Positions 1 through 64,000 of a stretch of 64,000 nt of DNA are shown here, piece by piece. The translations under genes were made by a program, and so were the position numbers. Source of the DNA: Devosia sp. Lineage in GTDB: Bacteria > Pseudomonadota > Alphaproteobacteria > Rhizobiales > Devosiaceae. Each line of letters starts with the position of its first letter. The first letter of the stretch is position 1. The stretch spans positions 1 through 64,000 of the forward strand of contig NZ_JAQGJV010000036.1 in the NCBI RefSeq assembly GCF_028290435.1, read 5' to 3'. Under the pieces are notes generated by a model. It worked only from the letters and a program-made list of their open reading frames with translations. It was not told the origin of the DNA and ran no database searches.

Positions 1-1
1 A

Positions 2-172
2 CACGACGAATATCGGGCAAAGTGGAACCTGCCAACTGACTATCCAATGGTGGCGCCGAACTATTCAGTCGCGCGCTCTTCCATGGCTAAGAGCATTGGA
101 CTTGGGCGCAAACCTGCGGCACACGCGTCGGCACCAGTGAAGAAAAGTCGGACATCCAAAGTCGGGGCTTAA
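2..172 (+). CDS. mucR: MucR/Ros-family transcriptional regulator, C-terminal end (partial)
   Basis: The window opens inside a reading frame (frame 2) that gives 56 codons and stops at TAA 170-172. The translation contains [19 protein letters not shown] followed by [16 protein letters not shown]. This is the characteristic C-terminal part of the MucR/Ros zinc-finger regulators of alphaproteobacteria, where EYR-(A/K)-(K/R)WNLP..YPMVAP..Y and KxIGLGRK are strongly conserved. The zinc-finger part lies upstream of the window. Family members are DNA-binding regulators of exopolysaccharide, motility and cell-cycle genes. The tail after GLGRK is basic and of variable length, as usual. The gene marks the left edge of the accessory region. 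Identification rests on motif recall; confidence in family is high. Confidence 0.88.
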
Positions 173-558
173 GGTGGCCGGTTGAATTGCCTCCTCGATG
201 TCGGGTTTGGGGGATTGCGGACTGACGGCTCTTTGAGACGGCTGACTGCACACTCGAGTGCCTGACTTTGCCGACGCTTCGCAGTGTGGCAAGCGTGTTG
301 CGGGGGAGCTGGAGACCCTCATAGCCATTGCGGAGCCCCAATATTGTCGTCAGCGACAACCGGACGGCGTTCACGTCCAATGCCAACCTCGGGTGTGCCG
401 ACCGATTGGGGATCGACTGGCATTATAGTGCCCCAGAAAAACAACAGACCGGCAGCTTTTGGCGCTAGATAAGGGCAGCGGGTTGGTCCAAAATTTAGTG
501 TGGGGCGTGTCGCTCCCCCCGGTTTCCTGTATACTTAACGCAACGTATGGAGGCAGAG
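173..558. other. Intergenic stretch, no supported gene
   Basis: Several short open frames exist on both strands, but none has a ribosome binding site, recognisable motif or consistent codon use. A TATACT hexamer at 530-535 could be the -10 element of the small gene that follows; no good -35 partner is visible. Confidence 0.5.
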
Positions 559-762
559 GTGAGAGATCCAGTGTATTTCGTCGAGGCACATGGCGATAAC
601 GCTCAAGCCGTGCAGTTTGCGACAGAGCGAGGAAAAGCAGTTTTTATAGTGCCCAATCGCGACGATCACGATCCGTCGAAGACGGTCACAGTTCATTCTA
701 TGGCTGCGCTTGACGCTTACGAATTGGCCAAAGCCTTTCTACGCCATTGGGAAGGTCAGTAA
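559..762 (+). CDS. Small hypothetical protein
   Basis: I do not recognise the family. The frame encodes about 67 residues, with alternating hydrophobic strands (PVYFVEAHGD, KAVFIVPNRDD) and a C-terminal amphipathic helix ending in AFLRHWEGQ, which looks like a small folded alpha/beta domain. The GTG at 559 is preceded by GGAGG (549-553) at a 5-base spacing. An in-frame ATG at 547 has no such site ahead of it, so the GTG is preferred. A TATACT -10-like element lies at 530-535. The gene stands alone between the mucR remnant and IS21-like repeats at the edge of the island. Function unknown; it could also be a truncated piece of a larger protein. Confidence 0.5.
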   Translation: MRDPVYFVEAHGDNAQAVQFATERGKAVFIVPNRDDHDPSKTVTVHSMAALDAYELAKAFLRHWEGQ

Positions 763-787
763 TATCAACTGGTGTCGCTCACGTTAG

Positions 788-909
788 AATTTGACACTGG
801 CCACGGCGAATAACACTGAAGCTCCAGAGCTGTTCAACCACCCCAATTTGGCACTGTCACGCCGTAATTTGACATTGCGCGGGGTTTTGACAATACAATT
901 TGGCACTGG
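788..909. repeat. Cluster of short direct repeats, IS21-like terminal region remnant
   Basis: The motif AATTTGRCAYTG(G) occurs four times in the same orientation: 788-800, 845-856, 866-877 and 897-909. A weaker GTTTTGACAATA lies at 884-895. Multiple short repeats containing TTTGACAC/TTGGCAC are typical of the ends of IS21-family elements. No istA or istB frame is present, so this would be a solo end or the scar of a deleted element. The stretch from 910 to 1187 contains no supported gene. Confidence 0.5.
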
Positions 910-1187
910 CAGGGGTTCGCATAATCCTTCCATGCTCGATTGTATCGGATTGCAGTCGGATAATACCCAAGAACAGAAGTCGCTCGAGTGTGCTTGGCGC
1001 CTTCCAAAAAGCGGACACTGTCAGATCACCAAACGTACTGCCATGTCGGGCTGCGCTCCCGACTCCCGCGCGCCTTCATTGCCGTTCTTGAGAACCAACT
1101 CATCCCGAGGGTGGGTGATCAGATAGGCCCTGAGTGTGACCGGATGTCGACAAGATAGTTCCGCGCCGCCGCCTTTAGGTGCGAACC

Positions 1188-3422
1188 CTAGGTATCAACA
1201 TCCTGAAAAATCTGGCCATCGGCTTTGTCCGGATTTCCGCCAGTCGCCTGCGACAGGATAGGGGTCCATGAAGGCCCATCATAAGACGGTTGCTGCGCTT
1301 CCAAATCTTCAATTCTAGAGTTCAGCTGGGCGTATAGATCGTCGAAGGCCTCGTCATCAGGCATGCCGAAATAATCTTGCGCCCGACGCATATTTTCCTT
1401 GAACCCGTTGTATAGGTCTAGCTCGTCGTCGGAGGAATATCTGCTAAATTCGTCGAACACATTGGGGATATCGGCCAACCATTCGTTGCGAAAGGCATCT
1501 TTGTAGTCCTCGAACTCCTTGTCAGACAAAATCTGCTGAAGAACTTCGTCGGTAAGCAGCTTTGAATCCAACCACGATATCGAATGATCGATAATGTAGT
1601 CGGCGATTTCCTTCCTCACGGGCTCCGGCAAAAGCCCCATCGAGGCAAGCGCCGCCACGAGCAACTTTCCGCCGAACGAGAAATGCCTTCTGGGTTTTTC
1701 TGCGATACATGCGAGGATGTCAGGTCGAGCATCAAGCATAAGGCTCAGGAACGACTTTTCGCAGCGCGCACCCAGAAACGCCATGAACGTTTCATCCAGC
1801 GGGTATTGTGCAAGCCGGGCGACGAGTGGCGAATATAGGATTGGGGGGATGCGCAATTGCGTGTCACTTTTGGACTTGGGTCGGCACACCACCTCATCCA
1901 GCAACCTGTCGAGTTTGGCGCCGTGTGCATAGAGTTCAATCAGTTCTGGTGATCCCCCCACCAGCGATGCGAACGCGTCGGTAACGGTCGGGTGACGGAA
2001 TATCCAGCGCTCGCCGTCCTCCTCCGAAACTAGCTTGGTGACGCTATCGTTCAGGTGCACCATAGCCTTGGCTATTTGGGCCGCATTGACGCCCATGAGG
2101 CGCGTGACCATGTCCAACGCGGACGACGCCGGAATGGGGGAAGGCACCCCGGTTTGGGAGTTCAGGAAAATCAGCGCGATCGCAGCACGGGAGTCGTCGT
2201 CAAGCTGCGCCAATATTTCTGTCAGGAACTCGACGGGATGCTCCACCAACTGCGTGAGACGCTGTTGGTTGATGGCCAGGTTCTTCGTGAAAATCGGATC
2301 ACCTAGTCGACGAGCGGTCTCAGGCAGGAATGCTGGGTTTGCCGCGACATCGGATAGGAAGGGCTTCAGGCGGCGCCTCATGTCGCGAGGCTGGGCGCGG
2401 CGAACGTGGTTGTAAAGCATCTGGGCTCTCTCTGCGTTCGAAAGGGCCTCTACGTTGACGACGACCTGGCTTTCCTTGAGCAGCGAGAATGCACTCGTCT
2501 TCAGATGAGGCTTGGCTGCTTCCCAGATATAGTTGCGCGAAGTGAAGACGACGCGTGCGCCATTTTCGACTGCGGCACGCAGGGTCCCTAACTCGGCATT
2601 CCATCGGCTCATGCGTGAGGCGTCGAAATGGTTGGGGCCAAATGCATCGTCGACCCAAAGAAATTGCTTTTCACCGGGGTGCCACAAATTCAGTTGGTCC
2701 GGCGAATTGATCTTGAGCGCTCCGAGACATCCATCGTCGATTGCCGCCAGCGCCAGGATTGCTGCAATCGTCGACTTCCCTGACGCCGGATCGCCAAGCA
2801 GGATAACAAAACGGTGCTCGTGGAGAGCCGTTACAGCGGCTCGGTATGCGTCTGTTCCTACAAAGCAGCTGAGGTCTGATCCCATGGAGTCCAGGATAGC
2901 CTTCGCTTGCTTGTACCCATGGCCAGTGATGATGTGGGCCAGGTCACCAATCCCGTATACCCGGGGAACCAGCATTCGGAGCCTGGCGCTCTCGGTGAGT
3001 TGCTGGACGATCCAAGTTCCGCCGAAAGTTCGGCACTTTTTGACCCCGACTTTTTCGAACGCCTTTCGGATTTGCGCATCGACCTCTCCGGACACGCCGG
3101 CGTTCGTGAGGACGATGTAGTCATCGGCCAGACCTTGTGCGGCCAGTTTCTTGGCTTTCGGCAGCTCGTCTTTCAGATCGGAAAGCGTGAGATTGGCGCC
3201 TGGCTTGCTCAAGAATTTGCACTGAATTGTCGAACGTCCGCTTCCGTCCGTTGCATCCCAGCGTCCCAAGAAAGCTGCGTCCCGGCCTCCATCATTCGAC
3301 CCCAGGAACGTTTGCACGGGACGCTTGAGAACCTCGGCTGTCACGGCAGCCGCCAAGTCCTGAAAGGCTTTCCAGCCAAGTTTGCTGAGGTCGTAGTCCA
3401 ATGATATGCCCTCCGCCGGCAT
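1188..3422 (-). CDS. Restriction-endonuclease-like domain fused to STAND-type P-loop ATPase
   Basis: A predicted defence-type protein of 744 residues. Residues 10-150 look like a restriction-endonuclease/Mrr-type fold: SNDGGRDAAFLG (about 42-53) gives the acidic residue, and STIQCKF (64-70) gives the QxK half of the PD-(D/E)xK site. An ATPase module follows, with Walker A GDPASGKS (210-217) and Walker B FLWVDDA (254-260), then a long helical region. This resembles the nSTAND3-type NTPases that carry N-terminal nuclease effectors. The start is uncertain: ATG 3422 is chosen because the domain begins right after it; an in-frame TTG at 3461 would add 13 residues. Neither has a clear ribosome binding site. 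It is transcribed divergently from the TIR gene. Role in antiphage defence is inferred from architecture. Confidence 0.78.
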   Translation of the reverse strand: MPAEGISLDYDLSKLGWKAFQDLAAAVTAEVLKRPVQTFLGSNDGGRDAAFLGRWDATDGSGRSTIQCKFLSKPGANLTLSDLKDELPKAKKLAAQGLADDYIVLTNAGVSGEVDAQIRKAFEKVGVKKCRTFGGTWIVQQLTESARLRMLVPRVYGIGDLAHIITGHGYKQAKAILDSMGSDLSCFVGTDAYRAAVTALHEHRFVILLGDPASGKSTIAAILALAAIDDGCLGALKINSPDQLNLWHPGEKQFLWVDDAFGPNHFDASRMSRWNAELGTLRAAVENGARVVFTSRNYIWEAAKPHLKTSAFSLLKESQVVVNVEALSNAERAQMLYNHVRRAQPRDMRRRLKPFLSDVAANPAFLPETARRLGDPIFTKNLAINQQRLTQLVEHPVEFLTEILAQLDDDSRAAIALIFLNSQTGVPSPIPASSALDMVTRLMGVNAAQIAKAMVHLNDSVTKLVSEEDGERWIFRHPTVTDAFASLVGGSPELIELYAHGAKLDRLLDEVVCRPKSKSDTQLRIPPILYSPLVARLAQYPLDETFMAFLGARCEKSFLSLMLDARPDILACIAEKPRRHFSFGGKLLVAALASMGLLPEPVRKEIADYIIDHSISWLDSKLLTDEVLQQILSDKEFEDYKDAFRNEWLADIPNVFDEFSRYSSDDELDLYNGFKENMRRAQDYFGMPDDEAFDDLYAQLNSRIEDLEAQQPSYDGPSWTPILSQATGGNPDKADGQIFQDVDT

Positions 3423-3622
3423 CGTGGCAAAAGAGCACGCGGCAGTCGAATCCGAGCCCAATTATTGGCTTGTACGAGATCTGATGGAATAGGCAAACTG
3501 CGGGCCAGCAATCTCTGCCTCTGCGATGGTGGCAAGAAACCCCCGCTCCGGCACCATTCGCGTGCCCTGCATCAACTTGCACGAGGTGATCCTGCCACCT
3601 ATGAAGGTAAAGCTTTCAATCC

Positions 3623-4666
3623 GTGGGTGTTCCGTTGGCAAAAACGACTGCAATTAAGATCTTCCTCAGTCACGCAGCGGCAGACCTGAAATTGGTGGAG
3701 GCCTTCGAGACGCTGCTCACCAAGGCATTAAACATCACGTCGGAGAGCATCTTTTGTTCAAGCCTAGAGGGTCAAGGGGCGACAAAAGGGAAGAGTTTCG
3801 TTGACCAGATCAAGGACGAGGCGATCGCAGCAGACGCCGTGGTCGCTCTAATTACGCCGGCCTACATGGAAAGTGCCTTCTGTTTGGCCGAACTCGGTGC
3901 CGCCTGGGTGCTGAACACCAATCGGTTCCCAATCGTTGTGCCACCTAACACATTCGAGGTTATGCAAGCCACGCTGCTCGGCGTCGTTGGGGTGAAGCTC
4001 GACAACGACGTCGCGATGTCGCAGTTGTTTGAAGACATAACGATTGCGCTGAAACTCCCACCGGCGAGGGCCGGCGTGATCGCCCGCGCGATGCGCAGTT
4101 TCACTGGCGAGTGGCCCGCCTTGCAGGGCAGTATTGGGGTCGCCAAGCGCGTGGATGCCGCCATCCACAACCAGACTCTTGCCGAGCTGAAGTCCGCCCG
4201 TGATGCCTGGGAGGCATCCGAACAGGATCTCGAGCATGCTAAGGCTCAGATTAGCGCGTTGAAAAAGACGAAGGACCCAGCAGAAGTTGCCAAGGTCAGC
4301 AAAGCTTTTAGCGAAACTGACTGGGAAATGGACCTGGACGCGGCGATCGCGGAGGTGGCCGACGTCGCAGGCGAAGTGGGTGGCAACCGAGTACTACGCC
4401 TTATGATACTCGACATTCTCAATAAGCCTTCCGCGCCGGATCTCAATGACGACTACATCTCGAGGGCGGTTGAGATCGGTGTCTACGATACCGAGGACAA
4501 AGATTGGATCCGTTCATCGGACGAGATGAAGAGCCTGCAGAAGGGCATGCGAAAAGTTGATGCAGTTTTCGAGGAGCACGCTGAGGCTGCCGCTGAACTG
4601 AAAAGACGTGGCAAGCGGGCCAATCCGAACGATATCCGCTTCTGGGAGGAGCACGTCGGCCTGTGA
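3623..4666 (+). CDS. TIR-domain protein with C-terminal helical region
   Basis: 347 residues. The N-terminal 140 or so form a TIR domain: the first strand is IKIFLSH (11-17), then DAVVALITPAYMES, and a putative catalytic glutamate occurs in FCLAELG (Glu90), as in NAD-degrading TIR enzymes. A heptad-rich segment around residues 185-215 (LAELKSARDAWEASEQDLEH) predicts a coiled coil, and the C-terminal 120 residues are helical without a family I know. The start is GTG 3623; a TTG at 3635 is possible. Bacterial TIR proteins commonly act as NAD+ hydrolases in abortive-infection systems or as signalling enzymes. The gene is divergent from the nuclease/STAND gene, with about 160-200 bases between starts, so the two may share a control region. 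Partnership is inferred. Confidence 0.82.
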   Translation: MGVPLAKTTAIKIFLSHAAADLKLVEAFETLLTKALNITSESIFCSSLEGQGATKGKSFVDQIKDEAIAADAVVALITPAYMESAFCLAELGAAWVLNTNRFPIVVPPNTFEVMQATLLGVVGVKLDNDVAMSQLFEDITIALKLPPARAGVIARAMRSFTGEWPALQGSIGVAKRVDAAIHNQTLAELKSARDAWEASEQDLEHAKAQISALKKTKDPAEVAKVSKAFSETDWEMDLDAAIAEVADVAGEVGGNRVLRLMILDILNKPSAPDLNDDYISRAVEIGVYDTEDKDWIRSSDEMKSLQKGMRKVDAVFEEHAEAAAELKRRGKRANPNDIRFWEEHVGL

Positions 4667-5460
4667 TTGCATGAGAGATAACCAAATTGCATGTCATCCG
4701 CAGGCGGTTGAAGCCTCACGAGCCAGCGCTCCGGTACTTCCTCGACCTTGACTTGCTATATGCGAACCGGCGGCGGTCGCATCTCCATTGCCCCACTAAA
4801 TGCCTGTCCTCTGTGGATGGCCCCCGCATTGCAAGAGATAATTCGACGTTCTGGCGCGTTGGTCGGGTGCAGTCTTCTGTCCCGCCTGTTGATGCAGCCG
4901 TTGGAGGCTGCTGGCCCTGATGGGGTCGGCGAACACGGTCCCAATCTGCTTTGCAATAGTAGGCTCAGACTAGCCCTATGCGGGACGTGTTGGTCAGAGA
5001 GAGCTTTTGGCGCGGGCAGGGGCGCCACTAGTTGCGCCCAGCACCGCTCCTCCCAGGGATGTGGTCGCCCTTGCCTTCGATCTCGTCGACGCCCTGAGCT
5101 CTCTTGATGCCCTCCTGGTAGTCCGTCACACCGGCTCCGGTTTTGGCCGGGCGATCATTTCTTCGGTCCGGAGCGTTCTGGACGCGGACGCGAACCTTCT
5201 CACAACATGGCTCGCCTTCCGATCCCGAGTCGCCGTTCCGCCCAACAGGGGCCGGGGCCGCCATTGCCAAATTGGATACTCGCTAGGGCCAAATTGAATT
5301 GTGTAGGACAACTAGACCTGAAGACGACAGGAGCCCCGCAAAGGCATCAGACTTGTCGGAGCATTGGCGGACGCTCCGGCGAGGAAGACGCCGCCTTTCC
5401 TCTCTTTCTAGCTAGTCTATCGGTCATTTGAGAGTCGCGGCGCTCAAAATTCAGGCGGCG
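4667..5460. other. Gene-free stretch inside the island
   Basis: Open frames of 70-120 codons occur on both strands but lack motifs, ribosome binding sites and coherent amino-acid composition. The stretch probably holds unrecognisable remains of decayed genes, since it directly precedes a frameshifted vsr. Nothing specific can be supported. Confidence 0.5.
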
Positions 5461-5848
5461 TCACGCCACAAGCTCAACGAACTCTTGCTGAAGAATGTCA
5501 CGTTCCTCATAGCGGTTTCGCATTCCCACACCTTCAACACTTGCCATCCTGCCTCGTCGAGTGCGACCGGTTTTCTTCGTCCCGCTCGACGTTGCGTCCG
5601 ATGTGAGCCCCAATAATGATCGATGGTTTTTGCCTGCCGCGCCCCGCGTTTGCAATTATGCCGTGCCAAAAACAACCATTGACGAAAACAGACGAACGCC
5701 GTCACGGCAACAGGAGATCGGGTGTGCCGGGTAGTTCCTTCTGGTATAGCCAGTATCTGGAGCCGAGGCCGGGTATGAGCCTGCAAAAGCCCTCTGGGAA
5801 ACAGTGTCCCTCGAACGGGCCGTCCGCGTGACCGCGCTACACAATACG
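5461..5848 (-). pseudogene. Frameshifted vsr (very-short-patch-repair endonuclease) copy
   Basis: Pieces of a Vsr protein can be read in three frames in the correct order, and match the intact Vsr encoded at 9537-9947. The pieces are RSRDT (near 5814-5800, compare KSKDT); RLIPGLGSRYWLYQKELPGT then PDLLLP, ending at a TGA near 5705; VFVNGCFWHG in the next frame; HNCKRGARQ after a further shift; and KVWECET near the end. The conserved FVNGCFWHGHNC core is therefore split by a frameshift. The piece begins right at the end of the GIY-YIG gene, exactly as in the intact module, so this is a full-length but dead copy rather than a fragment. At least three frame changes are needed to read it through. 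Confidence 0.85.
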
Positions 5849-6616
5849 CTAGTTTCCCCCGCTGTCGATCTCGTCTTCATTTTCCGGCCCGGCCTCAACG
5901 GACGCGTCGCCACCTACGCCTGCAAACCGTCGCTCTGCCAACCACTGCATGCGCTTTGTCTGTGTCAACAGTACACGTCTCAGCCCAGCATGTTTCAACT
6001 CGCGTTCTGAAATTACCTGGGCCAGCTTGGAAACGATTAGGGCACGTCGCGCTAGCCTCGTATCGGGATGTTCGCGTAGAACCCGCACCTCGGCGGAGAC
6101 AATTGATCCCCGGCGCGACTCTGGTTCCTGAATCTCCAGGTCGGAGGGCGGAGGATCTTTCTCATTAAGGATAGCTTTGAACCTACTCGCGTTCCTTAGG
6201 CGGGTGAAAACGGCCAGTTCTAAGGCGTTTAGGTACTCTTTAGCCAGCTTGGCTGACTCTTCATTGCCACCAATCCCCTCAAATTGAGGAAGCGGCCATA
6301 CCTCAATTTCGGAGACTTCGAACGGGTCTAACACGGACATTGCCACGGCGTCTGTACGCTGGTTAGTAAGGTGTCGACGAACCCGTCCGCTCAACCGTTC
6401 CTTTGTCTGGCCGACATAGATGGGTTCGCCATCGTAGTCATAGAACGCATAGACCCCCCACTTGAACCCTCCGACGTTCCGGTCGATTTTGTTCAAGTCG
6501 GGATACTGAATCTCTCGGAAAAATTTTTCAATCCCCTTGCGCAGCTCGTCCGTTTCCATTGGCGGCTTGCGAATAGCATCACCAACATCTTCTATTTTTT
6601 TTGTGTTTTTTGCCAC
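5849..6616 (-). CDS. GIY-YIG nuclease-domain protein (degraded module copy)
   Basis: 255 residues. Residues 52-82 carry the GIY-YIG core: WGVYAFYD (GIY strand), EPIYVGQT (YIG strand) and then SGRVRRHL, with the catalytic-type arginine. A downstream helix with KEYLNALELAV provides the expected glutamate region. The C-terminal part is basic and helical (around ERELKHAGLRRV). The start is GTG 6616, not the upstream ATG at 6673: the preceding codons in another frame are the remains of protein X, which ends at TGA 6621-6619. The protein is a divergent paralogue of the 192-residue GIY-YIG protein at 9931-10509. GIY-YIG domains include type II restriction enzymes such as Eco29kI. The methyltransferase partner is missing from this copy, so it may be a solitary or relic nuclease. 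Confidence 0.8.
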   Translation of the reverse strand: MAKNTKKIEDVGDAIRKPPMETDELRKGIEKFFREIQYPDLNKIDRNVGGFKWGVYAFYDYDGEPIYVGQTKERLSGRVRRHLTNQRTDAVAMSVLDPFEVSEIEVWPLPQFEGIGGNEESAKLAKEYLNALELAVFTRLRNASRFKAILNEKDPPPSDLEIQEPESRRGSIVSAEVRVLREHPDTRLARRALIVSKLAQVISERELKHAGLRRVLLTQTKRMQWLAERRFAGVGGDASVEAGPENEDEIDSGGN

Positions 6617-6618
6617 GG

Positions 6619-6720
6619 TCAGCCCCTCCGAATCGGAGTCATCCCCGACTCGATTTGGCTTACACCACCTCAAGTTACCGTGGTCTTACGCCACGTTACC
6701 ACGATAGAGCCGAGCGCGCG
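6619..6720 (-). pseudogene. C-terminal remnant of module protein X
   Basis: The minus strand reads SIVVTWRKTTVT, a stop, then GGVSQIESGMTPIRRG and TGA (6621-6619). The intact protein X at 10516-11373 ends RRKTTVTRGGIVQLESEM then TPIRRG. About 16 of the last 25 positions are identical, and one arginine codon has become TGA. Upstream of about 6720 the similarity is lost, so the rest of X and the methyltransferase gene were deleted from this copy. Confidence 0.85.
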
Positions 6721-6845
6721 ACGACCACCACAGGCTTATTGAGCGTCCCCAGCGATGGGATTCCGCCTGGGGGGTAGTTCCTACTGCGTCCGTTTCGGAT
6801 ACCTGGTTGCGATATTGCTATCGATCAGCCGCTGGTTCTAACGCG

Positions 6846-6869
6846 AAGGGCACCCGGTGGGGCCCTTTT
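6846..6869 (+). terminator. Possible intrinsic terminator
   Basis: Inverted repeat AAGGGC / GCCCTT with a 10-base loop, followed by a short T run on the plus strand. It follows a 28-codon ATG frame (6755-6841) ending in TAA that I cannot assign. The hairpin may end a lost transcript. The rest of 6721-6970 holds nothing else supportable. Confidence 0.4.
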
Positions 6870-6970
6870 GCGCTTGGAACTGCTCATGCCGGCGTAGCCA
6901 GCGGCACGAGCTTCCATTTTCTTTCCCGCCGTGGTCTTAGTCGATCAACAATGAATGTGGGGGGCCAATC

Positions 6971-8182
6971 ATGGCGGCTGTCGTAGACGCAACGCTGCTC
7001 TTTGACGAGCGGGTCAAGTGCTATTCCCTGATGACGTCGGTTAGCACAATAGACTACTTGAAGCTGGTGCAGGCTGCCTATGCCCAGCGTGGCGGCCTGC
7101 AGCACCAGCGTGATGCTCTGAAGACCACGACAGCCCGCCGCATCCGTGCCCGCATGGTGTCGGACGTACAGAAGGGTGCGATCCTGCCACCAGTGGTGAT
7201 TGGCGTGGTCGTCGACGATAACACACTCAACAACATTCCGAAAATGAAGCCATCAGAGGTGGTGGACTTGATCAGCGGTGCCCTGGTTGGCACCATTTCG
7301 ATCATCGACGGGATGCAGCGAACGACCGCGTTGCTAGCAGCATTGGACGGAGACAAGAAGGTCGCGGACTTTCCGATCCGTATCGAGTGCTGGATAGCCA
7401 AAAGCACCGACAGCCTAATCTACCGCATGCTGGTGCTCAACACGGGGCAAGTGCCTTGGAACCTGAGTCGGCAGCTCCAGGTGGTCTTCGCCCCGCTGAT
7501 CGTAGAGATGAAGAACCGCGTCAAATTTGAACGCATCCTCGACCCCGAGAAATCGGAGCGGCGCGCGAAGGCCGGTGAATATTCCCCGGACAGCCTGGTG
7601 GAACTGTACATCGCGTTTGGTCTCCGAAAAACGGACGTGGACACACAAGAAACCTTGGCCGATGAATTCTCCCGGCTGGACGTGACCGACGCCATCGCAG
7701 AAGACCGCTACAACCAGTTCTTCTATCCGGTGCTCCAGACGATGGTGGACCTTGATCAAGCCTTCTCGCGCCTCGACAACCAGATCGACGACGCCAAGGA
7801 GGATGCTCCGGCCCCGAATAGTTTGAAGGTGCTGAAGAAAGGCCGCAGCGTCTTCGATAGCCGCCCGGCGCGCATCGGCTACATCGTGTCGGCAGCGATC
7901 GCCATCCTGGGTCGTGTCGGTATGGAGAAGGACCCGGCCACCAGCCAGAAGCTGTTGACCGACCTGCAAGCGCAGGTGAAAGCGCTCTCCGATCGTTTAG
8001 CCCAATTGGACGTGAATCAGCTTACCGAATTCCTCAAACTGGACGTCCTCTCCGAGCGTCTTTACGGCCAGAAGCGCTCAGCGGTGGGACGGTATGAGCG
8101 CGCGTTCTTCGATTCTGCATTCAAAGTGCTCATCGAGGAGGGCTTCGAGGTGCCGAGCCTGGAGCCTGCGTGGCGAGTTTAA
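6971..8182 (+). CDS. DGQHR-like (DndB/ParB-like fold) domain protein
   Basis: 403 residues. Residues 111-122 read IIDGMQRTTALL, a variant of the DGQHR/DGQQR motif found in DndB-like and other ParB-related proteins of phosphorothioation, restriction and mobile-element loci. It sits in the expected context: an earlier strand LPPVVIGVVVDD, and a later segment YRMLVLNTGQVPWNLSR that corresponds to the (I/V)N-T-G-x-P block after the motif in this superfamily. The C-terminal 150 residues are helical. ATG 6971 is used; ATG 7031 (start of MTSVSTIDYL) is an alternative. It ends three bases before the next gene, so both form an operon, placed between two copies of a restriction-modification-type module. 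Biochemical role is unknown. Confidence 0.65.
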   Translation: MAAVVDATLLFDERVKCYSLMTSVSTIDYLKLVQAAYAQRGGLQHQRDALKTTTARRIRARMVSDVQKGAILPPVVIGVVVDDNTLNNIPKMKPSEVVDLISGALVGTISIIDGMQRTTALLAALDGDKKVADFPIRIECWIAKSTDSLIYRMLVLNTGQVPWNLSRQLQVVFAPLIVEMKNRVKFERILDPEKSERRAKAGEYSPDSLVELYIAFGLRKTDVDTQETLADEFSRLDVTDAIAEDRYNQFFYPVLQTMVDLDQAFSRLDNQIDDAKEDAPAPNSLKVLKKGRSVFDSRPARIGYIVSAAIAILGRVGMEKDPATSQKLLTDLQAQVKALSDRLAQLDVNQLTEFLKLDVLSERLYGQKRSAVGRYERAFFDSAFKVLIEEGFEVPSLEPAWRV

Positions 8183-8185
8183 GCC

Positions 8186-9322
8186 ATGGCCAATCGGAAC
8201 CGCAAGAAGATGAGCGCAGCGACGTTCAAGAAGCTGGTTGACCACGCGGCTGCCTATGGGACCGATATCGCCAACGCGGACAAGGTCCGCTGGATCAAGC
8301 GACTCCGCGATGAAGACGCCGAGCTTATGTCGAAGGCCGACGTGATCGATCGACGCAAGATCACTCGGCAGATGCGGGCGGTCCTGTTCGAGCATGAGGA
8401 TCGGCGCTTCGTCGCGTTCTTCGGCTTCGCTTCCGTCGACGACATGCCCAATGGTCTGCCCGAGGGGCTAACCGAGATTGAACTCACCCCCGGCACCTTC
8501 GGCATCTCGGTCACCGAGACCGAGGTCATGCCCCGCGCCACGGCCGCCGAGATCCGGGAGTTGATCGAGTCGGAATTCGAGGGTGTGGAGAACTACGAAG
8601 GCCATGAACTGCAGGCGATCCGAGACCTCTTCCCCCGCATCCTCATCGTTGAGGCGAGCGTCGATTTCACCTATACCTCCGACATCGACCGCGTGCTCGG
8701 CGCGATGGTTGCTGCAACCTACATCGACGGCCCGATCGCACTGAGCGAAGCCACGCTCAACGCCGCGTCTGAACTGTTTTCGTCGGGGTCCGAATACATC
8801 CCCTATCAGAATGTACTGCAAGGCGTTCTTTCCATCTATTGGGGCGGTTTCTTCGTCGACCTGTACCGTTGCGTGGAACAGCTCTATGCGGTGCCGCGGC
8901 TGCTCGACCTGACCAAGGATTGGTCCAGCAGCCGCTCGATCGCCGAGCTCGCCGACCTACTCGATAAGAGACTGGCCTGGCGTCCGCGCGAGGAGGAAGC
9001 GCTGATCAGGGTGATTGGCGGTTGTCCGTTGGCTACTGCGAAGAAGCTCATTTCTGCATTTGGAGGGAAGCTGGAGGAGACGAGCATTCCTGCAGACATC
9101 GCCGCCCGCCACGTCTACAACATGAGAAATGGCCTGGTGCACTTTCGTGGGGACACCAAGATCGCCCAGCCCACCGACGACCAATGGGATCAGATCATCC
9201 TCGCCATGATCGGGCTGGTGTCGGAGACCTATGCGGCATTCGGCAAGCAATACCATGTCGCAACGGCGATAGCGGCGCCGGCAATGCCGGTCCCCGCTGC
9301 ACCGGCAGCGGAGCCAGCGTGA
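8186..9322 (+). CDS. Hypothetical protein with HEPN-like RX4H motif
   Basis: 378 residues, no family recognised over the full length. The N-terminal half has a strand-rich segment around FEHEDRRFVAFFGFAS and FPRILIVEASVDFTY. The C-terminal part is helical and ends in HVYNMRNGLVHFRGD, in which R314-N-G-L-V-H319 matches the RX4-6H signature of HEPN domains (RNases or toxins of many defence and toxin-antitoxin systems; also Apea-like variants). It is followed by an alanine/proline-rich tail. The gene starts 3 bases after the DGQHR-like gene stop, so it is co-transcribed and probably translationally coupled. The HEPN assignment is an inference from one motif plus helical context; catalytic activity is unproven. 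Confidence 0.6.
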   Translation: MANRNRKKMSAATFKKLVDHAAAYGTDIANADKVRWIKRLRDEDAELMSKADVIDRRKITRQMRAVLFEHEDRRFVAFFGFASVDDMPNGLPEGLTEIELTPGTFGISVTETEVMPRATAAEIRELIESEFEGVENYEGHELQAIRDLFPRILIVEASVDFTYTSDIDRVLGAMVAATYIDGPIALSEATLNAASELFSSGSEYIPYQNVLQGVLSIYWGGFFVDLYRCVEQLYAVPRLLDLTKDWSSSRSIAELADLLDKRLAWRPREEEALIRVIGGCPLATAKKLISAFGGKLEETSIPADIAARHVYNMRNGLVHFRGDTKIAQPTDDQWDQIILAMIGLVSETYAAFGKQYHVATAIAAPAMPVPAAPAAEPA

Positions 9323-9536
9323 AATCCGCCGCCCGGCAAGGTAGAATTCGACATTAGCAAGCAAGAGACGACAGATGGGCGCTGCGTCGATGTGGCGCAA
9401 GGCGAGTGGTGGGACAGCAGGGGGACGGACATTCTGCCGAAGTCCGTCGTCACGTGTTTCTTGAGCAGAACCCAGACCTCGGCATTGTTGTTATCGAGGG
9501 CGACACCCCGGACTCGGACGGCCCGGTCGCCTACCA

Positions 9537-9947
9537 TTAGTCTAGGAACTCGCGCAGCTTGGCTGCCAGCGCTGGCCGATCGGCGACCTTCGTTTCACAC
9601 TCCCAGATCGTAACCACCCGCCAGCCCGCGCGAACTAAGGCAACGATGTTGCCGGCATCGCGATGGACATTTCGGGCAATCTTCGCCTTCCAGTAATCGC
9701 CGTTGGCCTTCGGCTGCCTGGCGCCCCGCTTGCAGTTGTGGCCATGCCAGAAGCATCCGTTGACGAAGATCACCTTTCTCCGGCCGGCGAACACCAAATC
9801 CGGCTTGCCCGGCAGGTCCTTGCCATGCAGACGGTATCGGTAGCCCATGCCATGGATGAGCCGACGCACGACCATCTCGGGCGTCGTGTCCTTTGACTTG
9901 ACCGCCCGCATGATGTCGCTGCGAAAGGGATCACTCTTCGGGAGCAT
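9537..9947 (-). CDS. vsr: Very short patch repair endonuclease (Vsr)
   Basis: 136 residues, the usual length of Vsr. Vsr nicks next to T:G mismatches that arise when 5-methylcytosine is deaminated, and so accompanies C5 methyltransferases. Visible family features are DPFRSDIMRAVKSKDTTPE at the N-terminus, GYRYRLHGKDLPGKPDLVF with the catalytic-type Asp50, FVNGCFWHGHNC (61-72) with the metal and catalytic His/Cys cluster, and WECET near the C-terminus. The start overlaps the end of the GIY-YIG gene by 17 bases, and it is the last gene of a four-gene minus-strand operon that begins with a C5 methyltransferase. All key residues are present, so the copy should be active, unlike the frameshifted copy at 5461-5848. 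Confidence 0.93.
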   Translation of the reverse strand: MLPKSDPFRSDIMRAVKSKDTTPEMVVRRLIHGMGYRYRLHGKDLPGKPDLVFAGRRKVIFVNGCFWHGHNCKRGARQPKANGDYWKAKIARNVHRDAGNIVALVRAGWRVVTIWECETKVADRPALAAKLREFLD

Positions 9948-10509
9948 CCTCGTCCGGCTCAGCGATACCGAGCAACCCGGCGTGATACTTTCTCAAGCGT
10001 TCGAAGTGGGCGTTCATCGCCCGGGCGACCTGTGTCGAATTCTTGACGGCGACGAAATGCCCAACGATCTGGGCGTAGTGGTCTGCCTGCCGCGGTAGAC
10101 GTTGCGTGGGATCCTTCTTCGAGACGATCTCGGCATCGGACATAACCTGCACCCTCTGTAAGGGCGTGGGAACCGGGATACCATCGTCCAGGAAGGCGGG
10201 CTGTGTGCCGTTCATCAACTGCGACTTCGGGTTGAAATGGTGGAAAAGCCTGGCCTCGAGAAGCCCTATCTGCAGCCTATCGGGTTCGGGGTAGGTCCAA
10301 ACGTAAGCAATCTCCCAGACGTCTATCTGCCGGTTGGCAATTATGTCGGAGCGAGCCGATGTAAGGTGACGAGCGACGCGCGACCGTATGCCCGCCTTGG
10401 ACTGCCCAACATAGATTGGAACCCCGTCGAGGTCGCATAGGACGTAGACCCCAATTTGGGCGGTGAGGCCTCGGACGGCCCGTTTCCTGAAGTCGAAATC
10501 CGTAGCCAC
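9931..10509 (-). CDS. GIY-YIG nuclease, predicted restriction endonuclease of the module
   Basis: 192 residues. The GIY-YIG core is near the N-terminus: QIGVYVLCD (19-27), VPIYVGQS (30-37), IRSRVARHL (41-49, catalytic-type Arg), and a helix LLEARLFHHFNP (83-94) with the expected glutamate and asparagine. The family includes type II restriction enzymes with a C5 methyltransferase partner (Eco29kI). The position two genes after a C5 methyltransferase and just before vsr suggests this is the cleaving component. It starts 6 bases after protein X and overlaps vsr. The remaining 90 residues are helical with no family I recognise. Alternative: an accessory nickase, with protein X as the true restriction enzyme. 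Confidence 0.82.
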   Translation of the reverse strand: MATDFDFRKRAVRGLTAQIGVYVLCDLDGVPIYVGQSKAGIRSRVARHLTSARSDIIANRQIDVWEIAYVWTYPEPDRLQIGLLEARLFHHFNPKSQLMNGTQPAFLDDGIPVPTPLQRVQVMSDAEIVSKKDPTQRLPRQADHYAQIVGHFVAVKNSTQVARAMNAHFERLRKYHAGLLGIAEPDEDAPEE

Positions 10510-10515
10510 CCGGCA

Positions 10516-11373
10516 CTACCCCCTACGTATCGGCGTCATCTCCGATTCGAGCTGGACTATACCTCCGCGCGTGACGGTAGTCTTCCGTCGGGTTTCGCCT
10601 CCCACTACCTCGATCTCGAAGTCCACAAAGTTGACCTCGTCATCCCTACCGCGAAAGCAGGTGTGGAACGCCTGCAACAGCGTCACGTCCTCTAGCTGCT
10701 GGGCGATCGCAATCGTCACCGCGCCGCCTGGTATGATGCCCGGGAACGAATATAAGCACGCAGGCGGTACGCGGAACGGGCCGACATCGGTCAGCCGTGG
10801 CTCCATCTCGCCCATGATCTTGGGACACGGCCGGCCGACCGTGCCGCAGACCATGTCCCAGATAATCACGCCGTCAACGCGCTGATCCCGAGAGATCATC
10901 TCCGCGCTGAGACGGGTGTGGATGCCGGACCACGCGTTGCGCCGGGGGTCGCCGGCGGCATTGGTCATCATGCTCCAGATGACGAACTCGTCGGCATCGA
11001 GGGGGCGTTGAAAGATCGTAGTATTCTGGCCGTCCATGGCCCCCGTCAGGCCTATTACGGCGTTCCTCCCACCCGGCATCTGCACCCAGTAGTCGTTGCG
11101 CTCGGAGGCCTCACTCAATTCCCAGCCCGAAATCAGCTTCTGATCCTCGAGGTGGTTGAGGATGTGTTGTACGAACTCGCGCTTCGGCCGAACGTCAGCG
11201 ATGAATTGACCACGGATGCGTTCAATCGCGCCCCTGAACAGGCCGGAGTTGTAGAATTCCTTATCATCCAGTCCGTGGTCGCCCAGCTCATGGGCATGGG
11301 TTTTCAACACTTCAGCGAACTTCTCGATCTGGCCGCGCAGGCCAGCGTTCTGTTCGCACGGAATGACACTCAT
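10516..11373 (-). CDS. Protein X of the methyltransferase-GIY-YIG-Vsr module, unknown function
   Basis: 285 residues beginning MSVIPCEQNAGLRGQI. The ATG at 11373-11371 overlaps the methyltransferase stop in an ATGA arrangement, which fixes the start and indicates translational coupling; a longer frame extends upstream only because it runs inside the methyltransferase gene. I do not recognise the family. The first 120 residues look helical and charged, with a winged-helix-like segment (KREFVQHILNHLEDQKLISG). The second half is strand-rich with conserved-looking RVDGVIIWDMVCG and KTTVTRGGIV. It may be a restriction subunit, a DNA-recognition protein or a control element. A C-terminal remnant of a second copy sits at 6619-6720, again directly before a GIY-YIG gene, so the association is recurrent. 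Confidence 0.8.
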   Translation of the reverse strand: MSVIPCEQNAGLRGQIEKFAEVLKTHAHELGDHGLDDKEFYNSGLFRGAIERIRGQFIADVRPKREFVQHILNHLEDQKLISGWELSEASERNDYWVQMPGGRNAVIGLTGAMDGQNTTIFQRPLDADEFVIWSMMTNAAGDPRRNAWSGIHTRLSAEMISRDQRVDGVIIWDMVCGTVGRPCPKIMGEMEPRLTDVGPFRVPPACLYSFPGIIPGGAVTIAIAQQLEDVTLLQAFHTCFRGRDDEVNFVDFEIEVVGGETRRKTTVTRGGIVQLESEMTPIRRG

Positions 11374-12524
11374 GCAGCGGCGGCGTCCTTGGCCCTCAGG
11401 CGCTGCAGCAAGGGTTCGATCAAATGCTGGGCTAAGTGCCTCACCACCGGCACGGCTACGCCGTCGCCGGTCAAGTGGTAGGCCTCGTTGTAGTTCTTGG
11501 GTAAGATGTAATGGTCGTCGAGCCCCATTAAACGGGCAGTCTCGCGGGACGAAATCAGGCGCGAGCGGACGCGATCGCCATCGACGACAACGATGACCTG
11601 GCGGGATGAACCACCGGCTGGCGTGCGGAGGCACCCGGCAAGATCGTCAAACCGGATCTCAGCGCGTTGATGCTTGACGCCCTCTTCCACGCGCGTGCGC
11701 CTATAGACCGCTCCGACCATACGACGGCCGGCGCGCTTTGCGGCATCTAGCTTGGCTTTATTGACGGACGACATCTGCCCCAGCAGCTTCGCTGTCTCGA
11801 TCGAGGTATGCCACTGCACGCTCTCCGGCTTGTCTTCAACCAGGTCGGCGAACACGGTGGTGCGGTGGGGCGGCGTGGGCATATTCCACCAGAGCCACTT
11901 GGACTTGGCCGAGTCGTTTACTCGATCGTAGGCCGCTTGCAGGCCCCGCGTATGGAAGGGCTCGATTGGACCTGGCGAGACCATCGTGTCGTCGACTTCG
12001 ACGTTGTCGCGCACGCCCACAATGAACAAGCGAGGGCGCGAATGGGGAACGAACAGCGCCGCGTCGATCACTAGCGCGCCGTAGCGATAGCCGTTATCGG
12101 CGAAGGTTTGGCAGATGGCTTCGAAGTCCATACCGCCATGGGACGTTAAAGTGCCGGTCACATTTTCAAGAGCCACGACGCGGGGCGCACGGTTCTCGCT
12201 GATCAGCAGCTTGACGATGTCCCAGAAGGGATAGAACGTTCCCGAGCGCTCACCGCGCAGTCCGGCACCGCCACCAGCCAGCGACAAATCCTGGCAAGGA
12301 AACGATGCCCATGCAAGGTCGGCGACACCGGGCAGCTCAGTAGTCTCGACCTTGCGGATGTCGCCAATCTTCAGAACGCCCGGCACCCCCCAATTGTCTT
12401 GATAGGTCAGACCCTTCTTGAAGTCGAAGTCGTTGGAGAACGCGCACTTCCATCCCCCGCCCAAGCCTGCTCGCGCCATCCCGCCACCGGCGAAAAACTC
12501 ATAAAAGCTGGGCTTGTCCTTCAT
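11370..12524 (-). CDS. DNA (cytosine-5-)-methyltransferase
   Basis: 384 residues. Motif I is FYEFFAGGGMARAGLG (SAM binding). Motif IV is ASFPCQDLSLAG, with the catalytic Cys77 in the PCQ loop. Motif VI is ALENVTG (Glu120), and motif VIII-like SRPRLFIVGVRD follows. The C-terminus has SSRETARLMGLDDHYILP and then the GDGVAVPVVRHLA block typical of motifs IX-X. It methylates cytosine at C5 in a specific DNA site, which both protects host DNA and creates the deamination risk that Vsr repairs. ATG 12524 is chosen, with GGGGA just upstream; an in-frame TTG at 12536 is possible. It is the first gene of the operon methyltransferase, X, GIY-YIG, vsr. Recognition sequence cannot be read from the sequence alone. 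Confidence 0.95.
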   Translation of the reverse strand: MKDKPSFYEFFAGGGMARAGLGGGWKCAFSNDFDFKKGLTYQDNWGVPGVLKIGDIRKVETTELPGVADLAWASFPCQDLSLAGGGAGLRGERSGTFYPFWDIVKLLISENRAPRVVALENVTGTLTSHGGMDFEAICQTFADNGYRYGALVIDAALFVPHSRPRLFIVGVRDNVEVDDTMVSPGPIEPFHTRGLQAAYDRVNDSAKSKWLWWNMPTPPHRTTVFADLVEDKPESVQWHTSIETAKLLGQMSSVNKAKLDAAKRAGRRMVGAVYRRTRVEEGVKHQRAEIRFDDLAGCLRTPAGGSSRQVIVVVDGDRVRSRLISSRETARLMGLDDHYILPKNYNEAYHLTGDGVAVPVVRHLAQHLIEPLLQRLRAKDAAAA

Positions 12525-13077
12525 TGCGGTCCCCAAAATACGCTAGCTGCAACATCAGCGTGAACACGACAGTTTACCATTTGTTCTAATCCTAACATGT
12601 TTCGCTCGAGATTCTCTAGACAGGCGACTGAACTATGCTGTCGTCGAGGGGACCATTGTCCGGTGCTTGGTGAGAGTGCACCATATTCTAACCTCAGGCG
12701 TCGGGTGGCCTCACACACGGCGCAAGTCCTATGAGAACAATGGTTTGTCATGGCAGGTCTCAAGGCGCGCACGGGCTCGGCTTTCTCTTAATAGTGAATC
12801 ATAGGGGCTTGAAAATCGGAAGCAATGCCGATTGCGAGGCATCGCATTTAAACCGAAATCTTTTCAGTGTTTCCAATCCAAACTTTTTTGATGATTTCCA
12901 GGGGCGAAATAGACAGCGGCGGCGAGGCTTTCACCTCGCCGCCGCCGATTTATCACTTGTCTTAGGGTGCGAGCCCCGGATGTCGACGCTGGATGGCTAT
13001 GGCCCCAAGAATGGAAGAACTTCCGCGGTTAGTGGAAATTGTATGTCCCCCGTCACACACAGATCAAGTCGGCATAC
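12525..13077. other. Intergenic region at the right edge of the island
   Basis: About 550 bases without a supported gene, holding the start region of the methyltransferase operon and the downstream region of nrdJ. The only clear structure is the hairpin annotated separately. No tRNA, integrase or obvious attachment repeat was seen, so the island boundary is set only by gene content. Confidence 0.55.
12916..12946 (-). terminator. GC-rich hairpin downstream of nrdJ
   Basis: Perfect 10-base inverted repeat GGCGGCGAGG / CCTCGCCGCC (12918-12927 and 12934-12943) with a 6-base loop. On the minus strand it is followed by a T-rich but interrupted stretch. It lies about 130 bases after the nrdJ stop and is the likely end of that transcript. 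Confidence 0.55.
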
Positions 13078-16000
13078 CTACGAGCACCCAGTCGTGGTTC
13101 CGCAATCTTCACAAACCATGCAGTGCCCGCTGACCTTCATGCGCATCGAGTTGCAGTTGCTGCACTGGTCCCCGGTGTAGCCCTTCATCTGGGCTTCGGC
13201 GCGGAGCTGGTGTTTGTCGGTCGAGGGCGGCGGGGAGGGGATGGGGTTGAGTTCGGCGGCGTTGAGGACCACGGCTGAGGGCTCGATCTTGAGGGCCGTG
13301 GCGCTGCGAAGAGCTGTGACGGTCGAGATTGACGAGCCGGCAGACGCTTCGGCGGTGGGGACCAGCATCAGCGACGCGTTCTGGGTGCGGCCGCGGGTCA
13401 TGCCGCGGGAGACGAACTTGTCGGCGGGAACCGGCGCGGGAGCGGCCTGCGGCGCCGAGCGGGTGCCATGCTCTTCGGACACGCCGCCCGACAGCGAAGT
13501 CGGGGAGGCGGGGTTCACATGGGCCAGGTCGTCGCGGTCGAGATAGGACACGGCCAGCTCGCGGAACACATAGTCCATGATCGAGGTCGCGTTCTTGATC
13601 CGGTCATTGCCCATGACCATGCCGGCGGGCTCGAAACGGGTGAAGGTGAAGGCCTCCACATATTCGTCCAGCGGCACGCCATATTGCAGGCCCAGCGAGA
13701 TGGCGATGGCAAAATTGTTCATCATGGCGCGGAAGGCAGCGCCTTCCTTGTGCATGTCGATGAAGATTTCGCCGAGACGGCCATCGTCATATTCGCCAGT
13801 GCGCAGATAGACCTTGTGGCCGCCGACGACGGCTTTCTGGGTATAGCCCTTGCGGCGATCCGGCATTTTTTCGCGGCTACGCACCTGCTCGATGATGCGC
13901 TCGACGATGCGTTCGGCCACCTGGGGCACGCGGGCGGCGGGGGACTGCATCAGCAGCTCTTCCATCGCGTCTTCCTCGTCCTCATCCTCGACGGCGAGCA
14001 CGGAAGAATTGAGCGGCTGGCTGAGCTTGGAGCCGTCGCGATAGAGCGCATTGGCCTTGAGCGCCAGCTTCCAGCTGGTCATGTAGCTTTCCTTGGCGTC
14101 CTCGACCGTCGCATCATTGGGCATGTTGATGGTCTTGGAGATGGCGCCGGAGATGAACGGCTGGGCAGCCGCCATCATCAGGATGTGGCTGTCGACCGAG
14201 AGCGAACGCTTGCCGATCTTGCCGCAGGGGGTGGCGCAATCGAACACCGCCTGGTGCTCGGCCTTGAGGTGCGGAGCACCCTCGAGGGTCATGGCGCCGC
14301 AGACGTGGATATTGGCGAGCTCGATGTCCTTCTTGGAGAAGCCGAGGAACGGCAGCAGCTCGAACGAGAAGTCGTTCATCTGCTCCTGGGTGACGCCCAG
14401 GCTCTCGAGGAAGTCGACGCCCAGCGTCCACTGGTTGAAGATGAACTTGAGATCGAAGGCGCTTTCGGTCGCGGCGTTCAGTGCGGCGATCTTGTCGTCG
14501 GTAAAACCCTTGGTGCGCAGGGTGGCCGGATTGACGCCGGGCGCCTGGTTCAGATTGCCGTGGCCGACCGCATAGGCCTCCATCTCGGCGATCTGGGACT
14601 CGGAGTAACCGAGAGTGCGCAGGGCCGGCGGCACGGCGCGGTTGATGATCTTGAAGTAACCGCCACCGGCGAGCTTCTTGAACTTGACCAGTGCGAAATC
14701 GGGCTCGATGCCGGTGGTGTCGCAATCCATGACGAGGCCAATGGTGCCGGTCGGGGCGATCACCGAAACCTGGGCATTGCGGTAGCCGTGCTGTTCGCCG
14801 AGAGCGAGCGCATTGTCCCAAGCCAGCTTGGCGCGTTCGGACAGCGCCGCATCGGTCAGCGAGGCGTGATCGAGCGGCACGGGATTGATGGAGAGGCCTT
14901 CATAGCCACCGGCATTGCCGTGGGCGGCATTGCGATGATTGCGGATGACGCGCAGCATGTGCTTGGCGTTGCGCTTGTAGTCCTTGAACGGGCCCAGCTC
15001 CTTGGCCATTTCGGCCGACGTGGCGTAGCTCACGCCGGTCATGATGGCGGTGACGGCGCCGGCGATGGCGCGGCCTTCCACGGAGTCATAGGGGATGCCC
15101 GAGGTCATCAGCAGACCGCCGATATTGGCGTAGCCGATGCCCAGCGTGCGGTATTCGAACGAGCGTTCGGCGATCGACTTGGACGGGAACTGCGCCATCA
15201 TCACCGAGATTTCGAGGACCACGGTCCAGAGACGCACGGTGTGCTCATAGGCGGCGGTGTCGAAGGTCGAATCCGCATTGCGGTAGGGCAGCAGATTGAC
15301 CGAGGCCAGATTGCAGGCGGTATCGTCGAGGAACATGTATTCCGAGCAGGGGTTCGATGCATTGATCGGACCGGCTTCGGGGGAGGTGTGCCACTCGTTG
15401 ATGGTGGTGTGATACTGAATCCCGGGATCGGCCGAGGCCCAGGCGGCGTAACCGATCTGTTCCCACAGGTCGCGGGCCTTCAGCGTCTTGGTGACCTTGC
15501 CATCCTTGCGGGCGGTCAGGTTCCAGTCGCCATCGGTTTCGACGGATTTGAGGAAATCATCGGTGACGCGGACGGAATTGTTGGAGTTCTGGCCGGAGAC
15601 GGTCAGGTAGGCTTCGCTATCCCAATCGGTGTCGTAGATGGGGAAATCGAGGTCGGTATAGCCCTGCTTGGCGAACTGGATGACGCGGTAGATGTAATTC
15701 TCCGGCACCAGCGCCTTTTTGGCGGCGCGCACTTCGCGCTTGAGGGCAGGGTTCTTCTGCACGTCAAAGCAATCGTCCCCCGAACCTTCGCAGTTCACGG
15801 CGGCCTTCATGATCAGCTTGAGGTGCTTGGAGACGACCTTGGAGCCGGTGACGAGCGCGGCGACCTTCTGCTCTTCCTTGACCTTCCAGTTGATGTATTC
15901 CTCGATATCGGGGTGATCGATATCGATCACCACCATCTTGGCGGCGCGACGCGTGGTGCCGCCCGACTTGATGGCGCCGGCAGCGCGATCGCCGATCTTG

Positions 16001-16779
16001 AGGAAGCTCATCAGGCCCGACGAACGGCCGCCGCCCGAGAGCTTCTCGCCGCCGCCGCGCAGTTTGGAAAAGTTGGTGCCGGTGCCCGAACCGTATTTGA
16101 ACAGGCGGGCTTCGCGGACCCACAGGTCCATGATGCCGTTGTCGTTGACCAGATCGTCGTTGACCGACTGGATGAAGCAGGCATGCGGCTGGGGATGCTC
16201 GTAGGAGCTCTTGGAGGCGACCAGCTTGTGGGTGAAGGGGTCGACATAGAAATGGCCCTGGCCGGGGCCGTCGATGCCATAGGCCCAGTGCAGGCCGGTA
16301 TTGAACCATTGCGGGCTGTTGGGCGCCACGCGCTGGCTGGCGAGCATGAAGCAGAGTTCGTCGAAGAACGCCTTGGCGTCGTCCTCGCTATCGAAATAGC
16401 CGCCCTTCCAGCCCCAATAGGTCCAGGTTCCGGCCAGGCGATCAAACACCTGGCGCGAGTCCATCTCCGAACCATAACGTTCGGCTTCCGGCAGTTTGGC
16501 GAGCGCAGCTTCGTCGGGGACGGAGCGCCACAGCCAGGAGGGGACGGAATTCTCCTCCACCTTCTTGAGCGCCTTGGCGACGCCGGCTTTGCGGAAATAC
16601 TTCTGGGCGATGATATCGGCCGCCACCTGGCTCCACTGAGCCGGCACGGCGATGTTTTCCAGCTTGAAGACCACCGAGCCATCGGGATTGCGGATTTCGC
16701 TCGTGGCGGAGCGGAAACCGAGGGCGCTGTAGCGGTCTTGATCAGCGGTCGTAAAGCGGCGTTCGATGCGCATTCGCAA
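13078..16779 (-). CDS. nrdJ: Vitamin B12-dependent (class II) ribonucleoside-diphosphate reductase
   Basis: 1233 residues, normal for the long NrdJ enzymes of alphaproteobacteria. It reduces ribonucleotides to deoxyribonucleotides using adenosylcobalamin instead of an oxygen-dependent radical subunit. Visible features are a glycine/serine-rich segment [16 protein letters not shown], the active-site region [20 protein letters not shown], and [20 protein letters not shown] (the PTGT barrel loop). The long C-terminal domain ends in a four-cysteine zinc-ribbon-type tail, [18 protein letters not shown] followed by [10 protein letters not shown], whose cysteines re-reduce the active site. It is a single-gene unit on the minus strand. 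Its upstream region contains a CCCC...GGGG imperfect palindrome but no recognisable cobalamin riboswitch. Confidence 0.97.
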
Positions 16780-16940
16780 ATCTCTTGGGTCAGAATGTGT
16801 GGTGGCCGGGTGCGGTCGGGAGGACTCGGGTACTGGCGTTGGATTTACTCTGGGCTAGCTCGGCGGCCAGAGTCGAGGCCAACATTTTCACTTTTTTCCC
16901 ACAGCCTTCACACCACTTGTTGTGCCAGGGCCCAACATAA

Positions 16941-16976
16941 CCCCAAAATCTAGTATCTCATATGGGATTAGTGGGG
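16941..16976. promoter_or_regulatory. Imperfect palindrome upstream of nrdJ, candidate NrdR-type operator
   Basis: The sequence begins CCCCAAAATCTAGTAT and ends GATTAGTGGGG, so the outer arms CCCCA/TGGGG and inner AATC..TAT/ATA..GATT are inverted. The first 16 bases match an NrdR-box-like pattern ACACAATATCTAGTGT at 11 of 16 positions. It lies about 165 bases from the nrdJ start. NrdR assignment is tentative. Confidence 0.35.
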
Positions 16977-17249
16977 ATAAGCGACAAGTGTCATCAAAGG
17001 TTAATGGCGCCTTAATAAGGGCAATGCAGCTTAGTCGTGAGAGCCAGGAATCAGGCTAAACCCGCTTGCTGCAAGGCTCTTTCGGCGCTGCCGGGCAGGG
17101 GGCGAATGTGGCGAGTTCGTGTCAAGCGGACTTTTTTGTGAAAATGAGCGCCATCCGGCTCTTGTGTTTAGCAAACTCTGGCGAAGCGGCATCCGCTCAT
17201 GCTAGAGCCTGTTCAGCCGACCCCTCCCGGACGTAAGCAGGCCCGCGAC

Positions 17250-17633
17250 ATGAAAGACTTCCTCCTCGAAATTTTCCGCTGGTGGCACGGGCAGACCGGG
17301 GGCACCCGGCTGTGGATATGGCGCCGCGGCGAGCTGGTCGGCACCGACGAGATGGGCAATAGCTACTATCAAGACCGCAAGGAAAACCGCCGCTACGTCA
17401 CATATAATGGCGTTGCCGATGCGTCCAAGATCGCGGCCGAATGGCATGGCTGGATCCACTTCCGCACCGATGAAGTGCCGAGCGATGTCAAATATGTGCC
17501 GCGCGCTTGGGAAAAGCCGCACGAGCAGAACCTGACCGGAACGGCCGCCGCCTATCGTCCCGATGGCAGCATGCTGAGCAAGGGCGAACGCCCGCGCGTG
17601 ACCGGCGACTACAAGGCCTGGTCGCCTGAATAA
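17250..17633 (+). CDS. NDUFA12-like NADH:ubiquinone oxidoreductase 17.2 kDa subunit
   Basis: 127 residues from ATG 17250 (MKDFLLEIFRWWHGQTGGTR). Family signatures are LWIWRRGELVGTDEMGNSYY, then RRYVTYNG and the core AAEWHGWIHFRTDEVPS, followed by PRAWEKPHEQNLTGT. The family is the alphaproteobacterial relative of mitochondrial complex I accessory subunit NDUFA12, a small matrix-side or cytoplasmic-side protein. An upstream in-frame ATG at 17199 would add 17 residues with no homology-like character, so the shorter start is chosen. The next gene, for a DUF2155 protein, follows after 13 bases; this pairing is common in Rhizobiales and indicates an operon. Confidence 0.93.
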   Translation: MKDFLLEIFRWWHGQTGGTRLWIWRRGELVGTDEMGNSYYQDRKENRRYVTYNGVADASKIAAEWHGWIHFRTDEVPSDVKYVPRAWEKPHEQNLTGTAAAYRPDGSMLSKGERPRVTGDYKAWSPE

Positions 17634-17646
17634 GGACAGTGGCGCC

Positions 17647-18105
17647 TTGCGCCTGACAGAGTTTCTTCCACCAAAGCTTCGCAAGACGCTGGTGCCGATC
17701 GCGGCACTGGCGCTTTCGGTGTTTATGGGTGGGGCTGCTCTGGCCGCTCCAATCGCCAATCCGATCGCGACCTTTGCCGGTCTGGACAAGATCACCGGCC
17801 GCATCACCAAATTCGACGTCTATATCGACGAGACAGTGCTGTTCGGCGCGCTCGAAGTGACGCCGCGCGCCTGCTATAGCCGCCCCCCGACGGAAACGCA
17901 GCGCGTCTCGGCCTTTCTGGAAGTCGACCAGCGCAGCTTGCAGGGCAACTCCAAGCGCATCTTCACCGGCTGGATGTTTGCCGACAGCCCTGCGCTGAAC
18001 GCACTCGACCATGCGGTCTATGACGTCTGGTTGATCGAGTGCAAGACCAGTTCGACCGTGCCGCCGCCCGGATCGCGGGCCACGCCGGAAGTCCCTGTCC
18101 AATAA
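17647..18105 (+). CDS. DUF2155 domain-containing exported protein
   Basis: 152 residues, starting at TTG 17647. Residues 1-33 form a signal peptide (basic KLRKT, hydrophobic VPIAALALSVFMGG, cleavage after ALA). The mature part has the DUF2155 pattern: LDKITGRITKFDVYIDETVLFGALEV, then PRACYSRPPTETQRVSAFLEV, a bulge with IFTGWMFADSPALNALDHAVYDVWL, and a final cysteine IECK. The two cysteines may pair in the periplasm. The molecular function of the family is not known. It is immediately downstream of the NDUFA12-like gene, the usual arrangement in this order. Confidence 0.88.
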   Translation: MRLTEFLPPKLRKTLVPIAALALSVFMGGAALAAPIANPIATFAGLDKITGRITKFDVYIDETVLFGALEVTPRACYSRPPTETQRVSAFLEVDQRSLQGNSKRIFTGWMFADSPALNALDHAVYDVWLIECKTSSTVPPPGSRATPEVPVQ

Positions 18106-18248
18106 ATTTTTGTCCCGCCGTCGGATTGCCCGACGCCCGTGCGTCTGTGTCTAAGGCGGCTACTGGCCGCGCGAGGATGAAAGACATCAATGCGGATGTC
18201 TCTCGAACGCCAGGACGGCGACATTCCGATCGGCGGACCAGTGAGGAC

Positions 18249-18638
18249 ATGATGAGCATCACAACCAATCCGGCATTTCCCTTTGTGCGGGACCGCCTGC
18301 ATTCGGTGCGCGGCGAGCGTGTGCCGGAGAAAATGCTCTATCCTTCGTTGGACATGATCGCGGCCAAGCTGCTTGCGATACCGGCGGGCAAGCGTATCGA
18401 CCTTATTGGCATTCGAGCGGACATGGCCCGTGAGCACGATGCGTCCTCGAGCTGTCCGGTGACAACCCAGCGGCACATGAAGGCCATAGCGGCCGAGACG
18501 GTGGCCGCTATGCAGGCCGGCAAAGCGAGTTCTGAGGTCGTCCCGTTCTGGCGCGCGCTTGATCCTGAGCGCCCCGGAACGGCGCGCTATGCGGGTGGCG
18601 CAGAATTCGTCCGTGCGAGGCTAGCCGAGGATCGCTAA
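18249..18638 (+). CDS. Hypothetical protein, about 129 residues
   Basis: The frame from ATG 18249 (or 18252) is preceded by GTGAGGA. The product begins MMSITTNPAFPFVRDRLHSV and contains KRIDLIGIRADMAREHDASS, then CPVTTQRHMKAIAAET and PFWRALDPERPGTARYAGG. The CPVTTQRHLR-type block followed by PFWR reminds me loosely of small DNA-repair (Atl/MGMT-like) domains, but the similarity is too weak to name. The gene converges tail-to-tail with aat, overlapping its last codon by four bases. The upstream longer frame from 18039 overlaps the DUF2155 gene and is not used. Confidence 0.6.
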   Translation: MMSITTNPAFPFVRDRLHSVRGERVPEKMLYPSLDMIAAKLLAIPAGKRIDLIGIRADMAREHDASSSCPVTTQRHMKAIAAETVAAMQAGKASSEVVPFWRALDPERPGTARYAGGAEFVRARLAEDR

Positions 18639-19267
18639 CGACGCTCCCAAGCCGTCCAATCACCTTGGCGCTCGAGTGCCTCGGCCAGCATCTCCTCGTA
18701 ATCCGTGCGCGGAATTTCGATCCCGCCCAGTGACGCCAGATGCTCGGTAATGAACTGGGTATCGAGCAGGGTGAAGCCACCGGCGTTGAGTCGATCCACG
18801 AGATGCACCAGCGCCATCTTGCTGGCATTGGTGGCGCGGTGGAACATCGACTCGCCGAAGAAGGCGCCGTCGATGGCAAGGCCATAGAGGCCGCCGACGA
18901 GTTCGGTTCCGTCCCAGACTTCGACGGTGTGGGCGATGCCCCGACGGAACAGTTCCCCATAGACGGCGCGGATGGTGGCGTTGATCCAGGTCTCGTCGCG
19001 GTCCTCGCCCACCGTCGCGCAGGCCTCGATGATGGCTTCGAAGTCGGTGTCGACACGGACCGTGAAAGGGCTTTTGCGGATCGCCTTGCGCAGGCTGGTG
19101 GAGACGATCAGCCCGTCAAGCGGGATAACGCCGCGCTGCTCCGGGCTGACCCAGAACACGTCGGTTGAGTCGGCGCTTTCCGACATAGGAAAGATGCCGG
19201 CCTGGTAGGCCCGCACGATCAGTTCGGGAGTGAGCTCGATATCGAAGGGGTCGTTGCGTCTGGCCAT
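18635..19267 (-). CDS. aat: Leucyl/phenylalanyl-tRNA--protein transferase
   Basis: 210 residues, normal length. The enzyme transfers Leu or Phe from aminoacyl-tRNA to proteins with N-terminal Arg or Lys, marking them for ClpS/ClpAP degradation (N-degron pathway). Recognisable blocks are ELIVRAYQAGIFPMSES, then VFWVSPEQRGVIPLDG, ETWINATIRAVYGELFRRG, the core HTVEVWDGTELVGGLYGLAI and GAFFGESMFHRATNASKMAL, and finally LLDTQFITEHLASLGG. All match the Aat family closely. It lies downstream of accBC on the same strand, but a terminator hairpin at 19283-19315 separates them, so expression is probably from read-through or a separate promoter near the hairpin. Confidence 0.96.
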   Translation of the reverse strand: MARRNDPFDIELTPELIVRAYQAGIFPMSESADSTDVFWVSPEQRGVIPLDGLIVSTSLRKAIRKSPFTVRVDTDFEAIIEACATVGEDRDETWINATIRAVYGELFRRGIAHTVEVWDGTELVGGLYGLAIDGAFFGESMFHRATNASKMALVHLVDRLNAGGFTLLDTQFITEHLASLGGIEIPRTDYEEMLAEALERQGDWTAWERR

Positions 19268-19282
19268 GTTGCTAAACCATCG

Positions 19283-19315
19283 AAAACAAAAAGGAGGCGC
19301 AGTGCGCCCCCTCCA
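19283..19315 (-). terminator. Intrinsic terminator after accC
   Basis: On the minus strand GGAGGGGGCGCACTGCGCCTCC forms a hairpin (arms 19293-19300 and 19303-19314), immediately followed by TTTTTGTTTT. It begins 4 bases after the accC stop and ends the accB-accC transcript. Confidence 0.85.
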
Positions 19316-19318
19316 AGC

Positions 19319-20671
19319 TCAGACCTTGTTCTCGGCCAGGTACTTTTCCAGCCAGTGGATGTCGTAATTGCCGGCCAGGATATCCGGTTCGCGGATCAGG
19401 CGCTGGAACAGCGGCAGCGTGGTCTTGATGCCGTCGATGACGAATTCGTCGACCGCGCGGCGCAGGCGATGCAGGCATTCGTCGCGGGTGCGGCCATAGA
19501 CGATCAGCTTGCCGATCAGCGAGTCGTAATAGGGCGGGATCTTGTAGCCCTGATAGACCGCCGAATCGACGCGAACGCCAACGCCACCAGCCGGGTGGTA
19601 GAAGGTGATGGTGCCGGGCGAGGGTGCGAAAGTCTGCGGGTCCTCGGCGTTGATGCGCACTTCGATGGCATGGCCATAAAACTGCACCTGCTCCTGCGTC
19701 ATCGACAGCTTTTCGCCCGAAGCGACGCGGATCTGCTCGTAGACGATATCGATGCCGGTGATGCGCTCGGTGACCGGGTGCTCGACCTGCAGGCGGGTGT
19801 TCATTTCGATGAAATAGAACTCGCCGTTCTCATAGAGAAACTCGACGGTGCCGGCCCCCGAATAGCTGAGCTTGCGCATCGCGGCGGCACAGATCTCGCC
19901 GATCCGGTCGCGTTCTTCGGGCGCGATGGTCGGCCCGCCAGCTTCTTCCCAGACCTTCTGGTGGCGGCGCTGCAGGGAGCAGTCGCGCACGCCAAGATGC
20001 ACGGCATTGCCCTGGCCGTCGCCCATGACCTGGACTTCGATGTGGCGCGGCTTGCCGAGGTATTTTTCCATATAGACCGAGTCATTGCCGAATGCCGCCT
20101 TGGCCTCGGAGCGCGCAGTCGACCAGGCCACCAGAACTTCGGACTCGTTGAGCGCGACCTTCATGCCGCGGCCACCACCGCCGGCAGTGGCCTTGATCAG
20201 CACTGGATAGCCGATTTCCTTGGCGGTCTTGATCGCCTCTTCGTCGGATTCCACGGCGCCGGCGGAACCGGGCACCACGGGAATGCCAAGCTCGACGGCG
20301 GTCTTCTTGGCCGTGATCTTGTCGCCCATGATCTCGATGTGATGGGCGGAGGGGCCGATGAAGGTGACGTTGTGCTCGGTCAAAATCTTGGCGAAGCGAG
20401 CGTTCTCGCTGAGGAACCCATAGCCCGGATGCACGGCATCGGCGCCGGTGATCTCGCAGGCGGCCATGATCGAGGGGATATTGAGATAGCTGTCCTTGGC
20501 CGCGGGCGGGCCGATGCAGACGCTTTCATCGGCCAGGCGCACATGCATGGCATTGGCGTCGGCAGTCGAATGCACGGCCACGGTGGCGATGCCGAGCTCC
20601 TTACAGGCACGTAAAATGCGCAGCGCGATTTCGCCGCGATTGGCGATGAGGACCTTCTGGAACATGCCCAA
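19319..20671 (-). CDS. accC: Acetyl-CoA carboxylase, biotin carboxylase subunit
   Basis: 450 residues. Biotin carboxylase uses ATP and bicarbonate to carboxylate the biotin on AccB, the first half of malonyl-CoA synthesis for fatty acids. Features are the N-terminal fold KVLIANRGEIALRILRACKE, the ATP-grasp glycine loop KATAGGGGRGMK, HLGVRDCSLQRRHQK, and the metal/active-site segment YFIEMNTRLQVEHPVTE with ITGIDIV. The C-terminal domain has GHAIEVRINAEDP. It starts 3 bases after accB, and a terminator follows directly, so accB-accC form the end of a transcript. Confidence 0.98.
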   Translation of the reverse strand: MGMFQKVLIANRGEIALRILRACKELGIATVAVHSTADANAMHVRLADESVCIGPPAAKDSYLNIPSIMAACEITGADAVHPGYGFLSENARFAKILTEHNVTFIGPSAHHIEIMGDKITAKKTAVELGIPVVPGSAGAVESDEEAIKTAKEIGYPVLIKATAGGGGRGMKVALNESEVLVAWSTARSEAKAAFGNDSVYMEKYLGKPRHIEVQVMGDGQGNAVHLGVRDCSLQRRHQKVWEEAGGPTIAPEERDRIGEICAAAMRKLSYSGAGTVEFLYENGEFYFIEMNTRLQVEHPVTERITGIDIVYEQIRVASGEKLSMTQEQVQFYGHAIEVRINAEDPQTFAPSPGTITFYHPAGGVGVRVDSAVYQGYKIPPYYDSLIGKLIVYGRTRDECLHRLRRAVDEFVIDGIKTTLPLFQRLIREPDILAGNYDIHWLEKYLAENKV

Positions 20672-20674
20672 CCC

Positions 20675-21166
20675 CTATTCGATGACGGCGAGCGGTTCGC
20701 CATATTCGACGGGCTGGCTGTCCTCGACCAGGATGCGCGTGACGGTCCCGGAGCGATGCGCCGGGATCTGGTTCATAGTCTTCATCGCTTCGATGATGAG
20801 CAGGGTCTGGCCCTCGGTGACCCTGGCACCCACTTCGACGAAGGCCGGCTTGCCGGGCTCGGGCGAGCGGTAGGCAGTGCCGACCATCGGGGAGGTCAGG
20901 GTGCCTGGATTGGAGGCGAGGTCTTCGGCCGCGACAGGCGCGGCCGGCGCAACTGAGCCAGCGGGGGTCAGCGATTGCGGCGCGGGCGCGTATTGCGGCT
21001 GCACCATATATTGCGGGGGATAGGCAGGAGCCTCATTGGCATAGGAGCGGGTAACCCGGACCCGGAAATCCTCCTGCTCGATCTCGATTTCGGCGAGATT
21101 TTCCTTGTTGAGCAGTTCGGCGATGGCCCGGATCAGGTCCTGATCCACTTGAGATGCCTTGGTCAT
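20675..21166 (-). CDS. accB: Acetyl-CoA carboxylase biotin carboxyl carrier protein
   Basis: 163 residues. The C-terminal 80 residues form the biotinyl domain with the biotin attachment motif [11 protein letters not shown] (Lys in MKM-type site AMKT) and [18 protein letters not shown]. The N-terminal region ([20 protein letters not shown]) is the usual oligomerisation segment, joined by a proline/alanine-rich linker. The protein carries the carboxyl group between AccC and the AccAD transferase. It lies 33 bases after aroQ and 3 bases before accC in a dsbA-like, aroQ, accB, accC string, which is conserved in Rhizobiales. Confidence 0.97.
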
Positions 21167-21199
21167 TCTTGTCGGTCTCCCGCGCTTGCGCGTCGATCG

Positions 21200-21637
21200 T
21201 TATTTGAGTTTTTCGGAGAGGGCTTGTAGCGCCAGACTATATCCAAGTGCGCCAAAGCCGCAAATGACGCCATAGGCGACGGCCGACACATAGGAATGAT
21301 GCCGGAACGCCTCGCGCTGATGGATATTGCTGAGGTGAACTTCGGCCACCGGCAGGCCGGCAGCCTTGAGGGCGTCGTGAATGGCGACCGAGGTATGCGA
21401 GTAGGCGGCCGGGTTGATGACGATCGCATCGGCCGTCTTGCGGGCGTCCTGAATCCAGGTCACCAACTCGCCCTCGTGATTGGACTGACGAAAATCCACT
21501 TTGAGGCCAAGGGATTGGCCGGTGGATTGGCAAAGCTTCTCGATGTCACCCAGGGTCTGGGCGCCATAAATTTCGGGCTCGCGGGTACCGAGCATGTTGA
21601 GGTTCGGGCCGTTGAGGACGAGAACGCGCTTTGCCAT
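21200..21637 (-). CDS. aroQ: 3-dehydroquinate dehydratase, type II
   Basis: 145 residues from ATG 21637 ([20 protein letters not shown]). Six extra upstream codons are open but the family begins here. Type II dehydroquinase removes water from 3-dehydroquinate to give 3-dehydroshikimate in the shikimate pathway. Visible are [17 protein letters not shown] with the flexible-loop Arg and catalytic Tyr, [51 protein letters not shown] with the catalytic His, and the final [15 protein letters not shown]. The gene precedes accB. Another shikimate gene, aroA, lies at 50466. Confidence 0.97.
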
Positions 21638-21729
21638 GATTTTCGCCTTTTGCACCAGCCCTTAAGGCCAGAGCAAGCTCGACTATACGAAATGCACCGA
21701 AAAGGCAAAGAACCGGGCTGAAACCATGG

Positions 21730-22605
21730 TTAGCTCGCGCATTCGGTTTCCCCACAGGCGCGCATATTGGCGATTCGGCCCTTGAGCTCATCCAGCCCGA
21801 TGGCGCCGGGGATCACCTCATTGCCGATGATATAGGTCGGCGTGCCCGTGATGTTGAGCGCCTTAGCGATGTCGTAGGAGGTTTGGATCGCCTTGGACAC
21901 CTGTGGGTCGCCCATTTGCAGCTCCAGATTGACCGGGCTGAGGCCCAGATCGGCGGCGGCGGCGAGCGCCGCCTTCTTGTCGACCTGGCCGCGGCTGGTG
22001 AACAGCGCCTCGTGGAAGGTCCAGTAATCGGCGTCGGATTCGTTGACGAGGATGGCGACGCGGGCCGCATCGATCGATTCGTTGGAGAGGATCGGAAATT
22101 CCTTGAGCACGACGCGCAGGTTCGGATCATCGGCCAGCAGCGAGGCCATATCGGGCAGGGCGTTGCGGCAATAGCCGCAATTGTAGTCGAACAACTCGAC
22201 CAGCGTCACATCGCCCTTGGGATTGCCCAGCACCACCTGGTCGGGATCGTTGAAGATCGCGTCCTTCATGGTAGCGATGGCCTGGGTGGATTTTTCACGC
22301 GCCGCGACCTGCATCTTGCTATCGAGCGCACTGGACAGGCGCTGCAGAATGGTGGGATCGCTCATCAGATAGCTTTCGATCATCGGGTTGAGCACCTTGG
22401 GATCGAGGCTGGCTACGGCGTGCGGCGCCTGATTGATTGGCGCGGCGGACGCCAGTTGCGTGTTGTGGGTGGCCAAAATGTCTTCGACGATGCTGCGTAC
22501 GGCGGCGGTGTCGGTCTGGGGTGTGTTCTGATGCAGGACAGAAAAGCCCAATGCCCCAGCGAGAATGCCCGCAAGGGCTACGAGGGCGAGTGTGACGCGC
22601 GGCAT
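21730..22605 (-). CDS. DsbA/ScsC-family exported thiol-disulfide oxidoreductase
   Basis: 291 residues from ATG 22605 (MPRVTLALVALAGILAGALG), whose first 25 residues form a signal anchor. The longer open frame upstream lacks such features. The N-terminal third (VRSIVEDILATHNTQ to SALDSKMQVA) is helical, as in the oligomerisation region of Com1/ScsC-type proteins. The thioredoxin-fold part begins VTLVELFDYNCGYCRNALPD, carrying the CXXC active site CGYC. The cis-proline region is TGTPTYIIGNEVIPG. It acts in the periplasm on disulfide formation or isomerisation. It is divergent from the aminotransferase gene and upstream of aroQ. Confidence 0.9.
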   Translation of the reverse strand: MPRVTLALVALAGILAGALGFSVLHQNTPQTDTAAVRSIVEDILATHNTQLASAAPINQAPHAVASLDPKVLNPMIESYLMSDPTILQRLSSALDSKMQVAAREKSTQAIATMKDAIFNDPDQVVLGNPKGDVTLVELFDYNCGYCRNALPDMASLLADDPNLRVVLKEFPILSNESIDAARVAILVNESDADYWTFHEALFTSRGQVDKKAALAAAADLGLSPVNLELQMGDPQVSKAIQTSYDIAKALNITGTPTYIIGNEVIPGAIGLDELKGRIANMRACGETECAS

Positions 22606-22762
22606 GAAGGGCTCCGGATGAGTCGGTATGACCGCAATCTCTAGCAGCCTTGGTGTCACAATAGCAGGCGATGATGAAGAGCGGCTTCGTTCCAGTATCA
22701 ATTGTAGTTGAGAGCAAAGACCGTTCGCGGTATGCCATGCATACGCAAAAGGAATCTATATC

Positions 22763-23908
22763 TTGGACGATGTACGCAACTATGGCCTAATGCCGTTCCA
22801 TGCATTAGAAATTTTGAATCGAGCCAAGGCGCTCGAAGCCGGTGGCCGCGTCGTCTGCCATCTAGAAGTGGGTGAACCCGGCTCGCCGCCCGCGCCGCGC
22901 GTCATCGAGGCAGTGGCCAAGGCGCTGCCCCAGGCGCAGGGTTATACCAATGCCAAGGGCCTGATCCAACTCCGCGAGGCGCTGGCGGGATACTACTCGG
23001 CTCAGCATGGCGTGATCGTCGATCCCGACACGATCCTGGCGACAATGGGATCGTCGGCCGGCTTCATCATCGCGTTCCATGCTGCCTTCCGGCCCGGCTC
23101 GCGGATCGCCATCACGCGGCCCGGCTATCCGGCCTATGTGAACACGCTGGTGGGCCTGGGCTTCGAGATCGCCGAAATCCCGTTGTCGGCGGCGACCGGC
23201 TGGCAATTGCGCGGGGCGGATATCGAGGCGGCATACAAGCTGCAGCCTTTTGCCGGCCTGCTGTTCGCAAGCCCGGCCAACCCGACCGGTGCGGCGGTCG
23301 ACCGGGCGGGCATGCAGGATATCATCGACACCTGCAAGCGGCTGGGTGTGCAACTCATTTCCGACGAAATTTATCACGGGCTGGATTATCGCGGCGCTTC
23401 GGTGAGCGCGCTCGAGCTGACCCGCGAAGCCATCGTCATCAACAGTTTTTCCAAATATTACTGCATGACCGGCTGGCGCATCGGCTGGATGGTGATGCCC
23501 GAACATCTGCTGCGCCGCGCCGAAATTTTGCAGCAGAACCTGTTCATCTCGGCGCCGACGCTGAGCCAGATCGCCGCCACGGCGGCACTGGGCGAGCGCG
23601 ACTATTCCGAGGAGCAGAAAGCCCATTACGCGGCCAACCGGACGCTGCTCTCCGACGGGTTGCAGTCCATCGGCTTCGATGTTGGGCACCTGTCAGAAGG
23701 GGCGTTCTACGTCTATGCGGGGATTTCGCCATTCTCCAACGACTCGATGTCGTTCTGCCAGACGCTGCTGGAAGACGCTGGCGTCGCCACGGCGCCAGGG
23801 ATCGATTTCGATCGCGCCGGCGGAAGGAGCTTTGTGCGGTTCTCGTATGCCGGAACGCGGCAGACGATTGAGCTGGCGCTGGAGCGGATGGGGACGTTTT
23901 TGAAGTAG
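22763..23908 (+). CDS. PLP-dependent class I/II aminotransferase
   Basis: 381 residues, starting at TTG 22763 with AAAGGA about 10 bases upstream. Family features are LEVGEPGSPPAPRVIEA, then GYTNAKGLIQLREALAGYY, the cofactor region FASPANPTGA, SDEIYHGLDY, and the PLP-lysine segment NSFSKYYCMTGWRIGWMV. The C-terminus has GISPFSNDSMSFCQTLLEDA followed by RSFVRFSYAGT with the carboxylate-binding Arg. The substrate cannot be read directly; the sequence belongs to the aspartate aminotransferase superfamily branch often annotated generally as pyridoxal phosphate-dependent aminotransferase. It stands alone and is followed by a palindromic repeat. Confidence 0.93.
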   Translation: MDDVRNYGLMPFHALEILNRAKALEAGGRVVCHLEVGEPGSPPAPRVIEAVAKALPQAQGYTNAKGLIQLREALAGYYSAQHGVIVDPDTILATMGSSAGFIIAFHAAFRPGSRIAITRPGYPAYVNTLVGLGFEIAEIPLSAATGWQLRGADIEAAYKLQPFAGLLFASPANPTGAAVDRAGMQDIIDTCKRLGVQLISDEIYHGLDYRGASVSALELTREAIVINSFSKYYCMTGWRIGWMVMPEHLLRRAEILQQNLFISAPTLSQIAATAALGERDYSEEQKAHYAANRTLLSDGLQSIGFDVGHLSEGAFYVYAGISPFSNDSMSFCQTLLEDAGVATAPGIDFDRAGGRSFVRFSYAGTRQTIELALERMGTFLK

Positions 23909-23976
23909 GGTTGGTCGCCGCTGGCCCCCAAATCTTCCCCATCCATCGATCCACCACCATCAATCCACCCCCACGC

Positions 23977-24069
23977 ACGGTCCTTCCCGCGGGCTTGACC
24001 CGCGGGTCTCTCGCCAATTGTACCGTGTTGATAGTGGCCCGCGGATCAAGTCCGCGGGAAGGACGGTGG
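23977..24069. repeat. Interspersed palindromic repeat, copy 1
   Basis: Two facing units: CGGTCCTTCCCGCGGGCTTG at the left and, at the right, CCCGCGGATCAAGTCCGCGG followed by GAAGGACGG. Each unit also contains its own small CCCGCGG-type hairpin. A second copy with the same units lies at 51773-51866. Such elements between genes resemble REP/BIME repeats and may form large stem-loops in mRNA. Confidence 0.8.
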
Positions 24070-24126
24070 GCGGGGATGGGTAAGGGGATGTGCCCACGTC
24101 TACTCTGCTGCTGGCGCCCTCCTCGC

Positions 24127-24498
24127 CTAGCGCGGCTGCTCGCCCAGCACGAACGGGCGCAGGCGATGGCCGTCGAGGTCTTCGACGACGAAGGTGAAGC
24201 CGAAATCCATCTGGGTGGGCTCCTGCACCACCTTGGCGAGTGTCTTCCAGGCATCGTAGGTGGCGAGGACGGCCTCCTTACTGTCCTCCGTGAACGAGAT
24301 TTCGACGCCGCCCGCCGGCTTGGCCTTTGGCTCGATCTCGTCCTTGATCCAGAGGCCGATCTTGACGCCATTTGGGAGCACATACAGCACGAAGGTCGGC
24401 GAGTTTGCCACCGGCTCGACGCCGAGCAGCTTGGTATAGAGCTCTGCGCTCTTGGCCGGATTGGCGACGGCGAGCAGCAGGTAATTGAGGGTGCGCAT
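24127..24498 (-). CDS. VOC (glyoxalase/bleomycin-resistance-like) family protein
   Basis: 123 residues. The fold is recognisable from MRTLNYLLLAVANPAKSAEL and YTKLLGVEPVANSPTFVLYV at the start, the glycine-acid block GVEISFTEDSKEAV, and FGFTFVVEDLDGHRLRPF at the end, where the VEDLDGHRL block is typical of the final metal-ligand strand. Members of the vicinal oxygen chelate superfamily include lyases, dioxygenases and drug-binding proteins; the substrate is not predictable here. It lies 66 bases downstream of a YafY-type regulator on the same strand, and these two families often pair. Confidence 0.88.
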   Translation of the reverse strand: MRTLNYLLLAVANPAKSAELYTKLLGVEPVANSPTFVLYVLPNGVKIGLWIKDEIEPKAKPAGGVEISFTEDSKEAVLATYDAWKTLAKVVQEPTQMDFGFTFVVEDLDGHRLRPFVLGEQPR

Positions 24499-24564
24499 GG
24501 TCTGGTCTCCTTGGTTGGTGCAAGCAGAATAGGCCAGGGGACTGTCAGTTTCCGGCAGTGGCGG

Positions 24565-25254
24565 TCAGGTCGGCGGGATGTTCTGCGCCGCACGCCATTC
24601 CTTGAGCATCACGGCACGGCGGCGGGGATAGCGACCGTCCAGAACGTGAATGCTGGTGATGTGATCGACGCGGAAATTGCGAAAATCCTGCCGCAACTCG
24701 CACCAGCCGGCGACGATGCGGACACGATCGAAAAAGCCGATCAGGAACGGCCAAATCACGCGCCTGGATGCCGAGCCGTCCAGCGCGCGATAGGTGATGG
24801 CCAGTTTCTGCTCATTGCGGATGGCACTGCGAATCTCTGCGGGATCGGCGGGGCCGCTGGTGTCGCGATTGCGGGCGACCAGTAGATTGGTAGCCTCGGC
24901 GCGCTCGCGCAGTTCGGGCGGCAGCACGGCGGTGATCTTGCTCAGCGCCTGGCTGGCCGATTGGCTCAATCGCGCATCGCCATGCCCAGCAGCTACCCAG
25001 CGCGAGCCGAGCACGATCGCCTCGATCTCCTCGGTGGTGAACATCAGCGGCGGCAGCGTGAAACCGGGATGCAGGATATAGCCCAAGCCCGGTTCACCCC
25101 GGACATCGGCACCCTGGGCCTGCAGCGTGACAATGTCGCGATAGAGCGTGCGGATCGAAATGCCCAACTCCGCCGCCAGGTCCGGCCCGGTGACCGGCTG
25201 GGTGCGGTTGCGCAACAATTGCAGCAGATCGAGGAGGCGGGCGGTACGGGACAT
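24565..25254 (-). CDS. YafY-type transcriptional regulator (HTH-11 and WYL domains)
   Basis: 229 residues. The N-terminal helix-turn-helix is MSRTARLLDLLQLLRNRTQP followed by VTGPDLAAELGISIRTLYRD with GEPGLGYIL, the HTH_11 pattern. The C-terminal WYL domain contains EQKLAITYRALDGSASRRVI, WPFLIGFFDRVRIVAGWCEL, and RQDFRNFRVDHITSIHVLDG. The canonical WYL triad is replaced by loosely similar residues, as often seen in this subfamily. WYL domains sense ligands, sometimes nucleic acids. It probably controls itself and the VOC gene that follows. A terminator hairpin lies just upstream of its start, at the end of rne. Confidence 0.92.
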   Translation of the reverse strand: MSRTARLLDLLQLLRNRTQPVTGPDLAAELGISIRTLYRDIVTLQAQGADVRGEPGLGYILHPGFTLPPLMFTTEEIEAIVLGSRWVAAGHGDARLSQSASQALSKITAVLPPELRERAEATNLLVARNRDTSGPADPAEIRSAIRNEQKLAITYRALDGSASRRVIWPFLIGFFDRVRIVAGWCELRQDFRNFRVDHITSIHVLDGRYPRRRAVMLKEWRAAQNIPPT

Positions 25255-25284
25255 GAGGAACGATAGCAGGCTGTCGCGCCAATA

Positions 25285-25310
25285 GAAAAGGCGGCCGAAG
25301 CCGCCTTTTC
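25285..25310 (-). terminator. Intrinsic terminator after rne
   Basis: Symmetrical hairpin GAAAAGGCGGCCGAAGCCGCCTTTTC. On the minus strand it follows the rne stop by about 22 bases and ends with TTTTC. It separates rne from the downstream yafY-like gene. Confidence 0.8.
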
Positions 25311-25332
25311 AGTTCATTGCTATGGGACGGGC

Positions 25333-28044
25333 TTAGCCGAGGCCAAGCCGACGCTGCCACCATCCGCCCTTTTTCTTCTTGTCGGGCTCAGCGGTTTCTT
25401 CAGCGGCCGTTTCCGGTTTCGCCACCGTAGAGGACACGACGATCCCTTCGGGCGGCAGTTCCTTGCGGGCGCGCTTCGGCTTTTCAGCTTCGACGACCGG
25501 GGCTGCGGCTTCGACCACAACGGGTGACGGCGCTTCAACCGGGGCCGGGGCCTCGGCGACTGGTGCGGCCACCGTCTCGGCGGCTACAGCGTCGCTGGCT
25601 TCAACCTTGGCCTTGCGGGGAGCTCGCTTGCGCTTGGGCTTTTCGTCGTCGGCGGTAGCAGCTTCTGCCGGTACGGCTTCGACCGGAGCCGCTTCCGCCG
25701 GGGCGGACTCGGCCGTCTCTTCAACCTTTTTGCGGCGCGAACGCTTTGGCTTTTCGGCGACTACCGGCTCAGCGGCGACTTCTGGTGCATCTGCGGCGAT
25801 GGCATCCTGGGCCAGCAGCACCTCGGCAACAGCCTCGGCCTGATCGGGGGCAAGACCGGTTTCGCCAGCCGGCGAGGGGGCCTTCTCGGCGCCATCGAGC
25901 TCGTCGCGACGATTGCGACGGCCACCACGACGGCCGCGACGGCGGCGCTTGCGCTCGCCCTCGGCTGCAGTCTCGGCGGCATCGGCGTCGGTAGGACGAG
26001 CGGAGCTTTCGTCCTCGTCGCCCTCTTCCTCGGACTCATCGCCCTCAGCTTCGACAGGTGTGGCCTGGACTGACTGCGGCGGACGCTGCTGGGCCGGACG
26101 CGGACCACCATTGTCATCACCACGTTCGCCCCCACGACGGCGACGACGACGGCGACGGCGCGACGGCTCGCCACCTTCCTCTTCGCCGGTCTCGGGCGTT
26201 GAAGTGACATTGGAAGCAACGGGCTTATCGTCCTGCTCTTCCTCGTCTTCCTCCACGTAGTCGTCATCGGCGCTGTCGTCGATGACAGCGCTGTCGACGC
26301 GGACGTGTTCGCTCACACGCTTGACGGTGTGGGAGATGACGCGGTCTTCGCCCTTTTCGATGGCGAACTGGTTGCCGGTCATCTTGCCGTCGGCGGTGAT
26401 GGTGATGGAGAGCGTGTACTTGTCCTCCAGCGCCGTCAGGGTGTCGCGCTTGAAGTTGAGGATATAGAGCGCGACTTCCATCGGAATGCGCACATTGATC
26501 GACTGGCCGGCGCGGCGCAGAACATGATCTTCGACGTGGCGCATGACCATCAGGGCCAGCGACTCAACGGACCGCACCAGACCCGTGCCGTCGCAGATCG
26601 GGCACTTGTGGGTCGAGCTTTCGACGACACCAAAGCGGATGCGCTGGCGGCTCATTTCCATCAGGCCGAAATGGCTGATGCGGCCAACCTGGATGCGGGC
26701 GCGATCATCCTTGAGCGCGTCCTTGAGGCGGCGTTCCACGGCACGATTGCTGCGGTTCTCCACCATGTCGATGAAGTCGATGACGATCAGGCCGGCAAGG
26801 TCACGCAGGCGCAACTGGCGCGCCACTTCGTCGGATGCTTCCAGGTTGGTCTGGAGCGCGGTGTCCTCGATATTGTGCTCCTTGGTGGAGCGGCCCGAGT
26901 TCACGTCGATCGAAACCAGGGCTTCGGTCGGGTTGATGACGATATAGCCGCCCGAGGGTAGGGTGACCGTGGGCGAGAACATCGAATCGAGCTGGGTCTC
27001 GATGCCATACTTGGAGAACAGCGGCTGATCGTCCTTGTAGAGCTGCACGTTCTTGGCGTGGCTCGGCATGATCATGCGCATGAAGTCTTTGGCTTCGTTA
27101 TAGGCATCGTCGCCCGCCACGAAGACTTCGTCGATTTCCTTGTTGTAGAGATCGCGAATGGTCCGCTTGATCAGCGAGCCTTCCTCATAGACGAGGCACG
27201 GCGCCTGGCTCTTGAGGGTCAGCGAGCGCACGTTTTCCCACAGGCGCATCAGATATTCGAAATCGCGCTTCACTTCGGCCTTGGTGCGCGAGGCACCGGC
27301 CGTGCGCAGGATCACGCCCATGCCCTGGGGCACTTCGAGATCACTGGTGATTTCCTTGAGGCGCTTGCGGTCGGCCACGTTGGTGATCTTGCGCGAAATG
27401 CCGCCGCCACGGGCGGTATTGGGCATCAGCACCGAATAGCGGCCAGCCAGCGACAGATAGGTGGTCAGAGCCGCGCCCTTATTGCCGCGCTCTTCCTTGA
27501 CCACCTGCACCAGCATGACCTGGCGGCGCTTGATCACTTCCTGAATCTTGTAGTGACGGCGGTTCTGGCTCTGGCGGCGACGCTCGGGAACTTCCTCGAG
27601 AGCGTCCGCGCCACCGATTGATTCGACAGGCTCGGAATTGGCTGGTGCCTGCTCGATATGGCTGGCGCCTTCCATGTCCTGCGTGTCGGTTTCGGCGTCG
27701 GGTTCGGTCACGCCGGTCGGCAGCGAGATGTGCTCGTCGTCGTCGTGATTGTCCTCGGCCTCTTCATCGCGCAGCAGGGCTTCGCGGTCGGCAACCGGGA
27801 TCTGATAGTAGTCCGGATGGATTTCGGAAAAGGCGAGGAAGCCGTGGCGATTGCCACCATATTCGACGAAGGCGGCCTGCAGCGACGGCTCTACGCGCGT
27901 AACCTTGGCGAGGTAGATATTGCCGCGCAACTGGCGGCGTTGGGCAGACTCGAAATCGAATTCTTCGAGCCGGTTACCCGCAGTGACGACAATCCGAGTC
28001 TCTTCCGGGTGGATGGCATCCACCAGCATTCTCTTGGTAGCCAT
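25333..28044 (-). CDS. rne: Ribonuclease E (Rne/Rng family)
   Basis: 903 residues from ATG 28044 (MATKRMLVDAIHPEETRIVV). The open frame upstream is not part of the family. RNase E cleaves single-stranded AU-rich RNA and scaffolds the degradosome. The catalytic half has an S1 domain beginning RRQLRGNIYLAKVTRVEPSL, interrupted by an acidic insert (EDNHDDDEHI) that is common in alphaproteobacteria. It also has the DNase I-like metal-site segments VSIDVNSGRST and LIVIDFIDM, and the zinc-link CPICDGTGLVRS. The C-terminal half is low-complexity: arginine runs (RRRRRRRRGGERG; RKRRRRGRRGGRRNRRDE) for RNA binding, then Ala/Glu/Pro-rich repeats. The upstream region is long (see next entry), consistent with the 5'-UTR autoregulation known for rne. 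Confidence 0.97.
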   Translation of the reverse strand: MATKRMLVDAIHPEETRIVVTAGNRLEEFDFESAQRRQLRGNIYLAKVTRVEPSLQAAFVEYGGNRHGFLAFSEIHPDYYQIPVADREALLRDEEAEDNHDDDEHISLPTGVTEPDAETDTQDMEGASHIEQAPANSEPVESIGGADALEEVPERRRQSQNRRHYKIQEVIKRRQVMLVQVVKEERGNKGAALTTYLSLAGRYSVLMPNTARGGGISRKITNVADRKRLKEITSDLEVPQGMGVILRTAGASRTKAEVKRDFEYLMRLWENVRSLTLKSQAPCLVYEEGSLIKRTIRDLYNKEIDEVFVAGDDAYNEAKDFMRMIMPSHAKNVQLYKDDQPLFSKYGIETQLDSMFSPTVTLPSGGYIVINPTEALVSIDVNSGRSTKEHNIEDTALQTNLEASDEVARQLRLRDLAGLIVIDFIDMVENRSNRAVERRLKDALKDDRARIQVGRISHFGLMEMSRQRIRFGVVESSTHKCPICDGTGLVRSVESLALMVMRHVEDHVLRRAGQSINVRIPMEVALYILNFKRDTLTALEDKYTLSITITADGKMTGNQFAIEKGEDRVISHTVKRVSEHVRVDSAVIDDSADDDYVEEDEEEQDDKPVASNVTSTPETGEEEGGEPSRRRRRRRRRGGERGDDNGGPRPAQQRPPQSVQATPVEAEGDESEEEGDEDESSARPTDADAAETAAEGERKRRRRGRRGGRRNRRDELDGAEKAPSPAGETGLAPDQAEAVAEVLLAQDAIAADAPEVAAEPVVAEKPKRSRRKKVEETAESAPAEAAPVEAVPAEAATADDEKPKRKRAPRKAKVEASDAVAAETVAAPVAEAPAPVEAPSPVVVEAAAPVVEAEKPKRARKELPPEGIVVSSTVAKPETAAEETAEPDKKKKGGWWQRRLGLG

Positions 28045-28612
28045 AGAAATTTGCTCCGCGCGCTCGCGCGCCGACAGCCGGATTCCGGGAGGCCGAAATC
28101 CGCGCAGTGGCGCTGTGCGAGGCGAATGGTTTGAGGGGGGTGGCGCGCGAAACCATAACGGCGGGCGCACCGGTATTAAGGGTCAAGGCCGGAAAATGCA
28201 GCGTGGCAAAACGGCAATCAGTAATCTCGATCGCGTCGCGTTTTGTCCGCCTGCGGGCCATCTGACCTCTTCCAATTGGGCTGCAATTGCCTCTCACGCA
28301 GTGGCAGCCGTCCGGTTCACGAGGAACCGAAATTCTTGTTAGAGACGCAGGATTGCCGCTTCTGAACCGGATGGAGGGTTACTCTTCGACCCCGTCATCC
28401 GCCCACTTCCTGCCCCGATAAAACGGCCTTCGCCGCTTAAATTGGTTTGGCAAGAAGCTTGCGCCTCATCCACTAGCGTGTAGGGGTGTTGCAACAGATT
28501 GGCAACAGGAAAGTCAAAATCGACTATCCTGTGCGGTATCTACTGCCGGCGAATTGCGGGCTCATTAATTCTTGGCGTAACTGCGCCAACGCCGCAGATT
28601 CGCCGAATATCG
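28045..28612. other. Divergent intergenic region between rne and amidase
   Basis: About 570 bases without a supported gene. It must contain the rne promoter and 5' leader on the minus strand and the amidase promoter on the plus strand. Short frames here lack any recognisable features. RNase E controls its own message through its leader in known systems, so a structured leader is plausible but was not derived here. Confidence 0.5.
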
Positions 28613-29890
28613 ATGCGACTGCGTCGCGTCTTACAGATAGGGATCGCGCGGCCCGTGTTCAACTTTCCTCGATTGATGGCGCTTGCCGTGATGTTGGCGC
28701 TGGTCCTGTCCGGCCCCGTCCGGGCCCAGGACGCCACCGTGCCCACGACCCTCCCCACCGTCATGGATGTGCGCGTATCGGCGACGCCCGAGCGGGCGCG
28801 GCTGGTGATCGACCTCGGCACGCAGACCCAATTTTCCCTGACCTCGCTCAGCGGCCCGGACCGGCTGGCGATCGATGTGCGGGCAGGGGCGATCACGCTC
28901 ACCGCTCCTCAAGGCACGCCATCGGGCACCGGCATCGTGTCGGGCTATGCGGTGCAGCAGATCGGCGCTGATCGGGTGCGCACCACGCTGACGCTGTCCT
29001 CACCCTCGCAGGTGCAGCAAGCCTATGTGCTCGATCCGTTCGAGGACCAGCCCGCGCGGCTGGTGGTGGACATCATCCCGGCCACCCCCGAGCAGTTCGC
29101 CACAAATGTGAAGAACGACCTGACGGCGGCCTCCGGCGTGGTCGCGCCCAAGGTTGCCGATACCCCGACGCCGGCAGGCGGCTCGGAACTGCCGATTGCC
29201 ACCAAACCCCTGGTGGTCATCGACCCCGGCCATGGCGGCATCGACAGCGGGGCGGAAACCGCATCGGGCATCAAGGAAAAGGCCATCGTACTGGCCTTTG
29301 GCCTGCGGCTGCAGCAATTGCTGGTCGCGTCGGGCCGGTTCGACGTGGCGCTGACCCGTGAGGACGATAGCTACCTCAAGCTCGAGGACCGCGTGGCGCT
29401 GGCGCGGACTAACAAGGCCGACCTGTTCGTCTCGATCCATGCCGACAGCTTCCAACAGCCTGAGATTCGCGGCGCCAGCGTCTATGTGCGCGACGAGAAC
29501 GCCACCGACGTGCTCGACAAGGTGCTGGCCGATGGCGAGAACCGCTCGGACGTGGTCGCTGGCTACACCATGCCGCAAACCGCCCCTGAGGTTGTCGATA
29601 TCCTGGTCGAACTGATGCGGCGCGAAATGCGGGTGCAGTCGTATACGGCGGCGCAGTCGATCGTGCACCAGTTGGAGCCCAGCGTCGAATTGCGTCGCTT
29701 CCCGGTGCGTCAGGCCGATTTCCTGGTACTGCAGGCGCCCGACGTGCCCTCGGTGCTGATCGAGCTTGGCTTTCTGTCCAATGCCGAGGACATGGCCAAC
29801 CTGTTGGAAAACGGCTGGCAGGATCGCACCGCCGATGCCGTGGCGCGCGGGATTTCGCTCTACTTCGATAGCCTCAAGCCGCAAGAGTGA
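28613..29890 (+). CDS. amiC: N-acetylmuramoyl-L-alanine amidase (AMIN plus Amidase_3)
   Basis: 425 residues from ATG 28613. A signal peptide lies at about residues 20-38 (LMALAVMLALVLSGPVRAQ), then an AMIN domain (residues 45-145; VMDVRVSATPERARLVIDLG), which targets the septum. The catalytic domain begins PLVVIDPGHGGIDSGAET, with the first zinc His in DPGHGG. SIHADSF carries another ligand and VLIELGFLSNAEDM holds the catalytic Glu. The enzyme cleaves the amide between MurNAc and the stem peptide during cell separation. The start is uncertain; an ATG at 28499 in frame lacks signal-peptide character. The gene precedes the PBP1A gene on the same strand, so the two wall genes sit together. Confidence 0.93.
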   Translation: MRLRRVLQIGIARPVFNFPRLMALAVMLALVLSGPVRAQDATVPTTLPTVMDVRVSATPERARLVIDLGTQTQFSLTSLSGPDRLAIDVRAGAITLTAPQGTPSGTGIVSGYAVQQIGADRVRTTLTLSSPSQVQQAYVLDPFEDQPARLVVDIIPATPEQFATNVKNDLTAASGVVAPKVADTPTPAGGSELPIATKPLVVIDPGHGGIDSGAETASGIKEKAIVLAFGLRLQQLLVASGRFDVALTREDDSYLKLEDRVALARTNKADLFVSIHADSFQQPEIRGASVYVRDENATDVLDKVLADGENRSDVVAGYTMPQTAPEVVDILVELMRREMRVQSYTAAQSIVHQLEPSVELRRFPVRQADFLVLQAPDVPSVLIELGFLSNAEDMANLLENGWQDRTADAVARGISLYFDSLKPQE

Positions 29891-30065
29891 TTGTGGCAAT
29901 AAAGTCACCGGCAGTGCCAAGGGGTGATGTCCACGGCGCTGTGATCTACTTTTTCGCCACGCTCTGTTATGATTCTAGTGATTTCGACAGGGCGTTTGCG
30001 GCCGCTGCCGAGGCGAATTCAGATGCTGCGTCAGCCGCGTATGGGCGCGCAGGAGAGATTGTTTA

Positions 30066-32600
30066 ATGCTTCGAATCGTCGGCTGGCTGTTTGGCTTCGC
30101 AACGTTCATGGCCCTGGCCGCCTTGTGCGTCAGCGGCGTTTATCTTGCGACCGTGGCCGCGCAATTGCCCGATTATACCGTGCTCAAGGATTACCAGCCG
30201 CCGGTGACGACGCGCGTGCACGCCGCCGATGGCACGCTGCTGGCCGAATATGCTCGTGAGCGCCGGCTATTCCAGCCAATCGAAACTGTGCCGCCACTGC
30301 TGATCCATGCCTTCCTCTCGGCCGAGGATAAGGACTTTTATAGCCATGGCGGTATTGCTGTTGATGGCATCATACGGGCCGTGCGCGACAACGTTCTGGC
30401 CCGCGTGGACGGCAACGCTGCGGTGCAGGGCGGCGGCTCGACCATCACCCAGCAGGTCGCGAAGAACTTCCTGCTGTCGAGCGAGCAGACCTGGGACCGC
30501 AAGATCCAGGAAGCAATCCTTGCTGTTCGCATTGAGTCGACGTTCTCCAAGGACAAAATTCTCGAGCTTTATCTCAATGAGATTTTTCTCGGCCTGAACT
30601 CCTATGGTGTGGCCGCGGCAGCGCTAAACTATTTCGACAAGGCGCTGTACCAATTGGACCTGGCCGAGGTGGCCTATATCGCGGCGCTACCTAAGGGGCC
30701 GAACAATTACCATCCATTCCGCCGCCCGCAGGCTGCCATCGAGCGCCGCAACTGGGTAATCGACCGCATGGTCGAAAATGGCTATGCCACGGTCGGCGAA
30801 GGCGAGGCCGCCAAGAGCGAACCGCTCAACGTGGTGCCGCGCGCTTCTGGCAGCCAGAACTATTCGGCCGAGTATTTCACTGAGGAAGTGCGCCGCGAAC
30901 TGGCCAAGCTTTATGGCGAGGACCAGCTTTATGGTGGCGGCCTGTCGGTGCGCACCACGCTGGAACCCAAGCTGCAGGAATATGCCCGCCAGGCGCTGCA
31001 GGACGGCCTGATTGCCTATGACCACACCAAGGGTTTCCGTGAGCCGGTTGCCAGCATCGAGATCGGCGACGACTGGGGGCTGGATGTCGCCAAGATCAAA
31101 CCACTGAGCGACGTGCCGGAATGGCAATTGGCTGTCGTGCTCGAAATGAACGGCAACGAGGCCAGGATCGGGCTGCGCCCGGGCGACGATGTCGACGGCA
31201 AGAGCCTGTCGGATCGCACCGTGGGCACGCTGAACGGCGGAGACGTCAAATGGGTCTCCAAGTCGCTGTCGCAAATCCTCAAGGTCGGCGACGTGGTCTA
31301 CGTCTCGCCGATCGATGGCAGGGTTGGCAGCTACACGCTCCAGCAAGTGCCCGAAATCGAGGGCGCGCTGGTCGCAATGGACCCGCGCACCGGGCGTGTG
31401 CTGGCCATGGTCGGCGGCTTCTCGTTTGCCGAATCCGAGTTCAATCGCGCGACCCAGGCGCTGCGCCAGCCCGGCTCGTCGTTCAAGCCGATCGTCTATT
31501 CGGCGGCACTGGATAACGGCTACACCCCAGCCTCGGTGGTGCTCGATGCCCCGGTGGAAATCCGCAACAGCGACGGCAGTATCTGGCGGCCGGAGAACTA
31601 TGCGCAGCAATTCTACGGTCCGCAGACCCTGCGTCGCGGCATCGAGTTGAGCCGTAACGTCATGACCGTGCGGCTGGCCAAGGACATCGGCATGCCGCTG
31701 GTGGCCAAATACGCCAAGATGTTCGGCGTCTACGACAGCATGCAGCCGGTGCTCGCCATGGCGCTTGGCGCTGGCGAAACCACCGATATGCGCATGACCG
31801 CTGCCTATTCGACGATTGCCAATGGCGGCCGCAAGATCGTGCCTACGCTGATCGATCGCATCCAGGATCGCTATGGCGTGACCGTTTACAAACATGACCA
31901 GCGCGTCTGCACCGGTTGCACCGCTACCAGTTGGGAGGGGCAGGGCGAGCCCACCATTACCGACACGCGCGAGCAGGTGCTCGACCCGATGACCGCCTAC
32001 CAGATCACCTCGATGATGGAAGGCGTGGTGCAGCGCGGCACCGGCACCGGCGCGAAGTCGCTGAACCGCCCCGTCGCCGGCAAGACCGGCACCACCAATG
32101 ACTACAAGGACGCCTGGTTCGTCGGCTTCACGCCCGAATTGGCCGTAGGCGTCTATATCGGCTACGACACGCCGCGTTCGATGGGCAGTTCCATCACCGG
32201 CGGCACCTATCCGGTGCGGGTGTTTACCGAATTCGTCGGCAATGCTCTCAAGGGCCAGCCAGCTACGCCCTTCAATGTGCCGCCAGGCATGACGGAGGAC
32301 TGGATCAATTCCGCCTCGGGCGTGCAGGCGGTGGATGGCGATCATGCCGTGCTGGAGGCGTTCAAGCCTGGTACGGGGCCAAACCTGGCGACCTCGGTGA
32401 TCGGCGTCGACGGCGGCGGCTACCTGGCGTCGACGAGCCCTGACGGCACCTTCCAGGACGGCGCCTATTCTGACGGGTCTTACCCCGTGAGCAGTCCTGG
32501 CCCCCGCAGCAACGGCTACTCGGTCGGCAACAACTATCCCGCCAATGGCGGACGTCCGGTGGACGCGGCCGACATGGTCAATGGCCGCGGCGGCTTCTAG
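30066..32600 (+). CDS. mrcA: Penicillin-binding protein 1A (bifunctional glycosyltransferase/transpeptidase)
   Basis: 844 residues. A membrane anchor lies at residues 5-30 (GWLFGFATFMALAALCVSGV). The GT51 domain has AEDKDFYSHGG and GGSTITQQVAKNFLLS with the catalytic Glu. The transpeptidase has the active serine in QPGSSFKPIVY (SXXK), LSRNVMT (SXN) and AGKTGTTNDYKDAWF (KTG). The large insert between the domains is the OB/ODD region of class A PBPs, and the C-terminal tail is Gly/Ser/Asn-rich. It polymerises and cross-links peptidoglycan on the outer face of the inner membrane. The next gene starts 3 bases after its stop. Confidence 0.96.
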   Translation: MLRIVGWLFGFATFMALAALCVSGVYLATVAAQLPDYTVLKDYQPPVTTRVHAADGTLLAEYARERRLFQPIETVPPLLIHAFLSAEDKDFYSHGGIAVDGIIRAVRDNVLARVDGNAAVQGGGSTITQQVAKNFLLSSEQTWDRKIQEAILAVRIESTFSKDKILELYLNEIFLGLNSYGVAAAALNYFDKALYQLDLAEVAYIAALPKGPNNYHPFRRPQAAIERRNWVIDRMVENGYATVGEGEAAKSEPLNVVPRASGSQNYSAEYFTEEVRRELAKLYGEDQLYGGGLSVRTTLEPKLQEYARQALQDGLIAYDHTKGFREPVASIEIGDDWGLDVAKIKPLSDVPEWQLAVVLEMNGNEARIGLRPGDDVDGKSLSDRTVGTLNGGDVKWVSKSLSQILKVGDVVYVSPIDGRVGSYTLQQVPEIEGALVAMDPRTGRVLAMVGGFSFAESEFNRATQALRQPGSSFKPIVYSAALDNGYTPASVVLDAPVEIRNSDGSIWRPENYAQQFYGPQTLRRGIELSRNVMTVRLAKDIGMPLVAKYAKMFGVYDSMQPVLAMALGAGETTDMRMTAAYSTIANGGRKIVPTLIDRIQDRYGVTVYKHDQRVCTGCTATSWEGQGEPTITDTREQVLDPMTAYQITSMMEGVVQRGTGTGAKSLNRPVAGKTGTTNDYKDAWFVGFTPELAVGVYIGYDTPRSMGSSITGGTYPVRVFTEFVGNALKGQPATPFNVPPGMTEDWINSASGVQAVDGDHAVLEAFKPGTGPNLATSVIGVDGGGYLASTSPDGTFQDGAYSDGSYPVSSPGPRSNGYSVGNNYPANGGRPVDAADMVNGRGGF

Positions 32601-32603
32601 AGC

Positions 32604-33104
32604 ATGGCCGAATTCGTCCGCTATCCCGATCCGCGGCTGACGGCCAAGGCTGTCCCTCGCTCGATCGACGCCGCCTTGCGCGGCACGGCCGAGCGCCTGG
32701 TGGCAGCCGCCAGCGAGGTGCAGGCCTATGGCCTGGCGGCGGCCCATATCGGAGAAATCGAGCCGCTGGTTGTCATCAGCGTGGCCGCTGAAACGGCACA
32801 GCGGGATTACCAGGTGCTATTCAATCCGGAAATCATCGCTGCGGCCGAAAGCAGCCAAGCAGGTCCCGAAGGCTCGGTGTCGATGCCTGGCATCGAAGCG
32901 CCGATCGAGCGGCCGGTCTGGGTCGATGTCGCCTACGACACCGTTGATGGTGAGCGGATCACGACCCGGTTTGAAGGCTTTGTCGCCCGCTGTGCGCTGC
33001 ACGAAATCGAGCAGATGAACGGCATTTTCTTCCTCAGCCGGCTGTCGCGGCTCAAGCGCGATACCGCGATCCGCAAATTCCAGAAGCTCGGCCGCACTCA
33101 ATAG
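32604..33104 (+). CDS. Peptide-deformylase-like protein lacking two metal ligands
   Basis: 166 residues with the peptide deformylase fold: RYPDPRLTAKAVP at the start, motif 1 AYGLAAAHIG (usually GxGLAAxQ), motif 2 EGSVSMPG (usually EGCLSxP) and motif 3 LHEIEQMNG (usually QHExDHLxG). The metal-binding cysteine is Ser91 and the second metal histidine is Gln137; His133 and Glu134 remain. A normal deformylase needs Cys plus two His for its Fe or Zn, so classical activity is unlikely. The protein may bind a substrate or have another role. It is directly downstream of the PBP1A gene (3 bases), hence in the same operon. A canonical def would be expected elsewhere in the genome. Confidence 0.85.
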   Translation: MAEFVRYPDPRLTAKAVPRSIDAALRGTAERLVAAASEVQAYGLAAAHIGEIEPLVVISVAAETAQRDYQVLFNPEIIAAAESSQAGPEGSVSMPGIEAPIERPVWVDVAYDTVDGERITTRFEGFVARCALHEIEQMNGIFFLSRLSRLKRDTAIRKFQKLGRTQ

Positions 33105-33125
33105 GCACGGCCGAGCCGTTTGCCA

Positions 33126-33602
33126 CTATGGGGCCGGCATGGTCGGCGGCGCAAAGACGAGGAACGGGCTCTTTGGCGCCGTGCCGGGCGGCACATATTC
33201 TGGCGCCGGATCGCCCGGCTCGCCGAGCGAGACGATATACTGGTGCAGCGAACGCATTTCGGACTCGTCCAGCGCGTGCACGTTGTACCAGGGCATAGGC
33301 GGGCGGGCTTCGAACGTCGTCAGAAATTTCACAAAGTCATCTTCGCTGTACTTGGCAGCGATGATGCGCAAATTGGGGGCAAAAGTAGTGCCCCAAGGCC
33401 CCTGGTAGCCCACGGGATTGCCTTTAAGCGCCGTGGCTGGATCGATTACACCGCCAGCTTCGCCATAACCGACAGTGTGGCAGTCGTGGCAGCCACCGAT
33501 CATCGCAATCCGCGCGCCCTTGGCAACCGAGACTTCACTGTCGTCCGCGACAGCAATACTTGCGGTCAGCCCAATAACAGCAACAACAATAGTGCGTAAC
33601 AT
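33126..33602 (-). CDS. Exported c-type cytochrome
   Basis: 158 residues from ATG 33602 (MLRTIVVAVIGLTASIAVAD), where the first 19 residues are a signal peptide. The mature protein has one heme-binding CXXCH motif, GGCHDCHTVG (Cys-His-Asp-Cys-His), and the distal-ligand region ARPPMPWYNVHALDE, in which the Met of PPMPW is a candidate axial ligand. The surrounding pattern GLKGNPVGYQGPWGTTFAPN resembles the class I cytochrome subunits of alcohol or aldehyde dehydrogenases. It is convergent with the deformylase-like gene and upstream-divergent from prfB. Electron partner is unknown. Confidence 0.85.
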   Translation of the reverse strand: MLRTIVVAVIGLTASIAVADDSEVSVAKGARIAMIGGCHDCHTVGYGEAGGVIDPATALKGNPVGYQGPWGTTFAPNLRIIAAKYSEDDFVKFLTTFEARPPMPWYNVHALDESEMRSLHQYIVSLGEPGDPAPEYVPPGTAPKSPFLVFAPPTMPAP

Positions 33603-33740
33603 TTCCCTCTCCGTCCTCAACTCGGAGACTGCAAAGTGTCCCGCCTGCGACGATCTGGCAATACGCATTCCGATCCACCCAAAGGTTGATACCGCCACTC
33701 TCCTCGTCTACATGAGGGCAAGCACGAAGGACCTATTGCT

Positions 33741-34863
33741 ATGCGGATGGAAATCGAAAAGACCGTGGCCGAAATCCAGCAGGTGTTGACCCTGCTGAGG
33801 AGGCATCTTTGACTGGGATACAGCCCAGCTACGCCTCGACGCGCTGAACGCGCAGACTGAATCACCTGACTTCTGGAATGATGCCGAGAAGGCCCGCGCC
33901 GCCATGCGCGAGCGCGACGAACTCGACATGGCCGTCAAGGCCGTGCGCAGCTTTGAAACCGGCATCGACGACAATATCGAACTGATCGAACTGGGCGAGG
34001 CCGACGGCGACGCCGAAATCGTCAAGGCGGCCGAGGAAGCGCTATTCGAACTGCGCGACCAGGCGCGCAGCCAGCAGATCGAAACGCTGCTCTCGGGCGA
34101 AGTCGACGCCAATGACTGCTATGTCGAAATCCATTCCGGCGCCGGCGGTACCGAAAGCCAGGACTGGGCCAATATGCTGCTGCGCATGTACACGCGCTGG
34201 GCGGAACGCCGGAAGATGAAGGTCGAAGTGCTCGAAATGCATGACGGCGAAGAAGCCGGCATCAAATCGGCCACCATCAAAGTCTCGGGCCACAATGCCT
34301 ATGGCTGGCTCAAGACCGAGAGCGGCGTGCATCGCCTGGTTCGCATCAGCCCCTACGATTCGGCCGCGCGGCGCCATACCAGCTTTTCCAGTTGCTGGGT
34401 CTATCCGGTGGTCGACGATTCCATCGACATCGAAATCCGCGATGCCGACCTCAAGGTCGATACTTATCGCGCGTCCGGCGCCGGTGGGCAGCACGTCAAC
34501 ACGACGGACTCTGCAATCCGCATTACGCACGTGCCCTCGGGCATCATCGTGGCGTGCCAGCAGGAGCGAAGCCAGCACAAGAACCGTGCCACGGCCATGG
34601 CCATGCTGAAATCGCGCCTCTACGAGGCGGAATTGCAGAAGCGCGAAGAGGCGGCAAACGCCCAAGCGGCCAGCAAGACCGATATCGGCTGGGGCCACCA
34701 GATCCGTTCCTACGTGCTGCAGCCCTACCAGATGGTCAAGGACCTGCGCACCGGCATCGAAAGCAGCCAGCCGGCCGCGGTGCTGGACGGCGATGTCGAC
34801 CAGTTCATGCAGGCGGCGCTGGCACAGCGCGTTGGCGTGGCGACGGACGTGGTCAGCGAGTAG
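33741..34863 (+). CDS. prfB: Peptide chain release factor 2, with programmed +1 frameshift
   Basis: 373 residues in two frames. Translation starts at ATG 33741 (GAAGGA upstream), reads [20 protein letters not shown] then RHL and reaches an in-frame TGA at 33810. A +1 shift at CTT TGA C then continues [15 protein letters not shown] to the stop at 34861-34863. The second frame has the peptidyl-tRNA hydrolysis loop [15 protein letters not shown] (GGQ) and the helical N-terminal and domain 3 segments of RF2. RF2 recognises UGA and UAA, so its own UGA makes synthesis self-regulated. A GNAT gene starts 8 bases downstream. Confidence 0.96.
33798..33813 (+). promoter_or_regulatory. RF2 programmed +1 frameshift site
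   Basis: AGGAGG (33798-33803), CAT, CTT (33807-33809), TGA (33810-33812) and C: the classical prfB recoding signal. It has a Shine-Dalgarno-like stimulator 3 bases before the slippery CTT and a poor-context UGAC stop. The downstream frame begins at 33811. Confidence 0.95.
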
Positions 34864-34870
34864 CTGGCCT

Positions 34871-35341
34871 GTGCTGGTTGAAGCCACCGACGACCATTTC
34901 GCGGCGCTCATCGCGGGCGCCGCGCCACTTGGTTTGCAGGTTCCCGATGGCGGCGTCGAAGCGGTGGAAGTCCTGCAGATGTTGCAGGGCCTGGCCCAGA
35001 GCGTGCGGCAGGAAATCAGCCCGGCTAGTTGGCTGATCGTTGCCGATGGCGAAATCGTCGGTCTCTGCTCGATCACCAAGGCCTTCCCAACGCCTGGAAC
35101 TGTAGAGATTGGCTACGGGCTGGCACAGACGCGTCGCGGGCGTGGGCACGCGGCAGCGGCTGTCGCCGAGCTGTTGGATTGGGCGCGATCCGAGAAGCGC
35201 GTCGCCGCGGTTGTCGCCGATACCGCCGTGGACAATCTGCCGTCGCAGCGCGTTCTGGAGAGAAACGGCTTCATTCGCGTGGGCGGACGGATCGACGCCG
35301 AAGACGGGCCACTGATCTGCTGGCGACGAGAGGTCGCCTAA
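34871..35341 (+). CDS. GNAT-family N-acetyltransferase
   Basis: 156 residues, starting with GTG 34871 (first residues MLVEATDDHFAALIAGA), 7 bases after the prfB stop. The GNAT core is visible: the central strands ASWLIVADGEIVGLCSI and GTVEIGYGLAQTRRGRGHA, with the acetyl-CoA pyrophosphate loop (Q/R)xxGxG/A pattern QTRRGRGHAAAA, followed by VAAVVADTAVDNLPSQRVLE and the ERNGFIRVG C-terminal strand. Substrate is not predictable. The four-base overlap with the convergent M23 peptidase gene is noted. Confidence 0.9.
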   Translation: MLVEATDDHFAALIAGAAPLGLQVPDGGVEAVEVLQMLQGLAQSVRQEISPASWLIVADGEIVGLCSITKAFPTPGTVEIGYGLAQTRRGRGHAAAAVAELLDWARSEKRVAAVVADTAVDNLPSQRVLERNGFIRVGGRIDAEDGPLICWRREVA

Positions 35342-36486
35342 CTCAGCAAAGCCGATAGGCGCTTGCCGGCCTTGAGGAAATTGGCCGGATCGATTGCAGC
35401 GTCATTGCGGCGCACTTCGAAGTGCAGATGCGGGCCCGTCGAGCGGCCGGTGGAGCCGACCTTGGCGATTGGCGTGCCAGTGTGGACCACTTGGCCAACT
35501 TCGGACAGAAACGCCGACAGGTGCCCGTACCGTGTCACCAGTCCATTGGCGTGGGTGACTTCCACCGCGTTGCCATAGCCGGACATGGTGCCGACAAAGG
35601 TCACCGTGCCGTCGGCGGCGGCGGAGACGATCGAGCCGCTGGGAGCGGCGAAATCGAGGCCAGCATGGAAGGCGCGGCCGCCGCTGAACGGGTCGGTCCG
35701 GTTACCGAAGCTCGAACTCTGGCGGTATTGACCGGTGAGGGGCATATGCACCGGGGCTGAGGCAATGCTGTCGCGGGCCGCTTTGTAGCGCACCAGCGCG
35801 GACATGACCGCATTGGCATCCTCAATCATAGGGGAATCGGGCTCACCGGCCTGGGGCGGCAGCAGCGGGCCGCCCACGCCTTCATCGTCATCGGGCAATG
35901 CTACGTTGATGCCTATGCCCGAGAGCTCCGAGACGATGCCTTGCGTACGCTGGGTAGCGGCGTCGGCGATCGCGGTCATGGCGGTCTGCGTTTCACCCAT
36001 CATCCGGTCCAGCGCTTGCGCGGTGGCGTCAATATCGGGATTGCCGCTTGGCAGCACTGGGCCGGCGTCGGCCAGATCGCCACTCGGCTTTTCGGCGGGC
36101 AGGGTGGCGGTATCGATACCCAGTTCGCCCGCCTTGTCGACCAGCACCTGTACCAGTTGGTGCTGTTCGGTCAGCACTTCCTGCTGCTGCGACAGCTCCT
36201 GCAATTGCAGGTTGATGTCGCCGGTCTGGGCAAAACTGCGCGAATGCAGCCGGTCCACCTCGACACGCAACTGCGCCACGCGATCCTCATAGGCCTCGAC
36301 GACTTGCTCGGTCTGGCCGTTGTAGAGCCGCGAAATATCGGGGGCGAGCAGGAAGGCGGTCGCCGTCAGTGCATTGCCGGTCAGCAAGACCGCGAACATG
36401 CCGTAAAACAGAGCAGGGCGGATGCCAGGAGACTTCGGCGGCTTGGCGGGGGCGGCGCCGCGGGCAAAACTGGGCTGATGACGCAC
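35338..36486 (-). CDS. M23-family metallopeptidase, membrane anchored
   Basis: 382 residues from GTG 36486, which has GGAG 8 bases upstream; an in-frame TTG at 36510 would add 8 residues. A transmembrane segment lies near residues 24-50 (LFYGMFAVLLTGNALTATAF), followed by a coiled coil (EQVVEAYEDRVAQLRVEVDR). The C-terminal lysostaphin-like domain has the zinc motif HAGLDFAAPSG (HxxxD) and STGPHLHFEVR (HxH). Such proteins cleave stem-peptide crosslinks or, if inactive, activate amidases. Both active motifs are intact here. It lies 71 bases downstream of bcp on the same strand. Confidence 0.92.
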   Translation of the reverse strand: MRHQPSFARGAAPAKPPKSPGIRPALFYGMFAVLLTGNALTATAFLLAPDISRLYNGQTEQVVEAYEDRVAQLRVEVDRLHSRSFAQTGDINLQLQELSQQQEVLTEQHQLVQVLVDKAGELGIDTATLPAEKPSGDLADAGPVLPSGNPDIDATAQALDRMMGETQTAMTAIADAATQRTQGIVSELSGIGINVALPDDDEGVGGPLLPPQAGEPDSPMIEDANAVMSALVRYKAARDSIASAPVHMPLTGQYRQSSSFGNRTDPFSGGRAFHAGLDFAAPSGSIVSAAADGTVTFVGTMSGYGNAVEVTHANGLVTRYGHLSAFLSEVGQVVHTGTPIAKVGSTGRSTGPHLHFEVRRNDAAIDPANFLKAGKRLSALLS

Positions 36487-36557
36487 GCAACACACTCCGC
36501 GAGACCACAACTATGGTCAGCAAAGTATGAGCAAGTGTGGTTAACAAAGCGCCAATT

Positions 36558-37061
36558 CTAAGCCTTTTTGCCTTTCTTGGTGGCTTTTGGCGCATCCATA
36601 GCGTCGAGCGCCTCGAGCATCTTCTGGGCGTGTCCTATGATGCGCGTGGCGCGGATCGTGCGGGCAATACGGCCGTCGGCATCGATGATGAACGAGGTGC
36701 GGATCAAGCCCATGAATTCGCGACCATAGAGCTTCTTGAGCTGCCAGAGCCCAAAGGCTTCGATGGCCACACGGTCAGGGTCCGCCGCCAAAGGGACGAC
36801 AAGCCCATACTTGGCGCGAAACTTGCGATGCGACTCCAGGTCATTGGGCGAAATGCCGACCAGCAGCGCACCGCGCTGAGCAAACTGTGCACTGAGCGCC
36901 GAGAATTCCTGGTTCTCGTTCACGCAACCGCCAGAATCGTCTTCGGGATAGAAATACAGTACCAGTCTATGGCCACGATGACCTGAGAGTGTGAAACTAG
37001 TCCCGTCGTCCAATGGGAGGCTGAAATCGGGAGCGAAGTCACCTTCCTGTGCGATACTCAT
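36558..37061 (-). CDS. bcp: Bcp-type peroxiredoxin
   Basis: 167 residues. Thioredoxin-dependent peroxidases of this type reduce hydroperoxides. The core is FAPDFSLPLDDGTSFTLSGH, then LVLYFYPEDDSGGCVNENQE, where the peroxidatic Cys is in SGGC. The family usually shows TPGC with TxE, so the Thr is Ser and the Pro is Gly here. Downstream blocks are LLVGISPNDLESHRKFRAKY, VPLAADPDRVAIEAFGLW and RTSFIIDADGRIARTI, as expected. The C-terminal lysine tail KKGKKA is unusual. It is divergent from the AsmA-like gene and upstream of the M23 gene. Confidence 0.92.
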   Translation of the reverse strand: MSIAQEGDFAPDFSLPLDDGTSFTLSGHRGHRLVLYFYPEDDSGGCVNENQEFSALSAQFAQRGALLVGISPNDLESHRKFRAKYGLVVPLAADPDRVAIEAFGLWQLKKLYGREFMGLIRTSFIIDADGRIARTIRATRIIGHAQKMLEALDAMDAPKATKKGKKA

Positions 37062-37206
37062 GCTATTGTCCCCTCACAAACAGCACCCGCGTGAAATCGG
37101 GGTGTCGGTGCCATATTCCAGCCGGTATCATTGGGCAAGAGACCGCGCTGTGCGGTTGATTCTCGGGTTGCCAGGAGATACCGGCCATCGCCCGATCTGG
37201 AAGCAA

Positions 37207-40200
37207 GTGAGCGCGTCAACCACTCCCGCAGCAGCGCAGACTCCACCTTCTGCGCAGCGCAAGCGGCCGCCAGCGCGCCATGCCGCCAAAATACTGGTCT
37301 GGGCACTCGGCATTCCAGCCACCATGCTGATCCTGATTTACATAACACTGCTGTTCACCCCGATAAGGCTACCCTTTGGCAGCGATGCCGCGCAAGCCGT
37401 CGCCCAATCGGCAATGCCCCCCACCAGCAAGCTGCAACTGGGTGAAATGGCACTGGCGTTGGAAGGTGGCGTGTGGCCGGTGATCCACTTCTCGCCTGTG
37501 GTGCTGACCGACACCAAGACCGGCGCCAGGGTGGAAATGGCGGCGCTGGAAATCGGGTTTTCACCGGTGCGCGCGCTGTTCGGCCAGCCCGGCGCTACCG
37601 TCACAATCGTTAAGCCACACATCCAGATCGTGCAGGACCTGTTCGGGCCGCGCGTCACCAGTTTCGAGATGGTCGACGATCCCAAGGGCGGGCCGCCGAT
37701 AGTGCGGGTGATGGAGGGGCAGGACGCGTTCCCCTCCGTCGGCATCTCTTCGACTGGCATCGACCTGCGCGGACAGGGCGGGGGAGCCCCCTCGATGGCC
37801 CTGCGCTCCGACAATGACTGGCTGATCTATAACCTCGAGGCCAGCGAGCAGGGCATTAGCGAAATCGTCGCCCAGGCCGCCCAGGGCCGCTTTTCCAAGC
37901 TGGTGATCCGCGACGGCACCATCGACATGAACGATGCGGTCTATGGACTTTTCCGGCGCTTCGAAAAGATCAATCTCGAAATCGCGCCGTCGGTCGACGG
38001 GCGCAGCACCGGCGGTACTTTCTCCGCCACGCTGGGCGGCAAGACCATGGCCGGCAGCTTGTCGCGCACCGTGGACGATGCCGGTGGCGCGCGCCTTGAG
38101 GCCGATATCACCAATATTGATTTTGCCTCCTTCCTGCCCTTCATCGATGATGCGCAGAGCATGGCGGCCATCCGAGGCGCGGGGGCACTCTCCATCGACG
38201 TGACGTTCGCGCCCAAGACCGGGAAGCTAGTGGATGGCGCCTTCAAGGTGGACATGACCGGGCTCGACCTGCGTCTGCAGGACAGCTATTTCCCCATCGC
38301 CACCTCGATCATGGACATCTCCTGGTCTCCGGCTGAGGGGCAGTTCAAGCTGGCCGATGCGGCCCTGCAGATCGGACAGAGCTCGGCCCGTATTTCAGGC
38401 ATCTTCGCCATGGGGCTGGACCCCAGTTTCGGGCCGACCATTGGCATGTCGATCACGATGCACGACGTCTTCATCCATCCCAATGACATGGCGGCGCCCA
38501 CCAAGCCATTCGATACAGTGGAGTTTTCCGGCTGGTCGGCGCCCCTTTATGGCGCCCTCGGCATCGATCGCTTGCTGGCCACCAAGGGAGCAGGCCACGT
38601 CGAAAGCACCGGCCGCATCGATATGTTGCAGGCTGGGCTGGGCCTCGACATGACCATTGCGGGCGGAGGCGTCAGCGCCGACGACCTCAAGCGCTTGTGG
38701 CCTTATCTGATGGGGGGAGAAAGCCGCGACTGGTTCGTCGCCAACGTCAGCGATGGCTCGGTCGAGGATGCGACCCTGCGGTTCAAGTTTCCGGTTGGAA
38801 CCATGGCCATGGGCGGCGAGGAAAAGCCGATCCCCAAGGATTCCATGACGATCGACATGGTCGGCAGCGGTGTCATGGTCAAGCCGACCGCTGAGATGGC
38901 GCCGATTGCTATCGATGGCGATACCAAGCTGCAGGTGCGCGACAGCGACGTGACCATTTCAGCCGGCGGTGGCGCCGTGGACACCGGAAACGGTATCCTG
39001 ACCGTGACCAATCCGGCCCTTGTCATGGATAATTCAGACCCTACTCAAGGTATCGCCGAGATTTCGGGCGACTTGAGCGGTTCGATCCCCGCGCTGCTGG
39101 CACTGGCGAAAAGCCAGCAGCCGGACGCGGTCGCAAACCTCAAGGTGCCGCTCAATCTTGCCTCGCTCACCGGCTCTGTCGCGGTCGGTCTGGTCGCCAC
39201 GGTTAAGCTGCCCAATGCCAAGAGCGGTAAGGCGCTGGGTTTCGATTATGTACTCAACGGTGCGGTGAAGGATTTCGCCAGCAGCCAGCCGATTCAGGAC
39301 CACAAGATCGGCGATGGCCAGCTGTCGTTCAGCGCCTCGCAGGACGGCTATCGCGTCGCGGGCGCGGCCAATATCGACGGTATGGCCGCAGATGTTGAAA
39401 TCGCCGGCACCCCGGCCACAGCGCCAATCTTCCGCTTGGGATCAACCATTGAAGCCAAGGACCTCGCGGCAATGGGGTTCGATGCTTCTGAGTTCCTGAC
39501 GGGAAAATTGCGCTTCGTCGCCGAACCCAAGGCCGACGGGTCGATCCAGATGGCAATCGACCTCAAGGATGCCGGGCTGACGATCAAGGACATTGGCATT
39601 ACCAAAGCCGCCGGGGTGGCAGGGAGCCTCGTCGCGACGATCCGGCAGAAGGACAAGCTCACCGAGCTCAGCAACATCGATTTGGCCTTCGGCACGGTGC
39701 ATCTGGCTGGCGGACTGAAATTCGATGCCGATAAAGGTTTGCAATCGGCTGAGTTCACTCAGTTCGCCCTCAGTGAGGGCGACAGCGCCCAGCTCAAGCT
39801 GGCGCCGATCGATGGCGGTTACGCAATCAATCTGACCGGCGCACAGCTCGACCTCAAGCCGATGCTGAAACGCTTCTTCGGCTTGGGTGAGGGCTCCGGC
39901 GGTGTGCAGGCCACGCAGTTCACGCAGACGCTGGCGCTCAATATCAATCTGGATCGCGCCCTGGGCTACTACGCGACCACGGCCTTCAATCTGGCACTCG
40001 ACATGACTTTGCACGGCACCGACATGCGCCGCGCCAACATGACGGCGCAATTCGGCGACAACAACGCCGTGTCGGTGACCACCAATCCCGCCCCGGACGG
40101 ACGAACCCTTACCGTAGCCTTCAGCGACGCCGGCACTATCCTGCGACTGCTCGGGGTCTATTCCCAACTTGCCGGTGGCGATGGCAGCCTGGTGCTGACC

Positions 40201-40701
40201 ACCAATACCGAGCAAAAGGCCGAAGTCGGGCAACTCCAGTTGCGCAATTTCTCCATTGTCGACGAGGCCAATGTCGCCGAAATCCTGGGCAATCACGCTG
40301 ACTCTCGCGAAGTTATCGCCAAGCAGAACCGGCTGGATTTTGACGGCGGCGTCGTCACCTTCGTCCGTCGTTCTGACCGCGTCGAAGTCACCGACGCCAT
40401 CCTTAGTGGCGCGACCGTCGGCGGCACCATGCGCGGTTTCGTCTATACCGATAAACGCCAATACGACCTGACCGGCACCTACGTGCCGCTGTTCGGGCTC
40501 AACAGTGCCTTCCAGAAGATTCCGCTGTTCGGCCCGTTGCTCGGCGGGCGGAACGGCGAAGGCCTGTTTGGCGTAACCTTCGCCGTGAAGGGCCCGCTCG
40601 ACAAACCCCAGTTCAAGATCAACCCGCTATCGGCACTGGTGCCTGGCGCGTTCCGCGAGCTGTTCGAGTTCAGAGCGAAGGAACAGCCTCGGGTTGAATA
40701 G
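37207..40701 (+). CDS. Large AsmA-like / DUF3971 membrane-associated protein
   Basis: 1164 residues from GTG 37207 (upstream in-frame starts exist at GTG 37108 and ATG 36991, the latter overlapping the divergent bcp). One transmembrane helix lies near residues 25-50 (KILVWALGIPATMLILIYIT). The rest is a long repetitive beta-rich chain with many LxLxA/G-type strands and acidic-glycine turns, ending in VTFAVKGPLDKPQFKINPLS followed by ALVPGAFRELFEF. This terminal block is the AsmA-family C-terminal region. Relatives (TamB, YhdP, YicH) are thought to form bridge-like lipid conduits between inner and outer membranes. It is a single gene between bcp and tyrS. The domain name is inferred from overall pattern. 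Confidence 0.85.
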   Translation: MSASTTPAAAQTPPSAQRKRPPARHAAKILVWALGIPATMLILIYITLLFTPIRLPFGSDAAQAVAQSAMPPTSKLQLGEMALALEGGVWPVIHFSPVVLTDTKTGARVEMAALEIGFSPVRALFGQPGATVTIVKPHIQIVQDLFGPRVTSFEMVDDPKGGPPIVRVMEGQDAFPSVGISSTGIDLRGQGGGAPSMALRSDNDWLIYNLEASEQGISEIVAQAAQGRFSKLVIRDGTIDMNDAVYGLFRRFEKINLEIAPSVDGRSTGGTFSATLGGKTMAGSLSRTVDDAGGARLEADITNIDFASFLPFIDDAQSMAAIRGAGALSIDVTFAPKTGKLVDGAFKVDMTGLDLRLQDSYFPIATSIMDISWSPAEGQFKLADAALQIGQSSARISGIFAMGLDPSFGPTIGMSITMHDVFIHPNDMAAPTKPFDTVEFSGWSAPLYGALGIDRLLATKGAGHVESTGRIDMLQAGLGLDMTIAGGGVSADDLKRLWPYLMGGESRDWFVANVSDGSVEDATLRFKFPVGTMAMGGEEKPIPKDSMTIDMVGSGVMVKPTAEMAPIAIDGDTKLQVRDSDVTISAGGGAVDTGNGILTVTNPALVMDNSDPTQGIAEISGDLSGSIPALLALAKSQQPDAVANLKVPLNLASLTGSVAVGLVATVKLPNAKSGKALGFDYVLNGAVKDFASSQPIQDHKIGDGQLSFSASQDGYRVAGAANIDGMAADVEIAGTPATAPIFRLGSTIEAKDLAAMGFDASEFLTGKLRFVAEPKADGSIQMAIDLKDAGLTIKDIGITKAAGVAGSLVATIRQKDKLTELSNIDLAFGTVHLAGGLKFDADKGLQSAEFTQFALSEGDSAQLKLAPIDGGYAINLTGAQLDLKPMLKRFFGLGEGSGGVQATQFTQTLALNINLDRALGYYATTAFNLALDMTLHGTDMRRANMTAQFGDNNAVSVTTNPAPDGRTLTVAFSDAGTILRLLGVYSQLAGGDGSLVLTTNTEQKAEVGQLQLRNFSIVDEANVAEILGNHADSREVIAKQNRLDFDGGVVTFVRRSDRVEVTDAILSGATVGGTMRGFVYTDKRQYDLTGTYVPLFGLNSAFQKIPLFGPLLGGRNGEGLFGVTFAVKGPLDKPQFKINPLSALVPGAFRELFEFRAKEQPRVE

Positions 40702-40710
40702 GCGAAGCTG

Positions 40711-40742
40711 AAAAAGGCGCGAGGATGAACCACCGCGCCTTC
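40711..40742. terminator. Bidirectional terminator between the AsmA-like gene and tyrS
   Basis: AAGGCGCG ... CGCGCCTT arms with A/T at the outer ends (AAAAAGGCGC at 40711; CGCGCCTTCT). It sits between two convergent genes and can serve both strands. Confidence 0.65.
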
Positions 40743-40773
40743 TGCATCGGCCAGATTGGTAGATAGACTCGGA

Positions 40774-42024
40774 CTAAACCGGCTTGATCAGCGCGTGGCG
40801 CTTCTTACCGATGGAGAGCTTGACCACGCCTTCGGGGAGCAGCGCATTGTCGCCGAGGCTCAGTTTGTCGTCGTCGATCAGGGCGTCGTTGACGCGGACG
40901 GCGCCGGACTGGATGTGGCGGCGCGCTTCGCCATTGGATCCCGCAAGACCCGCCAGCACTAGGGCCGCGAGGATGCCGACGCCATTGGACAGTTCCGCAT
41001 GGCTGAGCGTGGCAGTTGGCAGCGACAGGTCCAGCGATCCGGTTTCGAAAGTCGCCGCCGCGGTCGATGCGGCTTGAATGGCAGCATCTCGGCCATGCAC
41101 GATTGCCGTGACCTCGGTCGCCAGCACCTTCTTGGCTTCGTTCAGCTCCGAGCCACCCAAGGCGGCCAGCCTGGCGATTTCGGACAGTGGCAACCGAGTA
41201 AAGACCTTGAGGAACCGCTCCACGTCGGCATCCTCGGTATTGCGGAAATATTGCCAGAAATCATAGGGGCTGAAGAGGTCGCCATTGAGCCAGACGGCAC
41301 CACTGGCCGATTTGCCCATCTTCTCGCCGCTGGATTTGGTCAACAGCGGCGTGGTCAGCGCGTAGAGCTGCGGCCCGCCCATGCGATGGCTGAGATCGAC
41401 GCCATTGATGATATTGCCCCACTGGTCCGAGCCGCCCATCTGCAGCACGGTGCCATAGCGACGGTTGAGCTCGACAAAGTCATAGCCCTGCATGATCATG
41501 TAGTTAAACTCGAGGAAGCTTAGCGACTGGTCGCGATCCAGCCGCAGCTTGACCGAGTCGAAGCCCAGCATGCGGTTGACCGAAAAGTGGCGGCCCACGT
41601 CGCGCAGGAATTCGACATAGTTGAGCTTGAGCAACCAATCGGCATTGTTGACCATGATGGCTGGGTTGGAGCCGCCATAGTTCAGGATGTTGGCGTAAAC
41701 GCGCTGGATGCTGTCGATATTTGTCTGGATCTGCTCAACCGTCAGCAGCTTGCGCTGGTCATCACGGAATGAGGGATCCCCCACCATCGAGGTGCCGCCG
41801 CCCATCAGGCTGATCGCCTTGTGGCCGGTTTCCTGCAGCCAGTAGAGCATGGTCACGGTGATCAGATTGCCGATGTGGATCGACGTCGCCGTCGCGTCGT
41901 AGCCGACATAGCCGGTGATCGGTCCGGCCAATGCCTTGGCGTCGAGCCCCTCGGGGTCGGAAATCTGATGGATGAAGCCGCGTTCGTCGAGCACGCGGAG
42001 AAAGTCGGATTTGTATTTGGTCAT
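40774..42024 (-). CDS. tyrS: Tyrosyl-tRNA synthetase
   Basis: 416 residues, class I synthetase. The N-terminal Rossmann domain has the HIGH-type motif in [20 protein letters not shown], the tyrosine-binding region [20 protein letters not shown] and [17 protein letters not shown], then [17 protein letters not shown], and the KMSKS-like loop [17 protein letters not shown]. The C-terminal S4 RNA-binding domain is [20 protein letters not shown]. It charges tRNA-Tyr. The gene is followed on the plus strand side by the convergent AsmA-like gene. Confidence 0.97.
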
Positions 42025-42055
42025 GGGGTGCGATCCCGAATACGAAAAATGCTCA

Positions 42056-42080
42056 TCGGCTCATCCGCGTGGGATGAGCC
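42056..42080 (-). terminator. Hairpin after the hydrolase gene
   Basis: Perfect inverted repeat GGCTCATCC / GGATGAGCC separated by 5 bases (CACGC on the minus strand). On that strand a TTTTT run follows about 9 bases later. It lies between the hydrolase gene and tyrS, both on the minus strand. Confidence 0.55.
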
Positions 42081-42116
42081 GTGGTTTGGGTTCCTGATCG
42101 CAGACGAAGCGCTCGA

Positions 42117-42779
42117 TCAGCGCCCGCCGCCGGCGGCGATCTCTGCCCGGCGGCGGTCGAGATATTCAGCCGAGCGGTCGGTGAGATCGTCGATCTTGCC
42201 CTCGAAGAAGTGGTTGGCCCCTTCGACGACCTGCTGCTCGATATTGATGCCCTTTTGCAGCTTGAGCTTGTCGACCAGCTTCTGCACCGCCGATGGCGGG
42301 GCCACGCGGTCCTTGTCGCCATGGATGATCAGGCCTGAGGACGGACAGGGGGCAAGGAAGGAGAAGTCGTAGAGGTTTTCCGGCGGCGCCACCGAGATGA
42401 AGCCCTCGACTTCCGGCCGGCGCATCAAAAGCTGCATGCCGATCCAGGCGCCGAACGAGAAGCCGGCGATCCAGCAGCCGCGGCTTTCGCGATTGATGGT
42501 CTGCAGCCAATCGAGCGCGGAAGCGGCGTCGGACAACTCGCCGATGCCGTGATCGAACAGGCCCTGAGACCGGCCAACACCGCGCGAATTGAAGCGCAAC
42601 ACTGCAAAGCCGCGCTCGGCGAACATGTAGAACAGATTGTAGACGATCTGGTTGTTCATCGTCCCGCCGAATTGCGGGTGGGGATGAAGCACGATGGCTA
42701 TCGGAGCGTTTGGCTCCTTGCCGGGCTGGTAACGGCCTTCCAGACGCCCCTCGGGGCCATTGAAAATCACTTCTGGCAT
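42117..42779 (-). CDS. Alpha/beta hydrolase
   Basis: 220 residues. The nucleophile elbow is GFSFGAW (pattern G-x-S-x-G), the early oxyanion-strand region is IVLHPHPQFGGTMNN, and FNSRGVGRSQG is the typical loop. The acid/His region is SGLIIHGDKDRVAPPS with the catalytic Asp, and GANHFFEGK with the catalytic His. It matches the small cytoplasmic hydrolases of the KPHPQ-type (LHPHPQFGGTMNN) family of unknown substrate common in proteobacteria. It precedes tyrS on the same strand and is divergent from the suf operon. Confidence 0.92.
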   Translation of the reverse strand: MPEVIFNGPEGRLEGRYQPGKEPNAPIAIVLHPHPQFGGTMNNQIVYNLFYMFAERGFAVLRFNSRGVGRSQGLFDHGIGELSDAASALDWLQTINRESRGCWIAGFSFGAWIGMQLLMRRPEVEGFISVAPPENLYDFSFLAPCPSSGLIIHGDKDRVAPPSAVQKLVDKLKLQKGINIEQQVVEGANHFFEGKIDDLTDRSAEYLDRRRAEIAAGGGR

Positions 42780-42849
42780 GGGTCTACTTTTCCGGCCATT
42801 ACGGCTCTGTTGATATGGCTCGCCGACCCTTTGCGGGAAGCGCTGCGGC

Positions 42850-42878
42850 TTGACTAAGCGCGCCTCGCTGCCTAATAC
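42850..42878 (+). promoter_or_regulatory. Predicted sigma-70 promoter of the suf operon
   Basis: TTGACT (42850-42855) and TAATAC (42873-42878) with exactly 17 bases between them, each one or two mismatches from consensus. The predicted start would be near 42885, about 175 bases before sufS2, just ahead of the Irr-like palindrome. Confidence 0.7.
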
Positions 42879-42895
42879 AGGCGTCGAAAAACCAG

Positions 42896-42912
42896 TTTAG
42901 AATTATTCGAAA
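42896..42912. promoter_or_regulatory. Irr-type (iron control element) operator
   Basis: TTTAGAATTATTCGAAA, a palindrome TTTAGAA-N3-TTCGAAA with one mismatch from the described Irr/ICE pattern TTTAGAA-N3-TTCTAAA of Rhizobiales. It lies just downstream of the promoter of the suf operon, which in related bacteria is controlled by iron regulators (Irr and RirA). A repressing role here is inferred. Confidence 0.75.
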
Positions 42913-43060
42913 CTCGTGTTTTGGCCGCCATCTGGCGGGGAAGTGCGCCCCTTGTAATGAAAGAGGGCGTCAAATTTCAAGAAGTGTTTGGACTCAAGGG
43001 CACAACACCGCCCCAGCCCAGGCATGGAAGCTATGAACGGCGCGCATGCGCCATGGGCCC

Positions 43061-44218
43061 ATGATGACCAGACCGGCGATCTATCTCGATCATAATGCCG
43101 CGTCTCCGCTGCTGCCGGAGGCCCGCGACGCGCTGGTCGCTGCGCTGAGCATGGTTGGCAATCCGGCTTCGGTACATGGCCATGGTCGGGCGCTGCGCAA
43201 CCTGATCGAGACGGCGCGGGGGCAGGTGGCCAAGCTGGCCGGGGCAGAGCGCAAGCAGGTGGTGTTCACCGGCTCGGCGACTGAGGCGATCACGCAGGCG
43301 ATTGTCGGCGGGTCCAAGACGTTTGCCAGCGATGCGGTGGTGGTCAGCGCGGGTGAACATACGGCGGTTTTGAAGGCCGCCGAGGCGACGGGGTTGCCGG
43401 TCCTGACGGTCGGCCTTTTGGCCGATGGGCGCGTGGATATGAACAAGCTTGCTGGATTTCTTGCTGATGCCGATGCGGCAAACCAGACGCTGCTGGTGGC
43501 GCTGCATTGGGTGAACAATGAAACCGGCGTCGTTCAGCCGATCGAACGGATCAATGCACTGGTCGGACCGACCCGGCATACACTGTTCATCGACGCAGCA
43601 CAGGCCTTCGGCAAACTGCCTCTCGAATTCGCCGCCTCGGCACCCGATATGATGGCCATAGGTGGCCACAAGATTGGCGCGCCGGCTGGCGTCGGTGCTC
43701 TGCTGGTCAAGTCGCATGCCGATACCGTGCGGCTGATCCCCGGCGGCGGCCAGGAACAAGGCCGACGCGGTGGTACGGAAGCGGCGGCATTGATCGCGGC
43801 GTTCGGCGCGGCGGCGGAGAGTTTTGCCGGGCACTATGGCTCGGCCGACGTGAAGACGTTGACGGGCGAACTGGAGGCCGGCCTTAGGGCGCTGGCGCCG
43901 GATGTGGTGATCTTCGGCGAGGGCGTCGAGCGGATCGGCAATGTGGTCGATTTCGCGGTGCCGGGGGTCAAGAGCACGGTCGCCATGATGGGGCTGGACC
44001 TGGACGGCATTTCGGTGTCATCGGGCTCGGCCTGCTCATCGGGCAAGGTCGGCGCCAGCCATGTGCTGGCGTCGATGGGCGTGCCGACCGACCTGGCTGA
44101 GTGTGCGCTGCGCATCAGCCTGGGGTGGAATTCCACCCGTGACGATATTGCCGCGTTCTTGCGCGGCTATGAAACCATCCTCAACCGGCAGCGTGGCCGG
44201 CAGGGGAAAGCGGCCTGA
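43061..44218 (+). CDS. Cysteine desulfurase (SufS2/IscS-NifS type)
   Basis: 385 residues from ATG 43061 (MMTRPAIYLDHNAASPLLPE); other in-frame ATGs lie at 43046 and 43064. This is the class I NifS/IscS type: IYLDHNAASPL, GSATEAITQAIVGG, HWVNNETGVVQPI, the PLP-lysine region AIGGHKIGAPAGVGALL, and the persulfide Cys in SSGSACSSGKVGASH. It removes sulfur from cysteine for Fe-S cluster assembly. In rhizobia the first gene of the operon, called sufS2, is of this type, and a group II sufS follows later. Downstream is sufB after 62 bases. Confidence 0.94.
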   Translation: MMTRPAIYLDHNAASPLLPEARDALVAALSMVGNPASVHGHGRALRNLIETARGQVAKLAGAERKQVVFTGSATEAITQAIVGGSKTFASDAVVVSAGEHTAVLKAAEATGLPVLTVGLLADGRVDMNKLAGFLADADAANQTLLVALHWVNNETGVVQPIERINALVGPTRHTLFIDAAQAFGKLPLEFAASAPDMMAIGGHKIGAPAGVGALLVKSHADTVRLIPGGGQEQGRRGGTEAAALIAAFGAAAESFAGHYGSADVKTLTGELEAGLRALAPDVVIFGEGVERIGNVVDFAVPGVKSTVAMMGLDLDGISVSSGSACSSGKVGASHVLASMGVPTDLAECALRISLGWNSTRDDIAAFLRGYETILNRQRGRQGKAA

Positions 44219-44280
44219 GGGCCAAGTATTGACGGCTCGCGGCGCCCTTGAAGCGCCGAGGGGCAATTAGGAGAAGCCAG

Positions 44281-45779
<1,499 letters not shown>

Positions 45780-45780
<1 letters not shown>

Positions 45781-46280
45781 TGGCGGAGCAATCCAAGCCC
45801 GTGATCTCTCTCGGCGACCTGTCGCTGGATGGGTGGGAGCGTGGCACGCTCTATAAGTCGGCGGATATTTCGTTTGGCAAGCTGCTGGGGCTAAAGGGGC
45901 TCGGCATCAGCTACAACGAAGTTCCAGCTGGCAAATCGGGCTGCCCGTTCCACAATCACCATGTCGAGGACGAGCTGTTCGTCATCCTCGAGGGCGAAGC
46001 GACCTATCGCTTTGGCGAGCAGTCGTTTGAGGTCAAGGGCGGCGACGTGCTCGGCGCTCCCGCTGGCGGCAAGGACACGGCGCACCAGATCATCAACTCC
46101 GGCAGCGTGACTTTGCGCTATCTCGGCGTTTCGACCATGGCCGCGACTGAAGTCTGCGAATACCCCGATTCCGGCAAGTTCCAGGTGACCAGCCGTCGCC
46201 CGGACGGCAGCCGCATTCGACATTGTGGCCGCGAGGGCCAGAACCATATCGATTATTGGGACGGCGAGCCCGGCGCTTGA
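45780..46280 (+). CDS. Cupin-domain protein within the suf operon
   Basis: 166 residues. The start overlaps the sufB stop (TAATG). The cupin core is PFHNHHVEDELFVILEGEAT (motif 1; G-x5-HxHx3-4E pattern) and GDVLGAPAGGKDTAHQIINS (motif 2). The metal-type His cluster HNHHVEDE is complete. The tail is HCGREGQNHIDYWDGEP. Single-domain cupins bind metals or small ligands; the exact role is unknown. A cupin between sufB and sufC is not part of the standard operon, so it is worth attention. sufC follows after 37 bases. Confidence 0.9.
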
Positions 46281-46317
46281 GAGCGCCATTGCCCCGTTCA
46301 TTCACTGGAGATTTTCT

Positions 46318-47079
46318 ATGACCACCCCAATCCTTGAAATCCGTAACCTGCACGCGCGCATCGAAGACCGCGAAATCCTCAAGGGCGTGAACCTGATCAT
46401 TCCGCCCGGCCAGGTGCATGCCGTGATGGGCCGCAACGGCTCGGGCAAGTCGACGCTGAGCTATGTCCTGGCCGGCAAGGAAGACTACGAAATCACCGAG
46501 GGCGAAGTGCTGCTCGACGGGCAGGACCTGCTGGCCATGGAGCCCGACGAGCGCGCTGCTGCCGGCCTGTTCCTGGCCTTCCAGTACCCTATCGAAATCC
46601 CCGGCGTCGCCACCATGACCTTCCTCAAGGCGGCGATGAATGCGCAGCGCAAGAAGCGCGGCGAGCCCGAAATGCTGACGCCCGACTTCATGCGCGCGGT
46701 CAAGCAGGCCGGCGTCGATCTCAACGTCGACAATGACATGCTGAAGCGCCCGCTCAATGTGGGTTTTTCGGGCGGCGAGAAGAAGCGCGCCGAAGTGCTG
46801 CAGATGGCGCTGTTGCAGCCCAAAATGTGCATCCTCGACGAGACCGATAGCGGGCTCGATATCGATGCGCTCCAGGTCGTCGCCAAGGGCGTCAACGCGC
46901 TGCGCTCAGCCAATCGCTCGATGCTGGTGATTACGCACTACCAGCGCCTGCTGAACCATATCGTGCCCGATGTGGTGCATGTGTTCTCGGATGGCCGCAT
47001 CGTTGAGAGCGGCGACAAGGATCTGGCGCTGCAGCTCGAAGCCAAGGGCTACGCCGACTTCGACAACGCGGCGGCCTGA
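46318..47079 (+). CDS. sufC: Fe-S cluster assembly ATPase SufC
   Basis: 253 residues from ATG 46318 (MTTPILEIRNLHARIEDREI); the longer open frame upstream overlaps the cupin gene. Family motifs: Walker A GRNGSGKST, Q-loop AFQYPIEIPGV, ABC signature FSGGEKKRAEVLQM, and Walker B MCILDETDSGLD with the SufC-typical DETDSGLD. The final part has SMLVITHYQRLLNHIVPDVV. As the ATPase of SufBC2D it drives conformational change during cluster assembly. It precedes sufD by 3 bases. Confidence 0.97.
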   Translation: MTTPILEIRNLHARIEDREILKGVNLIIPPGQVHAVMGRNGSGKSTLSYVLAGKEDYEITEGEVLLDGQDLLAMEPDERAAAGLFLAFQYPIEIPGVATMTFLKAAMNAQRKKRGEPEMLTPDFMRAVKQAGVDLNVDNDMLKRPLNVGFSGGEKKRAEVLQMALLQPKMCILDETDSGLDIDALQVVAKGVNALRSANRSMLVITHYQRLLNHIVPDVVHVFSDGRIVESGDKDLALQLEAKGYADFDNAAA

Positions 47080-47082
47080 TCC

Positions 47083-48291
47083 ATGAAGCAGACCATGCCA
47101 GTCCGCCTGAGCGCGGCAGAAAATACCTTGATCGAACAGCTGACCGGCCTCGGCGCCACGGTGGAAGCCGAGCGCATGACCATGGCCGGCCTGCCGACAC
47201 GCCGCGTCGAAAGCTATCACTATACCGACCTCAAAATGCTGCTGAAGGCGGTTCCGCCTCTGGCACAGGCGGCCAATGAAGCCAGCGCCCCGGCGCTGCG
47301 CGTTGCAGGCGCCCATCAGGTGATGATCGCCAATGGGCGCGTGCAGGAAAGCGGCACGGCCCCGGCCGGTGTCATCATCGGCAAGGCCGACGGCGCGGCG
47401 CTGACCAACCGTGATGACGTGTTGGTTCATCTCAATGGGGCGCTGGCGAAAGAAACGCTGACCCTGACGCTGGACGGCACGGTTGACCCTGTGGTGCAGA
47501 TCGACCGGCGCACCGAAGGCGCTGCGGCACATTCGGCCAGTTCGGCGCGGATTTTCGTGGCGGATAATGCGTCGGCCGTGGTGCTGGAGACCTATGCGGG
47601 CTCCGACGCCGCACATGTCGCCAATCACGCGAGCTACGTCACTGTCGGCAAGAACGCGGTGCTGACGCATATCACTGTCGACCTGAGCAGCAAGTCCGCG
47701 ACGCATTTCGCCACCAATGAATATACGCTGGCCGAGGGCGCCAAGCTGCGCACGCTGACCATTCACGCCGGGGCAGGGCTTGCCCGCTCGCAGGTGTTCG
47801 CGCGGTTTGCCGGAGAGGGCGCGCATGCCTACTTCACCGGGCTGAACCTGGTGGATAACGGCCAGCATCTCGATATCACCATCGATATCAACCACGCCGT
47901 GCCGAACACCACCTCACAGGAGCTGTACAAGCAGATCGCGCGGGGCCGCTCCAAGGCGGTGTTCCAGGGGCGCATCATGGTGTCGCGCGACGCGCAGAAG
48001 ACCGATGCCAAGATGATGATGCAGGGTCTGATGCTGTCGGACGAGGCGGAAATCCTGTCGAAGCCGGAACTCGAGATTTATGCCGATGACGTGGTCTGTG
48101 GTCATGGCTCGACCTGCGGCGAGCTGGATGAAGACTCGATGTTCTACCTGATGAGCCGCGGCATTCCGAAAGCCGAGGCCGAAACCATGCTGGTGCGCGG
48201 GTTCCTCGAGGAACTGGTTGACCCGATCGCGGACGAAGCCCTGGCCGAAGCGCTGCATGGCGTGATCGATGGGTGGCTTCTCGGGAAGTAA
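47083..48291 (+). CDS. sufD: Fe-S cluster assembly protein SufD
   Basis: 402 residues. Start ATG 47083 three bases after the sufC stop. The N-terminus has GLPTRRVESYHYTDLKMLLK, the SufD-family motif RxExWxYT-like (here ESYHYTDL). The C-terminal SufB/D core has HFATNEYTLAEGAKLRTLTI, VLTHITVDLSSKSATHFATN and GRSKAVFQGRIMVSRDAQK, then DEAEILSKPELEIYADDVVC, GHGSTCGELDEDSMFYLMSR. SufD pairs with SufB. All expected blocks are present. Confidence 0.96.
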   Translation: MKQTMPVRLSAAENTLIEQLTGLGATVEAERMTMAGLPTRRVESYHYTDLKMLLKAVPPLAQAANEASAPALRVAGAHQVMIANGRVQESGTAPAGVIIGKADGAALTNRDDVLVHLNGALAKETLTLTLDGTVDPVVQIDRRTEGAAAHSASSARIFVADNASAVVLETYAGSDAAHVANHASYVTVGKNAVLTHITVDLSSKSATHFATNEYTLAEGAKLRTLTIHAGAGLARSQVFARFAGEGAHAYFTGLNLVDNGQHLDITIDINHAVPNTTSQELYKQIARGRSKAVFQGRIMVSRDAQKTDAKMMMQGLMLSDEAEILSKPELEIYADDVVCGHGSTCGELDEDSMFYLMSRGIPKAEAETMLVRGFLEELVDPIADEALAEALHGVIDGWLLGK

Positions 48292-48318
48292 GCGGGCGCC
48301 TTGCCCGGAAAGTATGTG

Positions 48319-49539
48319 ATGACCTTCGACCTCGAAAAAGTCCGTGCCGATTTCCCGATCCTGGCCGAGCAAATCCACGGCCATCGGCTGGTTTATCTGG
48401 ATAGCGGCGCGTCGGCGCAGAAGCCGGTGCAGGTGCTGGACCGGATGGATTATGCCTTCCGGCACGAATACGCCAACGTCCACCGCGGCCTGCATACGCT
48501 CGCCAACCGGGCGACGGAGGCCTATGAGGGCGGGCGGCATGCCGTCCAGAAGTTCATCAACGCTGCACGGCCCGAGGAAATCATCTTCACCCGATCGGCG
48601 ACCGAGGCGATCAATCTGGTGTCGTCGTCATTCGTTGGGCCGCGCATTGGCGAGGGCGACGAGATCGTCACCACGATCATGGAGCACCACTCCAATATCG
48701 TGCCGTGGCTCTTCCATGGCGAGCGCCAGTGCGCGGTGATCCGCTGGGTCGACGGGACCGACGATGGTAGCCTCGACATGGCCTCGTTCGAGGCAGCGCT
48801 GACCGATCGCACCAAGATCGTCGCGGTGACGCATATGTCCAACGTTCTGGGCACGGTCAATCCGATCAAGCGGATTGTTGAGATCGCGCATGCGCGGGGC
48901 ATTCCTGTGCTGGTCGATGGATCGCAAGGCGCCGTTCATACCAAGGTGGACGTGCAGGACCTCGGCGCCGATTTTTACATCATGACCGGGCACAAGCTCT
49001 ACGGGCCGACCGGCATCGGCGTGCTCTATGGCAAGTATGACCTGCTGGCGGAAATGCAGCCCTATCAGGGCGGTGGCGAGATGATCGATACAGTGACGCT
49101 GGACAGCGTGACCTATAACGAGCCGCCGCATCGCTTCGAGGCGGGCACTCCGCCGATTGTGCAGGCCATCGGGCTGGGTGCGGCGCTGAAATATATGGAT
49201 GAACGCGGCCGCGAGGCGATCGCGGCGCATGAAGCCGAGGTCGCCGACTACGCCCATGAGCGGCTCAGCCGCATCAACTCGCTGCGCCTGATCGGCACGG
49301 CGCCGGGCAAGGGCGGCATTTTCTCGTTTGAAATTAAGGGCGCCCACGCCCATGACGTCTCCACCATTCTCGACCGCTACGGCATTGCCGTGCGGGCGGG
49401 AACGCACTGCGCCCAGCCGCTGCTCAAACGTTTCGGTGTCACCTCTACCTGCCGCGCCTCCTTCGCCCTATATAACGGCAAGGACGACGTGGACGCGCTG
49501 GTGGACGGCATCGAACGCGCCCAGAAATTTTTCGCGTAA
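48319..49539 (+). CDS. sufS: Cysteine desulfurase SufS (group II)
   Basis: 406 residues from ATG 48319 (MTFDLEKVRADFPILAEQIH); a TTG at 48301 is also in frame. Group II features: YLDSGASAQKPVQVLDRMDY, NVHRGLHTLANRATEAYEGG, FTRSATEAINLVSSSF, the PLP-lysine region YIMTGHKLYGPTGIGVL, and the C-terminal active Cys in RAGTHCAQPLLKRFGV followed by TSTCRASFALYN. It passes persulfide to the SufB scaffold, usually with help from SufE, which is not encoded here. It corresponds to the sufS1 position of rhizobial suf operons. Confidence 0.96.
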   Translation: MTFDLEKVRADFPILAEQIHGHRLVYLDSGASAQKPVQVLDRMDYAFRHEYANVHRGLHTLANRATEAYEGGRHAVQKFINAARPEEIIFTRSATEAINLVSSSFVGPRIGEGDEIVTTIMEHHSNIVPWLFHGERQCAVIRWVDGTDDGSLDMASFEAALTDRTKIVAVTHMSNVLGTVNPIKRIVEIAHARGIPVLVDGSQGAVHTKVDVQDLGADFYIMTGHKLYGPTGIGVLYGKYDLLAEMQPYQGGGEMIDTVTLDSVTYNEPPHRFEAGTPPIVQAIGLGAALKYMDERGREAIAAHEAEVADYAHERLSRINSLRLIGTAPGKGGIFSFEIKGAHAHDVSTILDRYGIAVRAGTHCAQPLLKRFGVTSTCRASFALYNGKDDVDALVDGIERAQKFFA

Positions 49540-49551
49540 GCGAGGACTAAA

Positions 49552-49965
49552 ATGACCGACGAATTCGAGATCGACGAATCCAAGATCGCCCCTGCACCGG
49601 CATTGCCGGAGCCGCCGCGCATCGTGCCGAACCATACCGGCTCGCTGCCCGAGGCAGATGTGGAGCGCATCACCAGCGACCTCATCGGCGCGCTCAAGAC
49701 CGTCTATGACCCGGAAATCCCGGTCGATATCTATGAGTTGGGGCTGATCTATAAGGTCGACCTGGATGATGATCGGAACTTGGTCATCGACATGACCCTG
49801 ACCGCGCCCGGCTGCCCGGTGGCCGGCGAAATGCCCGGCTGGGTGGAAAACGCCGCCCGTGCCGTCGAAGGCATCCAGGACGTGACGGTCAACATGGTGT
49901 TCGATCCGCCGTGGGATGCCAGCCGCATGAGCGAGGAAGCCCAGGTCGCGCTGAACTGGTGGTAA
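49552..49965 (+). CDS. sufT: SufT-like DUF59/MIP18 protein
   Basis: 137 residues. The core of the family is YDPEIPVDIYELGLIYKVDL, followed by NLVIDMTLTAPGCPVAGEMP with the conserved cysteine, and VTVNMVFDPPWDASRMSEEA. Members assist cluster delivery or maturation in Fe-S assembly; in rhizobia it is called sufX. The N-terminal 40 residues are a less conserved extension with acidic start. It is 12 bases after sufS and precedes sufA. Confidence 0.93.
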   Translation: MTDEFEIDESKIAPAPALPEPPRIVPNHTGSLPEADVERITSDLIGALKTVYDPEIPVDIYELGLIYKVDLDDDRNLVIDMTLTAPGCPVAGEMPGWVENAARAVEGIQDVTVNMVFDPPWDASRMSEEAQVALNWW

Positions 49966-50018
49966 TTCCCACCAGGACGCGCTATATATCGTGAATTGAC
50001 GATAGACGAGGTTACCCG

Positions 50019-50399
50019 ATGGCTTTCAAGATCATGTCGCTGACCGATGCCGCTGCCGAGCGCATCACCGAGATCATCGAAGATTCGGAAAAGCCCGTGA
50101 TCGGCCTGCGCGTCGGCATCAAGAATGCCGGTTGCGCGGGCGTGTCATACACCATGGACTACGTCGCCGAGCCGGTGAAGGGCGACGACCACGTCACCGA
50201 CAAGGGCGTGGACGTCTGGGTTGACCCCAAGGCCACCATGTACCTGCTTGGCACGGTGATGGACTTCGAGGTCGCCAAGATGAGCTCGACTTTCACGTTC
50301 AAGAACCCCAACCAGACCGGCGCCTGCGGCTGTGGCGAGAGCGTGACGCTCAAGCCCGCCGATCTCAAGGCTATCGCCGAGGCGCGCGCCACCGCCTGA
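50019..50399 (+). CDS. sufA: A-type Fe-S carrier protein SufA
   Basis: 126 residues. The HesB/IscA fold shows ITEIIEDSEKPVIGLRVGIK, NAGCAGVSYTMDYV with the first conserved Cys, YLLGTVMDFEVAKMSSTFTF and the C-terminal CXCG-type motif GACGCGESV. These three cysteines (NAGC, GACGC) bind the cluster or iron. It carries clusters to apo-proteins. It is the last gene of the suf operon, preceded by a GAGG site. Confidence 0.94.
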   Translation: MAFKIMSLTDAAAERITEIIEDSEKPVIGLRVGIKNAGCAGVSYTMDYVAEPVKGDDHVTDKGVDVWVDPKATMYLLGTVMDFEVAKMSSTFTFKNPNQTGACGCGESVTLKPADLKAIAEARATA

Positions 50400-50465
50400 T
50401 TGCGTCGGGCGCGCATTTGGCCTAGGAGGCAGGAGCAATTTCGGCTCCAGCCTTAGAGTAGTCCA

Positions 50466-51731
50466 ATGACCGCATTGCCCGCGGCCCTTACCCTTATTCC
50501 GCCCGGCCACCCCCTGGTGGGGCGCGTCTCGCCCCCCGGCTCCAAATCCATCACCAATCGCGCGCTGCTGCTGGCAGCGCTGGCCAGTGGCACCAGCCGG
50601 CTGACCGGCGCTCTCAAGAGCAAGGACACGGTGCTGATGGCCGCCGCCCTGCGGCAGATGGGCGTGAGCATCGAGGAACCAGACGCGACGAGTTTCGTCG
50701 TCACCGGTAACGGCAAGCTGACGCAGCCGGATGGGCCGCTGTTCCTCGGCAATGCGGGCACGGCGACGCGCTTCCTGACCGCAGCGGTGGCGACAGTGGA
50801 CGGCACCGTCATCGTCGATGGCGACGCGCATATGCAGTTACGCCCGATTGCGCCGCTGGTGACCGCGCTGCGCTCGCTGGGCATCGATGCGACGGCCGAG
50901 ACTGGCTGTCCGCCGATCACCATTCACGGCAAAGGCAGTTTCGGGCAGGGGCGCGTCGAGATCGATAGCGGCCTGTCCAGCCAGTATGTCTCGGCCCTGC
51001 TAATGGCGGCGCCGATGGGCGAGGGGCCAATCGAAGTAGCACTCACCGGCACAGAGATCGGCGCGCGCGGCTATGTCGACCTGACGCTGGCGGCGATGCG
51101 AGCGTTTGGCGCCAATGTCGAGCAGATCGATGCCGGCACTTGGCGCGTCCTACCGACCGGATATTTGGCGGCCGACTTCGTCATTGAGCCCGATGCTTCG
51201 GCCGCGACCTATCTGTGGGGCGCTGCGGCACTCACTGGCGGCGATATCGACCTCGGCGTGGCTCCCGATGCCTTCACACAGCCGGACGCGCTGGCTCAGG
51301 CGGTGATCGCGCAGTTTCCAAACTTACCGGCTGTGATCGACGGCTCGCAGATGCAGGACGCGGTGCCGACCATCGCTGTTCTGGCGGCATTCAATAATAC
51401 GCCGGTGCGCTTCGTCGGCATCGCCAATCTGCGGGTCAAGGAATGCGATCGGATCTCGGCGCTGTCGACCGAGCTTAATCGTATTCGAGCGGGTCTGGCG
51501 CGCGAAGAGGGGGACGATCTGGTGGTCAATAGCGATCCGGCCCTGGCGGGGCAGACGCTGCCGGCACGGATCGAGACCTATGCCGATCACCGCATCGCCA
51601 TGAGCTTTGCGCTGGCAGGGCTCAGGATCGGCGGGATCACCATCCTCGACCCGGCCTGTGTCGGCAAGACCTATCCCGACTACTGGGAGATGCTGGCGGG
51701 TTTGGGCGTGGGTATGATGGCGGGGGAATAA
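50466..51731 (+). CDS. aroA: 3-phosphoshikimate 1-carboxyvinyltransferase (EPSP synthase)
   Basis: 421 residues, typical of EPSP synthases. It condenses shikimate-3-phosphate with PEP in the shikimate pathway. Early blocks are RVSPPGSKSITNRALLLAAL and TGALKSKDTVLMAAALRQMG. The PEP-loop segment is LFLGNAGTATRFLTAAV; E. coli has LGNAGTAMRPL. So the Met99 and Pro101 equivalents are Thr and Phe here. Further blocks are SSQYVSALLMAAP, DASAATYLWGAAALTGG, VPTIAVLAAFNNTPVRFVGI, and LRVKECDRISALSTELNRI. Substitutions at the Pro101 position are known in low-glyphosate-affinity enzymes, so the sequence may have altered inhibitor behaviour; this is inference. It begins 66 bases after sufA and may belong to the same transcript. 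Confidence 0.94.
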   Translation: MTALPAALTLIPPGHPLVGRVSPPGSKSITNRALLLAALASGTSRLTGALKSKDTVLMAAALRQMGVSIEEPDATSFVVTGNGKLTQPDGPLFLGNAGTATRFLTAAVATVDGTVIVDGDAHMQLRPIAPLVTALRSLGIDATAETGCPPITIHGKGSFGQGRVEIDSGLSSQYVSALLMAAPMGEGPIEVALTGTEIGARGYVDLTLAAMRAFGANVEQIDAGTWRVLPTGYLAADFVIEPDASAATYLWGAAALTGGDIDLGVAPDAFTQPDALAQAVIAQFPNLPAVIDGSQMQDAVPTIAVLAAFNNTPVRFVGIANLRVKECDRISALSTELNRIRAGLAREEGDDLVVNSDPALAGQTLPARIETYADHRIAMSFALAGLRIGGITILDPACVGKTYPDYWEMLAGLGVGMMAGE

Positions 51732-51772
51732 GGCGGACAACCGCCGCCGCGAAATGCTTGATCTATCCCAAT

Positions 51773-51866
51773 CACCGTCCTTCCCGCGGACTTGATCCGC
51801 GGGCCATTGGCCGCTTATGCCATCCTGACAGAGGCCCCGGATCAAGTCCGAGGGAAGAACAGTGAG
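51773..51866. repeat. Interspersed palindromic repeat, copy 2
   Basis: CACCGTCCTTCCCGCGGACT with TGATCCGCGGG at the left and CCCCGGATCAAGTCCGAGGG with AAGAACAGTGA at the right: facing units as in the copy at 23977-24069, with some divergence in the right arm. It lies just after the aroA stop, between convergent genes. Confidence 0.8.
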
Positions 51867-51925
51867 GGGTAAACACGGATGCGCCCAATAAGCTTCATCG
51901 GCTCTGCAGGTGCTTCCGCGAACGC

Positions 51926-52969
51926 CTAAGCCGCGCGGATATTGGCCAGGTCGATCTCGCTGACGACGCGGTTGCGGCCGGCATGTTTGGCGGCGTAGAG
52001 GCAGCGGTCGGTGCGTTCGATCAGGGAGTTGGCCGTGTCCGAAGGATGGAACACCGCCACGCCGAACGAGGCGGTGATGCGCCCCAGCTTTTCGTTGGTC
52101 GAGCGCTTCATCAACTCCTTGGCGGCGATGGCCTTGCGGATGTTCTCCGCCACGATCATCGCGCCTTCCAGGTCCGTCGAGGGGAGGATGGCGACGAATT
52201 CCTCGCCACCATAACGCGCGGCCAAGTCCTTGCTCTTGATGTTGGACTTGAGCGTCATCGCCACGAGGCGCAGGACCTGGTCACCGGTCTGATGGCCATA
52301 GGTGTCGTTGAAATTCTTGAAATAATCGATGTCGAGCAGCAGCAGGCAGAGCGGGTTCCCATTGGTGCTGGCATCGGCCATGGCGGCGGCGAGGCCTTCG
52401 TCAAAGCTCTTGCGGTTGGCGATTTTGGTCAACGGATCGAGCAGGGATTCGCGCCGGACATCGTCGAGGTCCCGTTGCAGCGAGGCGATATCGTCGCGCG
52501 AGGCTTCGAGCTGCATTTCCAGCGCACGGTTGGTGTCCTGCATGCGGCGGGTTTCGGCGAGCAGGCGGTCAGCCAGGGTCTTCATGGCCGGACCGGTGAT
52601 CTCGCGGTCGAGGTCGCCGCTGGCGGCCTGCAGCGAGCCTGAATAGGCGTTGGCCGTGGTCATCGCGGAATCGATGGCGTCATGCACCGCTTCGATGCGC
52701 GCGTGCATGCGTTCCGAGACGTTGGAAATGCGGTCGTTGACGTCCGATTTCAGGAATTCGTTGTAGAGCGTTTCCGCCAGATCGAGCGTCGGCGACTGGC
52801 CGGCGCGGAAGATGGCGTTGATGCGATCATTCAACGTCGGATTGACGCCGGTGGCATAAGTATAAAGCAGCTCGTAAAACTGCGGATAGGGCGGAATACT
52901 GCTGCGCTTGAGCAGGTCGAAAGCGGAATTGGCATAGCCAAGCGCGCGTTTGAATTCCTGTTCCGACAC
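51926..52969 (-). CDS. GGDEF-domain diguanylate cyclase
   Basis: 347 residues. The N-terminal 170 residues are helical (MSEQEFKRALGYANSAFDLL to ESLLDPLTKIANRKSF) with a coiled-coil segment of about 60 residues (EMQLEASRDDIASLQRDLDD). The GGDEF domain begins ESLLDPLTKIANRKSFDEGL, and its active loop is AARYGGEEFVAIL (GGEEF). The I-site position reads KSKD rather than RxxD, so product inhibition may be absent. It makes c-di-GMP, which PilZ proteins such as the one at 60447 bind. The absence of membrane segments suggests a cytoplasmic enzyme. Confidence 0.93.
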   Translation of the reverse strand: MSEQEFKRALGYANSAFDLLKRSSIPPYPQFYELLYTYATGVNPTLNDRINAIFRAGQSPTLDLAETLYNEFLKSDVNDRISNVSERMHARIEAVHDAIDSAMTTANAYSGSLQAASGDLDREITGPAMKTLADRLLAETRRMQDTNRALEMQLEASRDDIASLQRDLDDVRRESLLDPLTKIANRKSFDEGLAAAMADASTNGNPLCLLLLDIDYFKNFNDTYGHQTGDQVLRLVAMTLKSNIKSKDLAARYGGEEFVAILPSTDLEGAMIVAENIRKAIAAKELMKRSTNEKLGRITASFGVAVFHPSDTANSLIERTDRCLYAAKHAGRNRVVSEIDLANIRAA

Positions 52970-53103
52970 AGTTTCCCCCGCGCCTCAGGCGCTCACAGCA
53001 ACGGCCTTCGCCGCAAGCATCGCATGTTTCAGTACCGCGTCGAAGGTCAGGATGACAACTATACTCATCATCCTTTCAACTGACTTAGCCTAAAAGGGCT
53101 GGT

Positions 53104-54675
<1,572 letters not shown>

Positions 54676-55010
54676 TAATGGCGTTACCCGGTGCCTGATC
54701 CGCTCGATACATTCGAAACGGGGCCGGGAGATAGGCGCACAGCAGCTGCGGAAGCAGCGGCGGCGTCAGGAAGGCGGACGAACAAGAAACGCGAGGCATC
54801 CGCTCTCTAACTTGGCCAACCGGACGGGTGTGCAGAACCTGCAAATCGACGGCAAGGCCCTGAGGCATCTTCAGCCAAGGCGGACACTGTCCAAAGGTCT
54901 GGACAACAGTTATGCCGTCAAGCCGGAAAATGCTCCAGCGGCGCGGACCATAGCGCAAAGGCCTTGTCTGTCAACGGTCTTCAAGGATTTGAAGCAATTG
55001 CGGTTAAGGC
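54676..55010. other. Intergenic region between parE and the helicase gene
   Basis: About 335 bases with no supported gene. Both neighbours run on the minus strand, so this holds the 3' end of parE and the promoter and leader of the helicase. No clear hairpin with a T run was recognised. Confidence 0.5.
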
Positions 55011-57020
55011 CTAAACGTCCAGATCGTGCACAAAGGCGGCGTTCTCCTGGATGAAGTCGAAGCGTGCTTCGGGCTTGGTGCCCATCAGGCGATCCACACT
55101 ATAGGCGGTGCCCTCGGCGTCGCTGGTGATCTTGACCTGCAGCAGCGTGCGCGTCTTGGGCGACATTGTGGTTTCCCGCAGATGCGCAAACGGCATTTCG
55201 CCCAGGCCCTTGAAGCGGGTGATGTCGACCTTGCTCTTGCCGGTGAACTCGGTTTCCATCAGCTCGTCCTTGTGCGCGTCGTCGCGCGCGTAGAGGGTCT
55301 TGGGGCCCTGGCTGATGCGGTAGAGCGGCGGCAGGGCCAGGAACAGATGCCCGCCATCGATCAGCTTGGGCATTTCCTGGAAGAAGAACGTCATCAGCAG
55401 CGCGGCGATATGGGCGCCGTCGACATCGGCGTCGGTCATGATGATGATCTTGTCGTAGCGCAGATCGTCCTCGCGATAACGATCGCGTGTACCGCAGCCG
55501 AGCGCCTGGATCAGGTCGGAAATGAGCTGGCTGGCGGCCATCTTCTCGCGGCTGGCGCCGGCGACGTTGAGGATTTTGCCGCGCAAGGGCAGCACAGCCT
55601 GGCTGGCGCGGCTGCGGGCCTGCTTGGCGCTGCCACCGGCCGAGTCACCTTCGACGATGAACAGTTCTGCGCCTTGGGCTGCGCCCTGAGTGCAATCGGC
55701 CAGCTTGCCGGGCAGCCGCAGCTTGCGGGTGGCGCTGGCGCGATCGATTTCCTTGTCCTTCTTGCGGCGCAGGCGCTCCTCGGCGCGCTCGATCGCCCAA
55801 TCCATCAGCTTGCCGGCCTGGTTGGGGGAGGCGGCGAGCCAGTGGTCGAACGCGTCACGCAGGGCCGTATCGACGATGCGGGTGGCCTCGCCGGACGCAA
55901 GCTTGTCCTTGGTCTGGCCGACAAATTCGGGTTCGCGCACGAAGACGGAGAGCATGGCGCTGCAATGGGCGAACACGTCTTCGGCCGTCAGGATCGCGGC
56001 GGCCTTGTTCTTGGTCAGCTCGGCATAGCTCTTGAGACCGCGCAGGATCGCGGTGCGCAGGCCGGTTTCGTGGGTGCCGCCATCGGGAGTTGGGACGGTG
56101 TTGCAATAGGAGGACACGCCGCCATCGCCCAGGGTCCAGGCGATGGCCCATTCGGTGGCGCCATGGGTGCCGGGCTTGCCGCTTTGACCGGAGAAAATGT
56201 CGTCGACGATGCGGGTCTCGCCCTCGATGCGGGCGGTCATGAAATCGCGCAGGCCATCGGGATAGTGGAAGGTGGCGCGGGCAGGGCACTCGTCTGTGGC
56301 AAGGGCCTCGTCGCAGGACCAGCGCAGCTCGACGCCGCCGAACAGGTAGGCCTTGGCGCGGGTCATCTTGAACAGGCGCAGGGCCGAGAATTTCGCGGTA
56401 TCGCCGAAGATTTGCGGATCGGGATGGAAGCGTGTCGTGGTGCCGCGGCGGTTGTTCACGCGGCCCATCGGCTGGATGTCGCCGACCGGTTTGCCGCGCG
56501 AGAAGGCCAGCCGGTAAAGCTGCTGCTCGCGGGCGACTTCGACGATCATGTCATCGGAGAGGGCGTTGACGACCGAAATGCCGACGCCGTGTAGGCCGCC
56601 AGAGGTCTCATAGGCCTTGGAATCGAACTTGCCGCCGGCATGGAGCACGGTGTGGACGATTTCGAGCGTCGAGCGACCGGGGTATTTCGGGTGGTTCTCG
56701 ACGGGGATGCCGCGGCCGTTGTCGACGACGGTGATGTAGCCGTCTTCGCCGAGGTGGACTTCGATGCGGCTGGCATGGCCGGCAATGGCCTCGTCCATGG
56801 AATTGTCGATGACTTCGGCAAACAGGTGATGCAGCGCGTTAACGTCGGTGCCGCCGATATACATGCCGGGGCGGCGACGAACGGGCTCGAGGCCTTCGAG
56901 GACTTCGATATCGGCAGCCGAATAGCTGCCCGTGGTCGGCCCGGTGCGGGGCACTTCGGGCTTGGCCTTAGGGGCAGGGGGAGGGACTGCGGAACCGAAA
57001 AGGTCGTTGGCTTGCGACAT
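55011..57020 (-). CDS. parE: DNA topoisomerase IV subunit B
   Basis: 669 residues. The N-terminal GHKL ATPase shows EVIDNSMDEAIAGHA (ATP site), VVDNGRGIPVENHPKYPG and GGLHGVGISVVNALSDDM. The TOPRIM domain has ELFIVEGDSAGGSAKQARSR and MTDADVDGAHIAALLMTFFF. The C-terminus has ITRFKGLGEMPFAHLRETTM. ParE with ParC decatenates chromosomes. ParE rather than GyrB is chosen because of the length and the absence of the long TOPRIM insertion of GyrB; this call is a family-level judgement. No parC is in the window. Confidence 0.92.
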   Translation of the reverse strand: MSQANDLFGSAVPPPAPKAKPEVPRTGPTTGSYSAADIEVLEGLEPVRRRPGMYIGGTDVNALHHLFAEVIDNSMDEAIAGHASRIEVHLGEDGYITVVDNGRGIPVENHPKYPGRSTLEIVHTVLHAGGKFDSKAYETSGGLHGVGISVVNALSDDMIVEVAREQQLYRLAFSRGKPVGDIQPMGRVNNRRGTTTRFHPDPQIFGDTAKFSALRLFKMTRAKAYLFGGVELRWSCDEALATDECPARATFHYPDGLRDFMTARIEGETRIVDDIFSGQSGKPGTHGATEWAIAWTLGDGGVSSYCNTVPTPDGGTHETGLRTAILRGLKSYAELTKNKAAAILTAEDVFAHCSAMLSVFVREPEFVGQTKDKLASGEATRIVDTALRDAFDHWLAASPNQAGKLMDWAIERAEERLRRKKDKEIDRASATRKLRLPGKLADCTQGAAQGAELFIVEGDSAGGSAKQARSRASQAVLPLRGKILNVAGASREKMAASQLISDLIQALGCGTRDRYREDDLRYDKIIIMTDADVDGAHIAALLMTFFFQEMPKLIDGGHLFLALPPLYRISQGPKTLYARDDAHKDELMETEFTGKSKVDITRFKGLGEMPFAHLRETTMSPKTRTLLQVKITSDAEGTAYSVDRLMGTKPEARFDFIQENAAFVHDLDV

Positions 57021-57217
57021 TGATCATCCATGCTGGCGGGCGAATCAGCCCGATTGTCTTCTACCATATTCGCGCGAAACGGCGCCCCCGCCACGCCATC
57101 GCCGTCAACCTGAACAGTGGATGAACGGATAATTTCGCTGTGGTTCAACCGGCGCGTGCGATCTTAGCCGGCTGATGCGCACATCGTGCGTGCTGGGGGC
57201 CACGGGAGTTAGTCGAA

Positions 57218-57655
57218 ATGACCATGATGCCAGCCAAGTTCAAGTCCGTCATCCGCGCCGCGATCGTCGTCCTCGCCTTGGGCGGCAGCGCTATCGGGAC
57301 AATACCCGCGCAGGCGCAGCAGGGCCTGGCGTTCAGTTTCAACCTCAACGTTCCCGGCGGGCAAAGGGCCACGACCTTCGGTGGCGGCAACGGCTTTGGC
57401 CCACGTCGTCACGATAGCATCGGCCAGCGCTGCATGACCAATCGCGAAATCCGGCGCGGCATCGAGGCCAATGGCTACGAGCGGGTCGAAATCCGGAGCG
57501 ATCTGTCGCGGGATCGTGTTGAAGTGGCTGGACAGAACGGCAACTGGCTCTATTCGATGCGCGTTGATAAATGCAGTGGTGAAGTTGACCGGGTCCAGCG
57601 CATCCGCCGGGTGCAAGGCGGCGGTTTTGGCCTGCAGTTCAATTTCGGCAACTGA
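57218..57655 (+). CDS. Small secreted protein, paralogue A
   Basis: 145 residues. A signal peptide is visible at residues 10-34 (VIRAAIVVLALGGSAIGTIP, cleavage after AQA). The mature part is Gly/Phe-rich (FGGGNGFG) and has a C-terminal segment RCMTNREIRRGIEANGYERV, then DRVEVAGQNGNWLYSMRVDK and CSGEVDRVQRIR. It shares the pattern CMT-x2-IR-x3-I-x2-GY-x(8-12)-V-x5-G-x-Y/I, then C-S/T-G, with the next gene. The pattern resembles the PepSY-like small exported proteins of alphaproteobacteria, but I do not claim that family. Function is unknown. Confidence 0.8.
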   Translation: MTMMPAKFKSVIRAAIVVLALGGSAIGTIPAQAQQGLAFSFNLNVPGGQRATTFGGGNGFGPRRHDSIGQRCMTNREIRRGIEANGYERVEIRSDLSRDRVEVAGQNGNWLYSMRVDKCSGEVDRVQRIRRVQGGGFGLQFNFGN

Positions 57656-57681
57656 GCCACCACGGTGCGAGGATACGGACA

Positions 57682-58032
57682 ATGACGAACGACAGGATTC
57701 ACACCACGGTGCGAGCGATCGTGATCACGACGCTGCTGGGGCTGGGTGCGGTGGCGGCGCCGGCCATGGCGCAATCGCCGGGTTTTGGCTTCGGACCCGG
57801 TTTCGATGACCGGCCGGGCGATCGGTTCGATCCGCCGCTGCCGATGTGCATGACCGATAACCAGATCCGGCAGACCATTGCCGAATATGGCTACAGTCAT
57901 ATCTCGCTCAATGTGCCCAACGAAAAGCGGATTCAGGTGCGCGCGACGCTGGATGGCACCGTTTATCTGATAAAATTCAACTATTGCACTGGCCGTATCG
58001 AGGATCGGGACGCGTTGCGCCGCGCCCAGTAA
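57682..58032 (+). CDS. Small secreted protein, paralogue B
   Basis: 116 residues, starting 26 bases after paralogue A and preceded by GAGGA. Residues 8-31 form a signal peptide (VRAIVITTLLGLGAVAAPAM, cleavage after AMA). The mature domain has LPMCMTDNQIRQTIAEYGYS and then HISLNVPNEKRIQVRATLDG, TVYLIKFNYCTGRIEDRD. It repeats the arrangement of paralogue A with a shortened glycine-rich lead. Both have exactly two cysteines in the same relative places, which could form a disulfide in the periplasm. Confidence 0.8.
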   Translation: MTNDRIHTTVRAIVITTLLGLGAVAAPAMAQSPGFGFGPGFDDRPGDRFDPPLPMCMTDNQIRQTIAEYGYSHISLNVPNEKRIQVRATLDGTVYLIKFNYCTGRIEDRDALRRAQ

Positions 58033-58738
58033 TCCAGTTTGCAGACAGGTTGGTCCCAAGATGGGGCGCGATCTTTACCAAGCGTTTGCTTCTTGAAAGC
58101 ACTTTATTAAGCGCATCTCGGTATAAAAAACGCATACGGCCTGTGTTTGAGTAGCCGTATCCGAGCACCCGACGGAGCAGGTTGATGTATCACGCAACTC
58201 CGTCACGCTCATTGTGGACCGACAATTGGCTGCAAGCCGGATTTAGTAGTATTGCGTACCGGCTTGCCCATTTGTCATTTCACCGTCTGTTTGCAGTGAT
58301 GCTGGCGTCCATGGTTTTCTACTTCTGCTGAAAGACCGTCTGTAAATTCTACTCCGGCGGCCATCTGCTGTGATTTTCTGCGCTTCCGGTGCTCACGTAC
58401 ACAACGTACGCGGCGCTCCGGTTCTCGAAAACCACCGCATCTGACTCGCCAGAGCGAATTTCCAAACGGTCTTTACGTTGATCTTGCTGGCCATGCCGGT
58501 TATGGATTGGCCCATTCCAAATACCAGCACCAAGGGAGGGCCGCATGAGAGTTTGTTTCGCGCATCGTCAGCACGGCCCCGTTCTCGCCCTGTGGCTCAA
58601 GCTGCAGGGCTGACCGGAACTGGTTCGGACTTCATCCTAGTCTCATCCTTCTGGTTTGCCCGTCGTGGCGTTGCATAAGCAACGCTTGGGATCATGGCGC
58701 TCGATCACGGATCGCGCCGCACCAGAAAGACTTCGATC
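58033..58738. other. Gene-free region before the ABC-F gene
   Basis: About 700 bases. A frame on the minus strand (58349-58546) and others are open, but none has a good start and family match. The notable part is an inverted repeat at 58372-58434, listed separately. Promoter elements for the ABC-F gene must lie here. Confidence 0.5.
58372..58434. repeat. Imperfect inverted repeat around GTAC-N5-GTAC
   Basis: GATTTTCTGCGCTTCCGGTG with CTCACGTAC faces GTACGCGGCGCTCCGGTTCT with CGAAAACCAC. Reverse-complementing the second arm aligns GTTTTC...CCGG.GC.C.CGTAC with the first, with a 5-base centre (ACAAC). Around 28 bases per arm at roughly 65-70 percent identity. Confidence 0.55.
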
Positions 58739-60259
58739 ATGGGCTCCATCAGCCTTCGCAATGCCGGCCTCCTGGCCACCGATACCCTGTTTTCCAACCT
58801 GAATATCGTCGTCGGCGATGGCGACCGCGTCGGCCTAGTGGCCGGCAATGGCAATGGCAAGACGACCTTGCTGCGCGCCATGGCGGGGCTGGGGGAGCTG
58901 ACCTCCGGCGACATCGTGCGCTCGCGCGGCCTGCAGGTTGGCTATGTCGAGCAGGACATGCCCGCTGACACCTTCGAGCTGACGCTATATCAGGCGATCC
59001 TTGCGGCGCTGCCACCGGCGGACCGGGACAGCGATAGCTGGCGCGTCGATGTGGTGCTCGATGAGTTCGAGACGCCGGACGCCATGCGGCACCGGCTGAT
59101 CCGCGAACTGAGCGGCGGCTGGCAGCGGATCGGGCTGATTGCCCGCACCTGGGTATTGCAGCCCGATGCGCTGCTGCTCGACGAGCCCACCAATCATCTG
59201 GACCTCGGCAAGCTGATCCAGTTGGAAAACTGGATCAATCAGGCCGCCAAGAACATCCCGGTGGTGATTGCCAGCCACGACCGCCAGTTCCTCGATGCGA
59301 CGACCAACCGGACGCTGTTCCTGCGGCCCGGCGAGTCGCACTATTTCGCCTTGCCCTACAGCAAGGCGCGGGTGGCGCTGGACGAGGTCGATGTGGCCGC
59401 CGAGGCCAAGCGCGAAAAGGACTTCAAGGAAGTCGGACGCTTGCGCAAGCAGGCGGCCAAGCTGACCAATATCGGGATCAATTCTGGCAGCGACCTGCTG
59501 GTGGTCAAATCCAAGCAGTTGCGCGACCGGGCGGAGAAGCTGGAGAGCAGCGTGCTATCGCTGCACAAGGAGCGTTCGGGCGAAATCAGGCTGAGCAATA
59601 GCGGCACCCATGCGCGGGTGCTGGTAGCCATCGAAAACTGCGACGTGACGACGCCGACCGGGGTAAAACTGTTCCGCATCGACAAGCTGCATATTTTCCA
59701 GGGCGACCGGCTGGTCATCCTGGGGCGCAATGGCACGGGCAAGTCGCAGTTCATGGGCCTGATTCACCGCGCCATGCTGGGGCAGGCGGAGGAGGGCATC
59801 CGCATCAGCCCGTCGGTGGTGCCGGGCTATGTCGATCAGGGCATGTCGCAATTGCCGGTGAAGGGCTCGCCCATCGAGTTCATCACCTCCCGCTTCGACC
59901 AGGGCGACCAGCGCAGCCTCAGTCTGCTGGCTGCAGCGGGCTTTCCGCCGGAGAAGCAGGATCGGCCCATCAGCCAGCTCTCCTTCGGCCAGCGGGCACG
60001 GCTGGGGTTGCTGGCGCTACGCCTGAGCCAGCCGAACTTCTATCTGCTGGACGAGCCGACCAACCATGTCGACATCGCCGGGCAGGAGAAGCTGGAGGAG
60101 GAAATCCTCGCCCATGAGGCGACCTGCATCCTGGTGTCGCATGATCGCAGCTTCGTGCGGGCGCTGGGGAGCAGGTTTTTCGTGATCGATGGGCGACGGT
60201 TGAAAGAGGTCAACGGGCCGGAGCCGTTCTTCGCGCAGATGGCGGCGGAAGCCAGCTAG
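58739..60259 (+). CDS. ABC-F family ATP-binding protein
   Basis: 506 residues from ATG 58739 (MGSISLRNAGLLATDTLFSN). Two ABC domains in one chain without membrane segments. First: Walker A AGNGNGKTTLL, signature ELSGGWQRIGL, Walker B DALLLDEPTNHLDLG. Second: Walker A GRNGTGKSQFM, signature QLSFGQRARLGL, Walker B FYLLDEPTNHVDI. A charged helical linker (VAAEAKREKDFKEVGRLRKQ) lies between them. ABC-F proteins act on ribosomes and can rescue stalled or antibiotic-bound ribosomes, or regulate translation. The exact subgroup is not determined. An in-frame ATG at 58694 is also possible. Confidence 0.93.
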   Translation: MGSISLRNAGLLATDTLFSNLNIVVGDGDRVGLVAGNGNGKTTLLRAMAGLGELTSGDIVRSRGLQVGYVEQDMPADTFELTLYQAILAALPPADRDSDSWRVDVVLDEFETPDAMRHRLIRELSGGWQRIGLIARTWVLQPDALLLDEPTNHLDLGKLIQLENWINQAAKNIPVVIASHDRQFLDATTNRTLFLRPGESHYFALPYSKARVALDEVDVAAEAKREKDFKEVGRLRKQAAKLTNIGINSGSDLLVVKSKQLRDRAEKLESSVLSLHKERSGEIRLSNSGTHARVLVAIENCDVTTPTGVKLFRIDKLHIFQGDRLVILGRNGTGKSQFMGLIHRAMLGQAEEGIRISPSVVPGYVDQGMSQLPVKGSPIEFITSRFDQGDQRSLSLLAAAGFPPEKQDRPISQLSFGQRARLGLLALRLSQPNFYLLDEPTNHVDIAGQEKLEEEILAHEATCILVSHDRSFVRALGSRFFVIDGRRLKEVNGPEPFFAQMAAEAS

Positions 60260-60292
60260 AAGCGGCTGGACGACAATCATTGGACGAATTAG

Positions 60293-60313
60293 TCCTGTAC
60301 AGTTTGTACAGGA
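60293..60313. promoter_or_regulatory. Perfect palindrome TCCTGTACA-N3-TGTACAGGA
   Basis: TCCTGTACA GTT TGTACAGGA: 9-base arms, perfect dyad, 3-base centre, 34 bases after the ABC-F stop and 130 before the PilZ gene. The shape resembles TetR/AcrR-type operators. No T run follows, so a terminator is less likely. Confidence 0.6.
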
Positions 60314-60446
60314 TGGAAATTCCAATGTTACTTCGTACAGGCCGATAATAAGACCTCTCAGTAAGCTTAATAGACCCGAACAAACTCATTAAGGATTTCT
60401 CCGTATGCTTGGGTAATGACCATACCTGGCGAGGGGAGCCTGTGTT

Positions 60447-61103
60447 TTGGAAGCATATCAGCCATTCCTGATGTCCAAACTGGCCAGGCGCCAGGACGTT
60501 CGCTTTATCGGCGCGGTACCGGGGCGCTATACCCTGTCGGATCGCAAGATCAGCGATCCGTCCGATGTCGAGGTCTATGCGTGCCGGCTGTGCTCCATTT
60601 CCCCGCAAGCGGCCGTGGTTGAGGCGCCGGTGCGGGCTGAGCCGGGAGAGACCGTCGCGGCTTATTTCGAAGATTTCGGGATCATAAGAGCGAAGGCGAC
60701 GCGGCAATTGCCGACTGGCTTCGCCATGGAGCTGCTGCTGGATGATAACGAACGCGCCAAGCTGGCCGCACAGATCAAATGGCGCAAGCGCCAGGCGGTC
60801 AGCCGCGAGCCCGACAAGCGGGAATATCCGCGCATCCAGCCGCAGGAGCCCTGCACCCTGCTGACCCTGCCGGATGGCGGCCATGTGCCGTGCTTCGTCA
60901 TCGACATTTCCCAATCCGGCGCCGCTGTGTCGGCCGCCGTGCTTCCCGCCCGAGGCACGCCGGTGGCGGTAGGCGGTCTGATCGGGCGCGTGATCCGCCG
61001 GCTCGACGTTGGCTTTGCGGTGCAGTTCACCGAAATTCACGAGTTGAAACACCTAGAGCGCTCGCTGGCGCCCCCGGCAAAGGCGCTGAAAGAGGCAGTA
61101 TAA
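60447..61103 (+). CDS. Tandem PilZ-domain protein
   Basis: 218 residues starting at TTG 60447 with GAGGGGAG about 10 bases upstream; ATG 60471 is an alternative. The C-terminal PilZ domain is complete: KREYPRIQ (RxxxR motif) and DISQSGAA (D/NxSxxG motif), followed by strands to VGFAVQF. The N-terminal half is a second, diverged PilZ-like copy, with LARRQDVRFIG (RxxxR-like) and CRLCSISPQAAV (xSxS-like). PilZ proteins bind c-di-GMP, and the diguanylate cyclase at 51926 could be its source. There is no membrane segment. Role (motility, polysaccharide) is not determinable. Confidence 0.82.
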   Translation: MEAYQPFLMSKLARRQDVRFIGAVPGRYTLSDRKISDPSDVEVYACRLCSISPQAAVVEAPVRAEPGETVAAYFEDFGIIRAKATRQLPTGFAMELLLDDNERAKLAAQIKWRKRQAVSREPDKREYPRIQPQEPCTLLTLPDGGHVPCFVIDISQSGAAVSAAVLPARGTPVAVGGLIGRVIRRLDVGFAVQFTEIHELKHLERSLAPPAKALKEAV

Positions 61104-61205
61104 GACCGGCGGTGGTGCTGATGGCGGATTACGGACGCATCAGTCGTCTCTCTCCCCCTCGGGTGGTTGGGGCGATATCGAGGCCTGACTGATCGCTCAG
61201 GACAG

Positions 61206-61233
61206 AAAAAAAGGGCCCCGAAGGGCCCTTTTC
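61206..61233 (-). terminator. Intrinsic terminator of glnA
   Basis: On the minus strand: AAAAGGGCCCTTCGGGGCCC hairpin (GGGCCC / GGGCCC arms with a TTCGG-type tight loop), then a run of eight T. It follows the glnA stop by about 20 bases. An excellent terminator. Confidence 0.9.
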
Positions 61234-61252
61234 TAATTCATCCAACCGACCC

Positions 61253-62662
61253 TTAGGCCGAGTAATACATTTCGTATTCGACTGGGTGCGGGGTGTGCTC
61301 GAACTTGATCACTTCCGTCATCTTCAGCTCGATATAGCTGTCGATCTGGTCGTTCTCGAAAACGCCACCGGCGGTCAGGAACTCGCGGTCCTTGTCCAGG
61401 CTCTCAAGGGCTTCGCGCAGCGAACCGCAAACGGTCGGGATCTGACGGAGTTCTTCCTTGGGAAGGTCGTAGAGGTCCTTGTCCATCGGATCGCCGGGGT
61501 GGATCTTGTTCTTGATGCCATCGAGGCCGGCCATCAGCATGGCGGCAAAGCCGAGATAGGGGTTTGCCAGCGGATCGGGGAACCGGACTTCGACACGCTT
61601 GGCCTTCGGCGACTGGCCGAACGGAATACGGCAGGACGCCGAACGGTTGCGGGCCGAATAGGCCAGCAGCACAGGAGCTTCGAAGCCGGGAACCTGGCGC
61701 TTGTAGGAGTTGGTGGTCGGGTTGGTGAAGGCGTTGATGGCCTTGGCGTGCTTGATGATGCCGCCGATGTAGTAGAGGGCATCCATGCTGAGGCCGGCAT
61801 ACTGGTCACCCGCAAAGGTGTTCTTGCCGTCTTTCCAGATCGACTGGTGCACGTGCATGCCCGAACCGTTGTCGCCATAGACGGGCTTGGGCATGAAGGT
61901 TGCGGTCTTGCCATAGGCATTGGCAACCTGCTGGATCACGTACTTGTAGATCTGCACGCTATCGGCAGCTTTGATCATCGGGCAGTACTTGATGCCCAGT
62001 TCATGCTGTGCCGAGGCCACTTCGTGGTGGTGCTTTTCGATCGGCACGCCCATGGCGCCCATGGCTGCCAGCATTTCGCCGCGCATGTCCTGCGCAGTGT
62101 CCAGCGGCGGCACGGGGAAGTAGCCCTTCTTGAGGGCGATATGGTGGCCGTTATTGCCGGCTTCGTAGTCGGTGTCGTTGTTGATCGGCAGTTCCGAGCT
62201 GTCGACCGAGAAACCGACCTTGTAGGTGGTGTTGGAATAGCGGACGTCGTCGAAAATGAAGAATTCCGGCTCAGGTCCGAAATAGACGGCATCGCCCAGA
62301 CCCAATTCCTTGAGGTAGGCTTCGGCCTTCTTGGCCGTGGTGCGCGGGTCGCGCGAATAGGGCTGATAGGTCAGCGGCTCGAGAATGTCGCAGTTGATGG
62401 CGAGGGTCGAAGCGCCGAAGAAGGGGTCCATATAGGCCGAATCCGGATCGGGCATCAGCACCATGTCGGACTCGTTGATGGCCTTCCAGCCAGCGATCGA
62501 GGAACCGTCGAACATGGTGCCTTCCTCGAACAGGTCTTCATCGACCATGGTCTGATCGAAGGTGACGTGCTGCAGCTTGCCGCGCATGTCGGTGAAACGC
62601 AGATCCACATAAAGGATGTTCTCGTCCTTGATGCGCTTGAGGATATCGGCTCCGGTGGTCAT
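61253..62662 (-). CDS. glnA: Glutamine synthetase type I
   Basis: 469 residues. The enzyme joins ammonia and glutamate using ATP, the main nitrogen-assimilation step. Family features: the beta-Grasp domain [20 protein letters not shown], catalytic-region [15 protein letters not shown] and [15 protein letters not shown], the metal/ATP segment [40 protein letters not shown], and the adenylylation loop [17 protein letters not shown] with the conserved Tyr. Regulation by GlnE adenylylation is therefore expected. The gene follows glnB after 64 bases, as in other alphaproteobacteria. Confidence 0.98.
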
Positions 62663-62726
62663 TGATTACCCCTGTAGGTTCGGATTCTTGTTGGTATTGC
62701 GGCGCGGCGTGTTCGAGGGGAGGACC

Positions 62727-63164
<438 letters not shown>

Positions 63165-63260
63165 TTAACAGGGTATGAGGATCACAAGCAGGGGGCTGGA
63201 CCCGATGCCGGTGATCATATTATGTGCAGTTTGCCCAATTAGTAAGCAGGAGAGCGCGTC

Positions 63261-63599
63261 ATGACGCCATTGGAAATCGTCGAAGAGCAGTTCGCTGCCT
63301 ATAATGCGCGCGATCTGGAGCGTTTCATGGCGTGTTTCGCCGATACGGTCCGCGCCATCCGCCTGCCGGACATGGTCACGACGCTGGATGGAAAAGCGGC
63401 CTATGCGGCATTCTATGCCAAGGAGCGCTTTGCCCATGAGGGCCTGCGGGCGGAACTGGTGAACCGCATCGCCTATGGAAACAAGGTCATCGACCATGAA
63501 CTGATCCACGGGCTGGGACCAGACCCTATCGAGACCGCGATCATGTTCGTGATCGAAGACGGGCTAATCGCCACCGCATTCGCTATTCCCGGCAAATAG
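63261..63599 (+). CDS. SnoaL/NTF2-like small protein
   Basis: 112 residues. The NTF2-like fold shows an N-terminal helical pair MTPLEIVEEQFAAYNARDLE and RFMACFADTVRAIRLPD, then GKAAYAAFYAKERFAHEGLR and the strands VIDHELIHGLGPDPIETAIM with EDGLIATAFAIPG. The YNARDLERFMACFAD block is the SnoaL-like signature, whose members include isomerases, cyclases and small-molecule-binding proteins. Substrate unknown. AGGAGAG precedes the ATG. It stands between glnB (divergent) and tRNA-Leu. Confidence 0.85.
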   Translation: MTPLEIVEEQFAAYNARDLERFMACFADTVRAIRLPDMVTTLDGKAAYAAFYAKERFAHEGLRAELVNRIAYGNKVIDHELIHGLGPDPIETAIMFVIEDGLIATAFAIPGK

Positions 63600-63666
63600 C
63601 AACGCAGCCTTTGACTGGCCCATAAACTTAGGCTAGACCCACGCGCAACCCGGCCAGCGGGCATTT

Positions 63667-63751
63667 GCGGGTGTGGCGGAACTGGTAGACGCACTGGATT
63701 TAGGTTCCAGCGCCGCAAGGCGTGGAGGTTCGAGTCCTCTCACCCGCACCA
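63667..63751 (+). tRNA. tRNA-Leu (anticodon UAG)
   Basis: 85 nucleotides including encoded CCA. The acceptor arm GCGGGTG pairs with CACCCGC before ACCA. The D arm contains TGGTAGACG; the anticodon arm is CTGGA-TTTAGGT-TCCAG with anticodon TAG. A long variable arm (CGCCGCAAGGCG) shows a class II tRNA, and the T arm has GGTTCGAGTCC. Long variable arm plus TAG identifies leucine. It lies just before tig. Confidence 0.97.
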
Positions 63752-63797
63752 AAAACACCGCCGGCCTCAGGACACGAACAATACGGGATTGAACCGA

Positions 63798-64000
63798 ATG
63801 CAGGTTACCGAAACCCTCAACGAGGGCCTGAAGCGTAAATTGAGCGTCACCATTCCCGCCAAGGATCTGGTGACCCGGCTCGATGCCAAGCTCGTCGAGC
63901 TCAAGGGCCAGGCGTCCATCAAGGGCTTCCGCCCGGGCAAAGTGCCGACCGCGCACCTCAAGAAGGTCTATGGCCGCTCCGCCATGAGCGAAGTGATGCA
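63798..64000 (+). CDS. tig: Trigger factor, N-terminal part (partial)
   Basis: The frame starts at ATG 63798 with [20 protein letters not shown], continuing [20 protein letters not shown] and [20 protein letters not shown], and is still open at the window end. GFRxGKxP is the ribosome-binding signature of trigger factor, a cytoplasmic chaperone and prolyl isomerase acting on nascent chains at the ribosomal tunnel exit. The tRNA-Leu gene lies 46 bases upstream. The remaining two thirds of the gene are outside the window. Confidence 0.97.

Follow-up and report, generated by a model that had tools for sequence, protein, structure and literature searches.

A GIY-YIG nuclease gene that may have displaced a KasI-like restriction endonuclease beside a shared methyltransferase in Devosia sp.

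In Burkholderia phage AH2, genes gp35 to gp32 were named a "DNA protection and repair module", in which gp34 is 64% identical to KasI, gp35 is 63-66% identical to M.KasI and other methylases, and the GIY-YIG protein is termed an excinuclease that might take part in excision repair rather than a restriction nuclease, at least in the available portion of that paper (PMC3483164). GIY-YIG nucleases are also described as type II restriction enzymes, i.e., Eco29kI, Cfr42I, Hpy188I, and DraR1 (available portions of PMC4081073 and PMC10855626). In a Devosia sp. DNA stretch of 64,000 nucleotides (hereafter the window), we found all four genes of the AH2 module in the same order: a methyltransferase (M), a gene X, a GIY-YIG gene, and vsr. 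As the AH2 gene order is published (available portion of PMC3483164), the four-gene set is already in print. The window operon is whole and occupies 9537-12524 on the minus strand:

11370-12524, minus strand: C5-cytosine DNA methyltransferase, M (Pfam PF00145, 2.7e-44; NCBIfam dcm; PADLOC DruM2, 4.8e-166)
10516-11373, minus strand: X, restriction endonuclease relative (PADLOC REase_II PDLC03501, 4.7e-112; family alignments)
11044-11094, minus strand: predicted PD-(D/E)XK site of X, with D94 kept and E108-x-K110 replaced by G108-L-T110
9931-10509, minus strand: GIY-YIG nuclease, short lineage, 192 aa, GTG start (Pfam PF01541, 6.3e-06, above the gathering score)
9537-9947, minus strand: Vsr mismatch endonuclease (TIGR00632, 146.6 bits vs. 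a cut-off of 97.85)

Gene calls and domain matches thus bear out the intact minus-strand order of X, GIY-YIG, and vsr beside a methyltransferase that a sequence-only reading of this DNA had described. M and X overlap by 4 bp, as they also do in 11 of the 15 listed loci, forming a tight operon of a C5 methyltransferase and an X-family endonuclease, and the GIY-YIG and vsr genes overlap by 17 bp.

X, to which the sequence-only reading had given no identity, is related to restriction endonucleases by its PADLOC match, and its similarity to AH2 gp34 links it to KasI via that phage protein. Nearly all of its relatives retain a predicted D...(E/D)xK site in the family alignments. The X of the window, with GLT replacing E-x-K, does not contain D...(D/E)xK and is predicted to be catalytically dead, and the X of Faunimonas reads ALT at the same position; this loss of the predicted catalytic motif had been missed previously. 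In the better of two structure models of X, D94 begins one strand and residues 104-110 lie on the next, a placement that fits a PD-(D/E)XK nuclease. Foldseek returned no significant match for the first model (15 sequences, pLDDT 75), with SfsA at E 0.037, AvaII at 0.15, EcoO109I at 0.17, and acetyl-CoA carboxylase ranked between them, and no clear PD-(D/E)XK match for the second, better model (37 sequences, pLDDT 88.6; best E 0.076, Tk-TIP26). Likewise, neither X nor its profile had a relevant match among PDB sequences. X without its site nevertheless remains under purifying selection: between the window and Faunimonas (81% amino acid identity), pN is 0.127 and pS 0.69 (dN 0.139, dS 1.9, the latter near saturation), compared with a pN of 0.101 and a pS of 0.73 for M, which is 84% identical between the two.

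Among 58 X representatives, GIY-YIG accompanies all 12 that have no E-x-K and 7 of the 46 that have it, although it could have been missed in 11 of the 39 E-x-K representatives counted without it, because less than 1 kb of sequence is covered on one side. The Fisher p of 5.7e-8 for this association ignores the shared ancestry of the rows: the non-ExK rows form one clade (support 100/99) with a single origin, so that the correlation is not independent evidence. Repeated independent motif loss alongside GIY-YIG is thus not claimable, as just one or two independent pairs fall on starred branches. The X tree left out L016 and L061 (X shorter than 250 aa) as well as near-copies at 95%, and it represents L030 and L033 by their N-terminal pieces only. 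In addition, DLK, which is read in 9 of the 12 non-ExK rows, may be a working PD-(D/E)XK site. In eight GIY-YIG loci, X is altered at the site (GLT in the window, ALT in Faunimonas, DLN in L064), broken (split into two frames in L030, interrupted by IS256 between its halves in L033), or absent (L102, L104, and L121). Conversely, and in favor of a takeover by GIY-YIG, X retains ELK in L078, where GIY-YIG is a broken remnant. Against a takeover, six loci pair an apparently whole GIY-YIG gene with an X reading ELK, so that the two nucleases can coexist, and the motif region of X in L016 was lost by an in-frame deletion, with no GIY-YIG in the 11.9 kb available.

The intact GIY-YIG protein contains Y22, Y33, R44, H48, E85, and N100 of the GIY-YIG active site, and these six residues (Y, Y, R, H, E, N) are present in 66 of 66 rows above 150 bits (36 distinct). 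Across 397 genomes of the order, the family was found at 12 places in 10 genomes; ten of these places adjoin this M, four of the ten without X (G111, G156, G165, and G208), and the remaining places are a fragment and the remnant in the window described below. Eighteen of the 32 places of M in this sample have neither nuclease, which does not favor a takeover, but the genome searches scored a limited number of candidates in each genome (up to 7 in one search, 4 in another), so that absences are not proof. On viral contigs, 11 of 15 GIY-YIG loci adjoin this M, and three of the other four end at a contig edge; a relative on contig L120 (87 bits), with no M in the 7.6 kb available, again speaks against a takeover. 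Matches to the family also occur on plasmids, in Haladaptatus (H25) and Rhodococcus (H47).

The tree of 71 M clusters comprises 39 with X only, 18 with X and GIY-YIG, and 14 with GIY-YIG only, and in some relatives GIY-YIG is thus the sole known nuclease beside the methyltransferase. The GIY-only rows are scattered over the tree, with three inside the 19-row clade of the window (99/99). The GIY-only row L102 is sister to the window and Faunimonas (100/99), and all three of these M lineages carry GIY-YIG. When two X proteins were used as tblastn queries, L101-L105 and L121-L125 gave no match at E<=0.1; however, on the L121 plasmid a remote relative of X (27%) lies some 7 kb away from M, a point against a takeover. 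The recognition region of M, taken as lying between motifs VIII and IX, is 40-58% identical to that of the window in X-only rows and 42-67% in 10 of the 14 GIY-only rows. In four deep M that have GIY-YIG only (three from actinobacterial plasmids, one from contig L112), it is just 25-32% identical, which also counts against a takeover. The module is real and recurrent, in agreement with the earlier reading, but M and X are the core of most loci, and Vsr and GIY-YIG are each optional. The proposal that X, GIY-YIG, and Vsr work together as one unit is not supported as it was stated, because 16 of the 39 X representatives that lack GIY-YIG do have Vsr, and in 14 of 71 clusters GIY-YIG accompanies M but not X. 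As a general rule, an obligate partnership of GIY-YIG with X or Vsr is ruled out by the GIY-only loci; it is the methyltransferase, not X or Vsr, with which the family is associated.

A second set of related sequences lies at 5480-6696, also on the minus strand:

6622-6696, minus strand: X gene tail, the last 25 codons with one in-frame TGA (76% identity to intact X, tblastn E 7e-8)
5849-6616, minus strand: GIY-YIG gene of the long lineage, its frame open and its active-site residues retained (32% identity with the intact protein across 151 aa, E 1e-15)
about 5480-5832 (approximate limits), minus strand: decayed vsr with an in-frame stop and frameshifting gaps (51% over 74 aa, E 3e-19)

The sequence-only reading had described two copies of the module, one decayed. 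The second, broken copy exists, but it has no methyltransferase, and X is represented by its tail only, with the similarity ending at 6696. Its GIY-YIG frame is open, as had been reported, its vsr, described earlier as frameshifted, is disrupted by a stop codon and frame changes, and similarity between the two regions does extend past GIY-YIG to the X tail and vsr. The claimed exact match to the end of X is limited to KTTVT and TPIRRG, which are identical; the extra TGA directly follows KTTVT. A single continuous alignment to contig L061/L106, the closest relative found, spans the X tail, the GIY-YIG gene, and vsr (67.6%, 1193 columns, E 2e-166), so that their order has been kept far beyond chance. 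The two GIY-YIG proteins are as diverged as previously noted and fall in two old lineages: the remnant copy shares 79.5% identity with its L061 counterpart, and the intact copy 75% with the protein of Sphingomonas MEA3-1 (L028). This indicates separate arrivals; of the two origins that had been offered, independent arrival stands and local duplication is ruled out, since each lineage has closer relatives elsewhere. What remains at 5480-6696 thus probably comes from a further module of the same kind, which was acquired independently and carried the other GIY-YIG lineage; of its genes, only GIY-YIG is still open.

We consider it probable, though well short of certain, that one methyltransferase is served by either of two alternative nucleases, and that GIY-YIG is displacing X. 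The intact set would be a type II restriction-modification system accompanied by Vsr for repair, in which M could act with either the KasI-like X, a predicted PD-(D/E)XK enzyme, or the unrelated GIY-YIG nuclease. In the window lineage, it is most likely GIY-YIG that now cuts target sites left unmethylated, whereas X would persist although its catalytic acid and lysine are gone. M would methylate host sites, GIY-YIG would cut unmethylated foreign DNA at the sequence that M methylates, and Vsr would repair T:G mismatches arising from deaminated 5-methylcytosine. It is conceivable, although we hold this only tentatively, that the site-less X is kept under selection as a specificity or regulatory partner of GIY-YIG, and that the system is mid-way through a nuclease swap, with active X alone, both nucleases, dead X plus GIY-YIG, and GIY-YIG alone as its states.

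A related but unlikely reading is that X and GIY-YIG are one split enzyme, with dead X providing sequence specificity and GIY-YIG catalysis. The conservation of the motif-less X between the window and Faunimonas would fit this, as would the GIY-YIG start only a few bases past the X stop in the window and L003; however, GIY-YIG needs no X in the 14 clusters where it adjoins M without it, and its position and orientation vary among loci. We give equally little weight to the proposal, made for AH2 gp33 (available portion of PMC3483164), that the GIY-YIG protein helps Vsr or nucleotide excision repair while X restricts. The shared gene order with AH2 and the placement of GIY-YIG directly before Vsr in several loci agree with such a role, and the GIY-YIG family profile matched no solved GIY-YIG restriction enzyme among PDB sequences, only UvrC, weakly (E 0.74-0.94), a result that also counts against a takeover. 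By contrast, 8 of the 14 GIY-only rows have no Vsr match within the available stretch (L109 among them ends at a contig edge), Vsr is present without GIY-YIG in the 16 X representatives noted above, and GIY-YIG coincides with a changed, disrupted, or missing X in the eight loci listed earlier. Least probable of all would be that GIY-YIG is a selfish or hitch-hiking gene, accumulating in defence loci with no part in restriction. Its variable position, and the exchange of the two lineages between M-X pairs that are nearly the same (the short lineage in L028 and the long one in L086, whose X proteins are 91% identical), suggest such mobility, but most of its places adjoin this M (10/12 in the order, 11/15 on viral contigs), and the M and GIY-YIG genes overlap in several GIY-only loci.

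Restriction enzymes of unrelated fold can share targets, and to our knowledge few intermediates are visible for nuclease replacement beside the same methyltransferase. We found no description in the open-access literature of GIY-YIG displacing a KasI-like enzyme; what is new here is the probable role of the GIY-YIG gene. The coexistence of the states in close relatives makes the proposed swap, and the part played by a dead restriction enzyme, testable by ordinary cloning, and the specificity of this GIY-YIG family, now annotated "nuclease" or "excinuclease", is likewise open to cloning tests.

Compared with known systems, the AH2 module is the closest, with an X 55% and a GIY-YIG protein 63% identical to those of the window, but AH2 X keeps ELK where the window reads GLT. 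The KasI system of Kluyvera ascorbata, which targets GGCGCC, is linked to the window X through AH2 gp34, and differs in that the window X is without the E-x-K of the family. The window Vsr resembles the very-short-patch repair endonucleases of restriction-modification systems in sharing an operon with a C5 methyltransferase, and nothing unusual was seen in it. With Eco29kI, Cfr42I, Hpy188I, and DraR1, the locus shares the pairing of a GIY-YIG nuclease with a methyltransferase and the Y, Y, R, H, E, N pattern; it differs in that the sequence profile of the window family does not match their solved structures, and in that the partner is a KasI-like methyltransferase, often accompanied by X as well.

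The four-gene set described in the sequence-only reading is present and intact in the window, and the decayed second copy that it proposed retains an X tail, a GIY-YIG gene and vsr, but no methyltransferase. The features are as follows.

1188-3461, minus strand: nSTAND3 NTPase protein (PDC-S73-like)
3623-4666, plus strand: TIR-domain protein (spbK-like)
5480-6696, minus strand: remnant module, with X tail, open GIY-YIG gene and broken vsr
6971-9322, plus strand: Dazbog-like gene pair, the first gene a PADLOC DzbA match (3e-43)
9537-12524, minus strand: intact module of C5 methyltransferase (M), X, 192-aa GIY-YIG protein and Vsr

X matched the PADLOC REase_II family PDLC03501 (4.7e-112) and no Pfam or NCBIfam family, and its gene overlaps M by 4 bp, as in 11 of the 15 loci listed. 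The genes at 1188-4666 are defence-island neighbours of the modules; the second gene of the Dazbog-like pair (378 aa) had no Pfam, PADLOC or NCBIfam match at the limits used.

The GIY-YIG gene follows M. Across 397 genomes of the host's order, probably Hyphomicrobiales in the NCBI taxonomy, the GIY-YIG family (E<=1e-8) occupies 12 places: six with M and X, four with M without X, the window remnant and one fragment. X has 10 full places, six with GIY-YIG. M itself (E<=1e-80) occurs at 32 places in 27 genomes, six with X and GIY-YIG, four with X, four with GIY-YIG and 18 with neither, the state of five of these 18 (L156, L164, L165, L168, L169) being read from the genome searches. With only a few candidates scored in each genome, these searches may have overlooked some genes. 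Plasmids of Mesorhizobium, Polaromonas, Mycobacterium, Arthrobacter and Curtobacterium carry M and GIY-YIG without X, as do five further loci on viral contigs (L108-L112). Among 15 viral-contig loci with GIY-YIG, 11 have M, three are cut by the contig end, and one (L120, an 87-bit GIY-YIG match) shows no M in its 7.6 kb.

Five loci (L157, L158, L160, L161, L163) hold KasI-like methyltransferases without X or the GIY-YIG family of the window, adjoined by Vsr in L157 and L161; it is possible that these are orphan methyltransferases. In two others, an unrelated protein of 311-316 aa directly follows a KasI-like M in the X/GIY-YIG slot (L159:3104-4039, L162:3175-4125), and is possibly a third alternative nuclease.

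The GIY-YIG proteins form a short lineage (intact window copy) and a long lineage (remnant); identity is about 30% between the lineages and 54-80% within each, measured against the window copies. The active-site residues of these proteins are kept in all 66 rows above 150 bits (36 distinct). Two loci with near-identical M-X (X 91%) differ in the lineage and position of this gene, L028 having a short-lineage GIY-YIG gene upstream and L086 a long-lineage one in divergent orientation. Likewise, the Faunimonas locus, the closest to the window in M (84%) and X (81%), has a GIY-YIG of the other lineage than the intact window copy. These mismatches argue for freer exchange of the GIY-YIG gene than of M-X. 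The window Vsr scored 213 bits against contig L061 and 193 bits against Faunimonas.

In the remnant, the X tail comprises 25 codons, 76% identical to intact X, with one in-frame TGA, and vsr has a stop and frame changes. All three parts align with the best relative, contig L061/L106, over 1193 columns (67.6%). Read by eye, this alignment places four or more frameshifting gaps and one stop in vsr, a single stop in the X tail, and neither frameshifting gaps nor stops in the 768-bp GIY-YIG gene, where about 10 lesions would be expected at six per 455 bp (P about 4e-5, a rough count assuming equal exposure of all parts). Measured against three other members of the long lineage, the remnant GIY-YIG gene has a dN somewhat higher than, or equal to, that of L106 (remnant/L106: 0.278/0.241, 0.345/0.271, 0.407/0.408). 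The lesion-free frame and the dN comparison suggest that this gene may still be maintained, perhaps under weaker constraint. The Dazbog-like pair stands between remnant and intact module, and the X similarity stops at 6696; it is possible that an older module was replaced by an incoming one.

D94 of X is invariant in an alignment of 56 sequences, followed at 108-110 by the family motif (E/D)xK. In the second X model (pLDDT 88.6), D94 opens one strand and residues 104-110 form the next, a predicted placement that fits PD-(D/E)XK. The motif reads GLT in the window and ALT in Faunimonas; the 58 representatives comprise 46 ExK, nine DLK, one DLN and these two. All 12 non-ExK rows carry GIY-YIG and fall in a single clade (100/99); of the 46 ExK rows, seven carry it, in L078 as a broken copy lying 2.3 kb downstream. 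Since this clade counts as a single event, the tie between motif loss and GIY-YIG is suggestive and not statistical proof. The motif-less X is not drifting: between window and Faunimonas, where synonymous change is near saturation, pN and pS are 0.127 and 0.69 for X and 0.101 and 0.73 for M.

Distant X relatives on plasmids (L084 and L085, both 27% identical; L078:8201-8848) apparently belong to a different system. In L084 and L078 the motif region reads IIQKG. ParB-like and DEAD/DEAH helicase genes follow the X relative in L084, and an unnamed gene and a helicase follow it in L085.

On the M tree, the 71 clusters divide into 39 with X, 18 with both and 14 with GIY-YIG only, and nuclease state requires at least 12 changes; the clusters were gathered via X and GIY-YIG searches, so that the counts should not be read as frequencies. 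Of the two samples, that of the order is less biased, and its M-only loci are absent from the tree. A locus with GIY-YIG and no X (L102) is sister to window plus Faunimonas (100/99). X-only members and 10 of the 14 GIY-YIG-only members can be aligned through the recognition region of M, from which one target would be expected for the main group; in the four deep GIY-YIG-only members this region is 25-32% identical. The target of KasI is GGCGCC.

Judged from these sequences, one M would be compatible with two predicted nucleases of unrelated folds, X and GIY-YIG. The locus states seen are X by itself, the two together, the two together with an altered or broken X (the state of the window), and GIY-YIG by itself. 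Against this we count L016, where an in-frame deletion removes the predicted catalytic region of X (L016:5968-6762), with M and Vsr matches present and no GIY-YIG found in 11.9 kb; six loci in which X and GIY-YIG both seem complete; fold searches with the X models, which gave no significant match; and the GIY-YIG family itself, for which a profile search of PDB sequences found no similarity to solved GIY-YIG restriction enzymes. The gene order of the window module, M-X-GIY-YIG-Vsr, is the same as that in Burkholderia phage AH2, whose X is reported as 64% identical to KasI, and the four-gene set is already in print for this phage (PMC3483164).
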